In this document: positions 1 through 64,000 of the stretch, one piece after another
Position numbering within the stretch: position 1 is the stretch's first letter
Layout of the letters: every line of letters begins with the position of its first letter
NCBI RefSeq assembly: GCF_009833965.1
Contig: NZ_CP047165.1
Location: forward strand, 744,001 to 808,000
Direction of reading: 5' to 3'
Source of the DNA: Pelistega ratti
GTDB lineage: Bacteria; Pseudomonadota; Gammaproteobacteria; Burkholderiales; Burkholderiaceae_B
DNA: 64,000 nt
Translations under genes and position numbers: made by a program
Notes under the pieces: generated by a model
Database searches by the model: none
The model's input: only the letters and a program-made list of their open reading frames with translations
What the model was told of the DNA's origin: nothing

Positions 1-3000
1 CTGCAAAATCTTCTTCATTGGGCTTATGGCACGTTAAGGTAATGGCTTTTACATTAGGGGTAATTTCAATCCCTTGTAATGCCCCTATTTGGGGGTTTGT
101 GCCGGTTACTTCTACCCACTCTGATTTAGATTGTCCTTTACCTAATGCCCGTACTTTAAAGGTAAGGCTACGCACTAGACCACCATCTTGACGCATATCG
201 GCATTACTATAGCTATAGGTTAAGGTATCACCGATTTTAACGGTGCGGCGTATTGTACCGTTAGAAAGTACCTGTACCTCATAGCCTGTTGCCTGAACAA
301 CACGCTCCCATTTGATACGAACCGTTGATTGATTAAACCCACCCATAATCGCTAAACCTGTTGGGTTAGGAATAGCAACCGCCGTACCGACTACCACAAA
401 TTCTTGCGTATAGGTACGACTCATGCGGTTATGCGCAAAGGGGCGGATTTCTACCCCTAATACGTCCCCCTCTCTGGCTTCAACGGTTGTACTATAACCA
501 TGCACACGTTGATTGACTAATACCGCTCCTGTCTCTGTGTTATATATCACTACATCAGCATTGGCTTCTTCACTCATCACCCAAGTAAGCGTTACTTGTG
601 TTGTACCGTTTTTTTCATCTATCACACGTTCAGTTGTATAGGCATCAAATACTTGTATTGCCGGTAAATCCTTTGCGTCTTTTCTAGGCACGGCTTGATA
701 AAGATTATTTTCCGCCTTGAAATAATCAGGGATATATTCAATCGCTTCAAATCTGACATTACCGTTTGATTGAGGCACAACCGATTTAATCTGTAATTTA
801 ATACCGGGGGTTTTTACAGGATCATATTGCCATAACCAGTCCTCCGCTTGCCCGACTTCACCAAACGTCCAACCGCCTACTACCGTTAATTGATTGCCTT
901 TTGCATTGACTTTAACCGTATAAATCTGGTTATAAGGATTGCGTAAAGATAGCCAAGCCCCTTTTTTCTCTGCCACTTCACTATCAATGGTAATGACACC
1001 TGTAGTGGTATCAACAGCTATTAGGCGACCCCCGGCAGAATAACTGGTTAAATCATGTGTCAGTTGTGCCACATCACCTCGGGTTAATACCGCCCCCTCA
1101 ATATCCATTTCAAAGGCGTATTGTTTGCGGTGATAGTGCTGACTGGCGGCTAAAAGATTCGCTTCTCTACCGGCTTGATTTTCATCTGTACACCCCTCTA
1201 AATCTAGCGTAATCGGGTTATTCGTTTGCTGTACACCCGGCACAGTTTGACGAACAACAGACTTTTCCCAGTTCTTTTCTTTATCAAAGAAATTAACAAT
1301 GATTTCATCCGCCACATCGGTATTAATCACTTTATAGCTAAATGAGCCGGCAATAATATTAGCCGGGGTTAATAGCGTTGTAACGGGTAATTTATCACTA
1401 TCCCAAATCACCCCACGCTTGCCTGTTTGCCATGTGGTAGAGGCGCGTCCTGCTCGTGCAATGGTATAGTAAACTTCTTCTACATTCATCTTACGGTCAA
1501 GTACCCAGTTAAAAGTGAGGTTTTTACGCTCGCAAAACTCCGCCCATGCCTTAATCGCTTCAATATCAATACGATTATCAGGTAAACATTCCCCATAAAG
1601 ACGGCGATAGTTAATATCCCGTTTACCTCTTGCCCACCATAAAAACCACCATGCAGGATTAGAGGTTTCTTTTTCCTCCCATGCACTACCATTCCAGACA
1701 GGGCATTTAGCCGAGGCAATCGCATTTAAGACATCAATTTGACCGTTTAATTGGCTGGTCGCTTTAATCCGTACCGCAAGACGTAATTGTCCTGTATAGT
1801 CCGCTTCATCAACCTGTGTGCAACGTATTTGAGCAATATTCGCTTTATTGCTTTTGCGTGTGGTCGCAATATCTTTAGAAAGTTTTCTAAAGCGGATTTC
1901 ATACTGCCCACGTTCTACCGCTGTTTCAATGGTGTGTCGTGTCGGTTTTTGTGAGCTTTTACCCTGAATAGCGGTAATCCCTGACCCCTCATAACCACCA
2001 TAAGGGTCAGGGGCTGAACCTTGCCATAATAAAGCACCACGCTTAAATCCTCCTCTTCTATTGGACGAATAGGGAATATAACGCCATGTATATTCTTCAC
2101 AAACCTCTACTTCTTCCTGATACCCATAACGTGTTACGCTTAGTTCTTTGTGGCAAATACGCTCTTTATCACCTGCCTTATGTTCATCAGGACGAGTTGA
2201 ACCATAACGGACTTGTTGCCAAACCGGGACTGTTGTTCTTCCATCTTTTCTCTCTTGTGTCGTATAACGACCAAGCGACCAATACCTTTCAGCCCCTACC
2301 CCATTATGACCACCTAAAGGTCGCCAATTCGTTTCCCCTACCTTACGATATTGGGCTTCTACTTGTAGGGTCATATTAACTTCATCACCTTTGTCGTTAA
2401 TATCGTACAGATTACCTGCCAAATCAGCCGAAATAAAGGTTGTATCACGAGGGGTTGTTCGCTCTACCCAACCCATATCATGTTTAAGCTCAAAACCATC
2501 TAAGACATCAACATTGCCCGATACTAGCGACAACTTACCATCATGTAAAGAGCGGTTAATTTCTACTTCTTGATAGTTATTAATATCCGTATCACCAATG
2601 CGGATAGTCTCAAGGTTTAAATCGGTTTGTAAGCCAAAATGAAAGGCTTGACTCAGATACTGATCATCACCCGAAAATGAGGTGTAAGGCTTACTTGCCA
2701 AGAACGGTACAACCTTATGGCGACCAAATACCAATAACATAGGACCATAGGGATTAGCCTGATTTCTACCTGCATTAATGCCGTATGTAGGGCTTTGCTC
2801 TTTGTCTTTCATCGCTGGCATTTGTGGCTTAGGTGGAGGGAACAAAGCATTAAGCAGTATAGTTCCACCCATCATAATTAAAGCACCACCAACTGCCGCC
2901 GCCATATTACCAGTTAAGCCCATTGCCACACCTAGTGCACCACCAAACCCGGCAGAAGCGACCACCAAAGCAACCGTAGCAACAAGGCGTAAGACCTTAC

Positions 3001-3259
3001 CTCCTCCGCCACCGCCTAAAGCAGACGAACGGAAAACAATATCATCACCCTCTTGTAAGATATATTGTCGCCAATCGTGCATGGCTAAAGCACCATTAAT
3101 CAGTACAACAATAGAACCTTTAGGTACTTCAATACCGACACGTTCAACATACTGTCCTAATGTTTCACCCGTTTTAAACTTTTCGTAATAATAAAGGCGA
3201 CCATCACCAATTAAGGGGTGTGGGTTACTTACTACTATTGGTTTTACATTTGTTTCCAT
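1..3259 (-). CDS. Tail tip / host-specificity protein (TipJ, lambda J-like), C-terminus outside window
   Basis: The reading frame is open on the minus strand from ATG at 3259 to position 1, so at least 1,086 codons are present and the C-terminus is missing. The N-terminus has a short beta-rich region, a Gly-rich turn and two hydrophobic segments (around residues 90-145) typical of TipJ-family tail proteins. The middle resembles the phage tail baseplate-hub fold. The part near the window edge contains fibronectin-III-like stretches. J proteins form the tail tip and select the host receptor. The start overlaps the end of the upstream NlpC/P60 gene by about 16 bases, as in a translationally coupled tail operon. 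Confidence 0.88.
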   Translation of the reverse strand, partial: METNVKPIVVSNPHPLIGDGRLYYYEKFKTGETLGQYVERVGIEVPKGSIVVLINGALAMHDWRQYILQEGDDIVFRSSALGGGGGGKVLRLVATVALVVASAGFGGALGVAMGLTGNMAAAVGGALIMMGGTILLNALFPPPKPQMPAMKDKEQSPTYGINAGRNQANPYGPMLLVFGRHKVVPFLASKPYTSFSGDDQYLSQAFHFGLQTDLNLETIRIGDTDINNYQEVEINRSLHDGKLSLVSGNVDVLDGFELKHDMGWVERTTPRDTTFISADLAGNLYDINDKGDEVNMTLQVEAQYRKVGETNWRPLGGHNGVGAERYWSLGRYTTQERKDGRTTVPVWQQVRYGSTRPDEHKAGDKERICHKELSVTRYGYQEEVEVCEEYTWRYIPYSSNRRGGFKRGALLWQGSAPDPYGGYEGSGITAIQGKSSQKPTRHTIETAVERGQYEIRFRKLSKDIATTRKSNKANIAQIRCTQVDEADYTGQLRLAVRIKATSQLNGQIDVLNAIASAKCPVWNGSAWEEKETSNPAWWFLWWARGKRDINYRRLYGECLPDNRIDIEAIKAWAEFCERKNLTFNWVLDRKMNVEEVYYTIARAGRASTTWQTGKRGVIWDSDKLPVTTLLTPANIIAGSFSYKVINTDVADEIIVNFFDKEKNWEKSVVRQTVPGVQQTNNPITLDLEGCTDENQAGREANLLAASQHYHRKQYAFEMDIEGAVLTRGDVAQLTHDLTSYSAGGRLIAVDTTTGVITIDSEVAEKKGAWLSLRNPYNQIYTVKVNAKGNQLTVVGGWTFGEVGQAEDWLWQYDPVKTPGIKLQIKSVVPQSNGNVRFEAIEYIPDYFKAENNLYQAVPRKDAKDLPAIQVFDAYTTERVIDEKNGTTQVTLTWVMSEEANADVVIYNTETGAVLVNQRVHGYSTTVEAREGDVLGVEIRPFAHNRMSRTYTQEFVVVGTAVAIPNPTGLAIMGGFNQSTVRIKWERVVQATGYEVQVLSNGTIRRTVKIGDTLTYSYSNADMRQDGGLVRSLTFKVRALGKGQSKSEWVEVTGTNPQIGALQGIEITPNVKAITLTCHKPNEEDFA

Positions 3260-3624
3260 TGATAAAAACCCTCTAATTCATATCCATACTGTGCCATCTC
3301 TCTAAGTCTTGTTAAAATCACAAAACCACTTCTTTGGTCGGCATGTAATATCCAATCTTCACTATCGATTCGCACATAAACACCTATGTGAAAAAAGCGT
3401 TTACGGCATAAAAAAAGGACGGGGTTTCCGTCCTGCTTTTTGTCTGTCTTGACCGCTAAATCATCTTTGTATAGCTGTAAGGCTCTTGCTTGTGCATAGA
3501 CATTGGCGTTATAGCTAGGCTTTTGGATAAGATAACCAAACTCCGCCCCCACTCGTATAGCCAATGCCATACAGTCATTCTCTTCGCTATAGGTTTCACC
3601 AATATATTTTTCATACCATTGCAT
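3244..3624 (-). CDS. NlpC/P60-type tail assembly peptidase (lambda K-like)
   Basis: This 126-residue protein has the compact NlpC/P60 layout: a Cys in a D-C motif near residue 17 at the start of a helix, then a His in the motif FFHIGVYV near residue 80, and a polar residue downstream. In lambda-type phages such proteins (K) sit between L and J and are thought to act on cell-wall peptides during tail-tip assembly or DNA entry. It lies just downstream of the DUF1833 gene and overlaps the J start. It has only the peptidase domain, without a JAB/MPN domain as in some K proteins. Confidence 0.75.
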   Translation of the reverse strand: MQWYEKYIGETYSEENDCMALAIRVGAEFGYLIQKPSYNANVYAQARALQLYKDDLAVKTDKKQDGNPVLFLCRKRFFHIGVYVRIDSEDWILHADQRSGFVILTRLREMAQYGYELEGFYQWKQM

Positions 3625-3626
3625 GA

Positions 3627-4124
3627 TTAAAATATCCCCGGTGCGGTTTGAGGGGTAAAAAAGACACCTACCGCATGAGCGTGTAAAGAGTTAGTTCCTA
3701 CTTTGATTTGCCCTGAAATTTTATTCCTATCCACTGAAATACCTGATAATTCAAAATCAATATCGACTTCCGGGTGTGGGTCTGATAGTAACGTCTGCAT
3801 CAGCCTAATACGCACCCCCCGACCACCATCAGCCTCATTTATCCATTCACTTAGGGTTAATTCTCTACCGTCTCCACCGTCAAGCAATACGCCTCCAATG
3901 TTATTAATGCTAATTGTTCCGGCACTGACAACTTGATCCTCATCATTGGGTAGCGTAAACTCAAACGGAAACCCTAACCACCGCTTACCAAATACCTCTA
4001 CATCAACCACATCATCATTAACATAGATTCGCTCTTGCATTTGAGGGTGATAGATTTCTAATAAGGTTAATAAGCGTTCTGGGGCATTTACCGTTACAAG
4101 GTTATTGGTGTATGTATTACTCAT
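3627..4124 (-). CDS. DUF1833-family minor tail protein (lambda L position)
   Basis: This 165-residue protein looks like the DUF1833 family, a group found in siphophage tail operons between the M-like protein and the NlpC/P60 peptidase. Supporting features are the opening phrase about lists of positions/units, a GFPFEFTLPND segment and a C-terminal part rich in beta strands. It is probably a structural component of the tail-tip complex, equivalent in place to lambda L, though it lacks the Cys cluster of L. It starts two codons after the upstream M-like gene ends, and ends three bases before the next start, so the genes are tightly coupled. Confidence 0.72.
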   Translation of the reverse strand: MSNTYTNNLVTVNAPERLLTLLEIYHPQMQERIYVNDDVVDVEVFGKRWLGFPFEFTLPNDEDQVVSAGTISINNIGGVLLDGGDGRELTLSEWINEADGGRGVRIRLMQTLLSDPHPEVDIDFELSGISVDRNKISGQIKVGTNSLHAHAVGVFFTPQTAPGIF

Positions 4125-4134
4125 CTATACTCTC

Positions 4135-4491
4135 CTATACATCTATCGTTTCCATTTCACAGCTAACCTCCCAAATCTGCTTTTCCCTTAGTTTTAAACT
4201 AAACTCCCATTTAGGATTAATAAATCGGCATGTCTTAGTCACTAATGACATAGGATCGTGATAGCTAAAATACTGCGTCCCATTACCAATAGATTTAAGC
4301 CATTGCTCAAAGAGTTGCTTGTTTTTAAGTCCCTTTAGAAGAATAGATCCTTTATATGTTTTTAAGGGAACACTTCTTCCCGGACGCTGCTTTTTCAATC
4401 CACTATCCATATCAGATTGCTGAATGTTATAGTCCAGCTCTTCTGCATATCCCTCTCTTAAAAACTTGGCATAGCTTGGAAACTTTTCCAT
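4135..4491 (-). CDS. Minor tail protein, lambda M-like
   Basis: This 118-residue basic protein lies between tape measure and the DUF1833 gene, the place of lambda M. It has the short beta-sandwich look of the phage minor tail family: an aromatic start (FPSYAKFLREGYAEELDYN), a middle segment with a GSILLKGLKNKQLFEQW core, and a C-terminal strand with W-x-V-x-C-x-x-E. M-like proteins help to close the tail tube at the tip. The assignment rests mainly on position and general resemblance. Confidence 0.65.
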   Translation of the reverse strand: MEKFPSYAKFLREGYAEELDYNIQQSDMDSGLKKQRPGRSVPLKTYKGSILLKGLKNKQLFEQWLKSIGNGTQYFSYHDPMSLVTKTCRFINPKWEFSLKLREKQIWEVSCEMETIDV

Positions 4492-4500
4492 ATAATCCCC

Positions 4501-7500
4501 TTATGAAGATTTCATCACTGATTTTAATTGTTGGGCATATTGTCCATTACCATTTAAATCTGCCAACATAATATCAATCACCATACGACCTGAGGCATCT
4601 TTACTCATCTTGGCATTACCCGTCATTGGCTGACTGCCATTATTATGGATATTTACAATCACATCAGACGGTCTTTGTTCACCCATCATCGGTTGTAAAG
4701 CAGGTAATAGATTAACACTACCAACAGCCCCTCCCATTGCGCGATACTGTACACGTCCACTATTAATTGCTTCTAACAGTTTAAGATTCGCTTTAGTGGC
4801 GCGAGCATTAATCACAAACTCCCCGTTAGATAGCATAGTAGGGATAGAATCACTCGTACCTGTTCCCGGTCCTCTTACAAAGCCTCCTGTTGCCATTCCA
4901 CCTACTGAAACAAAATTAGTCGGTGTAACCGTCGGCAAACTTGCACCACCACCGCCCAAAAATCCCCCCAACGCATTGGCAAATAAACCCGTAATCCGCT
5001 GTTGAATAAAGATACGCACTAAGTCTTTAATAATGCTATTGGCCAGGTCTTTAAAACTCCCCTTACCCGTCATTACAAAATCCGTCAACGCATCTGTTGA
5101 TTGGCTCGCCCAGTTCTGTACTGCACCACTTAACTGAGCATAAACATTCTGCGATTGAGTCGCGTAATTATTTAAACCCTCCTGAATACCAAGCAACCAA
5201 TTACCCTCTGCTTGTTGTCTCTGTTGCGCACTATTTTGAATAATATTGAGCTTTTCTTCTTCTGTTTGTCTTAAATATTCTAAGCGTTGTTGATAGGCTT
5301 CATTACTAATTCGAGTCGATTCATTCTCTTGTGCTTCTTCTAACTCTCTCCGTTTTTGAGCAAATTCTTCTCGTAGCTGATACTCTGCTCGTAATTGCTC
5401 TCGTGCCTGCTCTCCCACACCCATTGAGGTAATATCCAGCATGGATTGTGCACGAAAGATATTTAACTCTTCCTCCATTAATCGAGCTTGTTTAGCCGTT
5501 TCTGCTTGTTCTTTTTGCGCTGAAATCATATCTACTAAAGATTGCGCATAAGCCTTTGCTTCTTCTGACCCTTGCATCAGGCTAATTTTATATTTTTGTG
5601 CTTCAACATCAGTCATACCAAATAAGGCGACTTGCTCTTTAAGTGATTTAGTCAAAGAGGCTAATTCAGACTCACCACCGCCTGATCGTCCACCACCTCC
5701 ACCAGAACGCTTACCACCGCCTGTTACTTTGGTATTATTTTTTAGTCTATTAATCTGCTCTTGGGCTTCCTTGGATAAAACAAACTGGTCTAAATTAGCT
5801 AAAGCCGTCTCAAACGTATTAGATACCACCGCAGACATCTTATCCGAAAAATCCTTATCAATTAAACCGTTAGCTAATTGATTTGCTAAGACAGCCAATT
5901 GAGCCGTTTTCTGAATCAGTAGCTCCATCTTATGTCGCTCTTGCTCCAGATTCTTAATATTCTCAATAGCGGCATTCTCTGCTGCACTATCCTTTTGTTT
6001 AATCGCCTCTTCTAATCGTTTATACGCATCTGTTTGACCACCCACAATCCCGGCAATTTTAGCTTGTTCGGCATTTGCACCTTTTTGAGCCGCTTGAAAC
6101 TCAGCTAATTCACGGGCATTCATACCAATCATTTTTCGAGTATCTTCTAGGTTTTTTAGATACTCAGCCCATTTTTCCATACCAGTGGGGAGAGGAGCGA
6201 TGACTTTTTGTTGATTCAGTTTATTAATAGACTCTTTTGTTTGTTCCGCTGCTTTTGTTATATTATCTAATCCCTCTCGAGCTTCACCAAATCTAATTAA
6301 AGCCACTCTAACCTCTTCAATATTTTCATTAACAATTCCACCAGTACGTTCCCATCCCTCAATTAGTTTTAATTGCGCTGTATAGACCTCTTCAGCACTT
6401 AAACTTGTATCTCTCCCAATATCCCAAAGAGCCTTTCGTATATCCTCTCTCATGGTTCCTGATGATGCGTTAATGGTTCTCATCAGCTCAGAAAAAGTAT
6501 TTTTAACAGTATCTACTTGAATCGTATAATCTTCATCCAACTGAATCTTAACCGCATCTAATTGAAAGCGATTTAAGGTTTTAATCTTATCAATCGTAGT
6601 ATCTAATGGTGCATTAATATCAATTAATCGTTCTTCTGCTTTTTCGGTTTCACGGCTAAAATACGTCCATGCCATCGCCCCTACGGTTAAAGCACCCGTT
6701 AATAAACCTACAGGACCACCTACAAAACTTAAAGCACGAGAGGTAACACTATTCGCTGCATTATAGAGTTTAGTGGCATGGGTAAGATTTTTAGTCGCTT
6801 GAGTTAACTCCAATCTTCTATCAGCTAAATTAGCACTCGCTATAATCTGCTGACTTGTTCCCATTGCTGCTATTTTTTCAGCTTCTGCCTTTCTAACAAT
6901 TGCTAATGCATCTGCATGATTAGCCCTTGCGTTATCTAATAAGGCTTTTGTATTAGCAATATTCGCAGCGGTTGCTTGATTCATTGCCACTGCCCCTGCA
7001 TAGACAAATTGAGATAGCTTAGCACCACCAAATCCCACTACAGCAGCAGAGGCAATATCTAGATTATCTGCTAAAACACCTATTCCACTCGATATTAATT
7101 GAGTTGCTCCATAGGTTTCATTGGCTTCACCAATAAACTTAGCAAAATTATTCTGTAGCTTTGTCATCGCATCTGCTACAGTGGTTGGCATTTCATCTGC
7201 CTTTTTACCAAGCATATCCATTTGTGAGGTAACTTTGACCAATTGATCAGCTGTTACTTGCCCTGCACTCACCATCTGACGCAGTGCCTGCTGACTTCCC
7301 CCTGCGATACTATCCGCCAAGGCTTGGAATAAAGAAGGACTTGCTGCAACCACACTATTAAACTTCTGCATATCCATCTTACCTTCCAAAATAGCCGAAG
7401 AAATAGCATTAATCGCCGATTGTGTTTTCTGAGTATCAGCAGAATCAACCGTTAAACCAAACTGTACCGTAGAAACCAAATCAGCCGCTGTTTTAGCATC

Positions 7501-7926
7501 ATACCCAAGCTGTTTTAATACTCCGCTTGTTCTAATAAAAAGCTCTGTTGCATCTTCATAATTTTTAAAAGTACGGTTAGAGGTCTCTAATAACTGTTCT
7601 TGAATAGCTTTAAACTCTTCTGTATCAGCCGTTGCTTGTTTAAGTCGTGAACTATATTGACCAAAAGAGTCAGCAACACCAATACTCATTTTAGACAAAT
7701 CACGGAACATAGAAAGCCCATGATTCAACGCGACAATATTAAATTTGGTATTTAACGCTTTACTAGATTCCGCTAAAGATTGAAAAGCACTACCTAAACC
7801 ATAAAGCTCTTTTTTACTCTTACTCGCAAAACTTTCCATCTGGTAGCTAGACTTATCTAGTGCCATAGAAAATTTAGCCGTATCCAAATTCATTAGAATA
7901 TTTAATACACCTAATTGTCCTGACAT
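4501..7926 (-). CDS. Tail tape measure protein
   Basis: The 1,141-residue product is the largest protein of the prophage and lies between the tail chaperone region and the minor tail genes. It starts with a tape-measure domain (about residues 1-280), followed by an Ala-rich hydrophobic stretch near 395-425, long helical and coiled-coil regions (about 430-720 and 780-930), a Gly/Arg-rich linker near 745, and a C-terminal Gly-rich end with the phrase ATGGFVRGPGTGTSDSIP common in this family. Tape measure proteins set tail length and enter the cell envelope during DNA ejection. A terminator-like hairpin lies immediately upstream of its start. Confidence 0.93.
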   Translation of the reverse strand: MSGQLGVLNILMNLDTAKFSMALDKSSYQMESFASKSKKELYGLGSAFQSLAESSKALNTKFNIVALNHGLSMFRDLSKMSIGVADSFGQYSSRLKQATADTEEFKAIQEQLLETSNRTFKNYEDATELFIRTSGVLKQLGYDAKTAADLVSTVQFGLTVDSADTQKTQSAINAISSAILEGKMDMQKFNSVVAASPSLFQALADSIAGGSQQALRQMVSAGQVTADQLVKVTSQMDMLGKKADEMPTTVADAMTKLQNNFAKFIGEANETYGATQLISSGIGVLADNLDIASAAVVGFGGAKLSQFVYAGAVAMNQATAANIANTKALLDNARANHADALAIVRKAEAEKIAAMGTSQQIIASANLADRRLELTQATKNLTHATKLYNAANSVTSRALSFVGGPVGLLTGALTVGAMAWTYFSRETEKAEERLIDINAPLDTTIDKIKTLNRFQLDAVKIQLDEDYTIQVDTVKNTFSELMRTINASSGTMREDIRKALWDIGRDTSLSAEEVYTAQLKLIEGWERTGGIVNENIEEVRVALIRFGEAREGLDNITKAAEQTKESINKLNQQKVIAPLPTGMEKWAEYLKNLEDTRKMIGMNARELAEFQAAQKGANAEQAKIAGIVGGQTDAYKRLEEAIKQKDSAAENAAIENIKNLEQERHKMELLIQKTAQLAVLANQLANGLIDKDFSDKMSAVVSNTFETALANLDQFVLSKEAQEQINRLKNNTKVTGGGKRSGGGGGRSGGGESELASLTKSLKEQVALFGMTDVEAQKYKISLMQGSEEAKAYAQSLVDMISAQKEQAETAKQARLMEEELNIFRAQSMLDITSMGVGEQAREQLRAEYQLREEFAQKRRELEEAQENESTRISNEAYQQRLEYLRQTEEEKLNIIQNSAQQRQQAEGNWLLGIQEGLNNYATQSQNVYAQLSGAVQNWASQSTDALTDFVMTGKGSFKDLANSIIKDLVRIFIQQRITGLFANALGGFLGGGGASLPTVTPTNFVSVGGMATGGFVRGPGTGTSDSIPTMLSNGEFVINARATKANLKLLEAINSGRVQYRAMGGAVGSVNLLPALQPMMGEQRPSDVIVNIHNNGSQPMTGNAKMSKDASGRMVIDIMLADLNGNGQYAQQLKSVMKSS

Positions 7927-7942
7927 AATTTATCCCATAAAA

Positions 7943-7967
7943 AAACCGCTTCATACTGAAGCGGTTT
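7943..7967 (-). terminator. Intrinsic terminator inside the late operon, before the tape measure gene
   Basis: On the minus strand an 11-bp perfect stem (AAACCGCTTCA with TGAAGCGGTTT, 3-base loop) is followed by a run of T. It lies 17 bases upstream of the tape measure start and 20 bases after the previous gene. It fits a late operon that needs antitermination or uses graded expression. Confidence 0.8.
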
Positions 7968-7986
7968 AAAATCAATTTAGAATCTA

Positions 7987-8445
7987 TTAATGCACAAACT
8001 TAACAACAGAGTAATCACCAAGAATTTGTAAGGTTACACTACCTTGTATACACCTCACCATTCTTTTATACTCTTCTTGTTCCATTGTTGCCACAAAATA
8101 AGAACCATCTTTAAAAGATACAACAAATTCAACATCATACCCAACTACTTGTGTACGAGGCGGATTAAAATAATCATAGACCATTCCTGTTCCTATTCCT
8201 GCTGCTACACCGACTGGACCTGCAGCAACACCTAGAAGACCTAATAAAAATTTATTAGATTTTGGTCCTTTTGCTGTTTGAGCATATTCTCCCAATACAC
8301 GAATCTCTACACAATTATCATAAGAGAGAAATTCTTCTGCATCTAGTCGATTCTTACCTATTTGAGCTTCTGGTAATCTAAACGTACCACCTCCCGCTCT
8401 ACCAAAAGAACCTGACAAGAAATTGCTATCTATGATTTTAAACAT
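7987..8445 (-). CDS. Phage protein of unknown function, Gly-rich hydrophobic centre
   Basis: I do not recognise this 152-residue protein. A hydrophobic Gly/Ala-rich segment lies near residues 68-90 and could be one membrane-inserting helix. The flanks are polar and beta-rich, and there is no signal peptide. It sits between the tail chaperone frameshift gene and the tape measure gene, where siphophages often carry an extra gene of unknown role such as superinfection exclusion. A terminator follows it directly. It is clearly an isolated gene with its own spacing on each side, so it may be a moron. Confidence 0.7.
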   Translation of the reverse strand: MFKIIDSNFLSGSFGRAGGGTFRLPEAQIGKNRLDAEEFLSYDNCVEIRVLGEYAQTAKGPKSNKFLLGLLGVAAGPVGVAAGIGTGMVYDYFNPPRTQVVGYDVEFVVSFKDGSYFVATMEQEEYKRMVRCIQGSVTLQILGDYSVVKFVH

Positions 8446-8482
8446 ACCAACCTCCCTAAAAAGACCAATCCATACTCTTATT

Positions 8483-9132
8483 CTATAGTATTTCTACCCC
8501 ATCTAAAAGCGAATTATCCTCTTGTACAGAATTAGTATAGAAAGGCATAAAATCAAAGGCTTGCATTGGTTTTTTTACAACAGTATTGGCAATAGTGGCG
8601 GCAATTGTTCCCGCCCTAAAATCCTCTCGAATCAAACCAAAAGGCTGTTCTTCTGCAAATTGCTCCCAGATTTTTAACTCTTCCTCTGGTATCAGGTCTA
8701 ACTCCTGCAGTGTTTTACCCAGAGCTAGACCAAGATTACATAAGAATCGCTGTCTATCTGTTAGGACTTTTTTTTAGTATCTTGGAAGATTGTTAAAAAA
8801 GATTGTCCCAAACTATTGAGCTGATCCAAATCATCTACATTTCTGAAATCAAATAGTAGATTACCCTCTTCATCACAAATACGCATAGCCGCCTGACGAG
8901 CAAGCATATAGGGGTCTTCTACCTGTTTAAGCTGAGCTTCTATCTGCGTACCATTGCTCATATCAATTTCAATACCAAGCTGTTTAGCACGCTGTAGCAT
9001 ATAGGCTTGTGTCTCAAACATAATGAAATTATTATCCCCAACAGTAAGCTCTCGTAGGTAGATGGTTTTTCCATCTACCTCGATTTTCTCTACCTTGGGT
9101 TTATGTTGGCTAAGAAAATCTGCTTTATTCAT
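8483..9132 (-). CDS. Tail assembly chaperone fusion (G-T type) made by -1 frameshift
   Basis: The short chaperone frame (9132 to 8761) ends just after a run of eight A on the minus strand. The heptamer A-AAA-AAG occupies 8773 to 8767 in the correct phase for a -1 slip. After the slip, reading continues with GTC CTA ACA and stays open to a TAG at 8483-8485, adding about 94 residues. The extension has an N-terminal phrase TDRQRFLCNLGLALGKTLQELD that resembles the DUF4035-type T segment. Lambda-type phages use this arrangement to make G and GT chaperones in a fixed ratio for tail assembly. The slip is inferred; the open extension and the heptamer are seen. Confidence 0.85.
8761..9132 (-). CDS. 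Tail assembly chaperone, short form (lambda G-like)
   Basis: The zero-frame product starts at ATG 9132 (MNKADFLSQHKPK) and ends at TAA 8761-8763, giving 123 residues. I prefer this start over an upstream in-frame one at 9189 because the ATG overlaps the tail tube stop codon by one base, the usual coupling. The protein is acidic and helical with a typical chaperone phrase about residues 20-30 (IYLRELTVGD). It would bind the tape measure protein while the tail tube polymerises. Confidence 0.85.
   Translation of the reverse strand: MNKADFLSQHKPKVEKIEVDGKTIYLRELTVGDNNFIMFETQAYMLQRAKQLGIEIDMSNGTQIEAQLKQVEDPYMLARQAAMRICDEEGNLLFDFRNVDDLDQLNSLGQSFLTIFQDTKKKS
8767..8773 (-). promoter_or_regulatory. 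Programmed -1 frameshift heptamer A-AAA-AAG
   Basis: The heptamer is in the X-XXY-YYZ phase relative to the short chaperone frame and lies two codons before its stop. A-AAA-AAG is among the most efficient slippery sequences known in Proteobacteria. The -1 frame downstream is open for about 94 codons. Confidence 0.88.
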
Positions 9133-9791
9133 TATGCCCCCATAAAGTAACGGCGACCTGATAGTTTCATTGCAAGCCCTGATTCCCAACGACCCGCCAC
9201 TTGACCATCAATATTAATACCTGTTTCAACTGAACCATTAAAGATATAAGTTCCTTGATTCTGTGGTAGTAATAAACGCACCCAGAACTTTTCACCACTA
9301 TATTCATACTCTTCAAGCGCTTGTTGAATAGGTGAGTTAGGATTTAAGAAGAATTGCATGGTTAAAGAGCCTTCTTCTCGATCCCCTGCTTCATACTCTT
9401 TACCCTCGGAGCAGATAGTTGATACATCAATTTGTTCAACGGTTGCCCCTGATTTCTGAATATTTTTTAGTTCGCAGAAATTATCAAAGAACTGTACCAG
9501 ACCAATCTTAGAACCAGTATAAGCAGAAGGTATCTTCTTCCCCAGCCAATTGGTATTGGCTAATGTTAATGCACCTGATGAATCAACTGCAGATACCACA
9601 TAATCACCATTAAACCCCTCTAAACCGGAGATAGTCACAATATCACCCTTTTTAGCTTTAAGCGTACTCTTAACCACAGCAGGATTGGTCGCCGTTACCT
9701 CTGTTACCGCAACCGTTGCCGGTGTCGTTACTATTTTTTGAATCTGTACCTTAGACCCATTAAACTTAAACGTCTTTCCTTTAGACATCAT
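9132..9791 (-). CDS. Major tail tube protein (lambda V-like)
   Basis: This 219-residue protein carries the features of siphophage tail tube subunits: beta-rich throughout, a central motif CELKNIQKSGATVEQIDVSTICSEGKEYEAGDREEG in the tube family style, and a C-terminal phrase on the whole-domain beta sandwich. It polymerises into the hollow tail tube. It sits upstream of the G/GT chaperone, its usual place, and is preceded by a terminator-like hairpin at 9809-9824. Two ATG codons (9791 and 9788) are adjacent; either may be used. Confidence 0.85.
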   Translation of the reverse strand: MMSKGKTFKFNGSKVQIQKIVTTPATVAVTEVTATNPAVVKSTLKAKKGDIVTISGLEGFNGDYVVSAVDSSGALTLANTNWLGKKIPSAYTGSKIGLVQFFDNFCELKNIQKSGATVEQIDVSTICSEGKEYEAGDREEGSLTMQFFLNPNSPIQQALEEYEYSGEKFWVRLLLPQNQGTYIFNGSVETGINIDGQVAGRWESGLAMKLSGRRYFMGA

Positions 9792-9808
9792 TTTTCTCCA
9801 ATAAAAAA

Positions 9809-9824
9809 GCCCTCAACCGAGGGC
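9809..9824 (-). terminator. Intrinsic terminator before the tail tube gene
   Basis: The minus strand reads GCCCTC, a 4-base loop, GAGGGC, then TTTTTT. It lies 17 bases upstream of the tail tube start, immediately after the preceding gene ends. Confidence 0.8.
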
Positions 9825-9826
9825 AA

Positions 9827-10141
9827 CTAAATATAAAACTCTAACGTTCGTCTAAATAACGTAGAGTTCTCCACAAAAGCATCAAAATCATTGACCTTAT
9901 CCGCATCTAATAACGCATCCAGCACATCATCACGAAGCATCAAAAGGTCAGCATAGGTTTTAGCATAACAGTCTATTTGCACTCTTTTATCCTCATCTGT
10001 CGGACCGCAAATTGTACTATTAGTATTTACCGCTACCACACTATAAACAATCGCAGGAAATACCTCATTATCCTGTGGCATATAGATAGGAAAAGTCGGA
10101 CAAATAGCCGATAATCGCTGTGCTAATTCATCTTCTGTCAT
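9827..10141 (-). CDS. Tail terminator/completion protein (DUF3168-like)
   Basis: The 104-residue protein has the DUF3168-like pattern: a short N-terminal helix, a phrase FPAIVYSVV early, a central D-R-V-Q-I-D-C-Y-A strand, and a C-terminal helix (LRDDVLDALLD) before a last strand. Such proteins cap the tail tube and join it to the head-closure ring. It overlaps the HK97 gp10-like gene by four bases and lies directly upstream of the tail tube gene, which fits. Confidence 0.75.
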   Translation of the reverse strand: MTEDELAQRLSAICPTFPIYMPQDNEVFPAIVYSVVAVNTNSTICGPTDEDKRVQIDCYAKTYADLLMLRDDVLDALLDADKVNDFDAFVENSTLFRRTLEFYI

Positions 10142-10587
10142 AGCTTATCAATCTCCTGTTTTAACGTATTTTTGACAACATCAACCGCTTTCTCTTTCTG
10201 TGACTCAAAAGCAGGACGTAAAAAAGGACGAGCTTTCATCTTTCTCGTCCCAAACTCTACCATGTGACCATATACCGTTTTACCTTGATAATAGGTTTTT
10301 CCTACTCTCCCCTTTTTACGATTAACCTTATTATTTTTATAAACCGCCCTTGAAGACACTAAACCAATACCATAGCGAACATTTCCTTTACCTCTATCTC
10401 GGAATCGTTTCACCACAATATTTTGCTTTAATATACCAAGATAAACAGGTACTCTATTTTTTGCCTCATTTCGTATTAGTTTTGACCCTTCAATCGCAGC
10501 CTTACGCACCACTTGCCCGGCTACTTTCTTATCCAACTTTTCAAGGCGATCAGATAGCTCTCTTAATCCCTCAACCCTAACTTTCAT
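10138..10587 (-). CDS. HK97 gp10-family head-tail connector protein
   Basis: This strongly basic 149-residue protein begins with the family signature of a long helix LRELSDRLEKLDKKVAGQVVRKA followed by a RNEAKNRVPV turn, and ends with VEFGTRKMKARPFLRPAFE, a phrase frequent in HK97 gp10 proteins. It joins head-closure and tail-terminator proteins. It overlaps both neighbours by a few bases, as expected for the connector block of an HK97-type operon. Confidence 0.85.
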   Translation of the reverse strand: MKVRVEGLRELSDRLEKLDKKVAGQVVRKAAIEGSKLIRNEAKNRVPVYLGILKQNIVVKRFRDRGKGNVRYGIGLVSSRAVYKNNKVNRKKGRVGKTYYQGKTVYGHMVEFGTRKMKARPFLRPAFESQKEKAVDVVKNTLKQEIDKL

Positions 10588-10906
10588 TATTCAGCACCCG
10601 ACACGTTAAATCAATATACTCTTTATATTTAATATCCGATAGCACCGACTCAATCTCATAGACTTCATCACCAATAATAACGCGCATGGCTGCCATCACA
10701 TTCTTAATATAACGAATACGTATACTGGCTCTTACCTCAGAGGACTCTACATTACCTTTAATAGACTCTATCCCTGAAATATGCCGTACATCTGCCCATA
10801 CCTTAGCAAAAGTCGCCCAGCTCTCAATACGCTGACCATACTTATCTTGCAATAACGTACGGTGTTGTATCTCTATTCTTGTATTTAAATCACCTGCCTT
10901 TAACAT
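10577..10906 (-). CDS. Head-tail joining / head closure protein (SPP1 gp16-like)
   Basis: The 109-residue product shows the Phage_H_T_join pattern: GDLNTRIEIQHRT at the start, then DKYGQRIESWATFAKVWADVRHISG, and a C-terminal beta barrel ending in LTCRVL. This family closes the DNA-filled head and receives the tail. Its start codon overlaps the stop of the upstream gp6-like gene by one base and its end overlaps the gp10-like gene by 11 bases. Confidence 0.87.
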   Translation of the reverse strand: MLKAGDLNTRIEIQHRTLLQDKYGQRIESWATFAKVWADVRHISGIESIKGNVESSEVRASIRIRYIKNVMAAMRVIIGDEVYEIESVLSDIKYKEYIDLTCRVLNNES

Positions 10907-11238
10907 TACGCTCCCCTAATTCTATCTGCCCATAATAAGGATAAAACCGCATTAGGCAAATGTTGAGTTGCCTCTTGGGCAGATTCTCGTTGATAATAAA
11001 AATCACCAACCAGCAACATCATTGCTTGCTTATGATAAGGTGTAATCACCATAGGATAGCGTAATGTTTGCCCAGAAGATACCGCATCATTAAGTGCCTC
11101 TTCCGATACAAAAATATCACGATTCAAATAAGCCTCACAACGTGATTCAGCACTCCGCATCATCTCTTCAATAAGCTCATCCTCCTCTTGATGATCCACT
11201 CTCAAGTGTTGCTTTACCACGGATAAATCTAAAAACAT
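10906..11238 (-). CDS. Head-tail connector adaptor (HK97 gp6-like)
   Basis: This 110-residue helical protein has the gp6/gp15 signature: LSVVKQHLRVDHQEEDELIEEM near the start, a second helix SAESRCEAYLNR, and a third with AMMLLVGDFYYQRE. Such proteins form the ring below the portal. It follows the small gene at 11,248 and overlaps the head-closure gene by one base. Confidence 0.87.
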   Translation of the reverse strand: MFLDLSVVKQHLRVDHQEEDELIEEMMRSAESRCEAYLNRDIFVSEEALNDAVSSGQTLRYPMVITPYHKQAMMLLVGDFYYQRESAQEATQHLPNAVLSLLWADRIRGA

Positions 11239-11247
11239 TCTTTGCCC

Positions 11248-11451
11248 TTATTCTGTTGTCTTATCTTCACCAGATTGATGAGGATCTAGTAAATTACCCT
11301 GCTTACCATCAGACTGCTTTCCCTGATCAATAAACCCCTTTTCTACTGCCGCCAATAATAACTCCTCGGGACATTCCTCACCAGCACTAAAAACAATCGG
11401 ATAAATACTGCCATTTGGCGCACCAATAAATCCGTCTTTAATAAACTTCAT
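11248..11451 (-). CDS. Small phage protein of unknown function in the connector block
   Basis: This 67-residue protein has a short beta-rich N-terminus (FIKDGFIGAPNGSIYPIVF), an acidic middle helix and a polar disordered tail. Similar short proteins often follow the capsid gene in HK97-type operons, but I cannot name a family. It lies between a terminator-like hairpin and the gp6-like gene. Confidence 0.65.
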   Translation of the reverse strand: MKFIKDGFIGAPNGSIYPIVFSAGEECPEELLLAAVEKGFIDQGKQSDGKQGNLLDPHQSGEDKTTE

Positions 11452-11470
11452 CCTATTTCTCCATAAAAAA

Positions 11471-11490
11471 GCCCCCTATGACTAGAGGGC
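11471..11490 (-). terminator. Intrinsic terminator after the capsid gene
   Basis: On the minus strand GCCCTCTAGTCATAGGGGGC folds as a GC-rich hairpin followed by TTTTTTAT. It lies between the major capsid stop (11,508) and the next gene (start 11,451). Confidence 0.8.
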
Positions 11491-11507
11491 TGTTATGCAA
11501 CAATCAC

Positions 11508-12743
11508 TTATGTAGCAACTTTTAACACTTTCATCGTATCAGGATTAAGCAATCCACCACCAACACGTTTTGTTGTATAGAAACTCACAAAAGGCTTATT
11601 AGTATAAGGATCTCGCAACACACGCACACCAACACGGTCAAGCACCATATACCCTTGTGCTAAATCACCAAATAACACAGGTGTAGTATTCGCTGCTACA
11701 TCAGGCATATCCACTAACTCAGTTACTTTATAACCCAATAAAGTAGAGGGTTGGCCAGCCACTAAAGACGGTTGCCATAAGTAGTTCCCTTGACCGTCTT
11801 TTAACTTGCGTAATGTCGCTAATGTATTACGATTCATCACAAAACCTGCATTACTCGCATAAGTGGCTGGTAACGCATACACAAGATCAATCAACGCATC
11901 AGCAGTAATCTCATTAGCATTACCACTTTTCACTACCTTAATTGCACCATAAGGGTGTTTACTTGCATTAGCATTACCCTCAATATAAGTCAGTAAACCA
12001 GTCGGTTTATTCACCCCATCACCCGTTAAAAAGGCTTTACCCTCTTGTAAGGCGATTTCATTATCAATCTCACCCAATAACCATGATTCAAGATTAATTT
12101 CACTATCATCTAGCATTTGTTGCGTTGCAGATGGATTTACATAGATTTCACCGGTATTATAGGTAAATGGTTTAAACTTCCCTGTAGTTGTTTCAGGACG
12201 AGCATCCGTTTCACCCACCCAACCAGATGACATACCATGTTCAGTAAATAAACGCGTAAAAGACGGTTTAGAGGTCGTTTGTACTTTTGCCAATGAACGC
12301 ATAGGCGATAAAATCAAGAGCCGTTTCTCTAACGTACGATCCCATTCTGTCGGTACTAAATAACCGCCATCTTCTGCTGCTCCTTTATTTAAAGCAGCAT
12401 TAATTTCACCTGAACGTAAATTAGCATTAAAAGCAGCTGAATATTCAGCATCTACTTTACCCTCACCATCACCGACCAAACGCATACCCACCATAGCCTG
12501 ATTAGCTTGATCAACGGCTGCTTGTAACTCAGTAATACGAGACTCAAGGTTCTTAATGGTTGTTTCTTGCAACGCATCAATAACACCTTTTTTGATATTT
12601 TCTTCACGTTTATTGTTTTCAATTTTGAACTCATTAAACGCACTATTGAGCTCTTTAATTAATTTATGCACATCTGCTTCTGGTGCAGTTGCATATACGC
12701 CCATTAAGCCACGGCGCAACGGCATAGTTTGCTTAGTCTTCAT
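11508..12743 (-). CDS. Major capsid protein, HK97 fold
   Basis: The 411-residue protein has an N-terminal scaffolding-like delta domain (about residues 20-110, helical, with coiled-coil pattern), a Gly/Ala-rich linker near 110-125, and then the HK97 capsid body with AAEDGGYLVPTEW, a typical opening of the mature shell domain. Later phrases, such as ALQEGKAFLTGDGVNKPTGLL, are characteristic of HK97-family capsids. The delta domain would be cut off by the ClpP-like protease encoded immediately upstream. Spacing to that gene is three bases. Confidence 0.95.
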   Translation of the reverse strand: MKTKQTMPLRRGLMGVYATAPEADVHKLIKELNSAFNEFKIENNKREENIKKGVIDALQETTIKNLESRITELQAAVDQANQAMVGMRLVGDGEGKVDAEYSAAFNANLRSGEINAALNKGAAEDGGYLVPTEWDRTLEKRLLILSPMRSLAKVQTTSKPSFTRLFTEHGMSSGWVGETDARPETTTGKFKPFTYNTGEIYVNPSATQQMLDDSEINLESWLLGEIDNEIALQEGKAFLTGDGVNKPTGLLTYIEGNANASKHPYGAIKVVKSGNANEITADALIDLVYALPATYASNAGFVMNRNTLATLRKLKDGQGNYLWQPSLVAGQPSTLLGYKVTELVDMPDVAANTTPVLFGDLAQGYMVLDRVGVRVLRDPYTNKPFVSFYTTKRVGGGLLNPDTMKVLKVAT

Positions 12744-12746
12744 AGT

Positions 12747-13595
12747 TTATCCTTTTAAAGAAGTAATTAACGATTGCAAAGACGCAATCAATTCAGAGTT
12801 GTCAGCGCTCGACTTGACAGGTTGACTACTAGCAGCGCCCGACTTGCTAGAAAAAATCTGACTCATAATCTCTCGGCGTTGAGATTTTGTTTTACCCTCT
12901 TTCTTGAGACTATTTTCAATAAAACGAAGGTAAGTTGTATTCTTAATATCCTTGGTACTTTCTGCTTGAGTACCTGTGGCATCATGTAATTCACCCGTAG
13001 CAAAGCCTTGTTCAATCGCACTTTCACCATTAAGCCATGTTTCAGCCGACATCAAACTTTGGATAAAAGACTTATTCAACCCCGTACGAGCCACATAGAC
13101 ATCTGCCATATCACTATCCAAACGGTGCAATAAGTCAATCACACTTTGCATATCCTCTTTATTGCCATAGACAACACCCATGGCATTATGGATCATCAGA
13201 TTAGCCGCATCACCCATTAGAATTTCATCACCCGCCATAGCAATAATAGAGGCAGCAGAGGCAGCTAAACCCAATACATTAACCGTTACTTTATAAGGGT
13301 GGTTTTTTAGTAAGTTATAAATCGTTACCCCCTCAAAATAATTACCACCGGGTGAGTTAATATTCACCACCACATCACGAGGACCAATCGCTCTTAATGC
13401 CGCAGCAATTCGATTGGCAGTTACCCCCGTACCGTCCCAACTCTCACCGATACCCTCATAAATACTAATCGTATTATCCGTATCTGCCTTGGCAACAATA
13501 CTTGCGTCCCATTTCTCCAAATGCTCAATAGGGGCTTCTAATGCTGTAATCGTACCAAAATCAGCACGAATATCAGGTAATTTAATTAAGCTCAT
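12747..13595 (-). CDS. Head maturation protease, ClpP-like (S14)
   Basis: The protein has the ClpP fold of phage prohead proteases. The motif NINSPGGN lies near residue 80, the nucleophile serine is in the AASAASIIAMAGD segment near 107, and the catalytic histidine is in MIHNAMG near 128. A C-terminal tail of about 90 residues follows the protease domain. I start it at ATG 13595 (MSLIKLPDIRADF), with an AGGA-rich ribosome site, rather than 27 bases upstream. It overlaps the portal gene end by 14 bases. It trims the capsid delta domain during head maturation. Confidence 0.92.
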   Translation of the reverse strand: MSLIKLPDIRADFGTITALEAPIEHLEKWDASIVAKADTDNTISIYEGIGESWDGTGVTANRIAAALRAIGPRDVVVNINSPGGNYFEGVTIYNLLKNHPYKVTVNVLGLAASAASIIAMAGDEILMGDAANLMIHNAMGVVYGNKEDMQSVIDLLHRLDSDMADVYVARTGLNKSFIQSLMSAETWLNGESAIEQGFATGELHDATGTQAESTKDIKNTTYLRFIENSLKKEGKTKSQRREIMSQIFSSKSGAASSQPVKSSADNSELIASLQSLITSLKG

Positions 13596-14799
13596 CTTCC
13601 TGTTCCTTAGACTCTTTAACACTCACACCAGCAGCAGGTTTTAATGTATCTGCTAATGTATCCTTAATCGGTTTCATATCCTGTAATTCACGAATTTCAT
13701 TTTGGGTATACCAAGCACCATGACCACCGGCACCCAATGCCTTAGCGAAGAAATCCGCTTGATCCTTTAACGTACCACGCAACAAAGCACGTTCATTAAA
13801 TTTCACATATAAACCTTCTTCATTCTGTAGCAAACAACGCTCAATCGCTTGCTCCCAAGCCGTAAACCAAGGCTGTAGTGTATATTGCACAAAATACATA
13901 CCTAACTGTTCAATCCCTGAACCCCAGCTAGTATCGTCCATCATCAATAAAGGACGAGGTACACCAAATGCTCTTGCTACCTCTTCAATTTGATGTTTAC
14001 GGTTCTCAATATGCTGTGCATCGGCGGCTGAATTTCCAAATAGAACAGGCTTTAATCCCTGCTCCAATAACATAAATTTATTATTTCCTTGAGGGCCTGA
14101 GTAGGCAGCTAATGATTCTTTTAAATGCTCATAAGATCTATCACTTAATTCACCCTCTGTTGTAATCGCTCCACGCGCCATAACACCATCAGTAAAGTAG
14201 CGTTCAATCGCTTGCTCAGCTGATTCAGCAATATTCAAGACTCTAAATGCCATCTTAACGCGCGATAAACCCTTAATCCCATCAAAGGAAATATCCTTTA
14301 AATGCAATACATCTGACTGGTTTAGCACAGAAGTATGCCCTTTCTCATTGGTGTATCGGTATTCCAATGTAAAATCCGTTTTCTGCTTAACCGTAACAGA
14401 CTTAGACATCAACGGTACTAGTCCCGTTATACGCTTACCCGTTCGCAAAATATACGCATAGGCATTACCATAAAACAAGACATTTAACTGCATTTGACGC
14501 TTAAACTCATAAGCCGTCTGCCATGTATTGGGACATTTCTTTAACAGTAAGTACAAAGGGTGATCTTTAGCTAATGCCTTTTCTTCCCCTTGACGCATTA
14601 GGTTAAGCGGTAACATACCCAATGATTCAGAAATAAGTAGTACACAACGAAGTAATGCCATATTATTCAAAGCATCACCTGACGATTTCCCTCGTATAAA
14701 AGCCTCTAATCCCGATGTACCTCGTTGCTCTATTGGTGATTTTTCCTCTTCTGCTTTGGCAAAAAATGATTTCACCGTATTCAGTAAATTTACACCCAT
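13582..14799 (-). CDS. Portal protein, HK97 type
   Basis: The 405-residue protein matches HK97-type portals: MALLRCVLLISESLGMLPLNL near residue 47, NVLFYGNAYAYI around 107, and a region EVARAFGVPRPLLMMDD near 275. Twelve copies form the ring through which DNA enters and leaves the head. Its start overlaps the terminase end by ten bases and its end overlaps the protease start, so the whole packaging block is one coupled unit. Confidence 0.94.
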   Translation of the reverse strand: MGVNLLNTVKSFFAKAEEEKSPIEQRGTSGLEAFIRGKSSGDALNNMALLRCVLLISESLGMLPLNLMRQGEEKALAKDHPLYLLLKKCPNTWQTAYEFKRQMQLNVLFYGNAYAYILRTGKRITGLVPLMSKSVTVKQKTDFTLEYRYTNEKGHTSVLNQSDVLHLKDISFDGIKGLSRVKMAFRVLNIAESAEQAIERYFTDGVMARGAITTEGELSDRSYEHLKESLAAYSGPQGNNKFMLLEQGLKPVLFGNSAADAQHIENRKHQIEEVARAFGVPRPLLMMDDTSWGSGIEQLGMYFVQYTLQPWFTAWEQAIERCLLQNEEGLYVKFNERALLRGTLKDQADFFAKALGAGGHGAWYTQNEIRELQDMKPIKDTLADTLKPAAGVSVKESKEQEDELN

Positions 14800-16520
14800 C
14801 TGATTCCTCTATTTTCATAAACCGATTTAACCGGAATATCTGCCCCCGTTGAACTACCATACGCCATAATGGCTGCCACAATACCGTCCACACGACCGGT
14901 AGCCTTAGCTTTATCCACTTTACGATTACCGGCCGGATCTTTAGTCACTATCGCATTGGCTGCATTCCACGTTAAAATCTGATGCCCTGCATGACGTAAC
15001 TCCTTATTCAATAAGCCGGTTTCAAACTTATCCAGCGCAGGACTCATATCCTTAAACCCCTGACCAAACGGCACCATATTAGGTAATTTAATCCCCATAT
15101 TCTCTGCAAGCATTTTTAAGTCTTCAATCCGCCAACGGTCATAGGCAACCCCCTGAATATCCAAGACCTCATCTAATTCAGTCAGCTTCTTCAATACAGC
15201 TGTTTTATCTACCGCACTACCGGCCGGGGTTTCCAGTAAACCTTGCTTTTGCCACATCAGATAAGGCACTTTGTCTTGTTCTTCTTTTAAGCGTAAATTA
15301 TCCCTAGGTAACCAGAAAAAAGGCACTAAACGGTAAAACTCATCTGAATCATCAGGCTCAAATAACAACACTAGTGACGTTAAGTCTTGCGTACTGGATA
15401 AATCTAATCCAGCCCAACATTTACGTCCATAGTAGCTTTCAATACTACGAGGAGTACTATCCTCACAAGCTGACCATATCTCATGACTAATCCATGGTGC
15501 TGCTGCTTCAGTCCATACACAAAAATTTAAGCGTTTGACTTCTGCCTCACGAGCAGGCATACCCTTAGCACTCGTTACTTGTCCTCTCAGATATTTATAT
15601 CCCGGGATACCATGTTCTAAGCTAGGGTTTGCTTTTGGCCAACAAGATTCATCATTTAGCGGATCATCACCTTCATCTACACCACAGATAAAAGCAAAGA
15701 ACTCATCATCTAGCAACATACCAGAGCATACCTTTTCACCATACTCGTGATAATGCCAACAAGTTGAATGCTTATCATGGCCACTATTGGTAATCATAAA
15801 AATCAGAGGTTGTGCACGAAACTTAGTACCACTACGGATAAGCTCTACCGTACTACCATCAGGGTGTTCATGAATTTCATCTAATAAGGCAATATGAGGA
15901 CGTGTGCCTGATTGTGCTTTATCAGATGATAAGGTTCTAAAGAACGAATTAGATTCATGGTGGGCTAAATTCCACTCTTTACCTGTTGAGCCTGATCGTG
16001 TTAGGTTACGATCTAAAAGTGGTGATAAATCCACCATTGCCACCGCATCACGGAATAGAATTTGTGCCTGATCTTTTTTAGCCGCTGCTGCGTAGATCTC
16101 TGCTCGTGCTTCTTTATCCCCAGTTAATCCATATAGACCTATTCCTGCCGCTAAAGGTGATTTACCTGATCCTTTAGCAGTTTCTACATAAGCTGTTCTA
16201 AAACGGCGAGAATTATCTGATTTATATTTCCAACCAAAAAGAGAACCGAGTACAAAGGCTTGCCAAGGGAGTAAATCAAACTTTGCTCCCTCAAACTGTC
16301 CACCATTGAGCTTTAATACATTCTCAAAGTAGAGAAAAATACGTGCGGCTGCATCCGGGTCAAAATAAAAACCACGTTCACCTGCTGTCTCTAAATCTGA
16401 CAAATGGCGCCGGCAAGCATTCAATACATTTTTAGATACAACGTACTTACCCTCTACAACCGCTTTAGCATAGGCTGTTGTACGCTCTTCTGCTGGTGGA
16501 TTAGTGTAAGCCAAACTCAT
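14790..16520 (-). CDS. Terminase large subunit
   Basis: The 576-residue protein has the packaging ATPase motifs: Walker A ETAKGSGKSPLA near residue 113 and Walker B ALLDEIHEH near 212, followed by the coupling segment ITNSGHDK. The C-terminal half is the RNase H-like nuclease, with the first acidic residue in GLDLSSTQDLT near 377. It belongs to the HK97-type terminase branch, which often uses cohesive ends. The start overlaps terS by 20 bases. Confidence 0.94.
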   Translation of the reverse strand: MSLAYTNPPAEERTTAYAKAVVEGKYVVSKNVLNACRRHLSDLETAGERGFYFDPDAAARIFLYFENVLKLNGGQFEGAKFDLLPWQAFVLGSLFGWKYKSDNSRRFRTAYVETAKGSGKSPLAAGIGLYGLTGDKEARAEIYAAAAKKDQAQILFRDAVAMVDLSPLLDRNLTRSGSTGKEWNLAHHESNSFFRTLSSDKAQSGTRPHIALLDEIHEHPDGSTVELIRSGTKFRAQPLIFMITNSGHDKHSTCWHYHEYGEKVCSGMLLDDEFFAFICGVDEGDDPLNDESCWPKANPSLEHGIPGYKYLRGQVTSAKGMPAREAEVKRLNFCVWTEAAAPWISHEIWSACEDSTPRSIESYYGRKCWAGLDLSSTQDLTSLVLLFEPDDSDEFYRLVPFFWLPRDNLRLKEEQDKVPYLMWQKQGLLETPAGSAVDKTAVLKKLTELDEVLDIQGVAYDRWRIEDLKMLAENMGIKLPNMVPFGQGFKDMSPALDKFETGLLNKELRHAGHQILTWNAANAIVTKDPAGNRKVDKAKATGRVDGIVAAIMAYGSSTGADIPVKSVYENRGIRWV

Positions 16521-17037
16521 ACGCTAAACGTTCCTCACGGGCTTCTTCTTCGCTCGCAAAGAGCGAGGGTTGTGTTGCTGTTACAGCAGATTGAATCTGC
16601 TTACTGCGTGCTGCTGGATTCATGCCAAAACTTGTCTGAATAGATAACATCTCAGACACGGCTGATTTGCGTAATGTGACCCATACACTCATTTGAGGGT
16701 AGCCATTAGGTGTTAGGGTTACTTCACCATGTATCTTGATATGTTCAGTTGCTTTCACCCATAGGCTATAGTTTTGACAATATGCAGCTAAAGCATCTGT
16801 ATCTACGCGCGTCAGCAATCCTAATTCGTACAAATCAGGTGCTAGCTTATACCACTTTTCCTGAGCGACTGCATCTAAAAAGGCAGGACACTCAGGCATG
16901 GTATTAACAACACTCCAGTCCACTGCACCACTACGCAAATCATTGACTTGTCCCAGTGGCTTTTTTGATGGATTACCATTTAAACGGTGGATAGCATCAG
17001 GCTTTGCCTTACGACCTGAATTATTATTACCTGCCAT
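16501..17037 (-). CDS. Terminase small subunit, P27 family
   Basis: This 178-residue protein opens with the family phrase GRKAKPDAIHRLNGNPSKKPLG and continues with the helical core around a Y-x-x-A-P-x-L/Y-E-L-G-L-L motif and the C-terminal region with LSIQTSFGMNPAAR. P27-family small terminases recognise the packaging site and load the large subunit. It starts 17 bases after a terminator-like hairpin and lies next to the G-rich region that may hold cos. Confidence 0.92.
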   Translation of the reverse strand: MAGNNNSGRKAKPDAIHRLNGNPSKKPLGQVNDLRSGAVDWSVVNTMPECPAFLDAVAQEKWYKLAPDLYELGLLTRVDTDALAAYCQNYSLWVKATEHIKIHGEVTLTPNGYPQMSVWVTLRKSAVSEMLSIQTSFGMNPAARSKQIQSAVTATQPSLFASEEEAREERLAYEFGLH

Positions 17038-17054
17038 AAAAATCCTATAAAAAA

Positions 17055-17082
17055 ACCATTTAAACTCTATTGTTTAAATGGT
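17055..17082 (-). terminator. Intrinsic terminator just upstream of terS
   Basis: On the minus strand the perfect 11-base arms ACCATTTAAAC and GTTTAAATGGT enclose a 6-base loop and are followed by TTTTTTT. It would stop transcription arriving from HNH unless the polymerase is modified. Confidence 0.85.
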
Positions 17083-17206
17083 CTAAACACTTATTAATTG
17101 ACTCCCCCCTCCCTCCCATTTTTCCCGATTTTGTGTGCGAAGTTGGGGGGGCGGTCAGGAGGGCAAAAAGTACAGAACTTTTTAAGGGGGGCTACCCCTC
17201 TCAAAC
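17083..17206. other. Candidate cos / packaging region between HNH and terS
   Basis: No gene is seen here. On the plus strand the stretch is unusually rich in C and G runs (a 6-C run near 17,103, a 7-G run near 17,144, a 6-G run near 17,187). In HK97-type phages with HNH-terS order, the cohesive-end site lies exactly between these two genes. No single-strand overhang can be read from the sequence, so only the position and composition support the call. Confidence 0.4.
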
Positions 17207-17542
17207 TCACACTTTTTTATTCCAATGATGGTTGGGATCAAGTGGAATCCCATTCACATCACAGCCTTTTTGTAAACTACCTGTTTCTTCACGTTGTTTA
17301 ACACTACTATGACATGACTTACATAAGGCTTGCCAATTCTTCTGATCCCAGAAAAGTTTCTGATCACCTTGATGTGGAACGATATGGTCAACAACTTTGG
17401 CTTCTGTTACTTTGCCTTGTCGTTCACAATACACACATAAAGGATTCTTTTTCAAAAAGGCAAGACGTAACCGCTGCCACTTACCACCATAACCGCGTGA
17501 TGCAACCTTTGTCTTATCCTCACGCCAACTGATTCTTTGCAT
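17207..17542 (-). CDS. HNH endonuclease of the packaging module
   Basis: Starting at ATG 17542 (MQRISWREDK), the 111-residue protein has the HNH zinc-finger nuclease pattern: CVYCERQGK, then the catalytic DHIVPHQGD, then NWQALCKSCHSSVKQ. The two C-x-x-C pairs bind structural zinc. HNH proteins next to terS are common in HK97-like phages and are needed for cohesive-end cleavage in several. An earlier in-frame ATG at 17575 lies within a terminator hairpin and is less likely. Confidence 0.9.
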   Translation of the reverse strand: MQRISWREDKTKVASRGYGGKWQRLRLAFLKKNPLCVYCERQGKVTEAKVVDHIVPHQGDQKLFWDQKNWQALCKSCHSSVKQREETGSLQKGCDVNGIPLDPNHHWNKKV

Positions 17543-17559
17543 ATCAAATACCCAATAAA

Positions 17560-17592
17560 AAACCACGCAATCCAAACAGAATCACGTGGTTT
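17560..17592 (-). terminator. Intrinsic terminator between the DprA/PRTase cargo and HNH
   Basis: On the minus strand the arms AAACCACG and CGTGGTTT enclose a 17-base loop and are followed by T residues. It closes the transcript of the cargo pair before the packaging genes. Confidence 0.8.
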
Positions 17593-17678
17593 AATACACT
17601 TTCCAACTTAACCTAGGCACACTTTCACCGAAGTTTAGCTGATATTAGCATAAAACAGGAAAGTGACGAAATTATTTT

Positions 17679-18317
17679 TTAACTATCTATTGAACAAGCA
17701 AAGAATACACCTAGAATAGTTACAGTTGGCAATCTTTTCTGTAAAACCGCTTGTATCGCTTTAAAATGAGTCCCTGTTGTCAATACATCATCAAATACAA
17801 TTATATTTTTTACTGGTTTACTTAGTAATAAATCATTATCAATTATGTATTGTTTTTTCAACTCTCCAACTGTAGCTCTATGCGATGATAAATGTGAAGG
17901 AGTCATAGACGTTGTTTGAATAACTAACTCACGGATATCTAACACATCTCCAGAAAGTCTATTCAAGTGCTCTAATATATCCAACATCCTACTATCATAC
18001 TCTGGAGAATCTTTCGCACTCGATGGAGGAATAGGAACCAAAGTAAACTCTTTTAAAGTATCTATTTTAAAACCACTATGATAGAGACTCGCAACATACT
18101 TAATATCTTTTATCTTATACTCATAACCATTATTACCTGGTTTTTTCTTCAAATTATATACAATACTATTTGTTCGGCTATGCCTCCAGCCCTTATATGG
18201 TGAATATTCTCCTAGAAAAAAACACTCATCATCTTCTTCTAAATAGATACATCTTGCTTTATCTCTGATAAAAGAATCTACCTTCTGAAACCGAAATTGT
18301 TCAATCCCTTCACTCAT
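17679..18317 (-). CDS. Phosphoribosyltransferase-like protein, candidate toxin of a ShosTA-like pair
   Basis: The C-terminal half of this 212-residue protein is a type I phosphoribosyltransferase fold: the PRPP-binding motif NIIVFDDVLTTGTHFKAI lies near residues 166-183, with the two acidic residues and TTGT loop intact. The N-terminal 90 residues show no family I can name. ComF-type proteins share the same motif, but this one lacks the Cys-rich zinc finger of ComF. It overlaps the DprA-like gene by eight bases, so the two are co-translated. In ShosTA, a known prophage-borne defence/toxin-antitoxin system, a PRTase toxin is paired with a DprA-like antitoxin; the match is by architecture only. 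Confidence 0.7.
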   Translation of the reverse strand: MSEGIEQFRFQKVDSFIRDKARCIYLEEDDECFFLGEYSPYKGWRHSRTNSIVYNLKKKPGNNGYEYKIKDIKYVASLYHSGFKIDTLKEFTLVPIPPSSAKDSPEYDSRMLDILEHLNRLSGDVLDIRELVIQTTSMTPSHLSSHRATVGELKKQYIIDNDLLLSKPVKNIIVFDDVLTTGTHFKAIQAVLQKRLPTVTILGVFFACSIDS

Positions 18318-19215
18318 TTGATAAACCTTCTAGACCTTTTAATATATCTTCAAAAGTTCTGACTCGAATTGCACCCTCTCGTTCAAATTTAGCAGGCCAA
18401 GAAATAGCTGGGTTTTCAAAGCAATTATTCAAAATAAAAAGTTTTCTACCCTGATATAAAGCATGCTTTGCTTGAGTTAAAGTTCCGGATGTTTCCCCTG
18501 CTTCCACAATAATAGTCGCATCACTTAATGCTGACATTGTGGCATTTCTCTCAGGGAAAAAGAAACGATTTATCTTATAGGTCTGTTTTTTATATTTTAA
18601 TACAGGCACTTGACTGATTAATAAATGGTCTTGAGCAATAATATCCTGTAATTCCTTATTTTCTTTTGGATAATATTCAGTAAGCGGTGTTCCAAGAACT
18701 GCTACAGTACGCCCCTCGAACTCTAAAGCACTTTCGTGAGCAATTTTATCTATTCCACTAGCTAATCCAGAGAAAATAGTAAAATCATGTTTTACTAAAT
18801 CTCTTACTAATTGTCTTGTACGTCTAATACCTTCTTCTGATGGACTCCTAGTTCCAACCACAGCAACAGATTTCTTTGAAAAGACTAAATCTGGGTTACC
18901 CCTATAATAGTAAAATTGTAAAGGATTCTTAGCATCATCTAGCTTAGCAGGAAAATCAATAGTTCCTTTAAAAGCAAAATGAAAGTCATTAACATTAGCC
19001 TTATCGAAATAACTTATAACTCTTTGATAGGCATCATTAATAATATCTTCATTATCCACTATCTGTGATGGCAAAATTCCAGGATTATTCTGAAATAATT
19101 CTGCCAATGACTTAAATGAAGCCTTATCATTCTCCCATAGAGCTTCGTAAGCTGCCATTTCCTTTGCTGGAATAATTGGCTCATTTGCAAATATATCTCT
19201 GAACTCAAGACTCAT
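18310..19215 (-). CDS. DprA-like Rossmann protein, candidate antitoxin of a ShosTA-like pair
   Basis: The protein (301 residues) has a helical N-terminal region of about 110 residues and then the DprA/Smf Rossmann-like domain. Motifs are VAVVGTRSPSEEG near 118, FSGLASGIDKIAHESAL near 147, VAVLGTPLTEYYPKEN near 171, FFFPERNATMSALSDATIIVEAG near 218, and SGTLTQAKHALYQGRKLF near 243. Cellular DprA loads RecA on DNA during transformation; this copy lacks a C-terminal winged-helix domain and lies in phage cargo. It is the first gene of the two-gene unit and has no convincing consensus promoter that I can assign. Confidence 0.8.
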   Translation of the reverse strand: MSLEFRDIFANEPIIPAKEMAAYEALWENDKASFKSLAELFQNNPGILPSQIVDNEDIINDAYQRVISYFDKANVNDFHFAFKGTIDFPAKLDDAKNPLQFYYYRGNPDLVFSKKSVAVVGTRSPSEEGIRRTRQLVRDLVKHDFTIFSGLASGIDKIAHESALEFEGRTVAVLGTPLTEYYPKENKELQDIIAQDHLLISQVPVLKYKKQTYKINRFFFPERNATMSALSDATIIVEAGETSGTLTQAKHALYQGRKLFILNNCFENPAISWPAKFEREGAIRVRTFEDILKGLEGLSNE

Positions 19216-19377
19216 ACTTATTTCTCAACTTTCTCACTCAAGTATTTTAATGGATAAAGCTAATATTTTCTTATTTTCTTCTAATTTTAACAATTAAATT
19301 TTATAAATAAAGATAGACCGAACAACAAGGAGAAAATTCCCCTTGTTATTCAAAAAACTATCTGTCTAGCAGAAACG

Positions 19378-20070
19378 CTATGCTCTGTGTTGTACTGCAC
19401 GCAGGGCTTGTTGTCTGCTTAACCGAGCGTTGTATTTCTCTATCGGAAACATCTCATTAAAATGGTGTAGGGTTTTGCGCCACTCAATATCGTCCTTGGA
19501 TAGTTTAGTAAAGAGTTCTCGTAAGCTACGTTCTCTAAGGGTGATAGATATATCAGGCTCTGTATAAAGACTGAACACCTCAGCCGCATATTGTGAGAGC
19601 ATGGCTTGGAGAGCAGGATAGAGTTTTTTAAATATCTCAGCTTGTTTGTGTGCCAGAAAGAGCAAATCACTCAATGTATGCAACACCTCATCTTCTACTT
19701 CATGGGTTTTGGGCTCATACGCAATGGTTGCTTGGGTTGGGGTGGTGTAGCTACCTGTTTTGCGGATAGTGGGGAGGACTTCTTCCATTACCCATTCTTC
19801 AAATCGTTCTGCTTCGACTTTACGGCTTTTGATAATTAAGCGGTAAAGATTGGGTTCGTTGATGAATGTTAATTCTTGATTACCTTTTGGGGTAAGGGTA
19901 TATCGTTTCGATATACCCTTTTCTCTACAATGTTTTTGAATAGTTAGAGGTGCATTAATATAACCCAGAATATCGCAAACATCGGTACCGCAAAACCAAA
20001 GTTCATTGTTCTCATCAGTATGAGTACGAACGGGGAGATTATTAAAGTTAAAAGTCGTGATATTGCTCAT
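19378..20070 (-). CDS. BRO-N antirepressor, copy A (left cargo zone)
   Basis: The 230-residue protein has an N-terminal BRO-N domain (about residues 1-105, with ELWFCGTDVCDILGY and LYRLIIKSRKVEAERFEEWV) and a C-terminal helical domain (about 110-225) that is closely related to that of the three antirepressors at 32.7-35.4 kb. BRO/Ant proteins are phage antirepressors that counter the CI-type repressor or act on host regulators. It is preceded by a structured leader RNA and promoter of the same type as the right-hand copies, in inverted orientation. The C-terminal domain is more diverged than among the other three. Confidence 0.85.
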   Translation of the reverse strand: MSNITTFNFNNLPVRTHTDENNELWFCGTDVCDILGYINAPLTIQKHCREKGISKRYTLTPKGNQELTFINEPNLYRLIIKSRKVEAERFEEWVMEEVLPTIRKTGSYTTPTQATIAYEPKTHEVEDEVLHTLSDLLFLAHKQAEIFKKLYPALQAMLSQYAAEVFSLYTEPDISITLRERSLRELFTKLSKDDIEWRKTLHHFNEMFPIEKYNARLSRQQALRAVQHRA

Positions 20071-20116
20071 GATGAGCTCCTTGGATTTTAGTTAATGATT
20101 GTCACCTTAATAGGGT

Positions 20117-20272
20117 GACGGGCTTCAACTACCGATCCAAGTCGGCGACTGGTATTCCCAAAAGGTGTTGTATTTCCAGTTCTCGACCCGTCATAAGAAG
20201 ACGTTACTTTGTGTATAGGCGTAAAAAAACCGCTTTATCTGTCGGGTGCGGAAACCGCTTGGATTTAATAGT
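20117..20272 (-). ncRNA. C4-type antisense leader RNA candidate, copy A
   Basis: The minus-strand RNA has a closing helix (GACGGG with CCCGTC, ends at 20192 and 20117), an inner hairpin (ACTGG with CCAGT) around the conserved loop AAATACAACACCTTTTGGGA, and a second hairpin (CCGA with TCGG). A fourth hairpin (GTCACC with GGTGAC) follows directly. The same three-way junction precedes antirepressor copies at 32-34.6 kb with compensatory base changes. It lies between a strong promoter and the BRO gene, where P1/P7 carry C4 antisense RNA. Identity with the C4 family is inferred. Confidence 0.65.
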
Positions 20273-20278
20273 GATTTT

Positions 20279-20308
20279 ATTATGCGATATGTTTAGGGAT
20301 TTTGTCAA
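20279..20308 (-). promoter_or_regulatory. Sigma-70 promoter of antirepressor cassette A
   Basis: On the minus strand TTGACA (20308-20303) and CATAAT (20284-20279) are separated by 18 bases. Transcription would begin a few bases downstream at the start of the leader RNA. Confidence 0.75.
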
Positions 20309-20392
20309 GCCATTATTTAATGGGAAATGTAATTTTGATTGATAAGTTAATGAAAAATAATGAAAAAATAGTAAAATTTTTATAAAAAATAC

Positions 20393-20421
20393 TTGATTTT
20401 TATTGTAACGTACGGTATAAT
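20393..20421 (+). promoter_or_regulatory. Promoter for the Ibs-like toxin mRNA
   Basis: TTGATT (20393-20398), a 17-base spacer and TATAAT (20416-20421) lie about 70 bases upstream of the small hydrophobic ORF. The transcript would carry a 5' hairpin TGTTGAA-TGG-TTCAACA. Confidence 0.75.
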
Positions 20422-20448
20422 CATAACTGTTGAATGGTTCAACAAATG

Positions 20449-20613
20449 GAAAAACCCACCGTTTCAGATGGGTTTAATTAAAGAGGTTAGAAAATGAAAC
20501 TACCCTTTCAAATTCTAGTCTTTCTAGTATTACTGCTCATTAGCAGTCCTGTTTATTAGAATATAAACAGTGCCTAGAAGGCGGGGGCGGTTCTGGAACA
20601 ACTGCCCCTTTCC
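20449..20613 (-). ncRNA. Candidate Sib-like antisense RNA opposite the small toxin ORF
   Basis: A promoter on the minus strand at 20619-20647 would start an RNA near 20,613 that runs antisense across the whole 21-codon ORF and its ribosome site. A hairpin (AAACCCA with TGGGTTT) followed by TTTTT at 20,449-20,474 would end it, giving roughly 165 nt. This layout, a short hydrophobic ORF fully covered by a terminated antisense RNA, matches the Ibs/Sib type I toxin-antitoxin arrangement. The RNA itself is inferred from promoter and terminator. Confidence 0.6.
20494..20559 (+). CDS. Ibs-like hydrophobic toxin peptide, 21 residues
   Basis: ATG at 20494 is preceded by AAAGAGG and starts a 21-residue peptide, MKLPFQILVFLVLLLISS ending in PVY. 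It has a short charged start, one membrane-spanning hydrophobic core and a polar-aromatic end, and resembles the 18-19-residue Ibs toxins in its LLLIS core and terminal Tyr. Ibs peptides depolarise the inner membrane when made in excess. It has a consensus promoter and lies opposite a predicted antisense RNA. The ORF is too short for statistics; composition and context carry the call. Confidence 0.6.
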   Translation: MKLPFQILVFLVLLLISSPVY

Positions 20614-20618
20614 TCTCC

Positions 20619-20647
20619 ATTATAAAGTAAGTTATTTTTAAAGTAAA
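20619..20647 (-). promoter_or_regulatory. Promoter of the predicted antisense RNA
   Basis: On the minus strand TTTACT (20647-20642), a 17-base spacer and TATAAT (20624-20619). It faces the small toxin ORF. Confidence 0.65.
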
Positions 20648-20657
20648 GGGAAATATT

Positions 20658-20846
20658 ATGGCATTAAGTCGCACTGAATTAAACCGCCGTTCAATGGAAA
20701 AACGTGGGATTAAACAAAAGAAATTTGATTTAGATACTGACACTGTTACTTTACTGGAACGTGTGGCTAAAGAGACAAATCAACCGCAGACTGTCGTTTT
20801 TAAAAAGGCACTTGAAATGTATGCTAAGGCGGTATTGGGAACGTAA
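20658..20846 (+). CDS. Small ribbon-helix-helix-like DNA-binding protein
   Basis: The 62-residue basic protein has a positively charged N-terminus (SRTELNRRSMEKRGIKQKK), then a short strand FDLD and two helices (TVTLLERVAKETNQ and QTVVFKKALEMYAKAV), which is the ribbon-helix-helix outline of CopG/Arc regulators. A ribosome site (AAAGGGAA) precedes the ATG. It lies between the Ibs-like locus and the RelBE pair, with no obvious partner toxin. It may regulate its own locus or be an orphan antitoxin. Confidence 0.65.
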   Translation: MALSRTELNRRSMEKRGIKQKKFDLDTDTVTLLERVAKETNQPQTVVFKKALEMYAKAVLGT

Positions 20847-20930
20847 AAAAACGCTTGGATTTAATAGTGGTTTATTGTGTCTGTAAGGGTACAGTTTATA
20901 AAGGTTAATTTTATTCTATGAATGAAATCA

Positions 20931-20963
20931 TTGTATTACAATTATTACATTGCTATAATTGTA
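20931..20963 (+). promoter_or_regulatory. Promoter and operator of the RelBE-type operon
   Basis: TTGTAT (20931-20936), 17-base spacer, TATAAT (20954-20959). A perfect inverted repeat overlaps it: TACAATTAT at 20937-20945 and ATAATTGTA at 20955-20963, nine bases apart. The arms cover the spacer and the -10 box, the usual operator place for antitoxin autorepression. Confidence 0.8.
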
Positions 20964-21015
20964 TTCATACCTTAAACCACCAATGGGTGGCAAGGCCATG
21001 TAGGAGGATAACACT

Positions 21016-21252
21016 ATGGCACTCACTGTAAGATTACCTGATGAGCTTGAACAGCGTTTAGATCATTTAGCCACACAAACAGGGCGCGCTAAGTCTTTCT
21101 ATGTTAAGCAAGCATTGGAGGCTTATTTAGAAGATTTGGAAGATTTACTCTTGGCTAATGCTGTTTTAGAGCGCGTTCGTGCAGGTAAAGAAAAAGTATA
21201 TCGTTTAGAGGACGTTGAAAATGAACTCCACTTGGACAGTCCAACTTGCTGA
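21016..21252 (+). CDS. RelB/ParD-type antitoxin, ribbon-helix-helix
   Basis: The 78-residue protein begins ALTVRLPDELEQRLDHLATQTGRAKSFYVKQALEAYLEDLED, a clear ribbon-helix-helix DNA-binding domain, and ends with an acidic toxin-binding tail (EKVYRLEDVENELHLD). It neutralises the downstream RelE-type toxin and represses the operon, probably at the inverted repeat over the promoter. A strong ribosome site (AGGAGG) lies upstream. Its last codons overlap the toxin gene. Confidence 0.92.
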   Translation: MALTVRLPDELEQRLDHLATQTGRAKSFYVKQALEAYLEDLEDLLLANAVLERVRAGKEKVYRLEDVENELHLDSPTC

Positions 21253-21499
21253 TACTGCCAAAAAGCAATTAACAAAATTAGCTAAGAAAAACCCACAACA
21301 AGCAAAACGTATTCTTGATTATCTAAAAGAACTTCAAAGGCTTGAAAATCCACGTGATCGGGGTAAGGGATTAGTTGGTGAGCTGTCTGGCATGTGGCGT
21401 TACCGTGTTGGTGATTACCGTATTATTTGCCATATTGATAATGGTAAATTATTAATCACTGCCTTGGAATTAGGGCATCGGCGAGAGATTTATCATTAG
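21221..21499 (+). CDS. RelE/ParE-family toxin
   Basis: From ATG 21221 the protein has 92 residues. The family pattern is plain: WTVQLADTAKKQLTKLAKKNPQQAKRILDYLKEL, then ENPRDRGKGLVGELSGMWRYRVGDYRIICHI and a last strand with LGHRREIYH. The GL-x-G-x-W-RYRVGDYR core and the final R-x-x-I-Y are typical of RelE-type mRNA interferases, with basic residues for RNA cleavage present. A TTG six bases earlier is less likely than ATG. The start lies inside the antitoxin gene, 32 bases before its stop, so translation is coupled. Confidence 0.92.
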   Translation: MNSTWTVQLADTAKKQLTKLAKKNPQQAKRILDYLKELQRLENPRDRGKGLVGELSGMWRYRVGDYRIICHIDNGKLLITALELGHRREIYH

Positions 21500-21547
21500 T
21501 GTTTTTTTAAATTCTATGGTAGTGGGAATTAACTAAGTCAGTCGAAA

Positions 21548-21710
21548 TCATTTATACGCCAATGCTTTAATTTCTTTCTGATGGGCTTTAATAACACGTC
21601 TTGCAGCGGCAAGGACTACACGCTTTCCTGCTTCTCCATTAAGCTCAAATTGTACCGCTTGTGTGTTGAGTTGAGGCGTTTTTTTATCTTGTACGGATTG
21701 TTGAGACATT
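21548..21710 (-). pseudogene. Frameshifted small phage gene (about 53 codons)
   Basis: A good ribosome site (AGGAAAG) and ATG at 21710 start the frame MSQQSVQDKKTPQLNTQ, which meets TGA after 21 codons. If one base is removed at the AAA near 21,659, the frame continues with a protein-like stretch rich in Ala, Arg and Lys (AGKRVVLAAARRVIKAHQKE) to TGA at 21548-21550. This looks like a recent one-base insertion in a small phage gene. A sequencing error or programmed shift is also possible. Confidence 0.4.
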
Positions 21711-21795
21711 ATCTTTCCTAAAATCATTCAACGTATTGTTTACTAAGGATTAGTTTAACAAACGATGGAGGAATATTCAATAATTTGGGCTTAAC

Positions 21796-22149
21796 CTACA
21801 CTTCCCTTTCCCCCAAAAAGCTCGCAATCAATCTATCGGCTCGACATAACCGTATCTGTACGGTTCTTGGTGTAATACACAATTTCCTTGCCACATCACT
21901 TTGTTTCATATTCAATACATAAACTCCTACTAGAACGCGTATATCGGCTTTTCTTAGCGTTTTTATCGCTTGGTCGGTCAATAACACCTTCTGCAGTTGT
22001 AATGCGTTAAATTCAACGTTATTGAGCTTTAAATCGTCTTGAGGGGTATTGCATAGGGTAACACTACAATCTTCGCTTACAACGCTTCCATAAGCTCTAT
22101 AATGCCCCCAAATCATCAGGCGATAATGAATGTACTGTAATCGCTTCAT
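21796..22149 (-). CDS. Putative late-gene regulator, sigma-region-4-like HTH (Q position)
   Basis: The 117-residue basic protein ends in a helix-turn-helix like sigma region 4: DIRVLVGVYVLNMKQSDVARKLCITPRTVQIRLCRADRLIASFL (about residues 69-112). This pattern is seen in ArpU/RinA-type and other phage late regulators. It is the last gene of the leftward replication unit, where lambda carries antiterminator Q. The late operon downstream contains five terminator-like hairpins, which would need an antitermination or strong late activator. The mechanism is not decided by the sequence. Confidence 0.65.
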   Translation of the reverse strand: MKRLQYIHYRLMIWGHYRAYGSVVSEDCSVTLCNTPQDDLKLNNVEFNALQLQKVLLTDQAIKTLRKADIRVLVGVYVLNMKQSDVARKLCITPRTVQIRLCRADRLIASFLGEREV

Positions 22150-22176
22150 CTACTATTCCCTCTTTCTTTCCTTTTT

Positions 22177-22306
22177 CTGTCTTACCTGTCTTACTTCAAT
22201 TTATATAAAGATAATGTGTCGCGCACATATGTATCACATCGCGCATACGCAGGAGGTTTTACAGTGTAATCTGCCCGAGGTAGGACAGGTAGGTCAGGTT
22301 GGTCAG
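22177..22306. repeat. Iteron-like 9-mer repeats in a 280-base gene-free region
   Basis: Two direct copies of CTGTCTTAC lie at 22177-22194. In the opposite orientation three adjacent 9-mers lie at 22280-22306: GTAGGACAG, GTAGGTCAG and GTTGGTCAG. All fit one consensus, GTWRGWCAG, when read on one strand. They lie between the primase gene and the late regulator, with CG-rich TCGCGCA repeats at about 22,217-22,242. They could be replication-origin iterons or regulator sites. Nothing else is seen in 22,150-22,432. Confidence 0.55.
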
Positions 22307-22432
22307 CATTGCGTTCATATATCACCTTTTTTCAGTTAATAAAAGTTCCTACACTCTTTTTAGTGCATTTTAAAATCTCATTTTGTCCGCTTTCTCGCTT
22401 AAAAGCGTCTATTTTATCTCAAAAACTCAAAT

Positions 22433-24709
22433 TCAACTAGGGACTGTTTTTACATACGCATAGCCTCTATAACCGTTACGATCGGCCGGTTGTCGTTTCT
22501 TTTCCCATCCTAATTTCTTCATAATGCCACCTATTTTGGTTTCTTGCTGTCTTGTTGATGTTACTCTTGCCATATCTAATCCTATGATTTTCTCTAAAAT
22601 ATAGACCATACTCAGCTTGGTTTCCATAAAATCGGGTTCCGCCAAGGCGGTACGAATCTTGGTCTCCCATGCGTCACTAATCTCTCTGGCTCCTTGCTCT
22701 TCCTGAATCAATTGACGCTCTTGTTCAGGTGTAGGGTGGCAAGGATAGCCTTGTTCAAACTCATATAATGCCTGTGCAAATAACTGATCCCTATCGCGAG
22801 CTAAAGCATCAATATCAATAGCGGTACATTTGACTGGCCAGAAACGGCGGTTACCTGTGGTATCTTTAAAATATTCATCTGCATTGGTCGTTCCTGCAAA
22901 TACAGTATGACGAGCCTGTTCGACCACATGACGACCATACGGCTCTCTAAAACGGTCTGTACCACGCGTAATAAACGCTTTAATAGCAGTTGCTTCTGCT
23001 CGATTAAACATATCCAGCTCCGCAATCTCATAAATCCATACCCCATTAATAATCTGGTATAGATCTTTGTTGTGAATATCCAAAGGGCTATCAGCAAACC
23101 ATGAGCCGCCTAATACCCGTAATGCGGTTGATTTACGCAAACCTTGACGACCCTCCAAGATTAATACATAATCGGCTTTGCAACCGGGGTTTAAGGCTCG
23201 ATTAATGGCTTGTCGCAACCATAAAGGACCAATCAATCGTGTATAGTCTGTTGCCGGTACGCCTAAATAGGTATTGAGCCAATTTGTCAGCCTATCTTGT
23301 CCATCCCATTTAAGTGTCTCTAACCAATCTTGTAAGGGGTGATACACTTGACGAGAGGCTGCCACTTTGACCGCATTTAAGACGGTTAAAGGGGTTTTAA
23401 ATAAGAACTTATATTCCCTACTCAAATAGTCAATTAGTTCTAGCTCATCTGCATCATTCCACGCGCGAGGGTATTCTGTATTCCAAGGCAATTCCCCTAC
23501 TACCGTAACACGTTCTGTCAGTTTATTAAGCTGTATTTTGCCTTTAAGGCTGGGCAACTCATCAATCAGTGTGATGATATTTTGCATACAATCCACCACA
23601 ACCCCATTTCCTTTACAAATGAGCTTTTCATAAAGTTCTTTGATATTAGGATTCTTTTCTACAACAGAAGCCTTAATCATAGGTAATCTATCCCCATTAT
23701 CACTAAAGAGCTGTGCTTGCTCCCTAATATAGGTGATTAAAATATCCGCTGTTGCCCCTGATTCGATTGCATCGGCAATATCCCAACCATCTTTTAATTG
23801 CCCGGGAATCGCCACATCTAGCACATAGACTTTTTTCGCCTTGTCTTTTAATTGTTCCGCAATTTTCTGTGCTGCTACATAACCGGGTTGAACGGTTTTA
23901 TCAAGGTATTCTCCTGTCTTTGGATTACGGTGTGAATCACAATCGGGCCAGATATATACGATACGATCAGCCAATACAGACCAATCCACCTTATCAACGG
24001 CATTACAACCACCCGGCCAAGTAAGTACATCATATCTATCTTGTAATAATTGATGCCCTGCATCCGCACATTTTTCACCTTCAACCAACAATACGGGTTT
24101 ATCGCTTAATCGATCTAAACCATATAAAGGACGAGGTAATGGAAAGTGCATCCACCGCCAATCAAAATATCCCCCTCGACTCGTATCCTCGGCATAGACA
24201 AGGGGTAAAATCTCTTTCTTACCCTCACTATTGGTAAATCGGCATACATACCCTAAGACTTCCCCTTGCCGGTTTTTATACGTCCAGAAATGGTTATACG
24301 CTCCTCTGACGGGGTGTGCTTTATGAATGGGCTTAGCATCAGCAGGAACAGGCATAATAATTTTCCAAGGGGATTTTTCCGCCTTAACAGCAGATTTTCT
24401 GCCTGTTGGAACAATAGGGGCAGTGCCTAGCAAGCGAGATAACTCCTCTGCAGCGGCTTTATACTGTAAGCGGTGTATGGCGGCATATAGGCTGATTAAA
24501 TCACCGCCCTTTTCTCCTGTACTAAAATCACTCCAGAGACCGGTTTTCAGGTTGATACTTAATGATTCTCCGGCATTACCGTCTAAATCACCTAATACCC
24601 ATTCTGCTCCTCGTTTCTTACCATGAGGTAGCCATTGAGGGACGTAATAATCGGCTTGAGCCTGTAATTGTGCGGCAATATCTTTAAAATTAATTTTATA
24701 TGCTGTCAT
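22433..24709 (-). CDS. DNA primase / VapE-type helicase fusion
   Basis: The 758-residue protein has an N-terminal primase-like zinc-less domain (GDLDGNAGESLSINLKTGLWSDFSTGEKGGDLISL, residues 43-80), a Toprim domain with LLVEGEKCADAG near 207 and WPDCDSH near 254, and a C-terminal VapE (VirE) ATPase: ILEGRQGLRKSTALRVLGG as Walker A near 515, IYEIAELDMF near 556 and FAGTTNADEYFKDTTGNRRFW near 610. It primes and unwinds DNA for phage replication, as in P4-alpha-like proteins. Its start overlaps the small upstream gene by four bases (ATGA). Confidence 0.92.
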   Translation of the reverse strand: MTAYKINFKDIAAQLQAQADYYVPQWLPHGKKRGAEWVLGDLDGNAGESLSINLKTGLWSDFSTGEKGGDLISLYAAIHRLQYKAAAEELSRLLGTAPIVPTGRKSAVKAEKSPWKIIMPVPADAKPIHKAHPVRGAYNHFWTYKNRQGEVLGYVCRFTNSEGKKEILPLVYAEDTSRGGYFDWRWMHFPLPRPLYGLDRLSDKPVLLVEGEKCADAGHQLLQDRYDVLTWPGGCNAVDKVDWSVLADRIVYIWPDCDSHRNPKTGEYLDKTVQPGYVAAQKIAEQLKDKAKKVYVLDVAIPGQLKDGWDIADAIESGATADILITYIREQAQLFSDNGDRLPMIKASVVEKNPNIKELYEKLICKGNGVVVDCMQNIITLIDELPSLKGKIQLNKLTERVTVVGELPWNTEYPRAWNDADELELIDYLSREYKFLFKTPLTVLNAVKVAASRQVYHPLQDWLETLKWDGQDRLTNWLNTYLGVPATDYTRLIGPLWLRQAINRALNPGCKADYVLILEGRQGLRKSTALRVLGGSWFADSPLDIHNKDLYQIINGVWIYEIAELDMFNRAEATAIKAFITRGTDRFREPYGRHVVEQARHTVFAGTTNADEYFKDTTGNRRFWPVKCTAIDIDALARDRDQLFAQALYEFEQGYPCHPTPEQERQLIQEEQGAREISDAWETKIRTALAEPDFMETKLSMVYILEKIIGLDMARVTSTRQQETKIGGIMKKLGWEKKRQPADRNGYRGYAYVKTVPS

Positions 24710-24975
24710 GGTGTACCCCAGATAATTTCACGCATTTTATTTGGTTGAAGCGGTTTAATCAGTGCATAAATAAATAGTGGTTTAGCCGCACGCATTTGTC
24801 GCTTTCCTACCACACGGATTTGTTTACGAACAACTAAACGCCTACAAGTACTCTTCATCACCTGAACGGATACTTGTAGCCGTTCAGCCAGTTCTACTGC
24901 TGTCATATTTTGTTGCGATAAAGCCTCTATAACCGCACTGGCAATTACACCTAAAGGACGACCTACTCTATTCAT
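24706..24975 (-). CDS. Small winged-helix-like DNA-binding protein upstream of the primase
   Basis: The 89-residue protein (from ATG 24975) has a helix-turn-helix outline: RPLGVIASAVIEALSQQNMTAVELAERLQVSVQVMKSTCRRLVVRKQIRVVGKR, a winged-helix pattern with a beta hairpin at the end. A GTG at 24996 in frame is the alternative start. It lies between the CII-like gene and the primase-helicase gene and ends inside the primase start (ATGA overlap). It could be a replication or origin-binding accessory, like a short O protein. No catalytic motif is seen. Confidence 0.7.
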   Translation of the reverse strand: MNRVGRPLGVIASAVIEALSQQNMTAVELAERLQVSVQVMKSTCRRLVVRKQIRVVGKRQMRAAKPLFIYALIKPLQPNKMREIIWGTP

Positions 24976-24980
24976 AGCCA

Positions 24981-25274
24981 CTACTTTACCCCACACGCAT
25001 TAAACCCGGCTCTGGCACATGCACAATTAGTACCAATCTCATTACCATAGGCGAGGTATTCCATATACTTACGCGATACCACCACAAGCCCTAAGGCAGC
25101 TAATGTCTTATCGAGTTTGTCTAAGGTAATGCCTGCATCACCGGCTAATACTTTGCTAATCATGCTTTCATGCCAGTTAGTGGCGGTTAGAATTGCCCCC
25201 TTTTGTTCTGGGTGGCTTAATGCACCGCGTAAAGCAGCTTCAAAGGCTGGTTTGCGTTTTAGTTCTAGTTCCAT
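24981..25274 (-). CDS. CII-like transcriptional activator
   Basis: The 97-residue protein fits the phage CII pattern: a helical N-terminus, then a helix-turn-helix TATNWHESMISKVLAGDAGITLDKLDKTLAALGLVVVSRKYM and a short tail with a C-x-C motif. CII activators favour lysogeny by driving cI and int promoters. It is the second gene of the leftward operon, after Cro, as in lambda, and an AAAGGAAAACC ribosome site precedes it. Confidence 0.8.
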   Translation of the reverse strand: MELELKRKPAFEAALRGALSHPEQKGAILTATNWHESMISKVLAGDAGITLDKLDKTLAALGLVVVSRKYMEYLAYGNEIGTNCACARAGFNACGVK

Positions 25275-25445
25275 AGGTTTTCCTTTGTAGGGGTTCTAAT
25301 TGGGCGGTTGGTTTCAGTGCTAAAATGGAAGTTTCCACACAAACAATGACTACATTCACCTCTATTCAATTAAAAAAGAATGCACTCACCACTACTCCTA
25401 AATCATAATGTGTCAATAAACAACACTTTTAGGAGAAAATATGGG

Positions 25446-25667
25446 TTATCTACGTTTTTTACGTAAAACAGACCACTCAACATCAGGACGTAATTCTTCA
25501 CATGTCACGACACCTTTTGTGGCTTTTTCAATGGCGGGGCAATGTACGGCTGGGACAGGTCTTCTACCAAGAACCCAACGACTAACGGCTATTGGCTTTA
25601 CATTTATTAACCTAGCCAATTCTTTAGTTAACCCTCGTTTTTGCCTTACAAACTCAAATAAAGTCAT
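25446..25667 (-). CDS. Cro-like repressor (YdaS/Cro family)
   Basis: The 73-residue protein has a Cro/YdaS helix-turn-helix (LFEFVRQKRGLTKELARLINVKPIAVSRWVLGRRPVPAVHCPAIEKATKG) and the phrase VTCEELRPDVEWSVLR near the end, which is a hallmark of Cro-type proteins. It starts the leftward early operon and faces cI divergently. A promoter with TTTACT and TACAAT, overlapping an operator-like site, lies upstream. A plus-strand ORF over the same bases is a shadow. Confidence 0.92.
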   Translation of the reverse strand: MTLFEFVRQKRGLTKELARLINVKPIAVSRWVLGRRPVPAVHCPAIEKATKGVVTCEELRPDVEWSVLRKKRR

Positions 25668-25674
25668 TTTGATA

Positions 25675-25765
25675 ATCCTTTATGGTTTTTAATTTTATAT
25701 ATTGTAACCTTAAAGTATTTACAAGTAAACCCTTTTTTATAATTTAATTTAGAACCATTATGGTT
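25675..25765. promoter_or_regulatory. cI-cro operator region with three 13-bp sites
   Basis: Three sites share the pattern AACCTTWAAGGTT: ATCCTTTATGGTT at 25675-25687, AACCTTAAAGTAT at 25706-25718 and AACCATTATGGTT at 25753-25765. A perfect copy, AACCTTAAAGGTT, is found at 29266-29278. The middle site lies over the leftward cro promoter, and the third covers the first candidate start of cI. This spacing resembles a three-operator lambdoid switch. Binding is inferred. Confidence 0.65.
25701..25729 (-). promoter_or_regulatory. Leftward early promoter (PR-like) for cro
   Basis: On the minus strand TTTACT (25729-25724), 17 bases, TACAAT (25706-25701). The operator-like site at 25706-25718 lies in the spacer and touches the -10 box. 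Confidence 0.65.
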
Positions 25766-25777
25766 AAAATATTATCC

Positions 25778-26473
25778 ATGAAGCTTAAAAATGAAATCCG
25801 ACTAGATAATTTACGTGTATTAATCTCTGAAGCTGGCAATCAGGTCAAATTAGCCGAATTAGTAGGCGTAGCGCCAAGCTACATTAATACACTTGCTAAA
25901 CAACGTATTGATGCCAGTACTGGTAAGTCAAAAAGTATTGGTGAATCTATGGCTCGCAAATTAGAAGTAGCGATGGATAAGCCTTATGGTTGGTTAGACC
26001 AAGACCACTCAGAGCATAAAGATGACGTTACAGATGGGTATATCTCGCTAACCTATTACGATATACAATCATCCGCAGGTAATGGTAACAATGTAGAGTA
26101 CTTCCCTGCGATCAAACAAATTACTGTCTTAGAAGATTGGGCAAATAGTCAGCTCGGGTACAATGCCTCCAAAAGAATAAAACTTATCCAGAATAAAGGT
26201 GTTTCCATGTACCCCACCATCAGAGACGGCGATATTCTGATGGTCGATATTACATGCAACCGCTTTGATGGAGATGGCATCTATATTATCGCCATCAATG
26301 ATGAGTTATTCACTAAACGGCTTATTCGTGATATTGATGATGGCAGTTTATTAATCGTTAGCGATAACCAAACCGCTGGCTATAAAACCAAACGTATCAC
26401 CAAAAGAGAAGAACACCTACTGACTATCTGTGCCAAAGTCAAAAAACATGGGGCGTTTTTGGATACGGTTTGA
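25778..26473 (+). CDS. CI-type repressor with S24 (LexA-like) peptidase domain
   Basis: From ATG 25778 the protein has 231 residues. An XRE-type helix-turn-helix lies at about residues 1-75 (VKLAELVGVAPSYINTLAKQRID), and a LexA-like self-cleaving domain follows: the serine is in GVSMYPTIRDGD near 144 and the lysine in FTKRLIRD near 182. Such repressors hold lysogeny and are cut after RecA activation. An earlier ATG (25760) would add six residues but lies inside operator-like site 25753-25765, so I prefer 25778. The OLD-like gene and the methyltransferase follow on the same strand. Confidence 0.93.
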   Translation: MKLKNEIRLDNLRVLISEAGNQVKLAELVGVAPSYINTLAKQRIDASTGKSKSIGESMARKLEVAMDKPYGWLDQDHSEHKDDVTDGYISLTYYDIQSSAGNGNNVEYFPAIKQITVLEDWANSQLGYNASKRIKLIQNKGVSMYPTIRDGDILMVDITCNRFDGDGIYIIAINDELFTKRLIRDIDDGSLLIVSDNQTAGYKTKRITKREEHLLTICAKVKKHGAFLDTV

Positions 26474-26563
26474 TGGGATAACTAGAAAACTAGCATATAA
26501 CTTGTAGTTCTATTAGAAAATAGGAATTAATAATAGATAGTAACGTTTAAAAAGGATGAAATA

Positions 26564-28195
26564 ATGACCACAACTCATAGCATTAAACTACAAAAACTAT
26601 CCTTTCCAGAAAAATCATTTAGAAAATTTAAGAATATCGAAATAAACTTTGCAAAGAGATTAACTTTAATTGCTGGTCATAATGGCGTAGGTAAAACAAC
26701 TATTTTAGGTTTACTCGCTGGCACATTTGGACAAACTAATACATCCTTTAAAACTTATACAGAGGAAGCATTTTCAAAAAGCATTGAAAATATTCTTCAT
26801 ATTGATTTAACAGAAGTAGAAAAATACGCAGGAGAAGCAAAAGACAATCCAAAAATAACTATTGACTTTAATAAAACCATTATAGAAAAAAGATGCTCAC
26901 TAACAACTAGAACAAGAGGAGATACCCGCCGAGCAAGGCTTGTTGCTCGAAATACATCAAAAGACTTTGATAATATAATCGGTGATTCTTCTAAGATACC
27001 ACTACCCACTATTTTTCTAGGTGTAAAACGATTAATTTCCATTGGCGAATCTGATGAAAAGGATGTTATCAGCACCCCTTTTAAAGAAATGCATCCAGAC
27101 GATAAAGCTCTCATTAAGGAGTTTATAACAAATATTATGACAGGGGGCCAACTTACTGATGATATATCCTATCAAAAAATAGGTAAAAATGAAAAAAGAA
27201 GTGCACAACCAATCTATAAAGGATTTAATGAATTAAGTATTTCTTTAGGACAAGATAGCCTAGGTAATATAGCGACTGCATTAGCTTCTTTTCAAAAATT
27301 AAAACGAGAAATGGGTAATTCATACCCGGGAGGATTGCTACTTATTGATGAAATTGATGTTGGTTTTCATCCTCTTACTATTCGTAAATTAGCCAAAACT
27401 CTAACCTCCATTGCTAGAAGGCTAAGTCTCCAAATTGTAGCAACAACTCATTCACCTATTCTTATTGAAGAATATTTTAAAAATAATCAAAAAAATCAAC
27501 CCGAAGATAAAGTTATTTATTTTTTCGATAGTAACTATCCTCATCTTAAAGATAACATTTCTTTTCAAGATATTCAAAACGATTTAGAACTCACTCCTCC
27601 TTGTAAAATACATAAAGAAACAATGTCTATTTACTTTGAAGATGAAGAAACTAAAGAGTTTTTTAATGAGATACTCCCAGCCAATGCTAGAAGAAAACTT
27701 ATGAAAGAATTAAATATAAATATTACATTACATCTTATTCCCTTAAAAATAGGATGTAATAGTCTATTAAATCTACCCAATATTGATCCTCTTTTTCGCC
27801 AAAGAGTTCTTGTCGTAGATGGAGATGCCTCCCTTACTAAAAATAGATACAATAATACGACAAGGCTTCCATTTCCCAAAAATTCATCTAAAAATCAAAG
27901 ATCCCCTGAACGATTAATCAAAGAGTTTTTAGAAGATTTATCAAGAAATGAGAACCTTCTCCAGCAATTACCTAAGGATATAACATCAGATTATATTCAT
28001 GAACACTTATTATCATCAATCACTACTGATGCAAGAGAATCCAATAAAACTTGGTGGAGGAATAATTTTAAATATTTAAAAGAATGGGGAATTATTAAAT
28101 TATGGGCAAAACATTATAAAAAAGAAGTAGAAGAATTTAAGAATAACTTTTTAATAGCTCTAAAGAACGCCTTAAAAAACGCTGGCCAAAAATAA
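26564..28195 (+). CDS. OLD-like ATPase with Toprim nuclease domain, candidate phage defence gene
   Basis: The 543-residue protein has an ABC-type AAA ATPase half: Walker A GHNGVGKTTI near 38, signature SISLGQDSLGN near 226, Walker B GLLLIDEIDVGFHP near 261 and ATTHSPI near 297. The C-terminal half shows a Toprim pattern with IYFEDEETKEFF near 356 and VLVVDGDASL near 412. This order is that of OLD-family exclusion nucleases (P2 Old) and related defence ATPases. It follows cI on the same strand, where it can be expressed in the lysogen. It is more AT-rich than the structural genes. No TM segment or signal peptide is present. Confidence 0.8.
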   Translation: MTTTHSIKLQKLSFPEKSFRKFKNIEINFAKRLTLIAGHNGVGKTTILGLLAGTFGQTNTSFKTYTEEAFSKSIENILHIDLTEVEKYAGEAKDNPKITIDFNKTIIEKRCSLTTRTRGDTRRARLVARNTSKDFDNIIGDSSKIPLPTIFLGVKRLISIGESDEKDVISTPFKEMHPDDKALIKEFITNIMTGGQLTDDISYQKIGKNEKRSAQPIYKGFNELSISLGQDSLGNIATALASFQKLKREMGNSYPGGLLLIDEIDVGFHPLTIRKLAKTLTSIARRLSLQIVATTHSPILIEEYFKNNQKNQPEDKVIYFFDSNYPHLKDNISFQDIQNDLELTPPCKIHKETMSIYFEDEETKEFFNEILPANARRKLMKELNINITLHLIPLKIGCNSLLNLPNIDPLFRQRVLVVDGDASLTKNRYNNTTRLPFPKNSSKNQRSPERLIKEFLEDLSRNENLLQQLPKDITSDYIHEHLLSSITTDARESNKTWWRNNFKYLKEWGIIKLWAKHYKKEVEEFKNNFLIALKNALKNAGQK

Positions 28196-28217
28196 AAAAA
28201 ACAGTTAAAATTCAGAC

Positions 28218-29075
28218 ATGAACACTTTTTACACTCCCCTACGCTATCCAGGGGGCAAAGGTAAGTTTGCCCCTTTTATTGAGTCCCTTATCAAGCTCAA
28301 TGAATATCCCTATACCCACTATTTAGAGGTATATGCGGGAGGGGCAGCTATTGCCTTAGACCTACTCTATAAAGGCTTTATCAAAGAAATCCATATTAAT
28401 GACATAGATTTTGCTATCTATGCTTTCTGGTATGCCGCTGTTTACCAAACAGATGAAATGATTGACAAAATCCGCTCAGTCGATATATCACTAGATAATT
28501 GGTACTATTACAAAGGCATTCTGATTGATGAGTCAAATAACAATACCCTAGAAAAAGGTTTTGCTACCTTTTTTATGAATCGCTGCAATCGTTCAGGTAT
28601 TTTAAAAGGTGGAATGATTGGTGGTAGAGCACAAACTGGACAATGGAAATTAGATGCTCGGTTTAATAAAGAAGAATTGATTAAACGCTTTGAACTTATT
28701 AAAAAATACCGCTCTCAAATTTATGTACATAATAAAGATGCTAAGGAATTACTAGAATCTTGCCATGATTTTTTACCCGTTCATCAATCGCTTATCTATC
28801 TAGATCCACCCTATTTTGTTAAAGGACAAGGTTTGTATCGCAACTTCTATCAAGCAAAGGATCATGAAGAGATAAAGAAAACCCTAGACCATCTTCAATA
28901 TGACTGGATTGTTTCTTATGACAATGTCCCTGAAATTCGCAAGATATACAAAGGCTATTCAGCCCGTGAACATATCCTAAACTATAGTGCGTACGAAAAG
29001 AAACTTGGAAATGAAATCATTTTCTTTAGTCCAAAATTACGTATTCCTCGCAAAAATCTCCGTAAAGCAGCATAA
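28218..29075 (+). CDS. D12-class N6-adenine DNA methyltransferase (Dam-like)
   Basis: The 285-residue protein has the Dam/D12 motifs in order: LRYPGGKGKFAPFIESL at the N-terminus (SAM-binding), LEVYAGGAAIALDLL near 37, FMNRCNRSGILKGG near 118, and the catalytic DPPY motif in SLIYLDPPYF near 193. It methylates adenine in a short DNA target that cannot be read from the sequence. It lies 22 bases after the OLD-like ATPase and before a terminator, so the two form a unit. An orphan phage methyltransferase is possible; so is a protective partner of the ATPase-nuclease. Confidence 0.9.
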   Translation: MNTFYTPLRYPGGKGKFAPFIESLIKLNEYPYTHYLEVYAGGAAIALDLLYKGFIKEIHINDIDFAIYAFWYAAVYQTDEMIDKIRSVDISLDNWYYYKGILIDESNNNTLEKGFATFFMNRCNRSGILKGGMIGGRAQTGQWKLDARFNKEELIKRFELIKKYRSQIYVHNKDAKELLESCHDFLPVHQSLIYLDPPYFVKGQGLYRNFYQAKDHEEIKKTLDHLQYDWIVSYDNVPEIRKIYKGYSAREHILNYSAYEKKLGNEIIFFSPKLRIPRKNLRKAA

Positions 29076-29084
29076 CCCCCCCCC

Positions 29085-29112
29085 AACCCACTCCCAAGTG
29101 GGTTTTATTTTA
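29085..29112 (+). terminator. Terminator of the cI - OLD-like - methyltransferase transcript
   Basis: AACCCACT and AGTGGGTT pair around a short loop (29085-29104), followed by TTATTTTAT. A run of ten C precedes the stem. Confidence 0.8.
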
Positions 29113-29265
29113 TCTCTACACTCCCCCAAAAAACAACACTTCCTATCCCCCCTCTAACTACACCCTCTCCCATTTTCTCCTATCAACATATAAACTTCTC
29201 TCCTTAAAATTACAATTTATTACAAATTATTTTATCTCTTTTGGTTATTTTATATTTACTTTTAA

Positions 29266-29278
29266 AACCTTAAAGGTT
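29266..29278. promoter_or_regulatory. CI/Cro operator-like palindrome upstream of the rightward early arm
   Basis: AACCTTAAAGGTT is a perfect palindrome around the central base and matches the three sites in the cI-cro region. It lies 38 bases upstream of the first early gene, the place of an OL-type operator. Half-sites GGTTA flank it at about 29,243 and 29,286. Confidence 0.6.
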
Positions 29279-29316
29279 ATTATATGGTTAATTAAATATC
29301 CAAAAAGGAGTAACAA

Positions 29317-29493
29317 ATGAATGCTTACAACGTCAATCAAACCATTATTTTTGCTCATTCATCTAAACGAGCGATTGATATTTTCTTGGCACAGCAAGCC
29401 AATATCCCTGCCCGTATCGTGTGTAAACCCTTAGACCATGCCATAACACTGTCTAAAGGAGTGAATAATGTCACCAAACGCACCATTCACTAA
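29317..29493 (+). CDS. Small early phage protein, unknown function (58 residues)
   Basis: AAAAAGGAG precedes ATG 29317. The protein is 58 residues, starts MNAYNVNQTIIFAHSSKRAI, and is mostly polar with a short hydrophobic stretch. I do not recognise it. It is the first gene after the OL-like operator and overlaps the next gene. Confidence 0.6.
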   Translation: MNAYNVNQTIIFAHSSKRAIDIFLAQQANIPARIVCKPLDHAITLSKGVNNVTKRTIH

Positions 29494-29671
29494 TCGATAC
29501 GATATTGAGCGTCTTTCACATCAGACAGGCATTCAGAATCCCTTTGAGCATATCGAGAAGAAAACCGTATTAGGTCGAGCATTACTCCTTTTTTCTCGCT
29601 ATATGACAAAAAAGCAGCAACAACACACCAAACAACCTGACTTTAAAAAGAGGCAAGCTGGTGATATTTAA
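29468..29671 (+). CDS. Small early phage protein, unknown function
   Basis: This 67-residue basic protein overlaps the previous ORF by 26 bases and is preceded by AAAGGAGTGAATA. Its composition (Arg, Lys and Gln-rich tail KKQQQHTKQPDFKKRQ) suggests a nucleic-acid-binding or disordered end. No family was recognised. Confidence 0.6.
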   Translation: MSPNAPFTNRYDIERLSHQTGIQNPFEHIEKKTVLGRALLLFSRYMTKKQQQHTKQPDFKKRQAGDI

Positions 29672-29704
29672 CCTTACTTTTTTAACTAACCAAAAGGAAC
29701 CAAA

Positions 29705-30040
29705 ATGCGAAAACCCTTTGACGAAACCCTCAAACAGATACGAGCGGGCTTATTACTTAATGAGGCTGCTGAAAAACTACAAGAAGTCGTTACAGCCGTA
29801 GATGCGACCGGTAAACAAGGCGAATTTATCCTCAAGCTCACAATCAAGAAAATTGGTCGTACTGGCACCATGGAAATTGCCGATAAAGTCACCACCAAAG
29901 TACCACAGGAAGCTCCTGTAACAACCATGATGTTTGTAACACCAGAGGGGAATCTTTTAACTGAAGATCCCCGACAAACAAAACTCGACATTGAACGTGT
30001 TGAGTCTAAACCCAAAGAAAAGGTTTTAAAAATTGTTTAA
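29705..30040 (+). CDS. Phage protein of unknown function in the early arm
   Basis: This 111-residue protein has a helical start (ETLKQIRAGLLLNEAAEKLQEVVTAV) and then a beta-rich centre (GEFILKLTIKKIGRTGTMEIADKV). Similar short proteins accompany DUF2303 genes in many phages of Gammaproteobacteria and Betaproteobacteria, but the role is unknown. AAAAGGAACCAAA precedes the start. It is followed 22 bases later by the DUF2303 gene. Confidence 0.75.
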   Translation: MRKPFDETLKQIRAGLLLNEAAEKLQEVVTAVDATGKQGEFILKLTIKKIGRTGTMEIADKVTTKVPQEAPVTTMMFVTPEGNLLTEDPRQTKLDIERVESKPKEKVLKIV

Positions 30041-30062
30041 CCCATCTTAATTAGGAGTAAAT

Positions 30063-30929
30063 ATGGATAACTATCTAAATGAAACAGGCGATACAGAAAA
30101 CATCGTTCAAACTTTATCTAAAAAGCTGGCTCAACCCGTTAAACTAGAAACAGCACTACCCAATAGCTTTGTCAGTGTTTTTGCTATACCTAAGGGCTAT
30201 GATCTCGTATCAGATGCAAGTTCAGAGCAGTACCAACCTGCTCCCTATCGAGCAAAAGGGAATGTCCATTTTGTCGATGTTGATTCATTTATTGAATACG
30301 TTAATTTATACAAAACACCTGAAACACGTCTATATGCCAAGGTTGATCCTCAGAATACTGAGCAACCGCTCTTAATCAAGGCTGTATTTAACGAGCATGT
30401 TCCACACGCATTAGCTGGCTGGCGTGATTTTACTGCTACGCTGACAATGCTCCCCTCTTATGAATGGAAACTATGGAATTACCACCATAAAGAAGCGCAA
30501 AGCCAGTTTGATTTCGCTGTCTTTATTGAAGAAAACATCAAAGACATTCATCACTCAGAAGACCGTAAAACCCCAACGGGTACTGATATGCTCAAGCTAG
30601 CACTTGACTTTGAAATTAAGCAGGATAAATCCATTAAATCTATCGTACGCACGCAGTCAGGTGGTACAAAACTGGATTTTGTAGATATGGAAAACCAAGC
30701 TACGGTAGAGCAAATGCAAGCCTTTAATGAGTTTGCTATCGGTATTCCTGTTTTCTTCCACGGCAAAGGCTATGAAATCTTTGCTCGCTTACGTTACCGT
30801 CAATCACAAGCCAAACTTACTATTTGGTATGAACTCATTCGCCCTGATTTAGTCGTTGATGCTGCTGTTACCGCTGTTTTAACGACTATTAAAGAAAAAG
30901 TGAGTATCAATCCACTTTATATTGCGTAA
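30063..30929 (+). CDS. DUF2303-family phage protein (YfdQ-like)
   Basis: The 288-residue protein fits DUF2303: an N-terminal region, a central AGWRDFTATLTMLPSYEWKLW phrase, and the later FAVFIEENIKDIHH stretch typical of the family. YfdQ-like proteins occur in prophages near recombination and early genes; the function is unknown. A ribosome site (TTAGGAG) lies upstream. Confidence 0.88.
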   Translation: MDNYLNETGDTENIVQTLSKKLAQPVKLETALPNSFVSVFAIPKGYDLVSDASSEQYQPAPYRAKGNVHFVDVDSFIEYVNLYKTPETRLYAKVDPQNTEQPLLIKAVFNEHVPHALAGWRDFTATLTMLPSYEWKLWNYHHKEAQSQFDFAVFIEENIKDIHHSEDRKTPTGTDMLKLALDFEIKQDKSIKSIVRTQSGGTKLDFVDMENQATVEQMQAFNEFAIGIPVFFHGKGYEIFARLRYRQSQAKLTIWYELIRPDLVVDAAVTAVLTTIKEKVSINPLYIA

Positions 30930-30945
30930 TCTCCCCTCCCAGCGT

Positions 30946-31066
30946 CACCTGCTACAGTGGTGAGCAAGCCGGGGCTGACCGGCACCGTTCTTTAACAATG
31001 TGTGAAATAAGGATATGTGTTTAACAATCCATAGCGTCATTGCTTTGGCGCTATGGGTGGTTTTTC
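30946..31066 (+). ncRNA. Structured non-coding segment with boxA-like motif
   Basis: Three hairpins are seen in order: CACC with GGTG (30946-30962), GCCGG with CCGGC (30968-30983), and CCATAGCG with CGCTATGG (31029-31056) followed by TTTTT. Between the second and third lies TTCTTTAACAAT (30988-30999), which resembles the rRNA-type boxA antitermination signal. The whole could be a leader with terminator, an antitermination site or a small RNA. Confidence 0.45.
30988..31012 (+). repeat. Left copy of a 25-base inverted repeat, boxA-like
   Basis: The sequence TTCTTTAACAATGTG followed by TGAAATAAGG is the reverse complement of 35421-35445 at 23 of 25 bases. The pair brackets the membrane protein, DUF3800 and antirepressor cassettes. 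Confidence 0.55.
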
Positions 31067-31107
31067 CTTTTCTTCTGGTAATAATATTTTTTACAAAAGG
31101 TTCTTAT

Positions 31108-31281
31108 ATGTTTTCAACAATACTTATCTCAGCATTAGTAGCATTAATTGTCTCTTTAATAGTACATTGGTTCTTCATGACTCAGTTAACAAAATGGATT
31201 GATGATTTTTTTGATAGAGAAGATAAAACATTCAAAAAATACGCAGAAGATATTACAGAAATAGTAAGAAAAAATTTATAG
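31108..31281 (+). CDS. Small membrane protein of unknown function
   Basis: From ATG 31108 (AAAAGG upstream) the 57-residue protein has one hydrophobic helix (about residues 3-20, TILISALVALIVSLIVHWFF) and a charged, helical C-terminus. An in-frame ATG at 31015 would add a second hydrophobic segment, but it lies within a terminator-like hairpin, so I prefer the shorter form. No family was recognised. It lies between the structured segment and the DUF3800 RNA. Confidence 0.55.
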   Translation: MFSTILISALVALIVSLIVHWFFMTQLTKWIDDFFDREDKTFKKYAEDITEIVRKNL

Positions 31282-31339
31282 GCAAACTCTGCAGAAGTTT
31301 CGACCAAGAGCGGTAAGTTGATATGGAGATAATTATTAG

Positions 31340-31368
31340 TTGCTTTTTCTATTGTTCTTGTATATAAT
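31340..31368 (+). promoter_or_regulatory. Promoter of the DUF3800-associated RNA
   Basis: TTGCTT (31340-31345), 17-base spacer, TATAAT (31363-31368). Transcription would start at the base of the structured RNA. Confidence 0.7.
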
Positions 31369-31375
31369 AGTAAAC

Positions 31376-31499
31376 ATAGACAGGTAAATCCTAGTTAAAC
31401 TGCGAAGCGGTTATCGTATCGTAAGCGTATGTGAAGTACGTCAGCACTAGGGGCTGTCGCTATTCATTTAAAGCCACCAGTTTTATACTAAATTGGTGG
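31376..31499 (+). ncRNA. Highly structured RNA upstream of the DUF3800 gene
   Basis: Nested helices enclose a multibranched core: GACAG (31379-31383) with CTGTC (31454-31458), then CCTAGT (31390-31395) with ACTAGG (31446-31451). Inside are a hairpin AACTGC-GAA-GCGGTT and a smaller CGTA/TACG stem. A strong stem AAGCCACCA/TGGTGGCTT follows (31470-31502). DUF3800 genes are known to be preceded by several classes of conserved RNA (DUF3800-I and others). I cannot assign the class from memory. Confidence 0.65.
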
Positions 31500-31527
31500 C
31501 TTACTTATTGCATAAAAGGACAATAAA

Positions 31528-32184
31528 ATGCAAATCTCAGCTTATCTAGATGAAAGCGGTGATCTTGGGTGGAAATTTGATGCACCTTACCGCCAAGGTG
31601 GCTCAAGTCGTTATCTAACGATTGCCGCAATCTTAATTCATCATGATAAACGTCATTTACTTAAACGGTTAATGAGAGATTTATATAATAAAACAAAAAC
31701 ACCTACAAATAAAGAAGTTAAATGGGCTGCTCTCACGGTAGAACAACGTATCTGGATAGCAAATAAACTAGCAGATTTCAAAATAAAGCATGGTAATGAT
31801 GTTCAATATTTCTGTATGACTGTTAATAAGGAAAAAGTCGCAGTACATATTCGTCAAGATCAAAACAAACTCTATAATTACATGGTCAAGTGCTTACTTG
31901 CCAAAGAGTTTGCAAAATATAATAAAGTTATATTCAATATTGATCAACGAACAATGAAAGTACAAAGTGGCAATTCCTTACATGATTACCTACAAACAAC
32001 AATCTGGCTTGATATTGGTGCAGAAACATTACTAACAACCAATCAATGTGACAGCAAATGCCATTTAGGTGTTCAGCTTGCTGATATTATTTCAGGCATA
32101 GTACAAAGCCATTTTGAAGATGCAAAGAGCGAGCCTTTCAATATATTAGAAGTACACAGTGAAGTAAAAACACTCTTCTTTTAA
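31528..32184 (+). CDS. DUF3800 protein (RNase H-like fold family)
   Basis: The 218-residue protein begins with the diagnostic YLDESGDLGW and has later acidic motifs in FNIDQRTMK near 138 and LADIISGIVQSHFE near 189, in agreement with the DUF3800 nuclease-like core. DUF3800 proteins are common in mobile elements; function is not firmly known and a nuclease role is suspected. A ribosome site (AAAAGGAC) precedes the ATG. The structured RNA directly upstream is probably part of the same system. Confidence 0.9.
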   Translation: MQISAYLDESGDLGWKFDAPYRQGGSSRYLTIAAILIHHDKRHLLKRLMRDLYNKTKTPTNKEVKWAALTVEQRIWIANKLADFKIKHGNDVQYFCMTVNKEKVAVHIRQDQNKLYNYMVKCLLAKEFAKYNKVIFNIDQRTMKVQSGNSLHDYLQTTIWLDIGAETLLTTNQCDSKCHLGVQLADIISGIVQSHFEDAKSEPFNILEVHSEVKTLFF

Positions 32185-32251
32185 AACACCCAATTGTAAA
32201 CTATAGTAAGTTTATAAAGCAAACCTTATAGTTCTCATTAAAAAACCATAT

Positions 32252-32280
32252 TTGACACCAACCGCCCTTTCAGGCATAAT
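32252..32280 (+). promoter_or_regulatory. Promoter of leader B in the antirepressor array
   Basis: TTGACA (32252-32257), a 17-base spacer and CATAAT (32275-32280), close to the sigma-70 consensus. Confidence 0.8.
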
Positions 32281-32289
32281 GAAACCACT

Positions 32290-32445
32290 ACTAAATTCAC
32301 AGCGGTTTCCGCACCTGTCAGCCAAGCGGTTTTTTTACGCCTATTTACAGGCACGTCTTCTTATGACGGGTTGAGAACTGGAAATATAACACCTTTTGGG
32401 AATACCAGTCGCCGTCTGTGAACGGTAGTTGAAGCCCGTCACCCT
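32290..32445 (+). ncRNA. C4-type antisense leader RNA candidate, copy B (no antirepressor directly behind)
   Basis: The closing helix is GACGGG (32365-32370) with CCCGTC (32435-32440). The inner hairpin ACTGG/CCAGT encloses AAATATAACACCTTTTGGGA, and the second hairpin is CCGT/ACGG. The 5' half shares a long conserved stretch with copies A, C and D (GTCAGCCAAGCGGTTTTTTT). Unlike the others it is followed not by a BRO gene but by a second promoter and a diverged leader (B'). Confidence 0.65.
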
Positions 32446-32460
32446 ACTAAGCAGTATCTA

Positions 32461-32489
32461 TTGACAACAAAAAATCTTTTTGCTACTAT
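32461..32489 (+). promoter_or_regulatory. Promoter of leader B'
   Basis: TTGACA (32461-32466), 17-base spacer, TACTAT (32484-32489). Confidence 0.65.
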
Positions 32490-32495
32490 TTCCAC

Positions 32496-32655
32496 AAGGT
32501 CTCAAAAGCCTATTTGTCAAACGGTCATATCACCCCGTTAGTGTGTTTTTTTATGTCTTAAATATATACAGGATATATGCCGACGGTGCGAGGAATACAA
32601 TACCGTAAGGGAATAACTCCGCCAGATTTTGACACTGGTTTTGAGCCGTTGGCGC
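32496..32655 (+). ncRNA. Diverged C4-type leader RNA candidate, copy B'
   Basis: The sequence is different from the other copies, but the architecture is kept: a 9-bp closing helix GCCGACGGT/GCCGTTGGC (G.U pairs allowed), an inner hairpin GCGAG/CTCCGC around GGAATACAATACCGTAAGGG, and a hairpin CCAG/CTGG. The loop phrase AATACAAYACC...GGGAATA is conserved with the other copies. A short stem CCCT/AGGG follows, as the fourth hairpin does elsewhere. The antirepressor copy 2 lies directly behind it. Confidence 0.55.
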
Positions 32656-32699
32656 CCTCTCAAGGGTTTTATAAACTCCTCTCAAAAAGGAAGTGTCAA

Positions 32700-33416
32700 A
32701 TGTCTAATCAATTATCTACATTTAATTTTGAATCAAATTCTATCCGTACTTTAGTTATTAATAATGAACCGTGGTTTGTTGCTAAAGATATTTGTGATAT
32801 TCTAGGAATTAAAAATCCTACTCAAGCCTTAGAAAATTTAGATGATGATGAAAGGGCTATGTTTAATGTAGGGCTTAATCAGCGAGTAAATTTTGATAAT
32901 CGTATTACTGAAATTAATATTGTTTCAGAAAGCGGAATGTACACCCTAATTTTACGTTGTCGTGAGGCGGTAAAAAAAGGTTCTATTCCTTACCGTTTCA
33001 GAAAATGGGTAACAAATGAGGTCCTCCCCACTATCCGCAAAACAGGCAACTATACCACCCCTACCCAAGCAACTATTGCGTATGAGCCTAAAACCCATGA
33101 GGTAGAAGACGAGGTACTGCATACATTGAGTAATTTACTCTTTCTTGCCCACCGACAAGCCGACGTGTTAGCAAAACTTTACCCTGCTCTCAAAACCATG
33201 CTTTCACAATACGCTGCTGAAGTATATAGCCTATACACCGAACCGGGACTTTCTATCTCACTTAGCGAACATCGCTTACGCAAACTTTTTACCACACTTG
33301 CCAAAGATGATGCTGAGTGGCGAAAAACCCTACACCACTTTAATGAGATGTTTCCGATAGAGAAATACAATGCACGGTTAAGCAGACAACAAGCCCTACA
33401 TGCCATAGGGCGATAA
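32700..33416 (+). CDS. BRO-N antirepressor, copy 2
   Basis: From ATG 32700 (AAAAAGGAAG upstream) the protein has 238 residues. The N-terminal BRO-N domain (about 1-115) contains EPWFVAKDICDILGIKNPTQ and ends with FRKWVTNEVLPTIRKTG; the C-terminal domain (about 118-238) is nearly identical to copies 3 and 4. An in-frame ATG at 32577 would read through the leader RNA and is rejected. Proteins of this kind act as phage antirepressors. The variable N-terminus and constant C-terminus suggest modular swapping of the recognition part. Confidence 0.88.
   Translation: MSNQLSTFNFESNSIRTLVINNEPWFVAKDICDILGIKNPTQALENLDDDERAMFNVGLNQRVNFDNRITEINIVSESGMYTLILRCREAVKKGSIPYRFRKWVTNEVLPTIRKTGNYTTPTQATIAYEPKTHEVEDEVLHTLSNLLFLAHRQADVLAKLYPALKTMLSQYAAEVYSLYTEPGLSISLSEHRLRKLFTTLAKDDAEWRKTLHHFNEMFPIEKYNARLSRQQALHAIGR
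33040..33416 (+). repeat. Direct repeat, copy 1 of the antirepressor C-terminal module
   Basis: About 375 bases from the segment encoding YTTPTQATIAYEPKTHEVED to the stop codon recur almost unchanged at 34018-34388 and 34982-35353. Confidence 0.9.
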
Positions 33417-33465
33417 CTTACCGTCTATTTATGCTATTTATTTAGCATAAAGTTTACAAGCACAC

Positions 33466-33494
33466 TTTACAAATAAATGCTGATGGGTTATGAT
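33466..33494 (+). promoter_or_regulatory. Promoter of antirepressor cassette C
   Basis: TTTACA (33466-33471), 17-base spacer, TATGAT (33489-33494). A terminator-like hairpin (TATGCTA/TAGCATA, about 33,430-33,449) lies just before it. Confidence 0.75.
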
Positions 33495-33501
33495 GAAATC
33501 C

Positions 33502-33665
33502 TCTCAATAAACTAACAAGCAGATTCCGCACCTGTCAGCCAAGCGGTTTTTTTACGCCTATTTACAGGCACGTCTTCTATGGCGGGTCGATAGCGAGCAA
33601 ATACAACACCTTCGGGAAATAGCTTGCAGCGGTTTCTTGTTAGACCGAGAGTGAGTCCCGCCACC
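33502..33665 (+). ncRNA. C4-type antisense leader RNA candidate, copy C
   Basis: The closing helix is GGCGGG (33581-33586) with CCCGCC (33657-33662); compared with copies A, B and D an A-U pair has become G-C on both strands. The inner hairpin is GCGAGC/GCTTGC around AAATACAACACCTTCGGGAA, and the next one CGGT/ACCG. The fourth hairpin is CCAC/GTGG. These compensatory changes are direct support for a real RNA fold. Confidence 0.7.
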
Positions 33666-33707
33666 CTCATTAAAAGTGGTATCTCTCAAAACTAACAGGA
33701 GCTCATC

Positions 33708-34388
33708 ATGAGCAATATCACAACATTTAATTTTCAATCTAATACAATACAAGTTATTAATAAAAACAATGAAGCATGGTTTATTGCTTCAGAAATTGCA
33801 TTAATCTTTGGTTATCGTGACGCATCAAATCTTGTTAGAATTTTAGATGAAGATGAAAAGGGTACTCACAATATGAGTACCCTTGGTGGAACACAATTAG
33901 CTCTAATTATTTCAGAAAGTGGACTATATCATGCAGCTTTTAAAAGTCGCAAACAAGAAGCTCAAGATTTTAGGAAATGGGTAACAAATGAAGTCCTACC
34001 AACCATTAGAAAAACAGGTAGCTACACCACCCCTACCCAAGCAACTATTGCGTATGAGCCTAAAACCCATGAGGTAGAAGACGAGGTACTGCATACATTG
34101 AGTAATTTACTCTTTCTAGCCCACCGACAAGCCGACGTGTTAGCAAAACTTTACCCTGCTCTCAAAACCATGCTTTCACAATACGCTGCTGAAGTATATA
34201 GCCTATACACCGAACCGAGACTTTCTATCTCACTTAGCGAACATCGATTACGCAAACTTTTTACCACACTTGCCAAAGATGATGCTGAGTGGCGAAAAAC
34301 CCTACACCACTTTAATGAGATGTTTCCGATAGAGAAATACAATGCACGGTTAAATAGACAACAAGCCCTACACGCTATAGGGCGATAA
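33708..34388 (+). CDS. BRO-N antirepressor, copy 3
   Basis: The 226-residue protein has a BRO-N domain distinct from its neighbours (EAWFIASEIALIFGYRDASNLVRILDEDEKG) and the shared C-terminal domain from about residue 105. A ribosome site (CAGGAGCTCATC) precedes the ATG; the bases around it (GGAGCTCATNATGAGCAATA) are conserved in copies A, C and D, so the leader RNA may control translation of all of them in the same way. Role: phage antirepressor. Confidence 0.9.
   Translation: MSNITTFNFQSNTIQVINKNNEAWFIASEIALIFGYRDASNLVRILDEDEKGTHNMSTLGGTQLALIISESGLYHAAFKSRKQEAQDFRKWVTNEVLPTIRKTGSYTTPTQATIAYEPKTHEVEDEVLHTLSNLLFLAHRQADVLAKLYPALKTMLSQYAAEVYSLYTEPRLSISLSEHRLRKLFTTLAKDDAEWRKTLHHFNEMFPIEKYNARLNRQQALHAIGR
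34018..34388 (+). repeat. Direct repeat, copy 2 of the antirepressor C-terminal module
   Basis: The stretch is nearly identical to 33040-33416 and 34982-35353, differing at a few bases only. Confidence 0.9.
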
Positions 34389-34437
34389 TGTACCGTCTAT
34401 TTATGCTATTTATTTAGCATAAAGTTTACAAGCACAC

Positions 34438-34466
34438 TTTACAAATAAATGCTGATGGGTTATGAT
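34438..34466 (+). promoter_or_regulatory. Promoter of antirepressor cassette D
   Basis: TTTACA (34438-34443), 17-base spacer, TATGAT (34461-34466). The surrounding 90 bases repeat those before cassette C. Confidence 0.75.
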
Positions 34467-34473
34467 GAAACCA

Positions 34474-34647
34474 CTACTAAATTACGAGCGGATTCCGCAC
34501 CTGTCAGCCAAGCGGTTTTTTTACGCCTATTTACAGGCACGTCTTCTTATGACGGGTTGAGAACTGGAAATACAACACCTTTGGGAATACCAGTCGCCGT
34601 CTCGTAACGGTAGTTGAGACCCGTCACCCTCATTCATGGTGATGATA
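34474..34647 (+). ncRNA. C4-type antisense leader RNA candidate, copy D
   Basis: The closing helix is GACGGG (34551-34556) with CCCGTC (34620-34625); the inner hairpin ACTGG/CCAGT surrounds AAATACAACACCTTTGGGAA; the second hairpin is CCGT/ACGG; the fourth is TCACC/GGTGA. Confidence 0.65.
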
Positions 34648-34672
34648 CTAACTAAATTACGAGGAGCTCATT

Positions 34673-35353
34673 ATGAGCAATATCACAATATTTAACTTTA
34701 ATAGCCACCCTGTCCGTATCGAAATTAAAGATAACGAACCTTTATTCTGCTTGACCGATGTCGCAGAAATCTTAAATATCCAAAATGCCAATCCAGCTCG
34801 TTTTAATTTAAATGAAAAGGGTGTACATAAAATGTACACCCTTACACAAGGCGGTAAACAAGAAATCACTTTTATTGATGAAGCAAACCTCTACAGGGTA
34901 ATTTTTAGATCAAATAAACCGGAAGCCATTGAGTTTCAAAACTGGGTCTTTGAAGAAGTTCTCCCCACTATCCGCAAAACAGGCAACTATACCACACCTA
35001 CCCAAGCAACTATTGCGTATGAGCCTAAAACCCATGAGGTAGAAGACGAGGTACTGCATACATTGAGTAATTTACTCTTTCTTGCCCACCGACAAGCCGA
35101 CGTGTTAGCAAAACTTTACCCTGCTCTTAAAACCATGCTTTCACAATACGCTGCTGAAGTATATAGCCTATACACCGAACCGGGACTTTCTATCTCACTT
35201 AGCGAACATCGATTACGCAAACTTTTTACCACACTTGCCAAAGATGATGCTGAGTGGCGAAAAACCCTACACCACTTTAATGAGATGTTTCCGATAGAGA
35301 AATACAATGCACGGTTAAGCAGACAACAAGCCCTACATGCCATAGGGCGATAA
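34673..35353 (+). CDS. BRO-N antirepressor, copy 4
   Basis: The 226-residue protein has a third type of BRO-N domain (EPLFCLTDVAEILNIQNANPARFNLNEKG, then IFRSNKPEAIEFQNWVFEEVLPTIRKTG) and the shared C-terminal domain. It follows leader RNA D and a ribosome site GAGGAGCTCATT. It is the last gene of the antirepressor array, which ends in a hairpin region before the dNMP kinase gene. Confidence 0.9.
   Translation: MSNITIFNFNSHPVRIEIKDNEPLFCLTDVAEILNIQNANPARFNLNEKGVHKMYTLTQGGKQEITFIDEANLYRVIFRSNKPEAIEFQNWVFEEVLPTIRKTGNYTTPTQATIAYEPKTHEVEDEVLHTLSNLLFLAHRQADVLAKLYPALKTMLSQYAAEVYSLYTEPGLSISLSEHRLRKLFTTLAKDDAEWRKTLHHFNEMFPIEKYNARLSRQQALHAIGR
34982..35353 (+). repeat. Direct repeat, copy 3 of the antirepressor C-terminal module
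   Basis: Almost identical to 33040-33416 and 34018-34388. Repeats of this size can recombine and add, remove or swap cassettes. Confidence 0.9.
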
Positions 35354-35420
35354 CTTACCGTCTATTTATGCTATCCACTCTCCTCTACCGCTGATGTCAT
35401 ATCACCGGTAGAGGAACATT

Positions 35421-35445
35421 CCTTATTTCACCCATTGTTAAAGAT
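35421..35445 (-). repeat. Right copy of a 25-base inverted repeat
   Basis: It is the reverse complement of 30988-31012 at 23 of 25 bases. A hairpin TGTTAAA/TTTAACA (35436-35454) overlaps its end, and a stem CCTCTACCG/CGGTAGAGG lies just before it (about 35,383-35,415). Confidence 0.55.
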
Positions 35446-35472
35446 TTTTTAACATTTTTATAGGAATGAAAT

Positions 35473-36111
35473 ATGTCTCAACTTTGCACTATTATAGGTC
35501 TTTGCGGTACAGCCGGATCAGGTAAAAACACTTGCGGTGATATTATCCAAAATATATCCCCCGACTATATTCAATTTGCTATCGCTGATCCTCTGAAATA
35601 TGAAGTTGCCAACGCTTTTCAAATAGATGATAGCTACCTCTACTCAAGAGCATTAAAAGAAAGCCGCACTTACAACCTAGCCATCTACCGTTGTAAGGAT
35701 AAAGCATTTATTGAAGTATGCCGCTCACTGGATATTGATTTATATATCCCACAAACCCCTCGCCGTATTATGCAACTCTGGGGGCTAGAATATCGCCGCC
35801 AACAAAATATTAACTACTGGTTAGACCTAGCGATTACCTACATCAATAATCTGATTCAAGCCGGAGCCAAAGGGATTGTAGTTACCGATATACGCTTCCC
35901 CAATGAAGCAGAGATGATTAAATCCTGCGGTGGTCAGCTGGTATTGATTAATCGTCCCTCTCTCAAACAACAGATGGCGCATGAATCAGAAAACATCGCA
36001 GCACTCACACCTTGGATTGACCACGTCCTCTACAACCGTGGAACAACCGAGGAATTCGCAGAAGATATTCAAACCTTTTTAAAAACACAATGTAATATAC
36101 AGGAGAAATAA
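35473..36111 (+). CDS. Phage deoxynucleoside monophosphate kinase-like protein
   Basis: The 212-residue protein opens with a P-loop [19 protein letters not shown] (residues 6-24) and has the family phrases [15 protein letters not shown] near 34, [15 protein letters not shown] near 95 and [15 protein letters not shown] near 136. T4 gp1-like kinases convert dNMP to dNDP for phage DNA synthesis. It stands before ssb in the early arm, one base apart. Confidence 0.85.
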
Positions 36112-36112
36112 A

Positions 36113-36553
36113 ATGGCAAGTGTGAATAAAGTGATTATTCTTGGTAACCTAGGCAAAGATCCCGAAGTACGCTATACCCCTGATGGGGCTGCAATGGCTC
36201 GCTTTTCTGTCGCTACAACCCGTGCATGGAATGATGCAACCACCAAAGAAAAACGCAGTGAAACCGAATGGCACCGCATCTTTATGTATGGACGATTAGC
36301 CGAAATCGCCGGTGAATACCTTAAAAAGGGCTCTCAAGTTTATATTGAAGGACGTTTGCGAACACTCGAGTGGACAGATAAAAACAATATCAAACGCTAC
36401 ACTACTGAGATTTATGCTGAATCCATGCAGATGAACGGTAATAGAGAACCCGATAGCACACAAAAACCAGCTAATCCCCCTCCTCAGGCTGTCGCCCAAG
36501 CGAATAATCAACCCTCACAAACAACATCCGTAGAGGGCGATATACCCTTTTAA
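36113..36553 (+). CDS. ssb: Single-stranded DNA-binding protein
   Basis: The 146-residue protein has a full OB-fold ([39 protein letters not shown], then [19 protein letters not shown]) and a flexible Pro/Gln-rich linker ending in the conserved acidic tip EGDIPF, through which SSB recruits repair and replication proteins. It protects single-stranded DNA during phage replication or recombination. It directly follows the dNMP kinase gene with an AGGAGA ribosome site. Confidence 0.96.
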
Positions 36554-36559
36554 GGAGTA

Positions 36560-36664
36560 ATGATGATAGCATTTATTAAACTCTACCAGCTCTACCGCCG
36601 AGCAGGTTGGTGTCGTAGGGCTTCCTTGAGAAGTGCTTGGGAAATTACAAAACGATTAAGATAA
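36560..36664 (+). CDS. Small basic phage protein, 34 residues
   Basis: ATG 36560 follows AAGGAGTA, six bases after the ssb stop codon. The product is Arg-rich (MMIAFIKLYQLYRRAGWC, then RRASLRSAWEITKRLR). Small proteins with a similar YRRAG...RRASLRSAW pattern are seen in many phages and islands; function unknown. It lies between ssb and the AlpA gene. Confidence 0.55.
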   Translation: MMIAFIKLYQLYRRAGWCRRASLRSAWEITKRLR

Positions 36665-36674
36665 AGAGAATTTT

Positions 36675-36875
36675 ATGGATAAAGATTACATCGAAGAAAA
36701 TATGTTAATCAGTAGAAAAACTGTTTTTCAAATGGTTGGTCTAAGTAACTCAACCATCTGGCGGCTAGAGCGTGAAGGTAAATTCCCTAAGCGTAAACAA
36801 CTCTCTAAAAATAGAGTAGCTTGGCTAAAGAAAGAAATCCTTAACTGGATTAAACAAAGAGCCGATGCTATTTAG
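36675..36875 (+). CDS. AlpA-family regulator / excisionase-like protein
   Basis: The 66-residue protein fits the AlpA/MerR-like winged helix: MLISRKTVFQMVGLSNSTIWRLEREGKFPKRKQLSKNRVAWLKKEILNWIKQ. AlpA-type proteins regulate P4-type integrases and act as directionality factors. It is convergent with the integrase gene and ends two bases before its 3' end. Confidence 0.9.
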   Translation: MDKDYIEENMLISRKTVFQMVGLSNSTIWRLEREGKFPKRKQLSKNRVAWLKKEILNWIKQRADAI

Positions 36876-36876
36876 A

Positions 36877-38076
36877 CTAAAGCCCCTCCCCCGAAATCCA
36901 CCTATCCACCATATCCGCCCATTGTTGCATCATTTCACGACGTTGGGCGGCATATTCTGCTTTATTATAAACAGCTCTTGTACCTTGTTGTTCATGAGCT
37001 AAAGACTTTTCTATCCAATCCGTATTAAATCCATATTCATTTAATAGCGTTGATCCTGTTCTACGCAAGTCATGAATAGTAAATGAATCAATCGCAATTC
37101 CCTCTTTATTCATCTCTGCCACAGTATCATTCACAACTCGATTCAGAGAAGATAACGAGATTGGCTTTACTTTAGAAGTCCGTGATGGCAAAAGATAACG
37201 AGAGTCTTCGCAAAAAACCTTAAAAGCAGTAAATATCTCCACTACTTGATGTGATAGATAAACATTATGCGCTCTTCTTGCTTTCATACGTTCTGCCGGA
37301 ATTGTCCAAACATTATTTTTAAAATCAATTTCATCCCAAGTCGCATAGACTAATTCACTTTTTCTAACCATTGTATAAAGCACTAATAATACGGCTTTAC
37401 GCAATGTAAGGTACTTTTCTGTATGATTGAGTGCATTAAAGAACAAGTGGATTTCTCGAGGACTCAAAGACCGTTCTCTTGGTTTAAATTTAGCAATAGA
37501 TGCATTTGTCACTAACTCAGCAGGATTGACTAAATAAGCCCCCTTTGATATAGCATATTTATACGTCGCATTAAATAAATCTCTGACAAAAACAGCCGTA
37601 GATGGTGCTCCCCTATCTCGAATAGCTTCACAATGATTTCGTATGTCTTCCGGTGTAATTTCTATCATCAGCTTTGAACCAAAATCACTTTCCATTTCTC
37701 GCTTATAGGTTGCCACTCGTAATTCAAGCGTACTTTTAGCAAAATCAGCCTCCGATAAATAACGCTGTATAAAATCCCCAAAAGTATTTGCATTTTTAAG
37801 ACGCAGTTTTTCTCTTTTTTTCTCTGCCATCGGTGAAATACCCTGAGCAATTAGTTTTTTGGCTTGTATTAATAATTGTCTTGCTTCACTTAAATGAATA
37901 CCACTTGCCCCATACTTACCAATAGATAATGTCTCTCTTCTCCCATTAATTTGATAATCATACCTAAACGTTACTCCTCCTACCGTAGAAACATAAACAT
38001 ATAAACCATCACGATCACTTACCTTATAGGGTTTATCTTTTGCCTTCAGTGATTTAAGCTTAGAATCAGTCAGCAT
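36877..38076 (-). CDS. int: Tyrosine integrase, P4 type
   Basis: The 399-residue protein has an N-terminal DUF4102 arm-binding domain (LTDSKLKSLKAKDKPYKVSDRDGLYVYV), a core-binding domain (about 100-190) and a catalytic tyrosine recombinase domain. The active-site residues are seen: Arg in MVRKSELVYATWDE near 248, the H-x-L-R-R-T motif in IHDLRRTGSTLLNE near 337, and the nucleophile Tyr in RAVYNKAEY near 374. It points toward the prophage interior from the guaA-proximal end and is preceded by TTTACCGT repeats that may be arm sites. Confidence 0.95.
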   Translation of the reverse strand: MLTDSKLKSLKAKDKPYKVSDRDGLYVYVSTVGGVTFRYDYQINGRRETLSIGKYGASGIHLSEARQLLIQAKKLIAQGISPMAEKKREKLRLKNANTFGDFIQRYLSEADFAKSTLELRVATYKREMESDFGSKLMIEITPEDIRNHCEAIRDRGAPSTAVFVRDLFNATYKYAISKGAYLVNPAELVTNASIAKFKPRERSLSPREIHLFFNALNHTEKYLTLRKAVLLVLYTMVRKSELVYATWDEIDFKNNVWTIPAERMKARRAHNVYLSHQVVEIFTAFKVFCEDSRYLLPSRTSKVKPISLSSLNRVVNDTVAEMNKEGIAIDSFTIHDLRRTGSTLLNEYGFNTDWIEKSLAHEQQGTRAVYNKAEYAAQRREMMQQWADMVDRWISGEGL

Positions 38077-38091
38077 CTTACTCTCCAGAAC

Positions 38092-38167
38092 TTTACCGTT
38101 AATATCTAACGGTAAATTGTATTTTACACTAATATGCCATACTTTTTTACCGTAAATTTTACCGTTA
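38092..38167. repeat. Repeated TTTACCGT(T)A motif, probable integrase/AlpA arm-type sites
   Basis: Four copies are seen. TTTACCGTTA (38092-38101) and its reverse complement TAACGGTAAA (38107-38116) form a palindrome; TTTACCGTAAA lies at 38146-38156 and TTTACCGTTA at 38158-38167. They lie between the integrase start and the guaA end, the place for arm sites and int operators. Confidence 0.6.
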
Positions 38168-38212
38168 AAAATATGAAATACTACGGAATACTATGAAAAG
38201 CCTTGAAAAGCT

Positions 38213-38237
38213 AAAAGCCCCATGGATAGGGGCTTTT
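38213..38237. terminator. Hairpin terminator between the prophage and guaA
   Basis: AAAAGCCCC (38213-38221) and GGGGCTTTT (38229-38237) form a 9-bp stem with T tracts on both sides, so it can work in both directions. It would close guaBA transcription on the minus strand. Confidence 0.8.
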
Positions 38238-38281
38238 AAGGATTTTTGAACTATACTGAAAAAATAAAAATAAGTGAAAAA

Positions 38282-39874
38282 CTATTCCCACTCAATGGTT
38301 GCAGGCGGTTTACTCGACACATCATATGTTACTCGATTAATACCACGCACTTCATTGATAATCCGTGAAGAAACTTTAGCCAGTAAAGGATATGGTAGAT
38401 GTGCCCAATCTGCTGTCATAAAGTCAGACGTTTGAACAGCTCGTAATGCAACAACATAATCATAGGTACGTCCATCACCCATTACACCAACAGATTTTAC
38501 TGGTAAAAATACGGCAAAAGCCTGTGAGGTTAAATCATACCAAGATTTACCTGTTTCGGGATCCATGTAATTACGCAATTCTTCGATAAAGATAGCATCA
38601 GCCTTGCGTAATAAATCAGCATACTCTTGTTTTACCTCACCAAGAATCCGTACACCTAAACCGGGGCCGGGGAATGGATGGCGATATACCATATGATGCG
38701 GTAAACCTAATGCAATACCAAGCTCTCGTACTTCATCTTTAAATAGTTCACGCAGTGGCTCTAATAACTGTAAATTAAGTGTTTCTGGTAATCCACCCAC
38801 ATTATGGTGTGATTTAATCGCAACCGCTTTTCCTGTTTTTGCCCCTGCTGACTCAATCACATCAGGATAGATAGTACCTTGTGCTAACCATTTTGCATTG
38901 ACTAATTTACCTGCTTCTTCTTGGAAAACTTCAACAAACTCACGACCGATAATCTTACGTTTTTGTTCAGGATCAGAAACACCCTCTAAATGCTTCATAA
39001 ATTGATCCACTGCATTTACTCGGATAATTTTGACACCTAAATTTTTATGAAGGACTTCCATCACTTGGTCGCCCTCATTCAAGCGTAATAATCCATGATC
39101 CACAAAAACACAAGTAAGCTGATCACCGATAGCTTTATGAATTAAAGCAGCAGCCACAGAAGAATCTACACCACCCGATAAACCAAGGATAACCTCATCA
39201 TTCCCCACTTGCTCACGGATATGCTCAATCGCCTCTGAAACATAATCAGGCATATTCCAATCGCCATCACAACCACAAATATCCAACACAAAGCGACTTA
39301 ATAATGCTTTACCTTGAACAGTATGCGTAACTTCTGGATGAAACTGCACAGCATAAAAACGGCGCTCTTCATCTGCCATACCCGCAATAGGACAAGAAGG
39401 TGTAGAAGCCATTAATTTAAAACCAGGTGGTAGCTCTGTTACCTTATCACCATGGCTCATCCATACTTTAAGAAGTGGGTAGCCATCTTTGGTACGACCA
39501 TCTTCTAAGGTATTTAATAAAGCCGTATGACCATGAACTTGCACCTCTGCATAACCAAATTCACGATGATCTGACCAAGAAACACTTCCTCCTAATTGAT
39601 TTGCCATCGCTTGCATACCATAGCAAATACCCAATACAGGGACATTAGAGAGGAAAACAGCATCTGTTACTTTCATAGAACCTTCATCATAAGCAGATGA
39701 ATGGCTACCTGAAAGAATAATACCCTTTAAACCTAAAGAAAGTTGTTCTTTAATAAAATTATCATCCACATCACCGGGATGAATTTCACAAAAAACACCA
39801 GCTTCGCGTACACGACGTGCAATCAGTTGTGTTACTTGTGAGCCAAAATCAAGAATTAAAATACGTTGGTGCAT
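38282..39874 (-). CDS. guaA: GMP synthase (glutamine-hydrolysing)
   Basis: The 530-residue enzyme has an N-terminal class I glutamine amidotransferase ([16 protein letters not shown] with the nucleophile Cys near 83, [10 protein letters not shown] near 171) and a C-terminal ATP pyrophosphatase domain with the P-loop [13 protein letters not shown] near 233. It converts XMP to GMP. It ends with PPATIEWE, the invariant guaA end. It follows guaB by 14 bases, so the two form an operon. The prophage integrase lies next to its 3' end, a known site for P4-type integrase islands. Confidence 0.99.
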
Positions 39875-39888
39875 AGTTCTACCTAAAA

Positions 39889-41352
<1,464 letters not shown>

Positions 41353-41540
41353 TTAACTCCAAGCACAAAAATCAATTATACGCTCTTAACACCCTATTTT
41401 CAAGCAAATAGCCTTTATTAACACGATAAAACGACTTACTCACTATAGGAATTATTTCGTATTCGTCTTATCAGCTTTACGCATATCAATCAATAGGGAT
41501 AAGCAATATTTATTTCATCATTAACACTTCTTTTAAAAAA

Positions 41541-41565
41541 GCAGGCAATCGCATTGATTACCTGC
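41541..41565 (-). terminator. Intrinsic terminator after purL
   Basis: On the minus strand GCAGGTAATC and GATTGCCTGC (one G.U pair) enclose a 5-base loop and are followed by TTTTTTAAAAG. It lies 10 bases after the purL stop codon. Confidence 0.85.
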
Positions 41566-41574
41566 TCTTTTTTA

Positions 41575-44500
41575 CTATTTCAAGAATGCTCTCGCATTCA
41601 TAAACATACGCATCCAAGGCGAATAATCACCGCCTGTATCTGCTTCACCCCAGCGCTCAGGAGACCATGACATCATCACATTTCGCGTAACACGTTCAGG
41701 GTGTGGCATCATAATGGTAAAGCGACCATCTTGTGTTGTTACCCCCGCAATACCATTAATACTACCATTAGGATTGGCAGGATAGGCCTCGGTAATCATG
41801 CCATTATTATTGACATAACGCATGGCTGTAGCCACCTGATTTAAATCACCTTGCGCCGTAAAATTAGCAAAACCTTCACCATGAGCAACCGCAATCGGTG
41901 CTTGCATACCTTCCATCCCTGTAAAGAAAATAGAGGGTGATTCAGGAATTTCTACCATCACAAGACGTGCCTCATACTTAGCAGAAACATTTTGAGTAAA
42001 TTTTGGCCAATGCTCTGCACCTGGAATCATATCCGCTAATGTTGCCATCATCTGGCATCCATTACAAATACCCAAACCAAACACGTCAGGACGATTAAAG
42101 AAGGCATTAAACTGTTCTGCTAACTGTGTATTAAAACGAATTGTACGCGCCCAGCCTTCTCCTGCACCTAATACATCACCATAGCTAAATCCACCTACTG
42201 CCACCAAACCTTGGAAATCAGCTAATTGTGTACGTCCTTGAATTAAATCTGTCATATGCACATCATAAGCCGCAAATCCTGCTTTATCAAATGCCCATGC
42301 CATCTCTATATGACTATTACATCCTTGTTCTCGTAGAATAGCCACTGTTGGACGAGTTCCTTTCGCAATATACGGAGCAGTAATTTCTTCTTGTGGATTA
42401 AAGGGTACTTTAGGCGACATACCTGGATCAGTCGTATCTACCCAACGGTTAAATTCTGCTAGCGCCGTCTTAGGATTATCACGTTGTTTCATGATTTCGT
42501 AACTGACTTTACTCCATTCTTGTCCTAAATCAGTACGGTTAATATCAAAAACTTTCTTACCATCACGATAAACTTCAATCGTATCACTTTGGTTTAAACT
42601 ACCAATAACATGAGAGCAAAGTGATAGTCCTGCTTCACGCAATACCTGTAATACGGCATCACGATCACTGGCACGCACTTGAATCACAGCACCTAACTCT
42701 TCATTGAATAAGGCTTTAAATGTACTTTCATCACGTTGTACAGACACTTGCTCTGGACGGATTTTGTAATCTCCCCAATCCGCATTATTACTGTCAAATG
42801 TTAGCATATCTACATTAAGCGATACACCCACATGGCCTGCAAAAGCCATCTCCGCAACAGTAGCAAATAAACCACCATCCGAACGATCATGGTAGGCTAA
42901 AATAGCATTATTCTGTGCTAAAGCACGGATAGTCACAAAGAACTTACGCAATAATTCCGCATCTTGAATATCAGGAACCTCGTCTCCAAACTGATTGGTA
43001 ACATGAGATAATACAGAACCACCTAAACGGTTTTTACCAAGACCTAAATCAATTAAGATAAGGACTGTTTCACCTTGATCGGTACGTAATTGAGGTGTTA
43101 GCGTTTTACGTGCATCAGTTACATTGGCAAAGGCAGTAACAACAAGCGATACAGGCGCAATCACCTCTTGTGATACATCCCCCTCTTTCCAACTGGTTCG
43201 CATAGATAAAGAATCTTTACCAACAGGGATAGATAAGCCCATTTTTTGACAAAAATCACTTACCGCTGTTACTGTATCAAATAATGCGGCATCTTGTCCT
43301 GCAACACCTGTTGCTGCCATCCAGTTGGCTGATAATTTAATATCCTCAATTCGCTCTACATCTGCCGCAACAAGATTGGTTAAGGCTTCTGCAATAGCTA
43401 CACGCCCAGAAGCAGGTGCATCTATAATCGCTAATGGGCTTCGCTCACCCATTGCCATCGCTTGACCAGTATAGGTATCAAAAGCATCTAATGTTACCGC
43501 ACAATCTGCAACAGGTACTTGCCAAGGACCAACCATTTGATCGCGTGCATTTAACCCTCCAACAGAACGATCTCCAATCGTGATAAGGAAGGTTTTATTA
43601 GCAACTGTTGGGTGACGTAATACCTTACGCGAAATCTCGTTAAAATCAAGACCTACCACATCTACTGGTTTATCCGTTAATACTTCACGGTTTACTTGAC
43701 GATGCATACGCGGTGGTTTACCTAAAATTACATCAATAGGCACATCAACCGGTCTTACAACAGTCGCTGTTTGTAAACTGGTTGTTCCTTCTTCACCAGG
43801 TAAACCCTCACCATCAACAACACGCAAAATACGCTCTTCTGTTGCAATCCCTACCACAGCATAAGGGCAACGTTCTCGTGCACAAATAGCATCAAATGCT
43901 TCTAAATTCTCTGGAAGAATGGATAACACATAGCGCTCTTGTGACTCATTACTCCAAATTTCAGCCGCAGACATTCCTGATTCTTCTAGGTGTACCCGTT
44001 TTAAATCAAATATAGCCCCTCGCCCTGCATCATTAACCAATTCAGGGAAAGCATTTGATAAACCACCTGCGCCAACATCATGAATAGCAATCACAGGATT
44101 GTCCTCTAGCATACGCCAGCACGCATCAATCACTTCTTGTGCACGGCGTTCAAGTTCTGGATTTCCACGTTGTACAGAATCAAAATCAAGGCTTTCGGTG
44201 TTAGAACCTACGCTCATACTAGAGGCAGCACCACCACCCATACCAATACGCATACCAGGCCCGCCTAATTGAATCAATAACGCACCTGCTGGAATTTCAT
44301 TTTTATGGGTTAGTGAGTCATCGATACTACCTAAGCCACCTGCAATCATAATAGGTTTATGATAACCCCATTTTTTACCAGCGACTGATTGTTCATAAAC
44401 ACGGAAATAACCCAATAAATTAGGACGACCAAATTCATTATTAAAAGCAGCGCCTCCAATAGGGCCTTGAATCATAATATCTAAAGGACTAGAGATACGG

Positions 44501-45615
44501 CTAGGCATACCATGAGAATCCTCTTCCCATGTTTCAGGTAAATCTGCTAAACGTAAATTAGAAACCGTAAACCCCGTTAGACCTGCTTTAGGTTTAGAAC
44601 CACGTCCCGTTGCCCCTTCATCACGAATTTCTCCACCAGCACCTGTTGACGCACCGGGGAATGGTGCAATCGCAGTGGGGTGATTATGGGTTTCTACTTT
44701 CATTAAGGTATGCGTTAAGCGCTCTTTATGGATATAACGCTCGCTCGATGCGGTTCCTGCCAATGGATAAAAACGATTAACCGTTCTTCCTTGCATAATC
44801 GCTGCATTATCCGCATAAGCCACTATCGTACCTTCAGGTTGGGCTTTATGCGTATCACGAATCATACCAAATAGCGTTTTCTCTTCTGGTTTACCGTCAA
44901 TTGTCCACGTTGCATTAAAAATTTTATGACGACAATGTTCACTATTCGCTTGAGCAAACATCATTAATTCCACATCCGTTGGATTACGTCCTAATTCTGT
45001 AAAGGCTTTTAATAAGTAATCTACTTCATCTTCAGATAGTGCTAATCCCAATGCAGTATTTGCCTGATCTAAAGCGGCTTTTCCCTCGGCTAAGACAGGA
45101 ATTTGTTGAAGCGGTTTACCCTCTAATGGTTTCATTAAAATAGAGGCATCAAAATCACTGGTAACAACAGATTCTGTCATACGATCATGCAATAAATCAG
45201 CAATTTGATCTGTTTGCTCTGGTGTAATTTTTTTGCTACCTAACCAACCTGATTCTGGCACAATATAATAAGCAATACCACGCTCAATACGTTTAACCTT
45301 TGTTAAACCACAATTATGAGCAATATCGGTTGCTTTACTTGCCCAAGGTGAGACTGTACCAAGACGAGGAATAACACGTAATGTAATAGCCTTATCCAAT
45401 GAACCTTCTGTACGGAAAGGTTTACCATAACAAAGTAGCTTTTCTAGTTGCTCTTGCTCTTGCGATGTTAATGTTGTCTCTGTAAAGACATAATGTTCAT
45501 AACGGGCATAAATATGGCTAGCAGGAACATTAATCTTTTGGAAATCATCAATAAGTTTTTCAGCTTTAAAAGCAGATATGGCAGTATTGCCGGGGATAAA
45601 TTGATAAGTCGTCAC
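41575..45615 (-). CDS. purL: Phosphoribosylformylglycinamidine synthase (FGAM synthase)
   Basis: The 1,346-residue protein is the long single-chain PurL of Proteobacteria. An N-terminal domain (to about 145) is followed by two FGAM synthase repeats: SEHCRHKIF near 240, [37 protein letters not shown] near 320-358 with ATP-binding and catalytic segments, and [21 protein letters not shown] in the second half near 905. The C-terminal glutaminase domain holds the Cys in [15 protein letters not shown] near 1186. It makes FGAM from FGAR using ATP and glutamine in purine synthesis. Its neighbours guaB and guaA act later in the same pathway. Confidence 0.99.
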
Positions 45616-46016
45616 TTTGTAGCTTCGCTTAAAAAATGGCTTAACACAGATTAAGCAATAATTTTCTCTTTGCTGATATTAAGCCGTAGATTCCATAAAA
45701 GCATAGGCAAAAACCTATATTCGTAGAATCTTCTCAGTTGAAAGGAAACCTCTATTTTACTGTTTTTCCTCTTTCTTTTTGTAAAAAATAGATAGCCTTA
45801 CAAGAAATTTAATAAAAGTAAAAATAAACTTCATCTTTCCTATTAAGTTTGATTTTTTCTTTAAAAATCAGTCAACTATTGAATTTTCAAATCATTCCTT
45901 ATAAACTTTCTAGGAAAATAACATAAATATATAATTTATATATGTATTTTTTAAATTTTAACGGTATAATATACCTACCCTAAATCTATTTTAATGATAA
46001 ATTTTGTTGTACTACT
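45616..46016. promoter_or_regulatory. Divergent promoter region between purL and the D,D-endopeptidase gene
   Basis: This 400-base AT-rich region has no gene. A good -10 box, TATAAT, lies at about 45,965-45,970 on the plus strand before the endopeptidase gene, without a clear -35. I saw no riboswitch fold and no clear PurR-like palindrome for purL. Confidence 0.4.
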
Positions 46017-46886
46017 ATGCCATTTTTGACTAAAAAAGCCCTTAGTTTAGGCACATTATGCTTATTGCTTGCTATGCCAATAGCCTATGCTAATAATAGT
46101 ATCCCTGCCAATATTTCAACTATGGCAGAAAGCGGAGGCTATATTCATTCTGAAGTTGCCTTAGTGATGTCATTGGATGATAATCAGGTACATTATGCTA
46201 AAAATATGAATACTGTTCGTCCGATTGCTTCAATCACTAAGCTCATGACTGCCTTAGTAATTACTCGCTCTAAGGTAAATTTGGATGAAATCATTACGAT
46301 TACAGATGAAGATATTGACCGTCTCAAATCTTCTAGTTCTCGCTTAATGGTAGGTACATCACTTACTCGTCGTGATGCTTTACATCTTGCCTTAATGTCT
46401 TCTGAAAATCGTGCTGCTCATGCGCTAGCACGTACTTACCCCGGTGGGGTCAATGCCTTTGTCAGAGAAATGAATCTTATGGCTCGTCATATTGGTATGA
46501 CAAGAAGTCGTTTTGTTGAACCAACAGGGCTTTCTCCGCTTAATGTTGCCTCTCCTCAAGATTTAGTCCGCCTTTTGCAAGCGACATCAAAAGAAAAACT
46601 TATCCATCAATTATCTACAAGCGATGACCATACTATTATTGCTCGCAATGGACGCCCCCTACAATATCATAATACGAATCGCTTAGTACGAAATAATGAT
46701 TGGAATATTAATATTTCTAAAACAGGCTATATTCGAGAAGCAGGTAATTGCTTAGTGATGATTTCTAAGGTAGAGGGTAAAGATATGGCAATTGTCTTAT
46801 TGAATGCCGAAAATAGAAATACTCGCTTTACAGATGCCATTCGAGTTCGTCATATTGTACAAAACGATTACCCTTCTTTATACTAA
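46017..46886 (+). CDS. D-alanyl-D-alanine endopeptidase, PBP7 type
   Basis: The 289-residue protein has a signal peptide (hydrophobic LSLGTLCLLLAMPIAYA, cut near residue 25) and the three penicillin-binding-protein motifs: SITKLM near 72 (nucleophile Ser), SSENRAA near 128 and KTGY near 238. It cuts D,D cross-links in periplasmic peptidoglycan, as PbpG does. The length suits PBP7, and the C-terminal beta domain of carboxypeptidase PBP5 is missing. No strong ribosome site is seen before ATG 46017. It is divergent from purL and stands alone. Confidence 0.93.
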   Translation: MPFLTKKALSLGTLCLLLAMPIAYANNSIPANISTMAESGGYIHSEVALVMSLDDNQVHYAKNMNTVRPIASITKLMTALVITRSKVNLDEIITITDEDIDRLKSSSSRLMVGTSLTRRDALHLALMSSENRAAHALARTYPGGVNAFVREMNLMARHIGMTRSRFVEPTGLSPLNVASPQDLVRLLQATSKEKLIHQLSTSDDHTIIARNGRPLQYHNTNRLVRNNDWNINISKTGYIREAGNCLVMISKVEGKDMAIVLLNAENRNTRFTDAIRVRHIVQNDYPSLY

Positions 46887-47080
46887 TGATTCTGCACATC
46901 TAATCAAGTGAATAAATCGATCCATATTTCTCCAATATTATTGTGATGAAATATGGATTTTTCTTTACATATATCATTCTTACATACCCTTATCTCTTTA
47001 CGATTAAAGGAAAAATAGAGGTATCGTAGTATTCGTTAAACTAAGACCGTATTATATCATCATGAGTTATATTGAAAAAA

Positions 47081-47102
47081 AGCCTCGGAAAAATCCGAGG
47101 CT
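47081..47102 (-). terminator. Strong intrinsic terminator, minus strand
   Basis: On the minus strand AGCCTCGG and CCGAGGCT, loop of six, are followed by TTTTTTT. It can end the transcript of the esterase-like gene, whose stop lies 213 bases upstream of it. Confidence 0.75.
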
Positions 47103-47132
47103 ATAAGGAGAGGAAAATTTAAAAGGAGAGAA

Positions 47133-47210
47133 ATGTTTGATAAGCAATGGTTATCAAACCATGTATGTATTATGCACGATAACCCATTTCAAAAATATTT
47201 CATTTTTTAA
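47133..47210 (+). CDS. Possible 25-residue peptide, uncertain
   Basis: An excellent ribosome site, AAAAGGAGAG, precedes ATG 47133; the peptide is MFDKQWLSNHVCIMHDNPFQ followed by KYFIF. The start overlaps a TTTGATAA/TTATCAAA hairpin. The region 46,887-47,314 holds no other gene. The ribosome site is the only support. Confidence 0.25.
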   Translation: MFDKQWLSNHVCIMHDNPFQKYFIF

Positions 47211-47314
47211 CAAAATTATTTCATTTCGTTTCGCTTACAATTTACTCACGCTTTTAGACTATCTGCTATCTATATGTAACATTCACATAGGATAAAACGC
47301 ATTTTAAACAGCAC

Positions 47315-48022
47315 TTAGTGAATAAGATCTTTTTCTGTGGCTGGCTGGGTATCAAGAACTTGTGCTTGCTGTGCTTCTTTCCAATAGCGTAAAGGTACAC
47401 ACGTTAATAAGCGATTTATCATTTGTTTCACCAATACATCATTAAAAGAGTTTGACACATTATTAGCAATATCAATCGTGGCATCACCCTCTAATTGAGC
47501 AAGTTTCTCATGTGCATCTATCGCATACTGTGAATCTACTAAGGTATCATTCTTAGCATGTAAAAAATGAATAGTTTGGTTTAAAGATAATGCTTCCTCT
47601 GGCAATTCAGCAAATCTAGCCCCAAAACTTAGTATTCTCCCAGCTAAAGGCTCTTCTAGTTTACTTAACTCTAGTACAAGGCTTCCCATTTGCCCTATTC
47701 CTATCAGTGCTGTTGCATTAGGCTCTATCTGAAAATGAGACTGAAAAGATTTAATAAATCCCTGTATATCTTGCTGATGGGTACTAACAAACGCTTTTAA
47801 ATCTTCTTCTGAAAGATTTATTTTTTGTTGAATATGTGTGTAATGTAGCAAGGCATTACTTGGAATAGCCACAACAATACCAGCAGAAGGAAAGGTTTTA
47901 GCAATGGTTTGACAAAATCCATCCATCTCTTGGGTATCTACCTGATCCGTAAAAATAAAAAATAACTGTGCAATGCCGCCTCCTTGGGGTTGTAATGCAC
48001 GTTCAATTGTAAAAACTGACAT
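47315..48022 (-). CDS. Esterase-like alpha/beta-hydrolase (YpfH type), nucleophile apparently lost
   Basis: The 235-residue protein has the outline of YpfH-type carboxylesterases: a first strand with IAQLFFIFTD, a helix-strand core with SAGIVVAIPSNA, and later FLHAKNDTLVDSQYAI, which holds the aspartate of the triad. At the nucleophile elbow the sequence reads ALIGIGQMGSLVLEL where family members have G-F-S-Q-G; the serine is a glycine here. The histidine position is not clear. It may be inactive, use another residue, or have a binding role. Its transcript probably ends at the hairpin at 47,081. Confidence 0.65.
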   Translation of the reverse strand: MSVFTIERALQPQGGGIAQLFFIFTDQVDTQEMDGFCQTIAKTFPSAGIVVAIPSNALLHYTHIQQKINLSEEDLKAFVSTHQQDIQGFIKSFQSHFQIEPNATALIGIGQMGSLVLELSKLEEPLAGRILSFGARFAELPEEALSLNQTIHFLHAKNDTLVDSQYAIDAHEKLAQLEGDATIDIANNVSNSFNDVLVKQMINRLLTCVPLRYWKEAQQAQVLDTQPATEKDLIH

Positions 48023-48290
48023 AAAATAATAACCTACTTATTTTCTTCTATTAAACCCAAAGAAAACACAACAAAATAAATGATTTGTTTACACTACATT
48101 ATTTCAACGATAAAGAATAGTCAATCATTATAAATCACGCAAAAACGGTTTATTAACTCAAAAAACTACTTTTATCTACTATTTTCTGTAGTTTTCATAA
48201 TAGTGGATATATTGTTCAACTAAACATCGTATTTTCTAGTATATATTTTGGGTTAAAATACCATTTTAACTAATTTATTTTAAAGAGTGA

Positions 48291-48746
48291 ATGATGTCAT
48301 TAAAACAACGTGTAAGTGATGCTGTTAAAGAAGCAATGCGTGCTAAGCAATCTGCTCGTCTTGCCACACTTCGTTTCTTACAGGCAGCGATTAAGCAAAA
48401 AGAAGTCGATGAACGTATTGAGCTTGCCGATACCGATATTGTCGCTATTATCGAAAAGCAAATTAAACAACGTAAAGAGTCTATCACTGCCTTTGAAAAT
48501 GCAGGACGCACTGAGACAGCAGAAGCCGAAAAAGCAGAATTAGCGGTATTGAGTGAGTTTTTACCTGAACAAGCATCAGATGAAGAGTTAGCCGCCGAAG
48601 TTGCCAAAGTTGTAGCAGAATTATCTGCTCAAGGTATTACAGGCAATCCTGCTATGGGTAAAGCCATGGGGATTCTTAAACCCAAGTTAGCAGGACGTGC
48701 TGATATGGCAAAAGTGTCTCAATTACTTAAAACAGCACTAAGCTAA
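48291..48746 (+). CDS. yqeY: GatB/YqeY domain protein
   Basis: The 151-residue helical protein is a standalone GatB/YqeY domain: SLKQRVSDAVKEAMRAKQSARLATLRFLQAAIKQKEVDER at the start, EKQIKQRKESITAFENAGR in the middle, and GKAMGILKPKLAGRADMAKVSQL at the end. The domain binds tRNA in the amidotransferase GatB; the free form has no proven role. A terminator-like hairpin follows at 48,760-48,794. Confidence 0.95.
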   Translation: MMSLKQRVSDAVKEAMRAKQSARLATLRFLQAAIKQKEVDERIELADTDIVAIIEKQIKQRKESITAFENAGRTETAEAEKAELAVLSEFLPEQASDEELAAEVAKVVAELSAQGITGNPAMGKAMGILKPKLAGRADMAKVSQLLKTALS

Positions 48747-48759
48747 TTAGCCATTAAAG

Positions 48760-48794
48760 GGATTAAACGGGATGTTTCTCTACTCGTTTAATCC
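48760..48794 (+). terminator. Terminator-like hairpin after yqeY
   Basis: GGATTAAACG and CGTTTAATCC form a 10-bp stem with a 14-base loop. The T tract is weak. The following 250 bases to the dinB end contain no gene that I can support. Confidence 0.55.
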
Positions 48795-49044
48795 TAAATA
48801 ATATTTTTAGGTATCTATTATCTACGTTAAACATTGTAAGTTTTCTGACTTCTAAAACAAGATAATATATAAGGGTGGTATGCTATTTCATCACTAAAAA
48901 AAACAATCACCAAAAAATGACTATCTATTACCTTATCAACAGGCTCATTTTTTCTTATTTTTTACTTTATTCAACTACTTACTTATCTAAAATCCCTATC
49001 GTTAAATACATTTTTATATGGTATGGATTATTCACTAACCTTTA

Positions 49045-50100
49045 TCATAACAGTGCTAATTGTTGCACTTGTTCATCTTCAAAAGAACTTAACCCTATTC
49101 CTAATAAACGAAAATACTGCGTTGGCATTTCATGAATAAGCTCTGTCAAAATACCTCGCCCTATTCGTTCAATATCCTCTTCACTCTGAAAGGCAATATC
49201 AAATGTTTTACTTCGTGTAATAACTTTAAATTCAGCATTTTTTAATTTAACCGTTAAACTTCTTCCAAAACGTTTTTTGCGTAATGTCCGCTCCCAAAGT
49301 GATTGACAAAGATGCTGAAAAACACTCTCCATATCTTGAATTCTTATATCTACATCAAACGTTCTTTCTACAGAAATTTGCTTAGTTAATTGACGCTCTT
49401 GTACAGGTCGATTATCAATGCCTCTGGCTAAATCATATAATCGAAAGCCATACTTACCAAAATAATGTACTAATTCATCCACACTACAGCTTGCCATATC
49501 TTGTATGGTGTACATTTTTAATTGATGAAATTTTGCTAATGTTACCTTACCCACTCCCGGAATTTTTTCTAATGGTAAGGGCATCAAAAATGCCATCACT
49601 TTTTGAGGGGGGACAACATAGATACCATTTGGTTTATTCCAATCCGAAGCAATTTTAGCAATAAATTTATTAGGCGCAACACCTGCTGATGCTGTTAGCT
49701 GTGTTTGTGCCATGATATCAGCTCGAATCCGTTGAGCAACTTCTGTTGCAGAGGGGATATTTTGTAAATTTTGAGTAACATCTAAATAGGCTTCATCTAG
49801 CGATAACGGTTCAATTAAGGGGGTATATTGCTCAAAAATTTGTCGTATTTGTTGCGATACAGAACGATATAAATCAAAATGAGGAGGAATAAAAATCGCA
49901 TTAGGGCAAAGTTTTTTAGCTTGTACAACAGACATCGCCGAACGCAAGCCAAATTTTCTTGCTTCATAAGAAGCCGCACATACCACCGAACGAGGCCCCT
50001 CCCAAGCAACAACAACGGGTAAACCTTTAAGATGAGGTTGCTCTCTTAGCTCAACAGAAGCATAAAAAGCATCCATATCAATATGTATAATTTTACGCAT
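49045..50100 (-). CDS. dinB: DNA polymerase IV (Y family)
   Basis: The 351-residue protein is a full DinB: IIHIDMDAFYASVELRE at the N-terminus with catalytic Asp8, PLSLDEAYLDVT near 100 with the catalytic Asp-Glu pair, the helix-hairpin-helix segment LPLEKIPGVGKVTLAKFHQL near 175, and the little-finger domain with SVERTF near 245. It ends without a typical C-terminal beta-clamp pentamer that I recognise beyond the LGIGLSSF segment. It copies past damaged bases with low fidelity. Divergent from the small lipoprotein gene. Confidence 0.97.
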   Translation of the reverse strand: MRKIIHIDMDAFYASVELREQPHLKGLPVVVAWEGPRSVVCAASYEARKFGLRSAMSVVQAKKLCPNAIFIPPHFDLYRSVSQQIRQIFEQYTPLIEPLSLDEAYLDVTQNLQNIPSATEVAQRIRADIMAQTQLTASAGVAPNKFIAKIASDWNKPNGIYVVPPQKVMAFLMPLPLEKIPGVGKVTLAKFHQLKMYTIQDMASCSVDELVHYFGKYGFRLYDLARGIDNRPVQERQLTKQISVERTFDVDIRIQDMESVFQHLCQSLWERTLRKKRFGRSLTVKLKNAEFKVITRSKTFDIAFQSEEDIERIGRGILTELIHEMPTQYFRLLGIGLSSFEDEQVQQLALL

Positions 50101-50166
50101 TACTACAGCGAGAAAAAGAAATTAACGTTAAAATGAGACATCTCTTATTTTACAAATATTTTATTC

Positions 50167-50283
50167 ATGATGAAAAAATTTCTTGCTTCTTTTTTACTGA
50201 TATGTCTATTATCTGCTTGCGCCCAGTCACCTCAAGCACCAGCAGTCCCTGCGGATATTCCTCCTCCTACTGACTTACTATAA
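50167..50283 (+). CDS. Small lipoprotein, 38 residues
   Basis: The ATG-ATG start (50167 or 50170) begins a lipoprotein signal peptide with the lipobox LLSAC (Cys near residue 18) and a short Pro/Ala-rich tail (APAVPADIPPPTDLL). Its size and form resemble the LptM (YifL) lipoproteins that help outer-membrane LptD mature, but this identity is not certain. It is followed 10 bases later by a gene of unknown function. Confidence 0.65.
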   Translation: MMKKFLASFLLICLLSACAQSPQAPAVPADIPPPTDLL

Positions 50284-50293
50284 AAAGGCAACT

Positions 50294-50641
50294 ATGTCTG
50301 AGCAAGATGCACTAGAAACCAGTTTTGAGCGAGAGTTTGATCACGGTTTTGAAGTAAAAACTATCGTGAATCAAATGACCTTATATGTTAGCTTTTATCT
50401 AGGCAATACTGATTTTGATTGCCTGCCCGCCATTATTCCTGCTTCGCGTTTTGAAGAAGGTTTTAATGTTCATGTAGGGCAATTAAACCAACAAACACCT
50501 GATATTGCTGATGAAATGGAATCCATATTAGCGAATATGGATGATAATGATACCGTTGTTTTCTTCTGCGAAAGTGAAGCTGAAATCGCCGAAGGACTTA
50601 CTTTTCTAAACTTTTCATCAAACGATCACGCCACCCACTAA
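50294..50641 (+). CDS. Conserved-looking acidic protein of unknown function
   Basis: The 115-residue protein is strongly acidic with a soluble alpha/beta look (EVKTIVNQMTLYVSFYLGNTDFDCLPAIIPASRFEEGF). No family was recognised. It lies 10 bases behind the small lipoprotein gene, so they may be co-transcribed. Its end overlaps the convergent helicase gene by 44 bases, which is unusual but possible; the last part might be a frame extended over the helicase end. Confidence 0.6.
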   Translation: MSEQDALETSFEREFDHGFEVKTIVNQMTLYVSFYLGNTDFDCLPAIIPASRFEEGFNVHVGQLNQQTPDIADEMESILANMDDNDTVVFFCESEAEIAEGLTFLNFSSNDHATH

Positions 50642-52580
50642 ACCATTTTACCCATGATTGTTTTTTAATAGAATGGTCATTTGATTTTTTTATACGCTGA
50701 ATAAAGGCATGTCGTTGTTGGATTTCCTCAATAAAGGGGGAGATATTTTGTACATCATAACAAAGATAAACTCGCTCTCTGGCACGCGTTAAGGCAACGT
50801 AAAATACGCGTCTTTCTTCAGCATATAAAAAAGTCTCTTCCTTACACTTAAATAAGGCTAAACGATCCTGTTTCTCTGATGGTAATCCCTCTTCCCCACT
50901 ATTAACATCTACTATAATCACAATATCTGCTTCTGTCCCTTTAGAGGCATGAATACTCGCACAACGAAATAAGAGTAAGGGATAGCTTGTCTGCCATCTA
51001 TTCAGCGTCATTTCATCAGGCAATTGATGATTAAATCGTGCCAGAATTAAGCATGTTTTGGGTGCATCAATTTGCAAATCATATAATACATGAGCAAAGA
51101 CAGTCTCTATATTTTTATGTTCTGTATTTTGCGGCACTAAGAATACTGAATTACGAATACGGGTATCAAAACTACGTAGTTCCTTTTGATACTGGCGAGG
51201 ATTTTGTTGAACAAAGGTACTACTAATATCCCCTAATTGTTGATGAAACCGAAAAGTCGTATCTAAAGATACCACCTTTACCTCACCAAAATACTGAGCA
51301 ATATCACGGATATACGTTAATTCACTACCAGCAAATTGGTAAATCGTTTGCCAATCATCCCCCACACAGAATAAACGAATCGCAGGATTTTGCTCTCTCA
51401 TCGCCTGAATTAACTGTAAACGAGCGAGTGAAATATCTTGAAATTCATCAATCAAAATATCTTGCCAAGGCACAATAAACCGCCCCTCTTTAATATATTG
51501 TTTTGCTTTATTAATCATGCCATCAAAGTCAATACTCTTTTCGTCTTTTAAATAATCTTCATACGCTTGCCATAATGGGTATAGTAAGGCATATAGACAA
51601 TATTGTTTCAGTAAAGGAAAGGTTTTTTCGTCTGAATGGGTTTGATTTTCTTGTAAATATGTTTTTAACCATTGAGAAGAATAACCCATTGATTTTAAAT
51701 AAAGAAATAAGTTGATTAATAGTTTAAGTAAGCTATCCATCCGACCGACACTATGCGAAAGCATTGGATCTGTATAAATAGTGGATGGTTCAAACATTAC
51801 CTCATCATCGGCATAGAATATCTGATAGTTAGTACCGTAGTGTTGATGAATATTGTTTAACTTTTGTTGTCGTTGTTGCTGTTCTAAGGATAATTCAGTT
51901 TCTTTACAGTCCAATACATCTATATAGAGTTTTCTATCAGGTAAATAAAAAGTACAACAATATGGTTGATAAGGCTTATCTAAATAGATATCCTTTTCAT
52001 AATGTGCATGGTAACAATAAGGTATGCCTAAAAAGTACAAGCGATTCGCTATCCTTAATTCTGTCTGATTTAAAACATAATCATCATTTAATGTTCGCCG
52101 ACTCGACTGTTCATCATAAAAAGTGTAATACTGATAGAGCCACTCTCGATAAGATAAATTCTCTTTTCTTAACTGGGAAAAATGCATCTGAAAAAAAGAT
52201 AACAGGCTATTTTCATCTATCAAGGTACTTACCAAAGGTTGTTGTCCCTCTACAGCACTCACAATATATAAGCCTAAACTATGAAATGTCCTTGCTTGAA
52301 ATCCCTCTAAAGAGAACCCACCCACAGAAGTAGCAACCTTTTCAATACGTGATTGGATTTCATGTGCCGCATCTACCGCAAATGCTAGCGGTAAAATCTG
52401 GTGAGCTTGGTTCAATCCCTTTTCCCATAAATAAACAATTCTCCCCATAAGCGTACTGGTTTTACCCGTTCCTGCGCCTGCTAGTACCAGTGTTGTTTTT
52501 GCTTGAGAAGCACAAGCCTCATATTGTTTAGTTGTTAATGGATTTTTTTCTAAATGGGCAAATAGTTCATCTTTATGCAT
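50598..52580 (-). CDS. UvrD/Rep-type superfamily 1 helicase, HelD (helicase IV)-like
   Basis: The 660-residue protein carries SF1A helicase motifs: Walker A LVLAGAGTGKTSTLMGRI near 31, LIDEFQDISLARLQLI near 378 (Walker B), VGDDWQTIYQFAGSE near 402, ASIHASKGTEADIVII near 545 and VFYVALTRARERVYLCY near 602. A long insert between motifs I and II (FYLPDRKLYIDVLDCKE region) resembles that of E. coli helicase IV. It unwinds DNA 3'-5' in repair. Length is near that of HelD. Confidence 0.85.
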   Translation of the reverse strand: MHKDELFAHLEKNPLTTKQYEACASQAKTTLVLAGAGTGKTSTLMGRIVYLWEKGLNQAHQILPLAFAVDAAHEIQSRIEKVATSVGGFSLEGFQARTFHSLGLYIVSAVEGQQPLVSTLIDENSLLSFFQMHFSQLRKENLSYREWLYQYYTFYDEQSSRRTLNDDYVLNQTELRIANRLYFLGIPYCYHAHYEKDIYLDKPYQPYCCTFYLPDRKLYIDVLDCKETELSLEQQQRQQKLNNIHQHYGTNYQIFYADDEVMFEPSTIYTDPMLSHSVGRMDSLLKLLINLFLYLKSMGYSSQWLKTYLQENQTHSDEKTFPLLKQYCLYALLYPLWQAYEDYLKDEKSIDFDGMINKAKQYIKEGRFIVPWQDILIDEFQDISLARLQLIQAMREQNPAIRLFCVGDDWQTIYQFAGSELTYIRDIAQYFGEVKVVSLDTTFRFHQQLGDISSTFVQQNPRQYQKELRSFDTRIRNSVFLVPQNTEHKNIETVFAHVLYDLQIDAPKTCLILARFNHQLPDEMTLNRWQTSYPLLLFRCASIHASKGTEADIVIIVDVNSGEEGLPSEKQDRLALFKCKEETFLYAEERRVFYVALTRARERVYLCYDVQNISPFIEEIQQRHAFIQRIKKSNDHSIKKQSWVKWFSGWRDRLMKSLEK

Positions 52581-52631
52581 ATGGTCTCCTGATTATTTTC
52601 TCCTCTTCTAACCATACACAAAAACCCCCTA

Positions 52632-52678
52632 AAAATAAAGAGCGACTGGGATAAAATTATCCTAGCCGCCCTTTATTT
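52632..52678 (-). terminator. Terminator after putP
   Basis: On the minus strand AAATAAAG...CTTTATTT arms with an inner GATAA/TTATC stem (several G.U pairs) form a long hairpin 50 bases after the putP stop. Confidence 0.6.
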
Positions 52679-52724
52679 GTCATACTATTTCTTATGATAA
52701 AACAAGAAAAAGTATCAAAGCTAC

Positions 52725-54224
52725 CTAAGCATTTGCTTGTTTTTTATACTCTTGATCTGCTTTTTCAAAGCGTTCAATAACGTCCTTAGGTACTTTAGTC
52801 GATAAAGAAACTAAGACTAATACCACTGAGCAAGCAATAAATCCCGGAATAATTTCATATAAACCAGTATTTAAACTTTTCCATAAAACAACAACCACTG
52901 CTCCTGCTATCATACCTGATAAAGCACCTAATGCAGTCATACGTTTCCAGAATACAGAGAAAATCACCACAGGACCAAATGCCGCACCAAAACCAGCCCA
53001 CGCATAAGAAACAAGACCAAGTACCTTACTATCGGGGTTTTGGGCAAGCACTAAAGCAATTACCGCAACGGCTAATACCATCAAACGACCAATCCAAACT
53101 AATTCTTGCTGGCTTGCATTCGGACGAATAAGCCCTTTATAAAAGTCTTCTGTTAATGCAGATGAGCAAACTAATAACTGAGCACTTAATGTACTCATTA
53201 CTGCCGCTAAAATACCAGATAGAATGATACCCGCAATCCAAGGATTAAATAAAAGGGTTGCTAATGCCATAAAGATACGTTCAGAGTTACCTTGCAGCGC
53301 ACCTACTTGATCTGGATGTGCATCAAAGTAAGCAATACCATAATAACCAACTAATACCGCACCCAATAAGCAAAGAATCATCCATGTCATACTGATACGG
53401 CGAGCATTTACTAAGGTTTTAACATTCTCTGCTGCCATAAAACGCGCTAAGATATGTGGCTGACCCAAATAACCTAATCCCCATGCCGCTGCAGAGATAA
53501 CAGCTAAGAAACTAGCACTTTCTGGTAATAAACTCGTTACATCTTGTCCTACCTTACTAGAAGCAGCTGCAAATGCTGCATTTACTTCATCCACACCACC
53601 TAAAGAAAGGTAAACAGCAATCGGTGTAAAGATTAAAGCAAACAACATCAAAGTTGCTTGTAAACTATCGCTCCAAGACACCGCTAAGAAACCACCAATA
53701 AAGGTATAAATAATGGTTGCTCCCGCCCCTAACCAAAGTGCTTTTTGGTAGTCAATTTCAAATAATAATTCAAATAGGCGAGCGCCTGCTACAACCCCTG
53801 AAGCACTATAAATAGCAAAGAATACAAGAATAATAGCTGCTGAAATAATTTTAAGTAATAACCCATACTCACCAAAGCGACTTGAAAAATACTCTGGTAA
53901 GGTAAGTGCATCATTATTAAACTCAGTATGAACACGCAAACGACCAGATACTAATAACCAGTTAAAATACGCACCAATCGTTAGACCAATCGCAATCCAT
54001 GCTTCTACTAAACCAGCCGCATAAATGGCACCCGGTAGCCCCATCAGCAACCAACCTGACATATCCGAAGCACCAGCAGCCATACCCGTAACAAAGCCAC
54101 CTAAACGGCGTCCACCTAAGATATAATCACCAAAATTACGTGTGGCAAGATAAGCCGCAATACCAATACCAATCACCGCCACAATATAGAGGGTGAATGT
54201 AATATACATTGGGTTTAAATTCAT
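52725..54224 (-). CDS. putP: Sodium/proline symporter
   Basis: The 499-residue protein is a sodium:solute symporter with about 13 membrane helices. PutP-type signatures are FGDYILGGRRLGGFVTGMAAGASDMSGWLLMGLPGA near residues 31-66 and GYLGQPHILARFMA near 250. It imports proline with Na+ across the inner membrane. The end is a short charged tail (VIERFEKADQEYKKQ). It stands alone with a terminator behind it and a long AT-rich region (54,225-54,846) ahead. Confidence 0.95.
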   Translation of the reverse strand: MNLNPMYITFTLYIVAVIGIGIAAYLATRNFGDYILGGRRLGGFVTGMAAGASDMSGWLLMGLPGAIYAAGLVEAWIAIGLTIGAYFNWLLVSGRLRVHTEFNNDALTLPEYFSSRFGEYGLLLKIISAAIILVFFAIYSASGVVAGARLFELLFEIDYQKALWLGAGATIIYTFIGGFLAVSWSDSLQATLMLFALIFTPIAVYLSLGGVDEVNAAFAAASSKVGQDVTSLLPESASFLAVISAAAWGLGYLGQPHILARFMAAENVKTLVNARRISMTWMILCLLGAVLVGYYGIAYFDAHPDQVGALQGNSERIFMALATLLFNPWIAGIILSGILAAVMSTLSAQLLVCSSALTEDFYKGLIRPNASQQELVWIGRLMVLAVAVIALVLAQNPDSKVLGLVSYAWAGFGAAFGPVVIFSVFWKRMTALGALSGMIAGAVVVVLWKSLNTGLYEIIPGFIACSVVLVLVSLSTKVPKDVIERFEKADQEYKKQANA

Positions 54225-54358
54225 CTAATTTCTCTCCTTATAACTGATGACAGTTATAGTCTATGATTTACCTATTACAGTGTAGAACGTGATATTAAAT
54301 AAAAATAGCCTTCTTGCTATTAAAATAACGATAAAAATTATTTATCGCACAACAAATA

Positions 54359-54389
54359 CAATAACCACCTATCAATAGGATGGTTATTG
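54359..54389. terminator. Hairpin in the region ahead of putP
   Basis: CAATAACCA and TGGTTATTG with an inner CCTAT/ATAGG stem form a long hairpin. No gene is near it on either side, so its role is open. Confidence 0.4.
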
Positions 54390-54660
54390 ATTGTTTAGCC
54401 TAAAATCATGGTATCTTTACACTGTAGAGGGAAATTATAGAGAAATATAGTGTTTTTGTGTATTATTCTTTTCTCTAGGTTTTCACTAATTGACAAGTTA
54501 TATTTTTTATGTATTAGCAATAGTTTTAGAGAATAACTTATTGATTATCAATGAAATTTAGCCTAAAAACTACTGATTAGCACTTTCCATCTATTACGAC
54601 TATTTTTTACTTTTATCAAAAAAATAGCCATAGACTCTAATCTACTATATGCTTTTCTAT

Positions 54661-54699
54661 AAAAAATACCATCTTTATTGAATTAAGATGGTATTTTTT
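54661..54699. terminator. Bidirectional terminator downstream of clpA
   Basis: AAAAAATACCATCTT and AAGATGGTATTTTTT form a 15-bp stem with a 9-base loop. It lies about 150 bases after the clpA stop. The stretch 54,225-54,846 holds no gene. Confidence 0.7.
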
Positions 54700-54846
54700 A
54701 TCTGATAAATTTCACCTTATAAGACACGATAAACCCAGATAATAGATAAAAAACATAATCACTTTATTAGAAGATCATATTTTCTACTATCACTTAGCTC
54801 TCCAATTATCTGCTTTCATCATTTTTACCTCAGAATAATATAAGGA

Positions 54847-57138
54847 TTAAATTAATAATTCATCTTGTTTTGTCTCTGGTTGTCGAAGATGTGTAGGCAT
54901 ATCAAAAGAAAGTGTAACTTCTTTTACATCATTCATATCGACATAAACAAAACCACCCTCTTTTAAACGACCAAATAATAATTCTTCGGCTAATGCTTTA
55001 CGAATCATTTGCTGGATAAGGCGTTGCATTGGTCTTGCTCCCATCACAGGATCAAATCCTTTTTCAACCAAATAATGTCTGACCGTATCAGCAAAAAGCA
55101 CTTCTACTTTTTTCGCTTGAAGTTGCTGCTCTAATTCTAATAGGAACTTATCCACAACACGCAGAATAATATCTTTTGATAAGGGGGCAAAAGGAATAAT
55201 CGCATCAAGACGATTTCTAAATTCAGGGGTAAAAATCTTTTTAATTTCAATCATCTCATCCCCTGCTTGACGAGTATTATTAAAGCCAATAGCATTTGTA
55301 TTTAATAATTGTGCCCCTGCATTTGTCGTCATAATAATCACGACATGACGAAAATCAGCCTTACGCCCGTTATTATCAGTTAGCGTACCATTATCCATCA
55401 CCTGCAACAAGATATTAAAAATATCTGTATGGGCTTTTTCAATTTCATCTAATAATAAAACAGCATGAGGATTTTTAGTCACAGCCTCGGTTAATAAACC
55501 ACCTTGTTCAAAACCCACATAACCGGGAGGAGAACCAATTAATCGAGAAACCGCATGACGTTCCATATATTCTGACATATCAAATCGGATAAGCTCTACC
55601 CCCAATAGCTTGGCTAGCTGTTTGGCGACTTCTGTTTTACCAACCCCTGTTGGACCAGAAAAGAGGAATGAGCCAATGGGTTTATCTAGTTTGCCTAAAC
55701 CAGAACGCGACATTTTAATAACATCTGTTAGGGCTTCAATGGCTTTATCTTGACCAAACACAAGGGTTTTAAGATCTTTTTCTAATGTTGCCAATTTACC
55801 AATATCATCTACCGATACCGTTTGTGTCGGAATATTTGCCATTTTACTGATAACAGCTTCTATTTCCTCTCGTCCAATCAAAGATTTTTGTTCAGTCTCT
55901 GGTAACAATCGTTGGGCTGCTCCTGCTTCGTCCATCACATCAATGGCTTTATCTGGTAAATGACGGTCATTCATATAACGTGCAGATAATTCAACCGCTG
56001 CTACTAATGCCTCATCATCATATTGAATTTGATGATGTGCTTCAAAATGTGATTTTAACCCCTTTAAGATAGTAATCGTATCTTCAATACTAGGCTCATG
56101 AATATCTATTTTTTGAAAGCGGCGAGAAAGCGCATGATCTTTTTCAAAAATACGGCGATATTCTTGATAGGTTGTTGCTCCCATACAGCGAAGCCGTCCT
56201 GAAGATAATGCTGGTTTAAGTAAATTAGAGGCATCCATAGGACTACCAGAGGTTGATCCTGCACCAATAATTGTATGAATTTCATCAATAAATAAAATTG
56301 CCTGTGGTAAAGCTTCTAAGGCTTTTAGTAAGTTTTTAAGACGTTGCTCAAAATCCCCTCTAAATTTAGTACCCGCTAGCAAACTACCTATATCCAAGCC
56401 ATAAACGACCGCATCTTTTAAAACAGGGGGAACTTTATGATGAACAATGCTTAATGCTAATCCTTCGGCAATCGCTGTTTTACCAACACCTGCTTCACCT
56501 ACCAATAAAGGATTATTCTTGCGACGACGGCATAATACTTGAATAACTCTGGCTAATTCAGTATCACGGCCAATTAAAGGATCAATTTTACCTGCTTGAG
56601 CCAATTGATTATAATTAACCGCATATTGCTCTAACGCAGATGGTTGATGAGACTTTTCTTCCTCTTGCTCTGTTGCTACTACTTCTTCTGCTACCTCTTC
56701 AGGACCATGAGCAATAAACTGCATCACTTTAAGTCGAGTTACCCCTTGCTCTTCTAAGAAAAAAACAGCGTGCGTATCTTTCTCAGCAAACATTGCCACC
56801 AAAATATCTGCCCCTTCTACGCCATTTCCTTGCTTAGCTTTATCACTTTGCGATAAAACTGCTCGCTGGATTATTCGTTGAAAACCAAGTGTAGGCTGTG
56901 TATCGACTTGCTCATCTTCTACCGACTCACTAACTTTTGGTGTATTTTCTTCTATAAAATCAGCAAGTTTTTTATGTAGCATCACCAAATCTGCATCACA
57001 CCCTTCTAATACTTCCTTGGCTGAAATATTATCCAGTAAGGCTAAAAGCAAATGTTCCACTGTTATAAACTCATGGCGAGAGGCTCTTGCCATAATAAAT
57101 GCTTTTTGTATGGTTAATTCTAACGCTTGGGAAATCAT
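54847..57138 (-). CDS. clpA: ATP-dependent Clp protease ATP-binding subunit ClpA
   Basis: The 763-residue protein has the Clp-N domain (about 1-145), an acidic linker ([17 protein letters not shown]), and two AAA+ modules with Walker [17 protein letters not shown] near 216 and [19 protein letters not shown] near 496, and Walker B motifs [14 protein letters not shown] and [11 protein letters not shown]. It unfolds substrates for ClpP. The second gene of the clpS-clpA pair, 24 bases behind clpS. The IGF/IGL-type ClpP loop is in the segment IGFNNTRQ region near 625. Confidence 0.97.
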
Positions 57139-57162
57139 ATTTATTTCACCTTTCTTTCATCA

Positions 57163-57462
57163 TTACATCGCTTGCATTGTACACATCAACGGATACTCAT
57201 GTTCTCTTGCATATTGATTCACTTGAGAGACCTTAGTGGCGGCAATATCTTTTGTATAAATACCGCATACCCCCTTACCTTTGTAGTGAACTTCCAACAT
57301 TATGACCGTTGCTTCATCTTCTGTTTTATTAAAAAATAATTTTAAGACATCCACCACAAAATCCATAGGTGTATAGTCATCATTTAAGAGTACCACTGCA
57401 TAGGGGGTTGGGGGCTTTAACCGTGTCTGGTGATGGGTTTCCGTCAGAGTCGCGCTTGTCAT
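57163..57462 (-). CDS. clpS: ClpA adaptor protein ClpS
   Basis: From ATG 57462 ([11 protein letters not shown]) the protein has 99 residues; an upstream in-frame ATG (57492) adds ten residues and is less typical. The ClpS core is clear: [26 protein letters not shown] with the N-degron-binding D-D pair, then [21 protein letters not shown] and [12 protein letters not shown]. It delivers N-end-rule substrates to ClpAP. It precedes clpA and is divergent from the cold-shock gene. Confidence 0.96.
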
Positions 57463-57575
57463 AGGATAAAAATAATCGAATGATAAATACAATATATCAT
57501 ATAAAAATAGCTATCAAGAATAATAACATTGATTAAAAATGCTGTTTAATGGCTTCATTATAGTAGTTCTACTAG

Positions 57576-57603
57576 TTGACAAAAAGATTTTTATAGGATA
57601 ATT
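57576..57603 (+). promoter_or_regulatory. Promoter of the cold-shock gene
   Basis: TTGACA (57576-57581), a 16-base spacer and ATAATT (57598-57603). The transcript would have a leader of about 50 AT-rich bases before the ribosome site. Confidence 0.55.
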
Positions 57604-57661
57604 TGAAAATATATATATAAAAATGTAATAATCTGAAACCATGAAACAAAAGGAAGCATTT

Positions 57662-57898
57662 ATGACAGATACTACACTAGAAACAATTGGACAACATCAA
57701 GGAACCGTTAAATGGTTTAATGATGCTAAAGGCTTTGGATTTATCACATTAGATGGTAGCTCAGAAGATCTTTTTGCGCATTTCTCTGCTATCAATATGG
57801 AAGGCTTTAAAACCCTAAAAGAAGGACAACGTGTCAATTTTGATTTAGCAGAAGGCCCTAAAGGGAAGTTAGCCCTTAATATCACAAGTATTGGCTAG
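57662..57898 (+). CDS. Cold-shock domain protein (CspA family)
   Basis: From ATG 57662 (AAAGGAAG upstream) the protein has 78 residues with the cold-shock fold: [19 protein letters not shown] (RNP1), DLFAHFSAI (RNP2) and [28 protein letters not shown]. It binds single-stranded RNA and DNA. A start 21 bases earlier is possible but lies before the ribosome site. It is upstream of and divergent from clpS, as in many Proteobacteria (cspD-clpS order in E. coli). Confidence 0.95.
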
Positions 57899-58024
57899 AG
57901 ATATACGTTAGTGTTTTTAAATTAATACGTTAGATGATGTAGTATTAGTTTTATAACCTATAGTAATATTTAATACTCTTTGCATTACTATATATATGTA
58001 GATATATATAGCGTTTTTTGCTTT

Positions 58025-58060
58025 CTCCTCTTCTTTATAGTTGAGGAGATTTTATTTCAT
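58025..58060 (+). terminator. Terminator-like hairpin between the cold-shock and DUF192 genes
   Basis: CTCCTC (58025-58030) and GAGGAG (58043-58048) are followed by ATTTTATTTC. An AT-rich stretch with TATATA repeats precedes it. Nothing else is seen in 57,899-58,178. Confidence 0.5.
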
Positions 58061-58178
58061 TCTCTATATTGACTATATTTTGGCATTAAGCATATGTTTA
58101 TATCTACTCTACTGGTATGATAGAATTTAACTTCCTTCAATAGATAGATAAAGTTTTGTCTCATATTATCTGCTTATT

Positions 58179-58652
58179 ATGTTTTCTCTCTTCAATATAT
58201 CGTTTCGTTTAATAGTATTTGTTGTATGTGGATTTTGTTATACCCCTATTATGGCAAAAACATTATCTATACCAGAAGCCCCTCCTCACACCATTACACT
58301 CCACTTTCCAAAACAAATATTAACAGCGGAAATAGTAAATAACAGTACCTCACGCGCCAAAGGTCTAATGTTTCGCCAAAATTTAGAAAAAAATACTGGT
58401 ATGCTCTTTGTTTTTCCCGATAGTCAGCGGCGCTGTTTTTGGATGAAAAATACTTTTATTCCATTATCTATCGCTTATATTGATCATCATCACCAAATTA
58501 TTGATATTCTTGATTTACACCCCTTAGATGAAACTGCTATCTGTTCATCAAAACCAGCTATGTTTGCCTTAGAAGTTAATCAGGGATGGTTTGACCAGCA
58601 TCATATTCGTGTCGGTGATACAATAAATATACCTTTACTATCCGCCTATTAA
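58179..58652 (+). CDS. Secreted DUF192 protein
   Basis: The 157-residue protein has a signal peptide (FRLIVFVVCGFCYTPIMA, cut near 26) and a DUF192 domain: ARAKGLMFR-like segment SRAKGLMFRQNLEKNTGMLFVFPDSQRRCFWMKNTFIPLSIAYID and a later MFALEVNQGWFDQHHIRVGDTI. DUF192 is a small periplasmic fold of unknown role. It lies 28 bases before a lipoprotein gene and behind the cold-shock gene, a neighbourhood found in Betaproteobacteria. Confidence 0.92.
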   Translation: MFSLFNISFRLIVFVVCGFCYTPIMAKTLSIPEAPPHTITLHFPKQILTAEIVNNSTSRAKGLMFRQNLEKNTGMLFVFPDSQRRCFWMKNTFIPLSIAYIDHHHQIIDILDLHPLDETAICSSKPAMFALEVNQGWFDQHHIRVGDTINIPLLSAY

Positions 58653-58680
58653 CACTATCATTACACTAGAGAGATTCCCG

Positions 58681-59046
58681 ATGAAACGTTTATTCTTTAT
58701 TTCACTAAGTTCCTTATTTATCATTGGCTGTAGTGTACTTGATACATTGCCTGCCCCTAAAACTTATGGATTAACACCTGTTCTTATCAAAAAACCATCA
58801 AATAAAATACTACCTAATCTTATCCAATGTATTGAGCCTTCTCTCAAAGAAAAATACCCAGCGGCTAGCTTAACACTAACAATGGAAAATCTGTATGAAG
58901 GTAAGATTCCGGGGACTGACCCAGATAGCCCCATTGCAACTTTTGATATTTTTGCCAAAACAGGTACTTTCCAAGGGTATGTAAGCCTGTACCAAAAAGA
59001 ACCCGTTAATCCTGCAATTACGGCTATTTTTACAGATTGTCTCTAA
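58681..59046 (+). CDS. Lipoprotein of unknown function
   Basis: The 121-residue protein has a lipoprotein signal peptide with the lipobox FIIGC (Cys near 17). The rest is a soluble domain with a C-terminal cysteine (FTDCL) and an inner one near residue 49, which could pair. No family was recognised. A ribosome site (AGAGAGAT) precedes the ATG, 28 bases after the DUF192 gene. Confidence 0.7.
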   Translation: MKRLFFISLSSLFIIGCSVLDTLPAPKTYGLTPVLIKKPSNKILPNLIQCIEPSLKEKYPAASLTLTMENLYEGKIPGTDPDSPIATFDIFAKTGTFQGYVSLYQKEPVNPAITAIFTDCL

Positions 59047-59487
59047 TCATATTTGGTTTTACCCTCTTCATTGATCCGATTAAAGGTAACTATTACACAC
59101 TAAAACTTATTATATTTTAATAGTTCATTTGTTAAATTATATCTTAACAATAAGAAAAAACAATCCATTTAAACATTTTTGTATGGTTAGGCAACAAAAT
59201 ATTTTTTAAAAGTTATTTAAAAATCATTCTATTGCTAATATTTTTCCCATCTAAATAAAATAAAAAAGAATAATAAAATAACAGAAATTAGCTATTGCCC
59301 CGATGGTTTCTACTCATTTAACCATTTAACAAAACCCCCTTTTTCATTTTATCCCTCAGAAATAAGTATTAACCGACCTATTTAGATATTTTTATGATTT
59401 AAAACAATAAAATATTTTTTGGAGGTTGTTCAAAAATCACTTGAGTTCTATAATTTTTACTATCTAAATGAAAAAAAGGAAAAACAA
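59047..59487. other. AT-rich gap before the exporter operon
   Basis: No gene, RNA or strong terminator is seen in this stretch. It is very AT-rich, in contrast with the exporter operon that begins at 59,488, and may mark an insertion boundary. Confidence 0.4.
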
Positions 59488-60471
59488 ATGAAAATAAAAT
59501 ACCTACTATTAGGTGTTACCCTGATTGGAGCAGCAGGTGTAGCGATTTGGCAAAACCAACGTTTGCAGGCTGATGAATTAGTGGGAATTATTGGTGTCAA
59601 TGGACGCATTGAGTTAAAACGTTTAGATATTGCCACCTTATATGCAGGGCGGGTAGAAGAGGTTTTGGTACAAGAAGGCGATCAAGTAAAACCTCATCAA
59701 AGTTTGGCCCGTTTATCTTCCAGCCAAACCGAAAGCCAAGTGGCGGCAGCACAAGCACAAAAACAACGTGCAGAAGAAAATGTCGCACGTGCTTTAGCCA
59801 CTGTTGAAACGCAACAACAGCAAGCCAATGTAGCAAAATTGGAACTTGATAATGCGGTAAAATTACGTCGTGAAAAATTAGTTTCCGACAGCGAATTATC
59901 ACGTCGCCAGTCAAATTACAAAGCAACTTTAGCTGCCGTAGCCACCGCTCAAGCCGCCGTGGCAGAAGCCAAAGCCGGTGTCGCACAAGCACAGGCTCAA
60001 TTAGAGCATGCCCAATCACAAAATGATGATATGTTGATTAAATCACCAAAATCCGGTTGGGTAGAATATCTGATTGCTGAACCGGGTAATGTGCTAGGCA
60101 CAGGTGGCAGAGTATTAAGCCTGTTAGATCCAACAGATACCTATCTCAATGTATTTTTAACCTCAGAACAGTTAAATCAAGTCAAAGTGGGGGATGAAGC
60201 GCGTATCGTGCTTGATGGTGTTGATGCGGTCTTCCCTGCTCAAATTACCTTTACCGCAGCTAATGCTCAATTTACCCCCAAAAACGTAGAAACAGCAGAA
60301 GAGCGGGCAAAATTGATGTTCCGTGTTAAATTGCAAATCCCACAAGAGATTGCCTTACAGTATGAACGCCGTCTGAAAGGCGGAATGACTGCCATAGGCT
60401 ATGTAAAATATGATTCACAAGCCGCTTGGCCATCACATTTACACGTGAAACTCTCCACAGGAAATGAATAA
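59488..60471 (+). CDS. HlyD-family membrane fusion protein (YhiI-like)
   Basis: From ATG 59488 (AAAAAAGGAAAAAC upstream) the protein has 327 residues. It has an N-terminal membrane anchor (YLLLGVTLIGAAGVAIW), a lipoyl/barrel-sandwich part (RLDIATLYAGRVEEVLVQEGDQVKPHQSLARL), a long coiled coil rich in Ala and Gln (about 80-175), and a C-terminal beta-barrel with AEPGNVLGTGGRVLSLLDP. It links an inner-membrane exporter to an outer-membrane channel. It forms an operon with the RbbA-like gene (one-base overlap) and the YhhJ-like gene, as in E. coli yhiI-rbbA-yhhJ. Confidence 0.9.
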   Translation: MKIKYLLLGVTLIGAAGVAIWQNQRLQADELVGIIGVNGRIELKRLDIATLYAGRVEEVLVQEGDQVKPHQSLARLSSSQTESQVAAAQAQKQRAEENVARALATVETQQQQANVAKLELDNAVKLRREKLVSDSELSRRQSNYKATLAAVATAQAAVAEAKAGVAQAQAQLEHAQSQNDDMLIKSPKSGWVEYLIAEPGNVLGTGGRVLSLLDPTDTYLNVFLTSEQLNQVKVGDEARIVLDGVDAVFPAQITFTAANAQFTPKNVETAEERAKLMFRVKLQIPQEIALQYERRLKGGMTAIGYVKYDSQAAWPSHLHVKLSTGNE

Positions 60472-63218
60472 TGATGGCACATAATATTGCCGTGGCGGTA
60501 ACGCATCTTTCACATTCATACGGAAAAACGACTGCACTTTCTGATGTATCCCTACAAATTCCGAAAGGGACAACCGTCGGATTGATTGGCCCTGACGGTG
60601 TAGGAAAATCAACACTGCTTTCCTTAATTGCCGGGGTCAAAATTATTCAACAAGGCTCAATACTGGTATTTGATGACGATATTGCAGACAAAAAAGCACG
60701 GGATAGTCTGTCACACAAAATCGCTTTTATGTCACAAGGTTTGGGGAAAAATCTGTACCCCACCTTATCCACTTATGAAAATGTGGATTTTCATGCCCGA
60801 TTATTCGGATTAGATAAACAATACCGCCAACAACGCATTGAACGCTTACTGCGTGCCACTGGCTTACTACCCTTTGCCGATCGCCTTGCCGGAAAACTTT
60901 CAGGCGGTATGAAACAAAAACTAAGCCTATGTTGTGCCTTGGTACATAGCCCTGATTTACTTATTTTGGACGAACCGACCACGGGGGTCGATCCGCTTTC
61001 ACGCCGTCAATTTTGGGAATTGGTCGAAACCCTAAGGCAAGAAAGCCCGATGATGACGGTAATTATCGCCACTGCGTATATTGAAGAAGCGGAAGCCTTT
61101 GAACACGTTTTAGCCATGGACGATGGCAAGCTGATTGCCAATCAAGCTACGAAACAATTAATGGCAGAAACCGGCAGTCAGAATCTGGAAGAAGCCTATA
61201 TTAAATTACTCCCTCCCGAAAAACGCGGCGCAGAAAATGGTTTGCTCATTCCGCCCTTTGAACAAGAACCCAATGAACCGCCTGCTATCGTGGCGGAAGG
61301 TTTAACCAAAAAATTCGGTGCTTTTACCTCTGTTGATCATGTGAGTTTTACCATTCCAAAAGGTGAAATTTTCGGTTTTCTAGGTTCAAACGGATGCGGT
61401 AAATCCACGACCATGAAAATGCTCACCGGTTTACTTGAATCCACCGAAGGAACGGCTACCCTGCTTGGTCAGCCTATTGATGCCAGTGATATTAACACCC
61501 GTAAACGCGTAGGCTATATGTCGCAAAGCTTTTCATTGTATGAGGAATTAACCGTACGAGAAAATTTAACCCTACATGCCAAACTGTATCAAATCGACAG
61601 GCAGGAATGGGACAATTATGTCAATGCTGCCATGAGACAATTTGATTTAAGTCATTTGGCAGACAAAACGCCTGCTGCTCTTCCATTGGGGATTCGTCAG
61701 CGTTTACAGCTGGCAGCCGCTTGTTTGCATCACCCCGAAGTATTGATTTTGGACGAACCAACTTCAGGTGTCGATCCTGCGGCAAGGGATATGTTTTGGG
61801 CATATCTGATTAAGCTCTCAAGAGAAGACAAAATCACTATTTTTGTTACCACCCATTTTATGAATGAGGCGGCACGTTGCGATCGTATTTCCTTTATGCA
61901 CCGTGGGCGTGTATTAGCTGTGGGAACGCCTGAAGAATTACGCATGAGCAAACAAGCCCCAACGCTGGAAGAAGCCTTTATCCTCTATTTGGAAGAACAG
62001 GCGGACGATATTACCTCGCCAGAGGGAAAAATAGCAAGCAATGAAAGTGCGGTTAAAAATAACGAGATTTTATCGGATAAACAATCATCCGGTTTTATCG
62101 CATGGTGGTCGCTTATCTGGACATTTGCTTTACGGGAAGGAAAAGAATTATTACGCGACCGCATTCGTCTGTTCTTTGCCTTGCTTGGGCCGGTGATTAT
62201 GTTATTGGCGATGGCATCCAGTATTTCTTTTGACGTTAATCCGATGAAGTTTACCGTGTTGGATCATGATAATACATCGGAAAGCCGCCGTTTGATTGAA
62301 TATTTTGACGGTTCGCATTATTTCGTCCGTCAAGCCGATATTCACTCGGTAAGGGATATCAATCCCATACTACAAAGTTCAAAAGTAAAATTAGTGATTG
62401 AAATTCCGGCAGATTTCGGGCGGAAAATGCTAAATGGTGAGAAACCCGAAATCGGTTTTTTTATTGATGGGACATTTCCATCTACAGCAGAAAATTTAAA
62501 CGGTTTGGTCGCAGGAACACTCAATCAATATTTGCAAGATACCGCACGAAATGCCGGTATAACGGTAGCTAACAATAATATATTGGAAAACCGCTTTGTC
62601 TATAACCAAGATTTCAAAAGTATTTATGCCATGACACCGGGTGTCATTATGTTGGCAATGATGTTAATTCCCTCCATGATGACCGCACTTGGCGTGGTTC
62701 GGGAAAAGGAGATAGGTTCGATTATGAATTTATACGGTTCACCTGCCAGCACGCTACAATTTTTACTCGGTAAACAGCTGCCCTACATTATGTTGGCATT
62801 TATCAGCTATCTGATTATGATTTGGGTTGCCATCATGCTATTTGATGTACCGGTAAAAGGCTCTTTCTGGGCGATGTCTTTAGGCGGTATCGTGATGATT
62901 GCCACTGCTACGGCTTTTGGTTTGTTGGTATCCAGTTTTGTAAAATCACAAATTGCGGCGATTTTCGCCACTGCTATTATCGCCCTCATACCGGCACTCA
63001 ATTTCTCAGGAATGCTCTACCCGACTTCCACCTTACCCACTCATGTCAATATTATTGCCCGTTTATTCCCCGGTTTTTGGTTTCAGTTAATCAGTTTAGG
63101 CGGTTTTACCAAAGGGCTGGGCTTTATGGATTTTCTCAATAGCTATGCCGCCTTATTAATCATTGGCAGCCTGTACTTTTTTGGGGCGGTTGCACTGCTC
63201 AAAAAACAGGAGAAATAA
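60471..63218 (+). CDS. rbbA: ABC transporter with two ATPase domains and a permease domain (RbbA-like)
   Basis: The 915-residue protein contains two ATP-binding cassettes, each complete: Walker A GPDGVGKSTLLSLIAG near 41 and GSNGCGKSTTMKMLTG near 305, signature motifs LSGGMKQKLSLCCAL and LPLGIRQRLQLAAAC, and Walker B DLLILDEPTTGVDP and VLILDEPTSGVDP. A C-terminal ABC-2 permease (about residues 545-915, six membrane helices) follows. E. coli RbbA has this architecture. It probably exports a drug-like or hydrophobic substrate with its HlyD-type partner. Two 9-mer DNA-uptake motifs of the Pasteurellaceae lie inside the gene. Confidence 0.92.
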   Translation: MMAHNIAVAVTHLSHSYGKTTALSDVSLQIPKGTTVGLIGPDGVGKSTLLSLIAGVKIIQQGSILVFDDDIADKKARDSLSHKIAFMSQGLGKNLYPTLSTYENVDFHARLFGLDKQYRQQRIERLLRATGLLPFADRLAGKLSGGMKQKLSLCCALVHSPDLLILDEPTTGVDPLSRRQFWELVETLRQESPMMTVIIATAYIEEAEAFEHVLAMDDGKLIANQATKQLMAETGSQNLEEAYIKLLPPEKRGAENGLLIPPFEQEPNEPPAIVAEGLTKKFGAFTSVDHVSFTIPKGEIFGFLGSNGCGKSTTMKMLTGLLESTEGTATLLGQPIDASDINTRKRVGYMSQSFSLYEELTVRENLTLHAKLYQIDRQEWDNYVNAAMRQFDLSHLADKTPAALPLGIRQRLQLAAACLHHPEVLILDEPTSGVDPAARDMFWAYLIKLSREDKITIFVTTHFMNEAARCDRISFMHRGRVLAVGTPEELRMSKQAPTLEEAFILYLEEQADDITSPEGKIASNESAVKNNEILSDKQSSGFIAWWSLIWTFALREGKELLRDRIRLFFALLGPVIMLLAMASSISFDVNPMKFTVLDHDNTSESRRLIEYFDGSHYFVRQADIHSVRDINPILQSSKVKLVIEIPADFGRKMLNGEKPEIGFFIDGTFPSTAENLNGLVAGTLNQYLQDTARNAGITVANNNILENRFVYNQDFKSIYAMTPGVIMLAMMLIPSMMTALGVVREKEIGSIMNLYGSPASTLQFLLGKQLPYIMLAFISYLIMIWVAIMLFDVPVKGSFWAMSLGGIVMIATATAFGLLVSSFVKSQIAAIFATAIIALIPALNFSGMLYPTSTLPTHVNIIARLFPGFWFQLISLGGFTKGLGFMDFLNSYAALLIIGSLYFFGAVALLKKQEK
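62045..62053 (+). other. Pasteurellaceae-type DNA uptake signal, AAGTGCGGT
   Basis: The exact 9-mer AAGTGCGGT is followed by TTAAAAAT, as in the extended Haemophilus uptake signal. A second exact copy in the other orientation (ACCGCACTT) lies at 62682-62690. Confidence 0.7.
62682..62690 (-). other. Second Pasteurellaceae-type DNA uptake signal
   Basis: ACCGCACTT is the exact complement of the uptake core. Two copies within 650 bases is far above chance for a 9-mer. Confidence 0.65.
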
Positions 63219-63219
63219 T

Positions 63220-64000
63220 ATGTTCAGATGGGTTAAAAATGTTGCTTATTTATCTGCCAAAGAATTACGCAGCTTGCTTTCTGATCCCGTATTAATCGTG
63301 CTGATTGTTTATATGTTTTCCTTAGCGCTGTACACGGTAGCCACTTCTATTACCACAGAAGTCAAAAATGCTTCTATCGCTGTGGTCGATCATGATCACT
63401 CCGCCCTTTCCTATCGTTTACAGCAAAGCCTATTACTACCAAACTTTAAAAAGGTAGATCGTATAAAAGCAGAAGAAATCGACCGTTTAATGGATATAGG
63501 GGAATACACTTTTGTACTCGATATTCCACCCAGCTATGAAAAAGACGTACTGGCAGGGCATCATCCGCAAATACAATTATTGGTCGATGCGACAGCCATG
63601 ACCCAAGCCGCTATCGGTTCTTCTTATATTTCCCAAATTTTTAGACGTGAAATCACCGAATTTCTTCACCAATCCCAATTACCATTACCGATAACCGCAA
63701 CGGTGAACGTGTTATACAACCCAAATTATTCCAGTGAATGGTTTTTAGGGGGTATGAATATTATCGGTAACTTAAACTTGCTTACCATGTTGTTAGTAGG
63801 GGCAGCCGTAATTCGTGAGCGGGAGCGTGGCACGTTGGAACATATTTTGGTGATGCCCGTACGTTCCAGTGAAATTGCCATGTCTAAAATTTTTGCTAAC
63901 GGCTTAGTGCTATTGTTGGTAGTTACGTTGGCGTTACGCTTTGTCACCCATAGTATTTTGGGTGTCCCCTTGCCTGATGGCTCGGTTTCCCTATTTGTGT
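63220..64000 (+). CDS. ABC-2 type permease (YhhJ-like), cut by the window edge
   Basis: The frame opens at ATG 63220 right after the RbbA-like gene and is open to the right edge, with 260 residues visible. An N-terminal membrane helix (DPVLIVLIVYMFSLALYTVA) is followed by a periplasmic domain and the ABC-2 motif GNLNLLTMLLVGAAVIRERERGTLEHILVMPVRSSEIAMSKI. YhhJ-type permeases complete the yhiI-rbbA-yhhJ exporter. C-terminus not seen. Confidence 0.9.
   Translation, partial: MFRWVKNVAYLSAKELRSLLSDPVLIVLIVYMFSLALYTVATSITTEVKNASIAVVDHDHSALSYRLQQSLLLPNFKKVDRIKAEEIDRLMDIGEYTFVLDIPPSYEKDVLAGHHPQIQLLVDATAMTQAAIGSSYISQIFRREITEFLHQSQLPLPITATVNVLYNPNYSSEWFLGGMNIIGNLNLLTMLLVGAAVIRERERGTLEHILVMPVRSSEIAMSKIFANGLVLLLVVTLALRFVTHSILGVPLPDGSVSLFV

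Follow-up and report, generated by a model that had tools for sequence, protein, structure and literature searches.

Small RNAs of the sRNA-Xcc1 family as probable antisense gates of antirepressor cassettes in a Pelistega ratti prophage

The window analysed here, 64,000 nucleotides of the Pelistega ratti genome (NZ_CP047165.1, positions 744,001 to 808,000), carries a prophage with five leader RNAs and four BRO-N antirepressors. Leaders A to D stand in tandem on the + strand, and leader E lies about 12 kb away on the opposite strand. No phage records near-identical to the prophage were found. The main features, in window coordinates, are as follows.

32252..32280, + strand: promoter-like site of leader A, TTGACA-17-CATAAT, 11 of 12 matches
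32309..32336, + strand: terminator-like hairpin of leader A, CCGC/GCGG with a T7 run, read from the sequence at the position usual in the family
32365-32448, + strand: leader RNA A, sRNA-Xcc1 (RF02221), 45.4 bits, E 3.2e-6; an orphan with no antirepressor of its own
32461..32489, + strand: promoter-like site of leader B, TTGACA-17-TACTAT with TG in front, 10 of 12
32578-32662, + strand: leader RNA B, RF02221, 52.9 bits, E 5.5e-8
32700..33416, + strand: antirepressor Bro1, Bro-N and P22_AR_C (Pfam E 1.9e-22 and 7.2e-6)
33466..33494, + strand: promoter-like site of leader C, TTTACA-17-TATGAT, 10 of 12
33526..33553, + strand: terminator-like hairpin of leader C with a T7 run, read from the sequence
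33581-33670, + strand: leader RNA C, RF02221, 31.2 bits, E 0.0075
33708..34388, + strand: antirepressor Bro2, Bro-N and P22_AR_C (Pfam E 2.9e-20 and 2.4e-6)
34438..34466, + strand: promoter-like site of leader D, TTTACA-17-TATGAT, 10 of 12
34495..34522, + strand: terminator-like hairpin of leader D with a T7 run, read from the sequence
34551-34633, + strand: leader RNA D, RF02221, 45.4 bits, E 3.3e-6
34673..35353, + strand: antirepressor Bro3, Bro-N and P22_AR_C (Pfam E 1.6e-20 and 5e-6)
20279..20308, - strand: promoter-like site of leader E, TTGACA-18-CATAAT, read by eye
20109-20192, - strand: leader RNA E, RF02221, 46.4 bits, E 4.0e-7
19378..20070, - strand: antirepressor Bro4, after leader E; tail 81% identical to Bro1-3, head 37-56%

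The array of three antirepressors and four + strand leaders lies where the initial annotation had placed it. Bro1-3 score 73.1-80.1 bits for Bro-N against a Pfam cut-off of 25.6 and fall in the PHROG 'anti-repressor Ant', so that the genes following the leaders are antirepressors, as are those controlled by C4. Their family annotation suggests that BRO-N proteins would lift a phage repressor, and the combination of variable heads (37-56% identical) with near-constant tails makes a multi-specific antirepressor bank plausible. As for the strong promoter credited to each cassette, promoter-like sites of 10-11 of 12 matches do begin the four + strand leaders, but such sites are no more frequent region-wide than chance predicts (19 against 15.4 in shuffles, sd 3.2). 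On the claim that a tandem set is unusual, the number of units here exceeds that of most loci compared by two or more cassettes, but tandem sRNA-Xcc1 copies in Xylella are on record in the available text of PMC12189769.

All five leaders belong to sRNA-Xcc1 by covariance model (E 5.5e-8 for B and 4.0e-7 to 0.0075 for the others), and a search of the whole genome with RF02221 at E <= 1 returned leaders A to E and no others. Their scores lie below the family's gathering cut-off of 53 bits (the best is 52.9), which is why a default Rfam scan lists none of them; relatives with the same layout score 54-86 bits. The initial annotation had likened the place and layout of the array leaders to those of C4, the antisense RNA of P1/P7-type immunity operons. 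Membership of the C4 family is not supported, since the C4 model (RF01695) gives zero matches at E <= 10 in 32150-34720, while the same tool recovers P1's own C4 at 68.8 bits. The annotation had also counted the lack of a covariance-model hit against its reading; a hit is absent for C4 but present for RNA families generally in the form of RF02221.

Each RNA has two putative antisense segments: b', the hairpin-2 loop, a barcode of 7-8 nt, and a', the single strand after hairpin 2. The matching sites, a1-b1 upstream of the RNA and a2-b2 at the ribosome site of the antirepressor, are these.

32287..32302, + strand: upstream target of leader A; a1 ACTAC at 32287-32291 (complement of J3), b1 TTCACAG at 32296-32302 (complement of the hairpin-2 loop)
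32501..32521, + strand: upstream target of leader B; a1 CTCAAAA at 32501-32507, b1 TGTCAAA at 32515-32521
32681..32702, + strand: downstream target of leader B; a2 CTCAAAA, then b2 AGTGTCAAA reaching into the start codon; 9 nt perfect complement, duplex -13.5 kcal/mol
33501..33519, + strand: upstream target of leader C; a1 CTCTC, b1 CTAACAAG
33683..33699, + strand: downstream target of leader C; a2 CTCTC, b2 CTAACAGG at the Shine-Dalgarno site; 6 nt perfect, 8 with a G-U pair, duplex -11.5 kcal/mol
34473..34488, + strand: upstream target of leader D; a1 ACTAC, b1 TTACGAG
34650..34663, + strand: downstream target of leader D; a2 AACTA, b2 TTACGAG adjoining GGAG; 7 nt perfect, duplex -9.1 kcal/mol
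20258..20264, - strand: upstream b1 site of leader E, ATCCAAG
20080..20086, - strand: downstream b2 site of leader E, ATCCAAG adjoining GGAG; 7 nt perfect, duplex -9.6 kcal/mol

The hairpin-2 loop of each of the five leaders has its reverse complement at a site close to the leader's promoter and, wherever an antirepressor follows, at a second site by the ribosome site of that gene; in leaders B, C and D both a and b pair there, and in leader E b does. When all loops were compared directly with all sites the result was a diagonal, with own sites lowest in energy in both row and column (-7.8 to -9.2 kcal/mol upstream and -9.1 to -13.5 kcal/mol at ribosome sites). The pairing between leader loop and ribosome site that the initial annotation proposed to look for is thus present and unit-specific in 4 of 4 cassettes with an antirepressor.

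The same pattern recurs across the family. At least 231 motif hits with enough flank were reduced to 164 whose outer stem pairs perfectly over at least 6 positions in a row, and to 134 loci at 85% identity; window leader B, whose stem needs a G-U pair, lies outside this sample. Among the matches listed, 64 of the 134 loci carry a perfect 7-mer complement of the loop just downstream (shuffled mean 4.7, maximum 13 of 2000) and 91 carry one just upstream (mean 8.9, maximum 19 of 2000), the shuffling of partners keeping composition but not kinship. A control segment of the RNA in the same 134 loci gave 2 downstream and 13 upstream matches, where 3.7 and 7.4 were expected. A complement of a' adjoins the b site on its 5' side in 82 of the 91 upstream cases (against 40.0 in shuffles, maximum 51) and in 59 of the 65 downstream ones (22.8, maximum 33). 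Recurrence is also seen in a set found by the Rfam model rather than by the motif, comprising the 28 of 35 non-own matches that had a locus, two of which (L263 and L278) share an identical RNA: 22 of 27 upstream (6.75, maximum 13) and 13 of 28 downstream (4.0, maximum 10). The loops themselves are highly diverse, with 107 different 7-mers across the 134 loci among the matches listed. Among locus pairs with a near-identical 5' half but differing loops, both upstream sites track their own loop in 61 of 87; cross matches occur in 12 of these 61 pairs, and in 1 of the 19 with both downstream sites. Again among the matches listed, 104 of 134 loci have a site on one or both sides, 40 have the upstream site alone and 30 have neither. 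These last two groups indicate that ribosome-site pairing is not universal, and the Xanthomonadaceae-type loci inspected do without it.

By domain annotation, the genes downstream of family RNAs are of several antirepressor-type families, or symE. Among 129 downstream proteins, Bro4 being one of them, and in counts that may include one protein twice, we found Bro-N 20, Rha 14, KilA-N 14, P22_AR_N 11, AntA 9, ORF6N 8 and SymE 4 (129 of 131 downstream ORFs, one duplicate and that of L212 being excluded and the start of Bro1 corrected).

The fold of the leaders shows two-sided changes. Copy C, as the initial annotation observed, replaces A-U with G-C through changes in both arms of the outer stem (GACGGG/CCCGTC to GGCGGG/CCCGCC), and hairpin 2, read by eye, varies among leaders as CCGU/ACGG, CCGA/UCGG, CCAG/CUGG and CGGU/ACCG. 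From a MAFFT alignment of 60 members, RNAalifold recovered hairpin 2, with two-sided changes in 4 of 7 pairs; the outer stem, which MAFFT had misaligned, is missing from that result. Covariation between the CGG and the CCG of the terminator loop was not above chance (12 of 18 non-CGG loci against 9.3 expected).

We consider it highly probable that the RNAs of the sRNA-Xcc1 family function in the manner of C4: encoded in cis, each would be an antisense gate that carries a hypervariable barcode and makes its cassette a self-gated antirepressor unit. On this point the initial annotation's proposal of C4-like gating finds support in specific pairing that recurs across the family. In this model, a single promoter would yield a transcript that begins with a1-b1 and continues through the terminator-like hairpin, the RNA with its three-way junction and a2-b2 at the ribosome site to the antirepressor. 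In a lysogen this RNA, which is probably released from the leader by cleavage, would pair with a2-b2 and block ribosome entry; it would also pair with a1-b1 of new transcripts, most likely favouring the terminator and so damping its own operon. If the gate failed, antirepressor would be made and prophage repression could lift. Because the barcodes differ, the units of one prophage would be gated independently. The predicted block of translation is the well-supported part of this proposal; what the upstream site does is less certain.

The likeness to C4 extends through the whole layout. The P1 record is annotated in the order a1, b1, C4, a2, b2, icd, and in P1 and P7 the promoter is followed by a1-b1, a terminator-like hairpin, the RNA, and a2-b2 at the ribosome site of the gene, with antirepressor genes as those controlled. 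A C4 RNA is further expected to be processed by RNase P at the 5' end of its outer stem, to repress in trans and to confer immunity; the ends of the 88 nt sRNA-Xcc1 of Xanthomonas hint, indirectly, at comparable processing. C4, too, forms a three-way junction, its b' lying in the loop of hairpin 2 and its a' following that hairpin; its consensus has outer-stem ends similar to those of leader C (AUGGCGGG...CCCGCCACC), and the P1 leader likewise carries barcode-CGG-CCGCA...CCG...TGCGG-T run. However, hairpin 1 of our leaders has a conserved AAUACAA-ACC...GGGAAU internal loop where C4 has a plain stem, the array has no icd-like gene between RNA and antirepressor, and one prophage here holds several differently barcoded units. 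More distant parallels are, by description rather than sequence, the CI RNA of satellite phage P4 (seqA - CI - seqC), a different and processed RNA that pairs with sites both up- and downstream but targets replication genes (as outlined in PMC4825925), and the sar RNA of P22, which also blocks an antirepressor by antisense but is described as a separate antisense RNA (in the available portion of PMC12197685).

The sign of the upstream effect is where another reading comes closest. In Gifsy-1 the IsrK / STnc1160 / orf45-anrP system (RF01394) shares one promoter, a terminator, a processed RNA and an antirepressor, but IsrK, whose position corresponds to that of the upstream element, is reported to be an activator: short IsrK acts in trans to activate translation of the read-through transcript (PMC4825925), opposite in sign to attenuation. 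By analogy, terminated transcripts here might yield a short a1-b1 RNA that sequesters the antisense RNA and turns the antirepressor on; only the upstream sign would differ, downstream pairing being the same. Consistent with such a decoy are the weak isrK match of the P1 a1-b1 region (35.1 bits, E 8.5e-6, below the cut-off of 50), the isrK found directly before C4 in an E. coli prophage (L245), and the terminator-like hairpin, which stands ahead of the RNA in 80 of the 83 loci that have a T run (raw count; stem of at least 4 pairs after the upstream barcode). However, blocking the barcode and CGG raised pairing of the terminator 3' arm in 40 of 63 folds and lowered it in 4, as attenuation requires, and P4 CI RNA pairs upstream and causes termination, as PMC4825925 also cites. 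The isrK model itself finds no match at E <= 10 in the window's leader region, upstream element included. We regard the decoy as a serious candidate but the less probable sign.

It is also conceivable that the leader is a cis element only, its loop pairing intramolecularly with the ribosome site without a separate small RNA. RNA and site do share a transcript, with about 40-60 nt between them, and the folds fit cis or trans alike; but in Xanthomonas cloning and mapping gave an sRNA-Xcc1 of 88 nt (according to an excerpt of PMC2996969), an 89 nt sRNA-Xcc1 of EDL933 has 40,293 reads with little ribosome coverage (in the accessible text of PMC5331693), and P1 C4, processed by RNase P, acts in trans (PMC5320573), which together make the cis-only reading improbable. 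More improbable still is that these RNAs are trans-acting regulators of virulence or host genes whose linkage to antirepressors reflects prophage hitch-hiking. The literature, as far as its available passages go, cites sRNA-Xcc1 as trans-acting under HrpG/HrpX control and places it among Xylella vesicle sRNAs with predicted host and plant targets (PMC12189769), but the RNA's most variable segment is complementary to its own flanks, on one or both sides, at 104 of the 134 loci, which is unexpected for trans action on chromosomal genes. Additional trans targets may nevertheless exist alongside the self-gating we favour.

More speculatively, and with doubt outweighing belief, we suggest that the sRNA-Xcc1 family may be a barcode system widespread among temperate phages and cassettes, in which the scaffold is constant and a hypervariable loop of 7-8 nt labels an antirepressor or toxin as 'own'. 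The RNA of a resident prophage would silence an incoming phage of the same barcode and let others pass, loops would diversify under selection, and prophages may stack barcodes, keeping orphans such as leader A as trans-acting immunity records. Searches for a trans target of leader A lend this last idea no direct support: TTCACAGGAG is absent from its own genome, and AACTAANTTCACAGGAG occurs in 21 stretches of viral contigs, of which one has a weak sRNA-Xcc1-like motif and none reads as cassette-like in context. In its RNA context the loop of leader A appears only in IMGVR_UViG_2910230000_000001, which is 100% identical to the prophage over stretches of 12,302 and 1,680 bases.

Although sRNA-Xcc1 was mapped in 2010, it is still treated, in the available parts of PMC2996969, PMC12189769 and PMC12444791, as a virulence-linked sRNA of Xanthomonas and Xylella with predicted host and plant targets, and a rule for its target genes, such as the one we propose, is not stated there. 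Our analysis suggests a job for a widespread small RNA of previously unknown function. If the rule is right, the target of an sRNA-Xcc1 RNA would be readable from its own neighbourhood, its loop naming the antirepressor or symE that it gates, and a long-open question would become testable with simple reporters. This would also be relevant to the symE cassette of Xanthomonas, where the accessible text of PMC12444791 suggests a 'divergent regulatory mechanism'. RF02221 and C4 would then fall under one mechanism, giving a sequence handle on the specificity of prophage induction and superinfection immunity.

The prophage carries five copies of one structured RNA: four stand in tandem on the plus strand (leaders A to D) and the fifth, leader E, lies about 12 kb away on the minus strand. 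The features concerned are:

32365-32448, plus strand, leader A, sRNA-Xcc1-type RNA
32578-32662, plus strand, leader B, same type
32700-33416, plus strand, antirepressor Bro1
33581-33670, plus strand, leader C, same type
33708-34388, plus strand, antirepressor Bro2
34551-34633, plus strand, leader D, same type
34673-35353, plus strand, antirepressor Bro3
20109-20192, minus strand, leader E, same type
19378-20070, minus strand, antirepressor Bro4
25760-26473, S24-type CI-like repressor

A Bro-N + P22_AR_C antirepressor follows each of leaders B, C and D, and leader E precedes the fourth antirepressor, Bro4; leader A is an orphan with no antirepressor of its own. The protein tails are alike (98-100% identity among Bro1-3, 81% against Bro4) and the heads of Bro1-4 are divergent (37-56%). 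The S24-type repressor is a likely target of these proteins. In the early region an AAA ATPase (AAA_15/AAA_21; 26564-28195) adjoins a D12 adenine methyltransferase (28218-29075), and a DUF3800 protein (31528-32184; PHROG 9243, E 1.3e-74) lies directly 5' of the array.

The initial annotation had taken the leaders for C4 antisense RNA and proposed a covariance-model search. An Rfam scan of the window at gathering scores listed no RNA family, and neither C4 (RF01695) nor isrK matched the array region at E <= 10, although P1's own C4 scored 68.8 bits with the same tool. A scan by E-value threshold instead gave full-model matches of leaders A-D to another family, sRNA-Xcc1 (RF02221), at 45.4, 52.9, 31.2 and 45.4 bits; this genome holds five RF02221 matches at E <= 1, all in this prophage. 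The assignment to C4 as a family therefore falls, but the mode of working that it implied is supported by the pairing of leader loops with antirepressor ribosome sites.

In every leader the loop of hairpin 2 is reverse-complementary to a 7-8 nt site just 3' of that leader's own promoter. The loops of B, C, D and E also complement a site at the Shine-Dalgarno sequence or start codon of the antirepressor, the pairing for which the initial annotation had proposed a test, over 9, 6, 7 and 7 nt, the match of leader C extending from 6 to 8 nt with one G-U pair. When duplex energies were computed for all loops against all sites, the own pair was the lowest in its row and column: -8.3, -8.2, -9.2, -7.8 and -9.1 kcal/mol for the upstream duplexes of A-E, and -13.5, -11.5, -9.1 and -9.6 kcal/mol for the ribosome-site duplexes of B-E. 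Orphan leader A reached at best -5.2 kcal/mol against the ribosome sites of the other cassettes. A second antisense segment, J3, the single strand after hairpin 2, pairs adjacent to the site of the loop. For B it matches CTCAAAA (7 nt) upstream and downstream alike, for C CTCTC, and for D ACTAC and AACTA; for A the match is ACTAC, upstream, and for E it is ACTA and AACTA, which are short and of little weight by themselves.

The pairing recurs across the RNA family. Relatives were collected with the motif AATACAAYACCN{3,6}GGGAAT (at least 120 viral and at least 117 genome stretches), and filtering the 231 flank-bearing hits among the matches listed left 134 non-redundant loci. An unbiased scan of all RNA positions against their surroundings gave two peaks of complementarity, the hairpin-2 loop and J3, both upstream and downstream. 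Counted in fixed windows among these listed matches, a perfect 7-mer loop complement occurs downstream in 64/134 loci (2000 shuffles of partners: mean 4.7, maximum 13) and upstream in 91/134 (mean 8.9, maximum 19), that is, on both sides in 51, upstream only in 40, downstream only in 13 and on neither side in 30; a control segment of the RNA yielded 2 downstream and 13 upstream complements against 3.7 and 7.4 expected. A J3 complement lies at most 24 nt 5' of the loop site in 82/91 upstream cases (40.0 when shuffled) and 59/65 downstream cases (22.8), again among the matches listed. A further set, gathered with the Rfam model, gave 22/27 upstream (6.75 expected) and 13/28 downstream (4.0 expected). 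The loops themselves are diverse, with 107 distinct 7-mers in the 134 listed loci. Among 87 pairs of loci with near-identical 5' halves but differing loops, both upstream sites match the loop they belong to in 61 pairs, 12 of which also show cross matches; both downstream sites do so in 19, with a cross match in 1.

What the upstream element does can be read in two ways. We propose that the antisense RNA would bind new transcripts there and so favour termination. Where an upstream barcode (the complement of the hairpin-2 loop) is accompanied by a T run, a hairpin of at least 4 pairs ends at that run in 80/83 loci, and these terminator-like hairpins have 25 different arm pairs. CGG directly follows the barcode in 63 loci, and CCG lies in the hairpin loop in 60 of them; covariation of this contact was not detected among the family loci. 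In the modelled fold, masking barcode and CGG lifts the mean pairing of the 3' arm of this hairpin from 0.73 to 0.84 (higher in 40/63 loci, lower in 4/63), which fits attenuation. The alternative is that the element serves as a decoy, as proposed for IsrK.

P1 offers a close parallel. Its record is annotated in the order a1, b1, C4, a2, b2, icd, and its C4 likewise folds into this kind of three-way junction: b' occupies the loop of hairpin 2, and a' the strand that follows. The P1 leader reads barcode-CGG-ACAA-CCGCA-GATTT-CCG-ATAT-TGCGG-T run, the same element as that upstream of sRNA-Xcc1. We conclude that sRNA-Xcc1 works like C4, of which it may be a distant relative; as C4 proper it is ruled out by Rfam's model. 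Both kinds of gate stand side by side in the E. coli E2863 prophage: at 1561-3358 of the collected locus, isrK and C4 lie ahead of a Rha gene, and directly after it comes an sRNA-Xcc1-type leader that precedes an AntA gene. That leader, found by motif, does not exceed the gathering score; its loop and its sites are present.

The 129 downstream proteins include, by Pfam, Bro-N (20), Phage_pRha (14), KilA-N (14), P22_AR_N (11), AntA (9), ORF6N (8) and SymE_toxin (4), with P22_AR_C in 24. The N-terminal domains are distinct Pfam families, so switch proteins of several kinds have been joined to the RNA. Loci were picked for a start codon at -3 to 20 nt; in 62 of the 63 whose downstream site spans at least 7 nt, that site ends between 2 nt inside and 12 nt before the start codon. 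All 12 Xanthomonadaceae loci examined have an upstream loop complement of at least 7 nt, and none has one at the start codon. According to a 2025 study, the most widespread Xanthomonas cassette places sRNA-Xcc1 upstream of symE; its authors suggested a divergent mechanism (PMC12444791).

Three of the antirepressor genes also contain a 12 bp palindrome, at about nt 144-176 of the ORF:

33858-33884, palindrome in Bro2, arms GGGTACTCA
34817-34843, palindrome in Bro3, arms GGGTGTACAT
19894-19920, palindrome in Bro4, arms GGGTATATCG

The arms differ among the three genes, and Bro1, P1 ant1 and S1249 Ant have no such palindrome. Perfect inverted repeats with arms of at least 9 occur in the first 600 nt of 26/95 downstream ORFs of relatives (40 codon shuffles: mean 2.15, maximum 5). 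With arms of at least 8 the count is 33/95, and 24/42 repeat centres fall at nt 150-199, in ORFs of the ORF6N, AntA, Rha, KilA-N, P22_AR_N and Bro-N types; the background is considerable, such repeats occurring in 271 of the 1,408 ORFs in these loci, a total that includes the targets. Among the literature matches listed there was no lead to this feature.

sRNA-Xcc1 has been cloned, and mapping gave it a length of 88 nt (PMC2996969). In EDL933 an 89 nt minus-strand sRNA-Xcc1 is covered by 40,293 transcript reads, its ribosomal coverage value being 0.02 (PMC5331693). In NZ_CP008957 we found a minus-strand match of 89 nt (1394619-1394707) ahead of 'phage antirepressor Ant'; an 8 nt barcode is present at both of its sites. 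This is likely the locus of that study, which used the EDL933 record NC_002655. RF02221 matches at E <= 1e-4 in 23/369 genomes drawn from the class, this one included, and in 1/41 near relatives, that one being this genome itself, and a leader-E-like stretch is present in 49/5,426 E. coli genomes. A relaxed motif has four copies in the window and two in 8/273 other loci, none having more, most of these loci being short. Five tandem copies are described for Xylella (PMC12189769), and Aggregatibacter phage S1249 also has two tandem leaders before one antirepressor. The orphan leaders, A (32365-32448) and that of S1249 (2363-2449 of its locus), each lie immediately 5' of a second, differently barcoded leader.

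The 21 C4-like sRNAs of Acinetobacter with a variable a' loop, processed at a GG motif (PMC5320573), and C4 with its a1-b1 element as motifs (PMC2864571) were already known. The loop/target rule was not found in the covered portions of the sRNA-Xcc1 literature searched; earlier recognition by others is possible, because the key 2011 sRNA-Xcc1 and P1 C4 papers lie outside that literature. The array is best read as gating by antisense RNA of the C4 type, carried out by a family to which this role had so far not been given; a single prophage here bears several antirepressor units, each with its own barcode.
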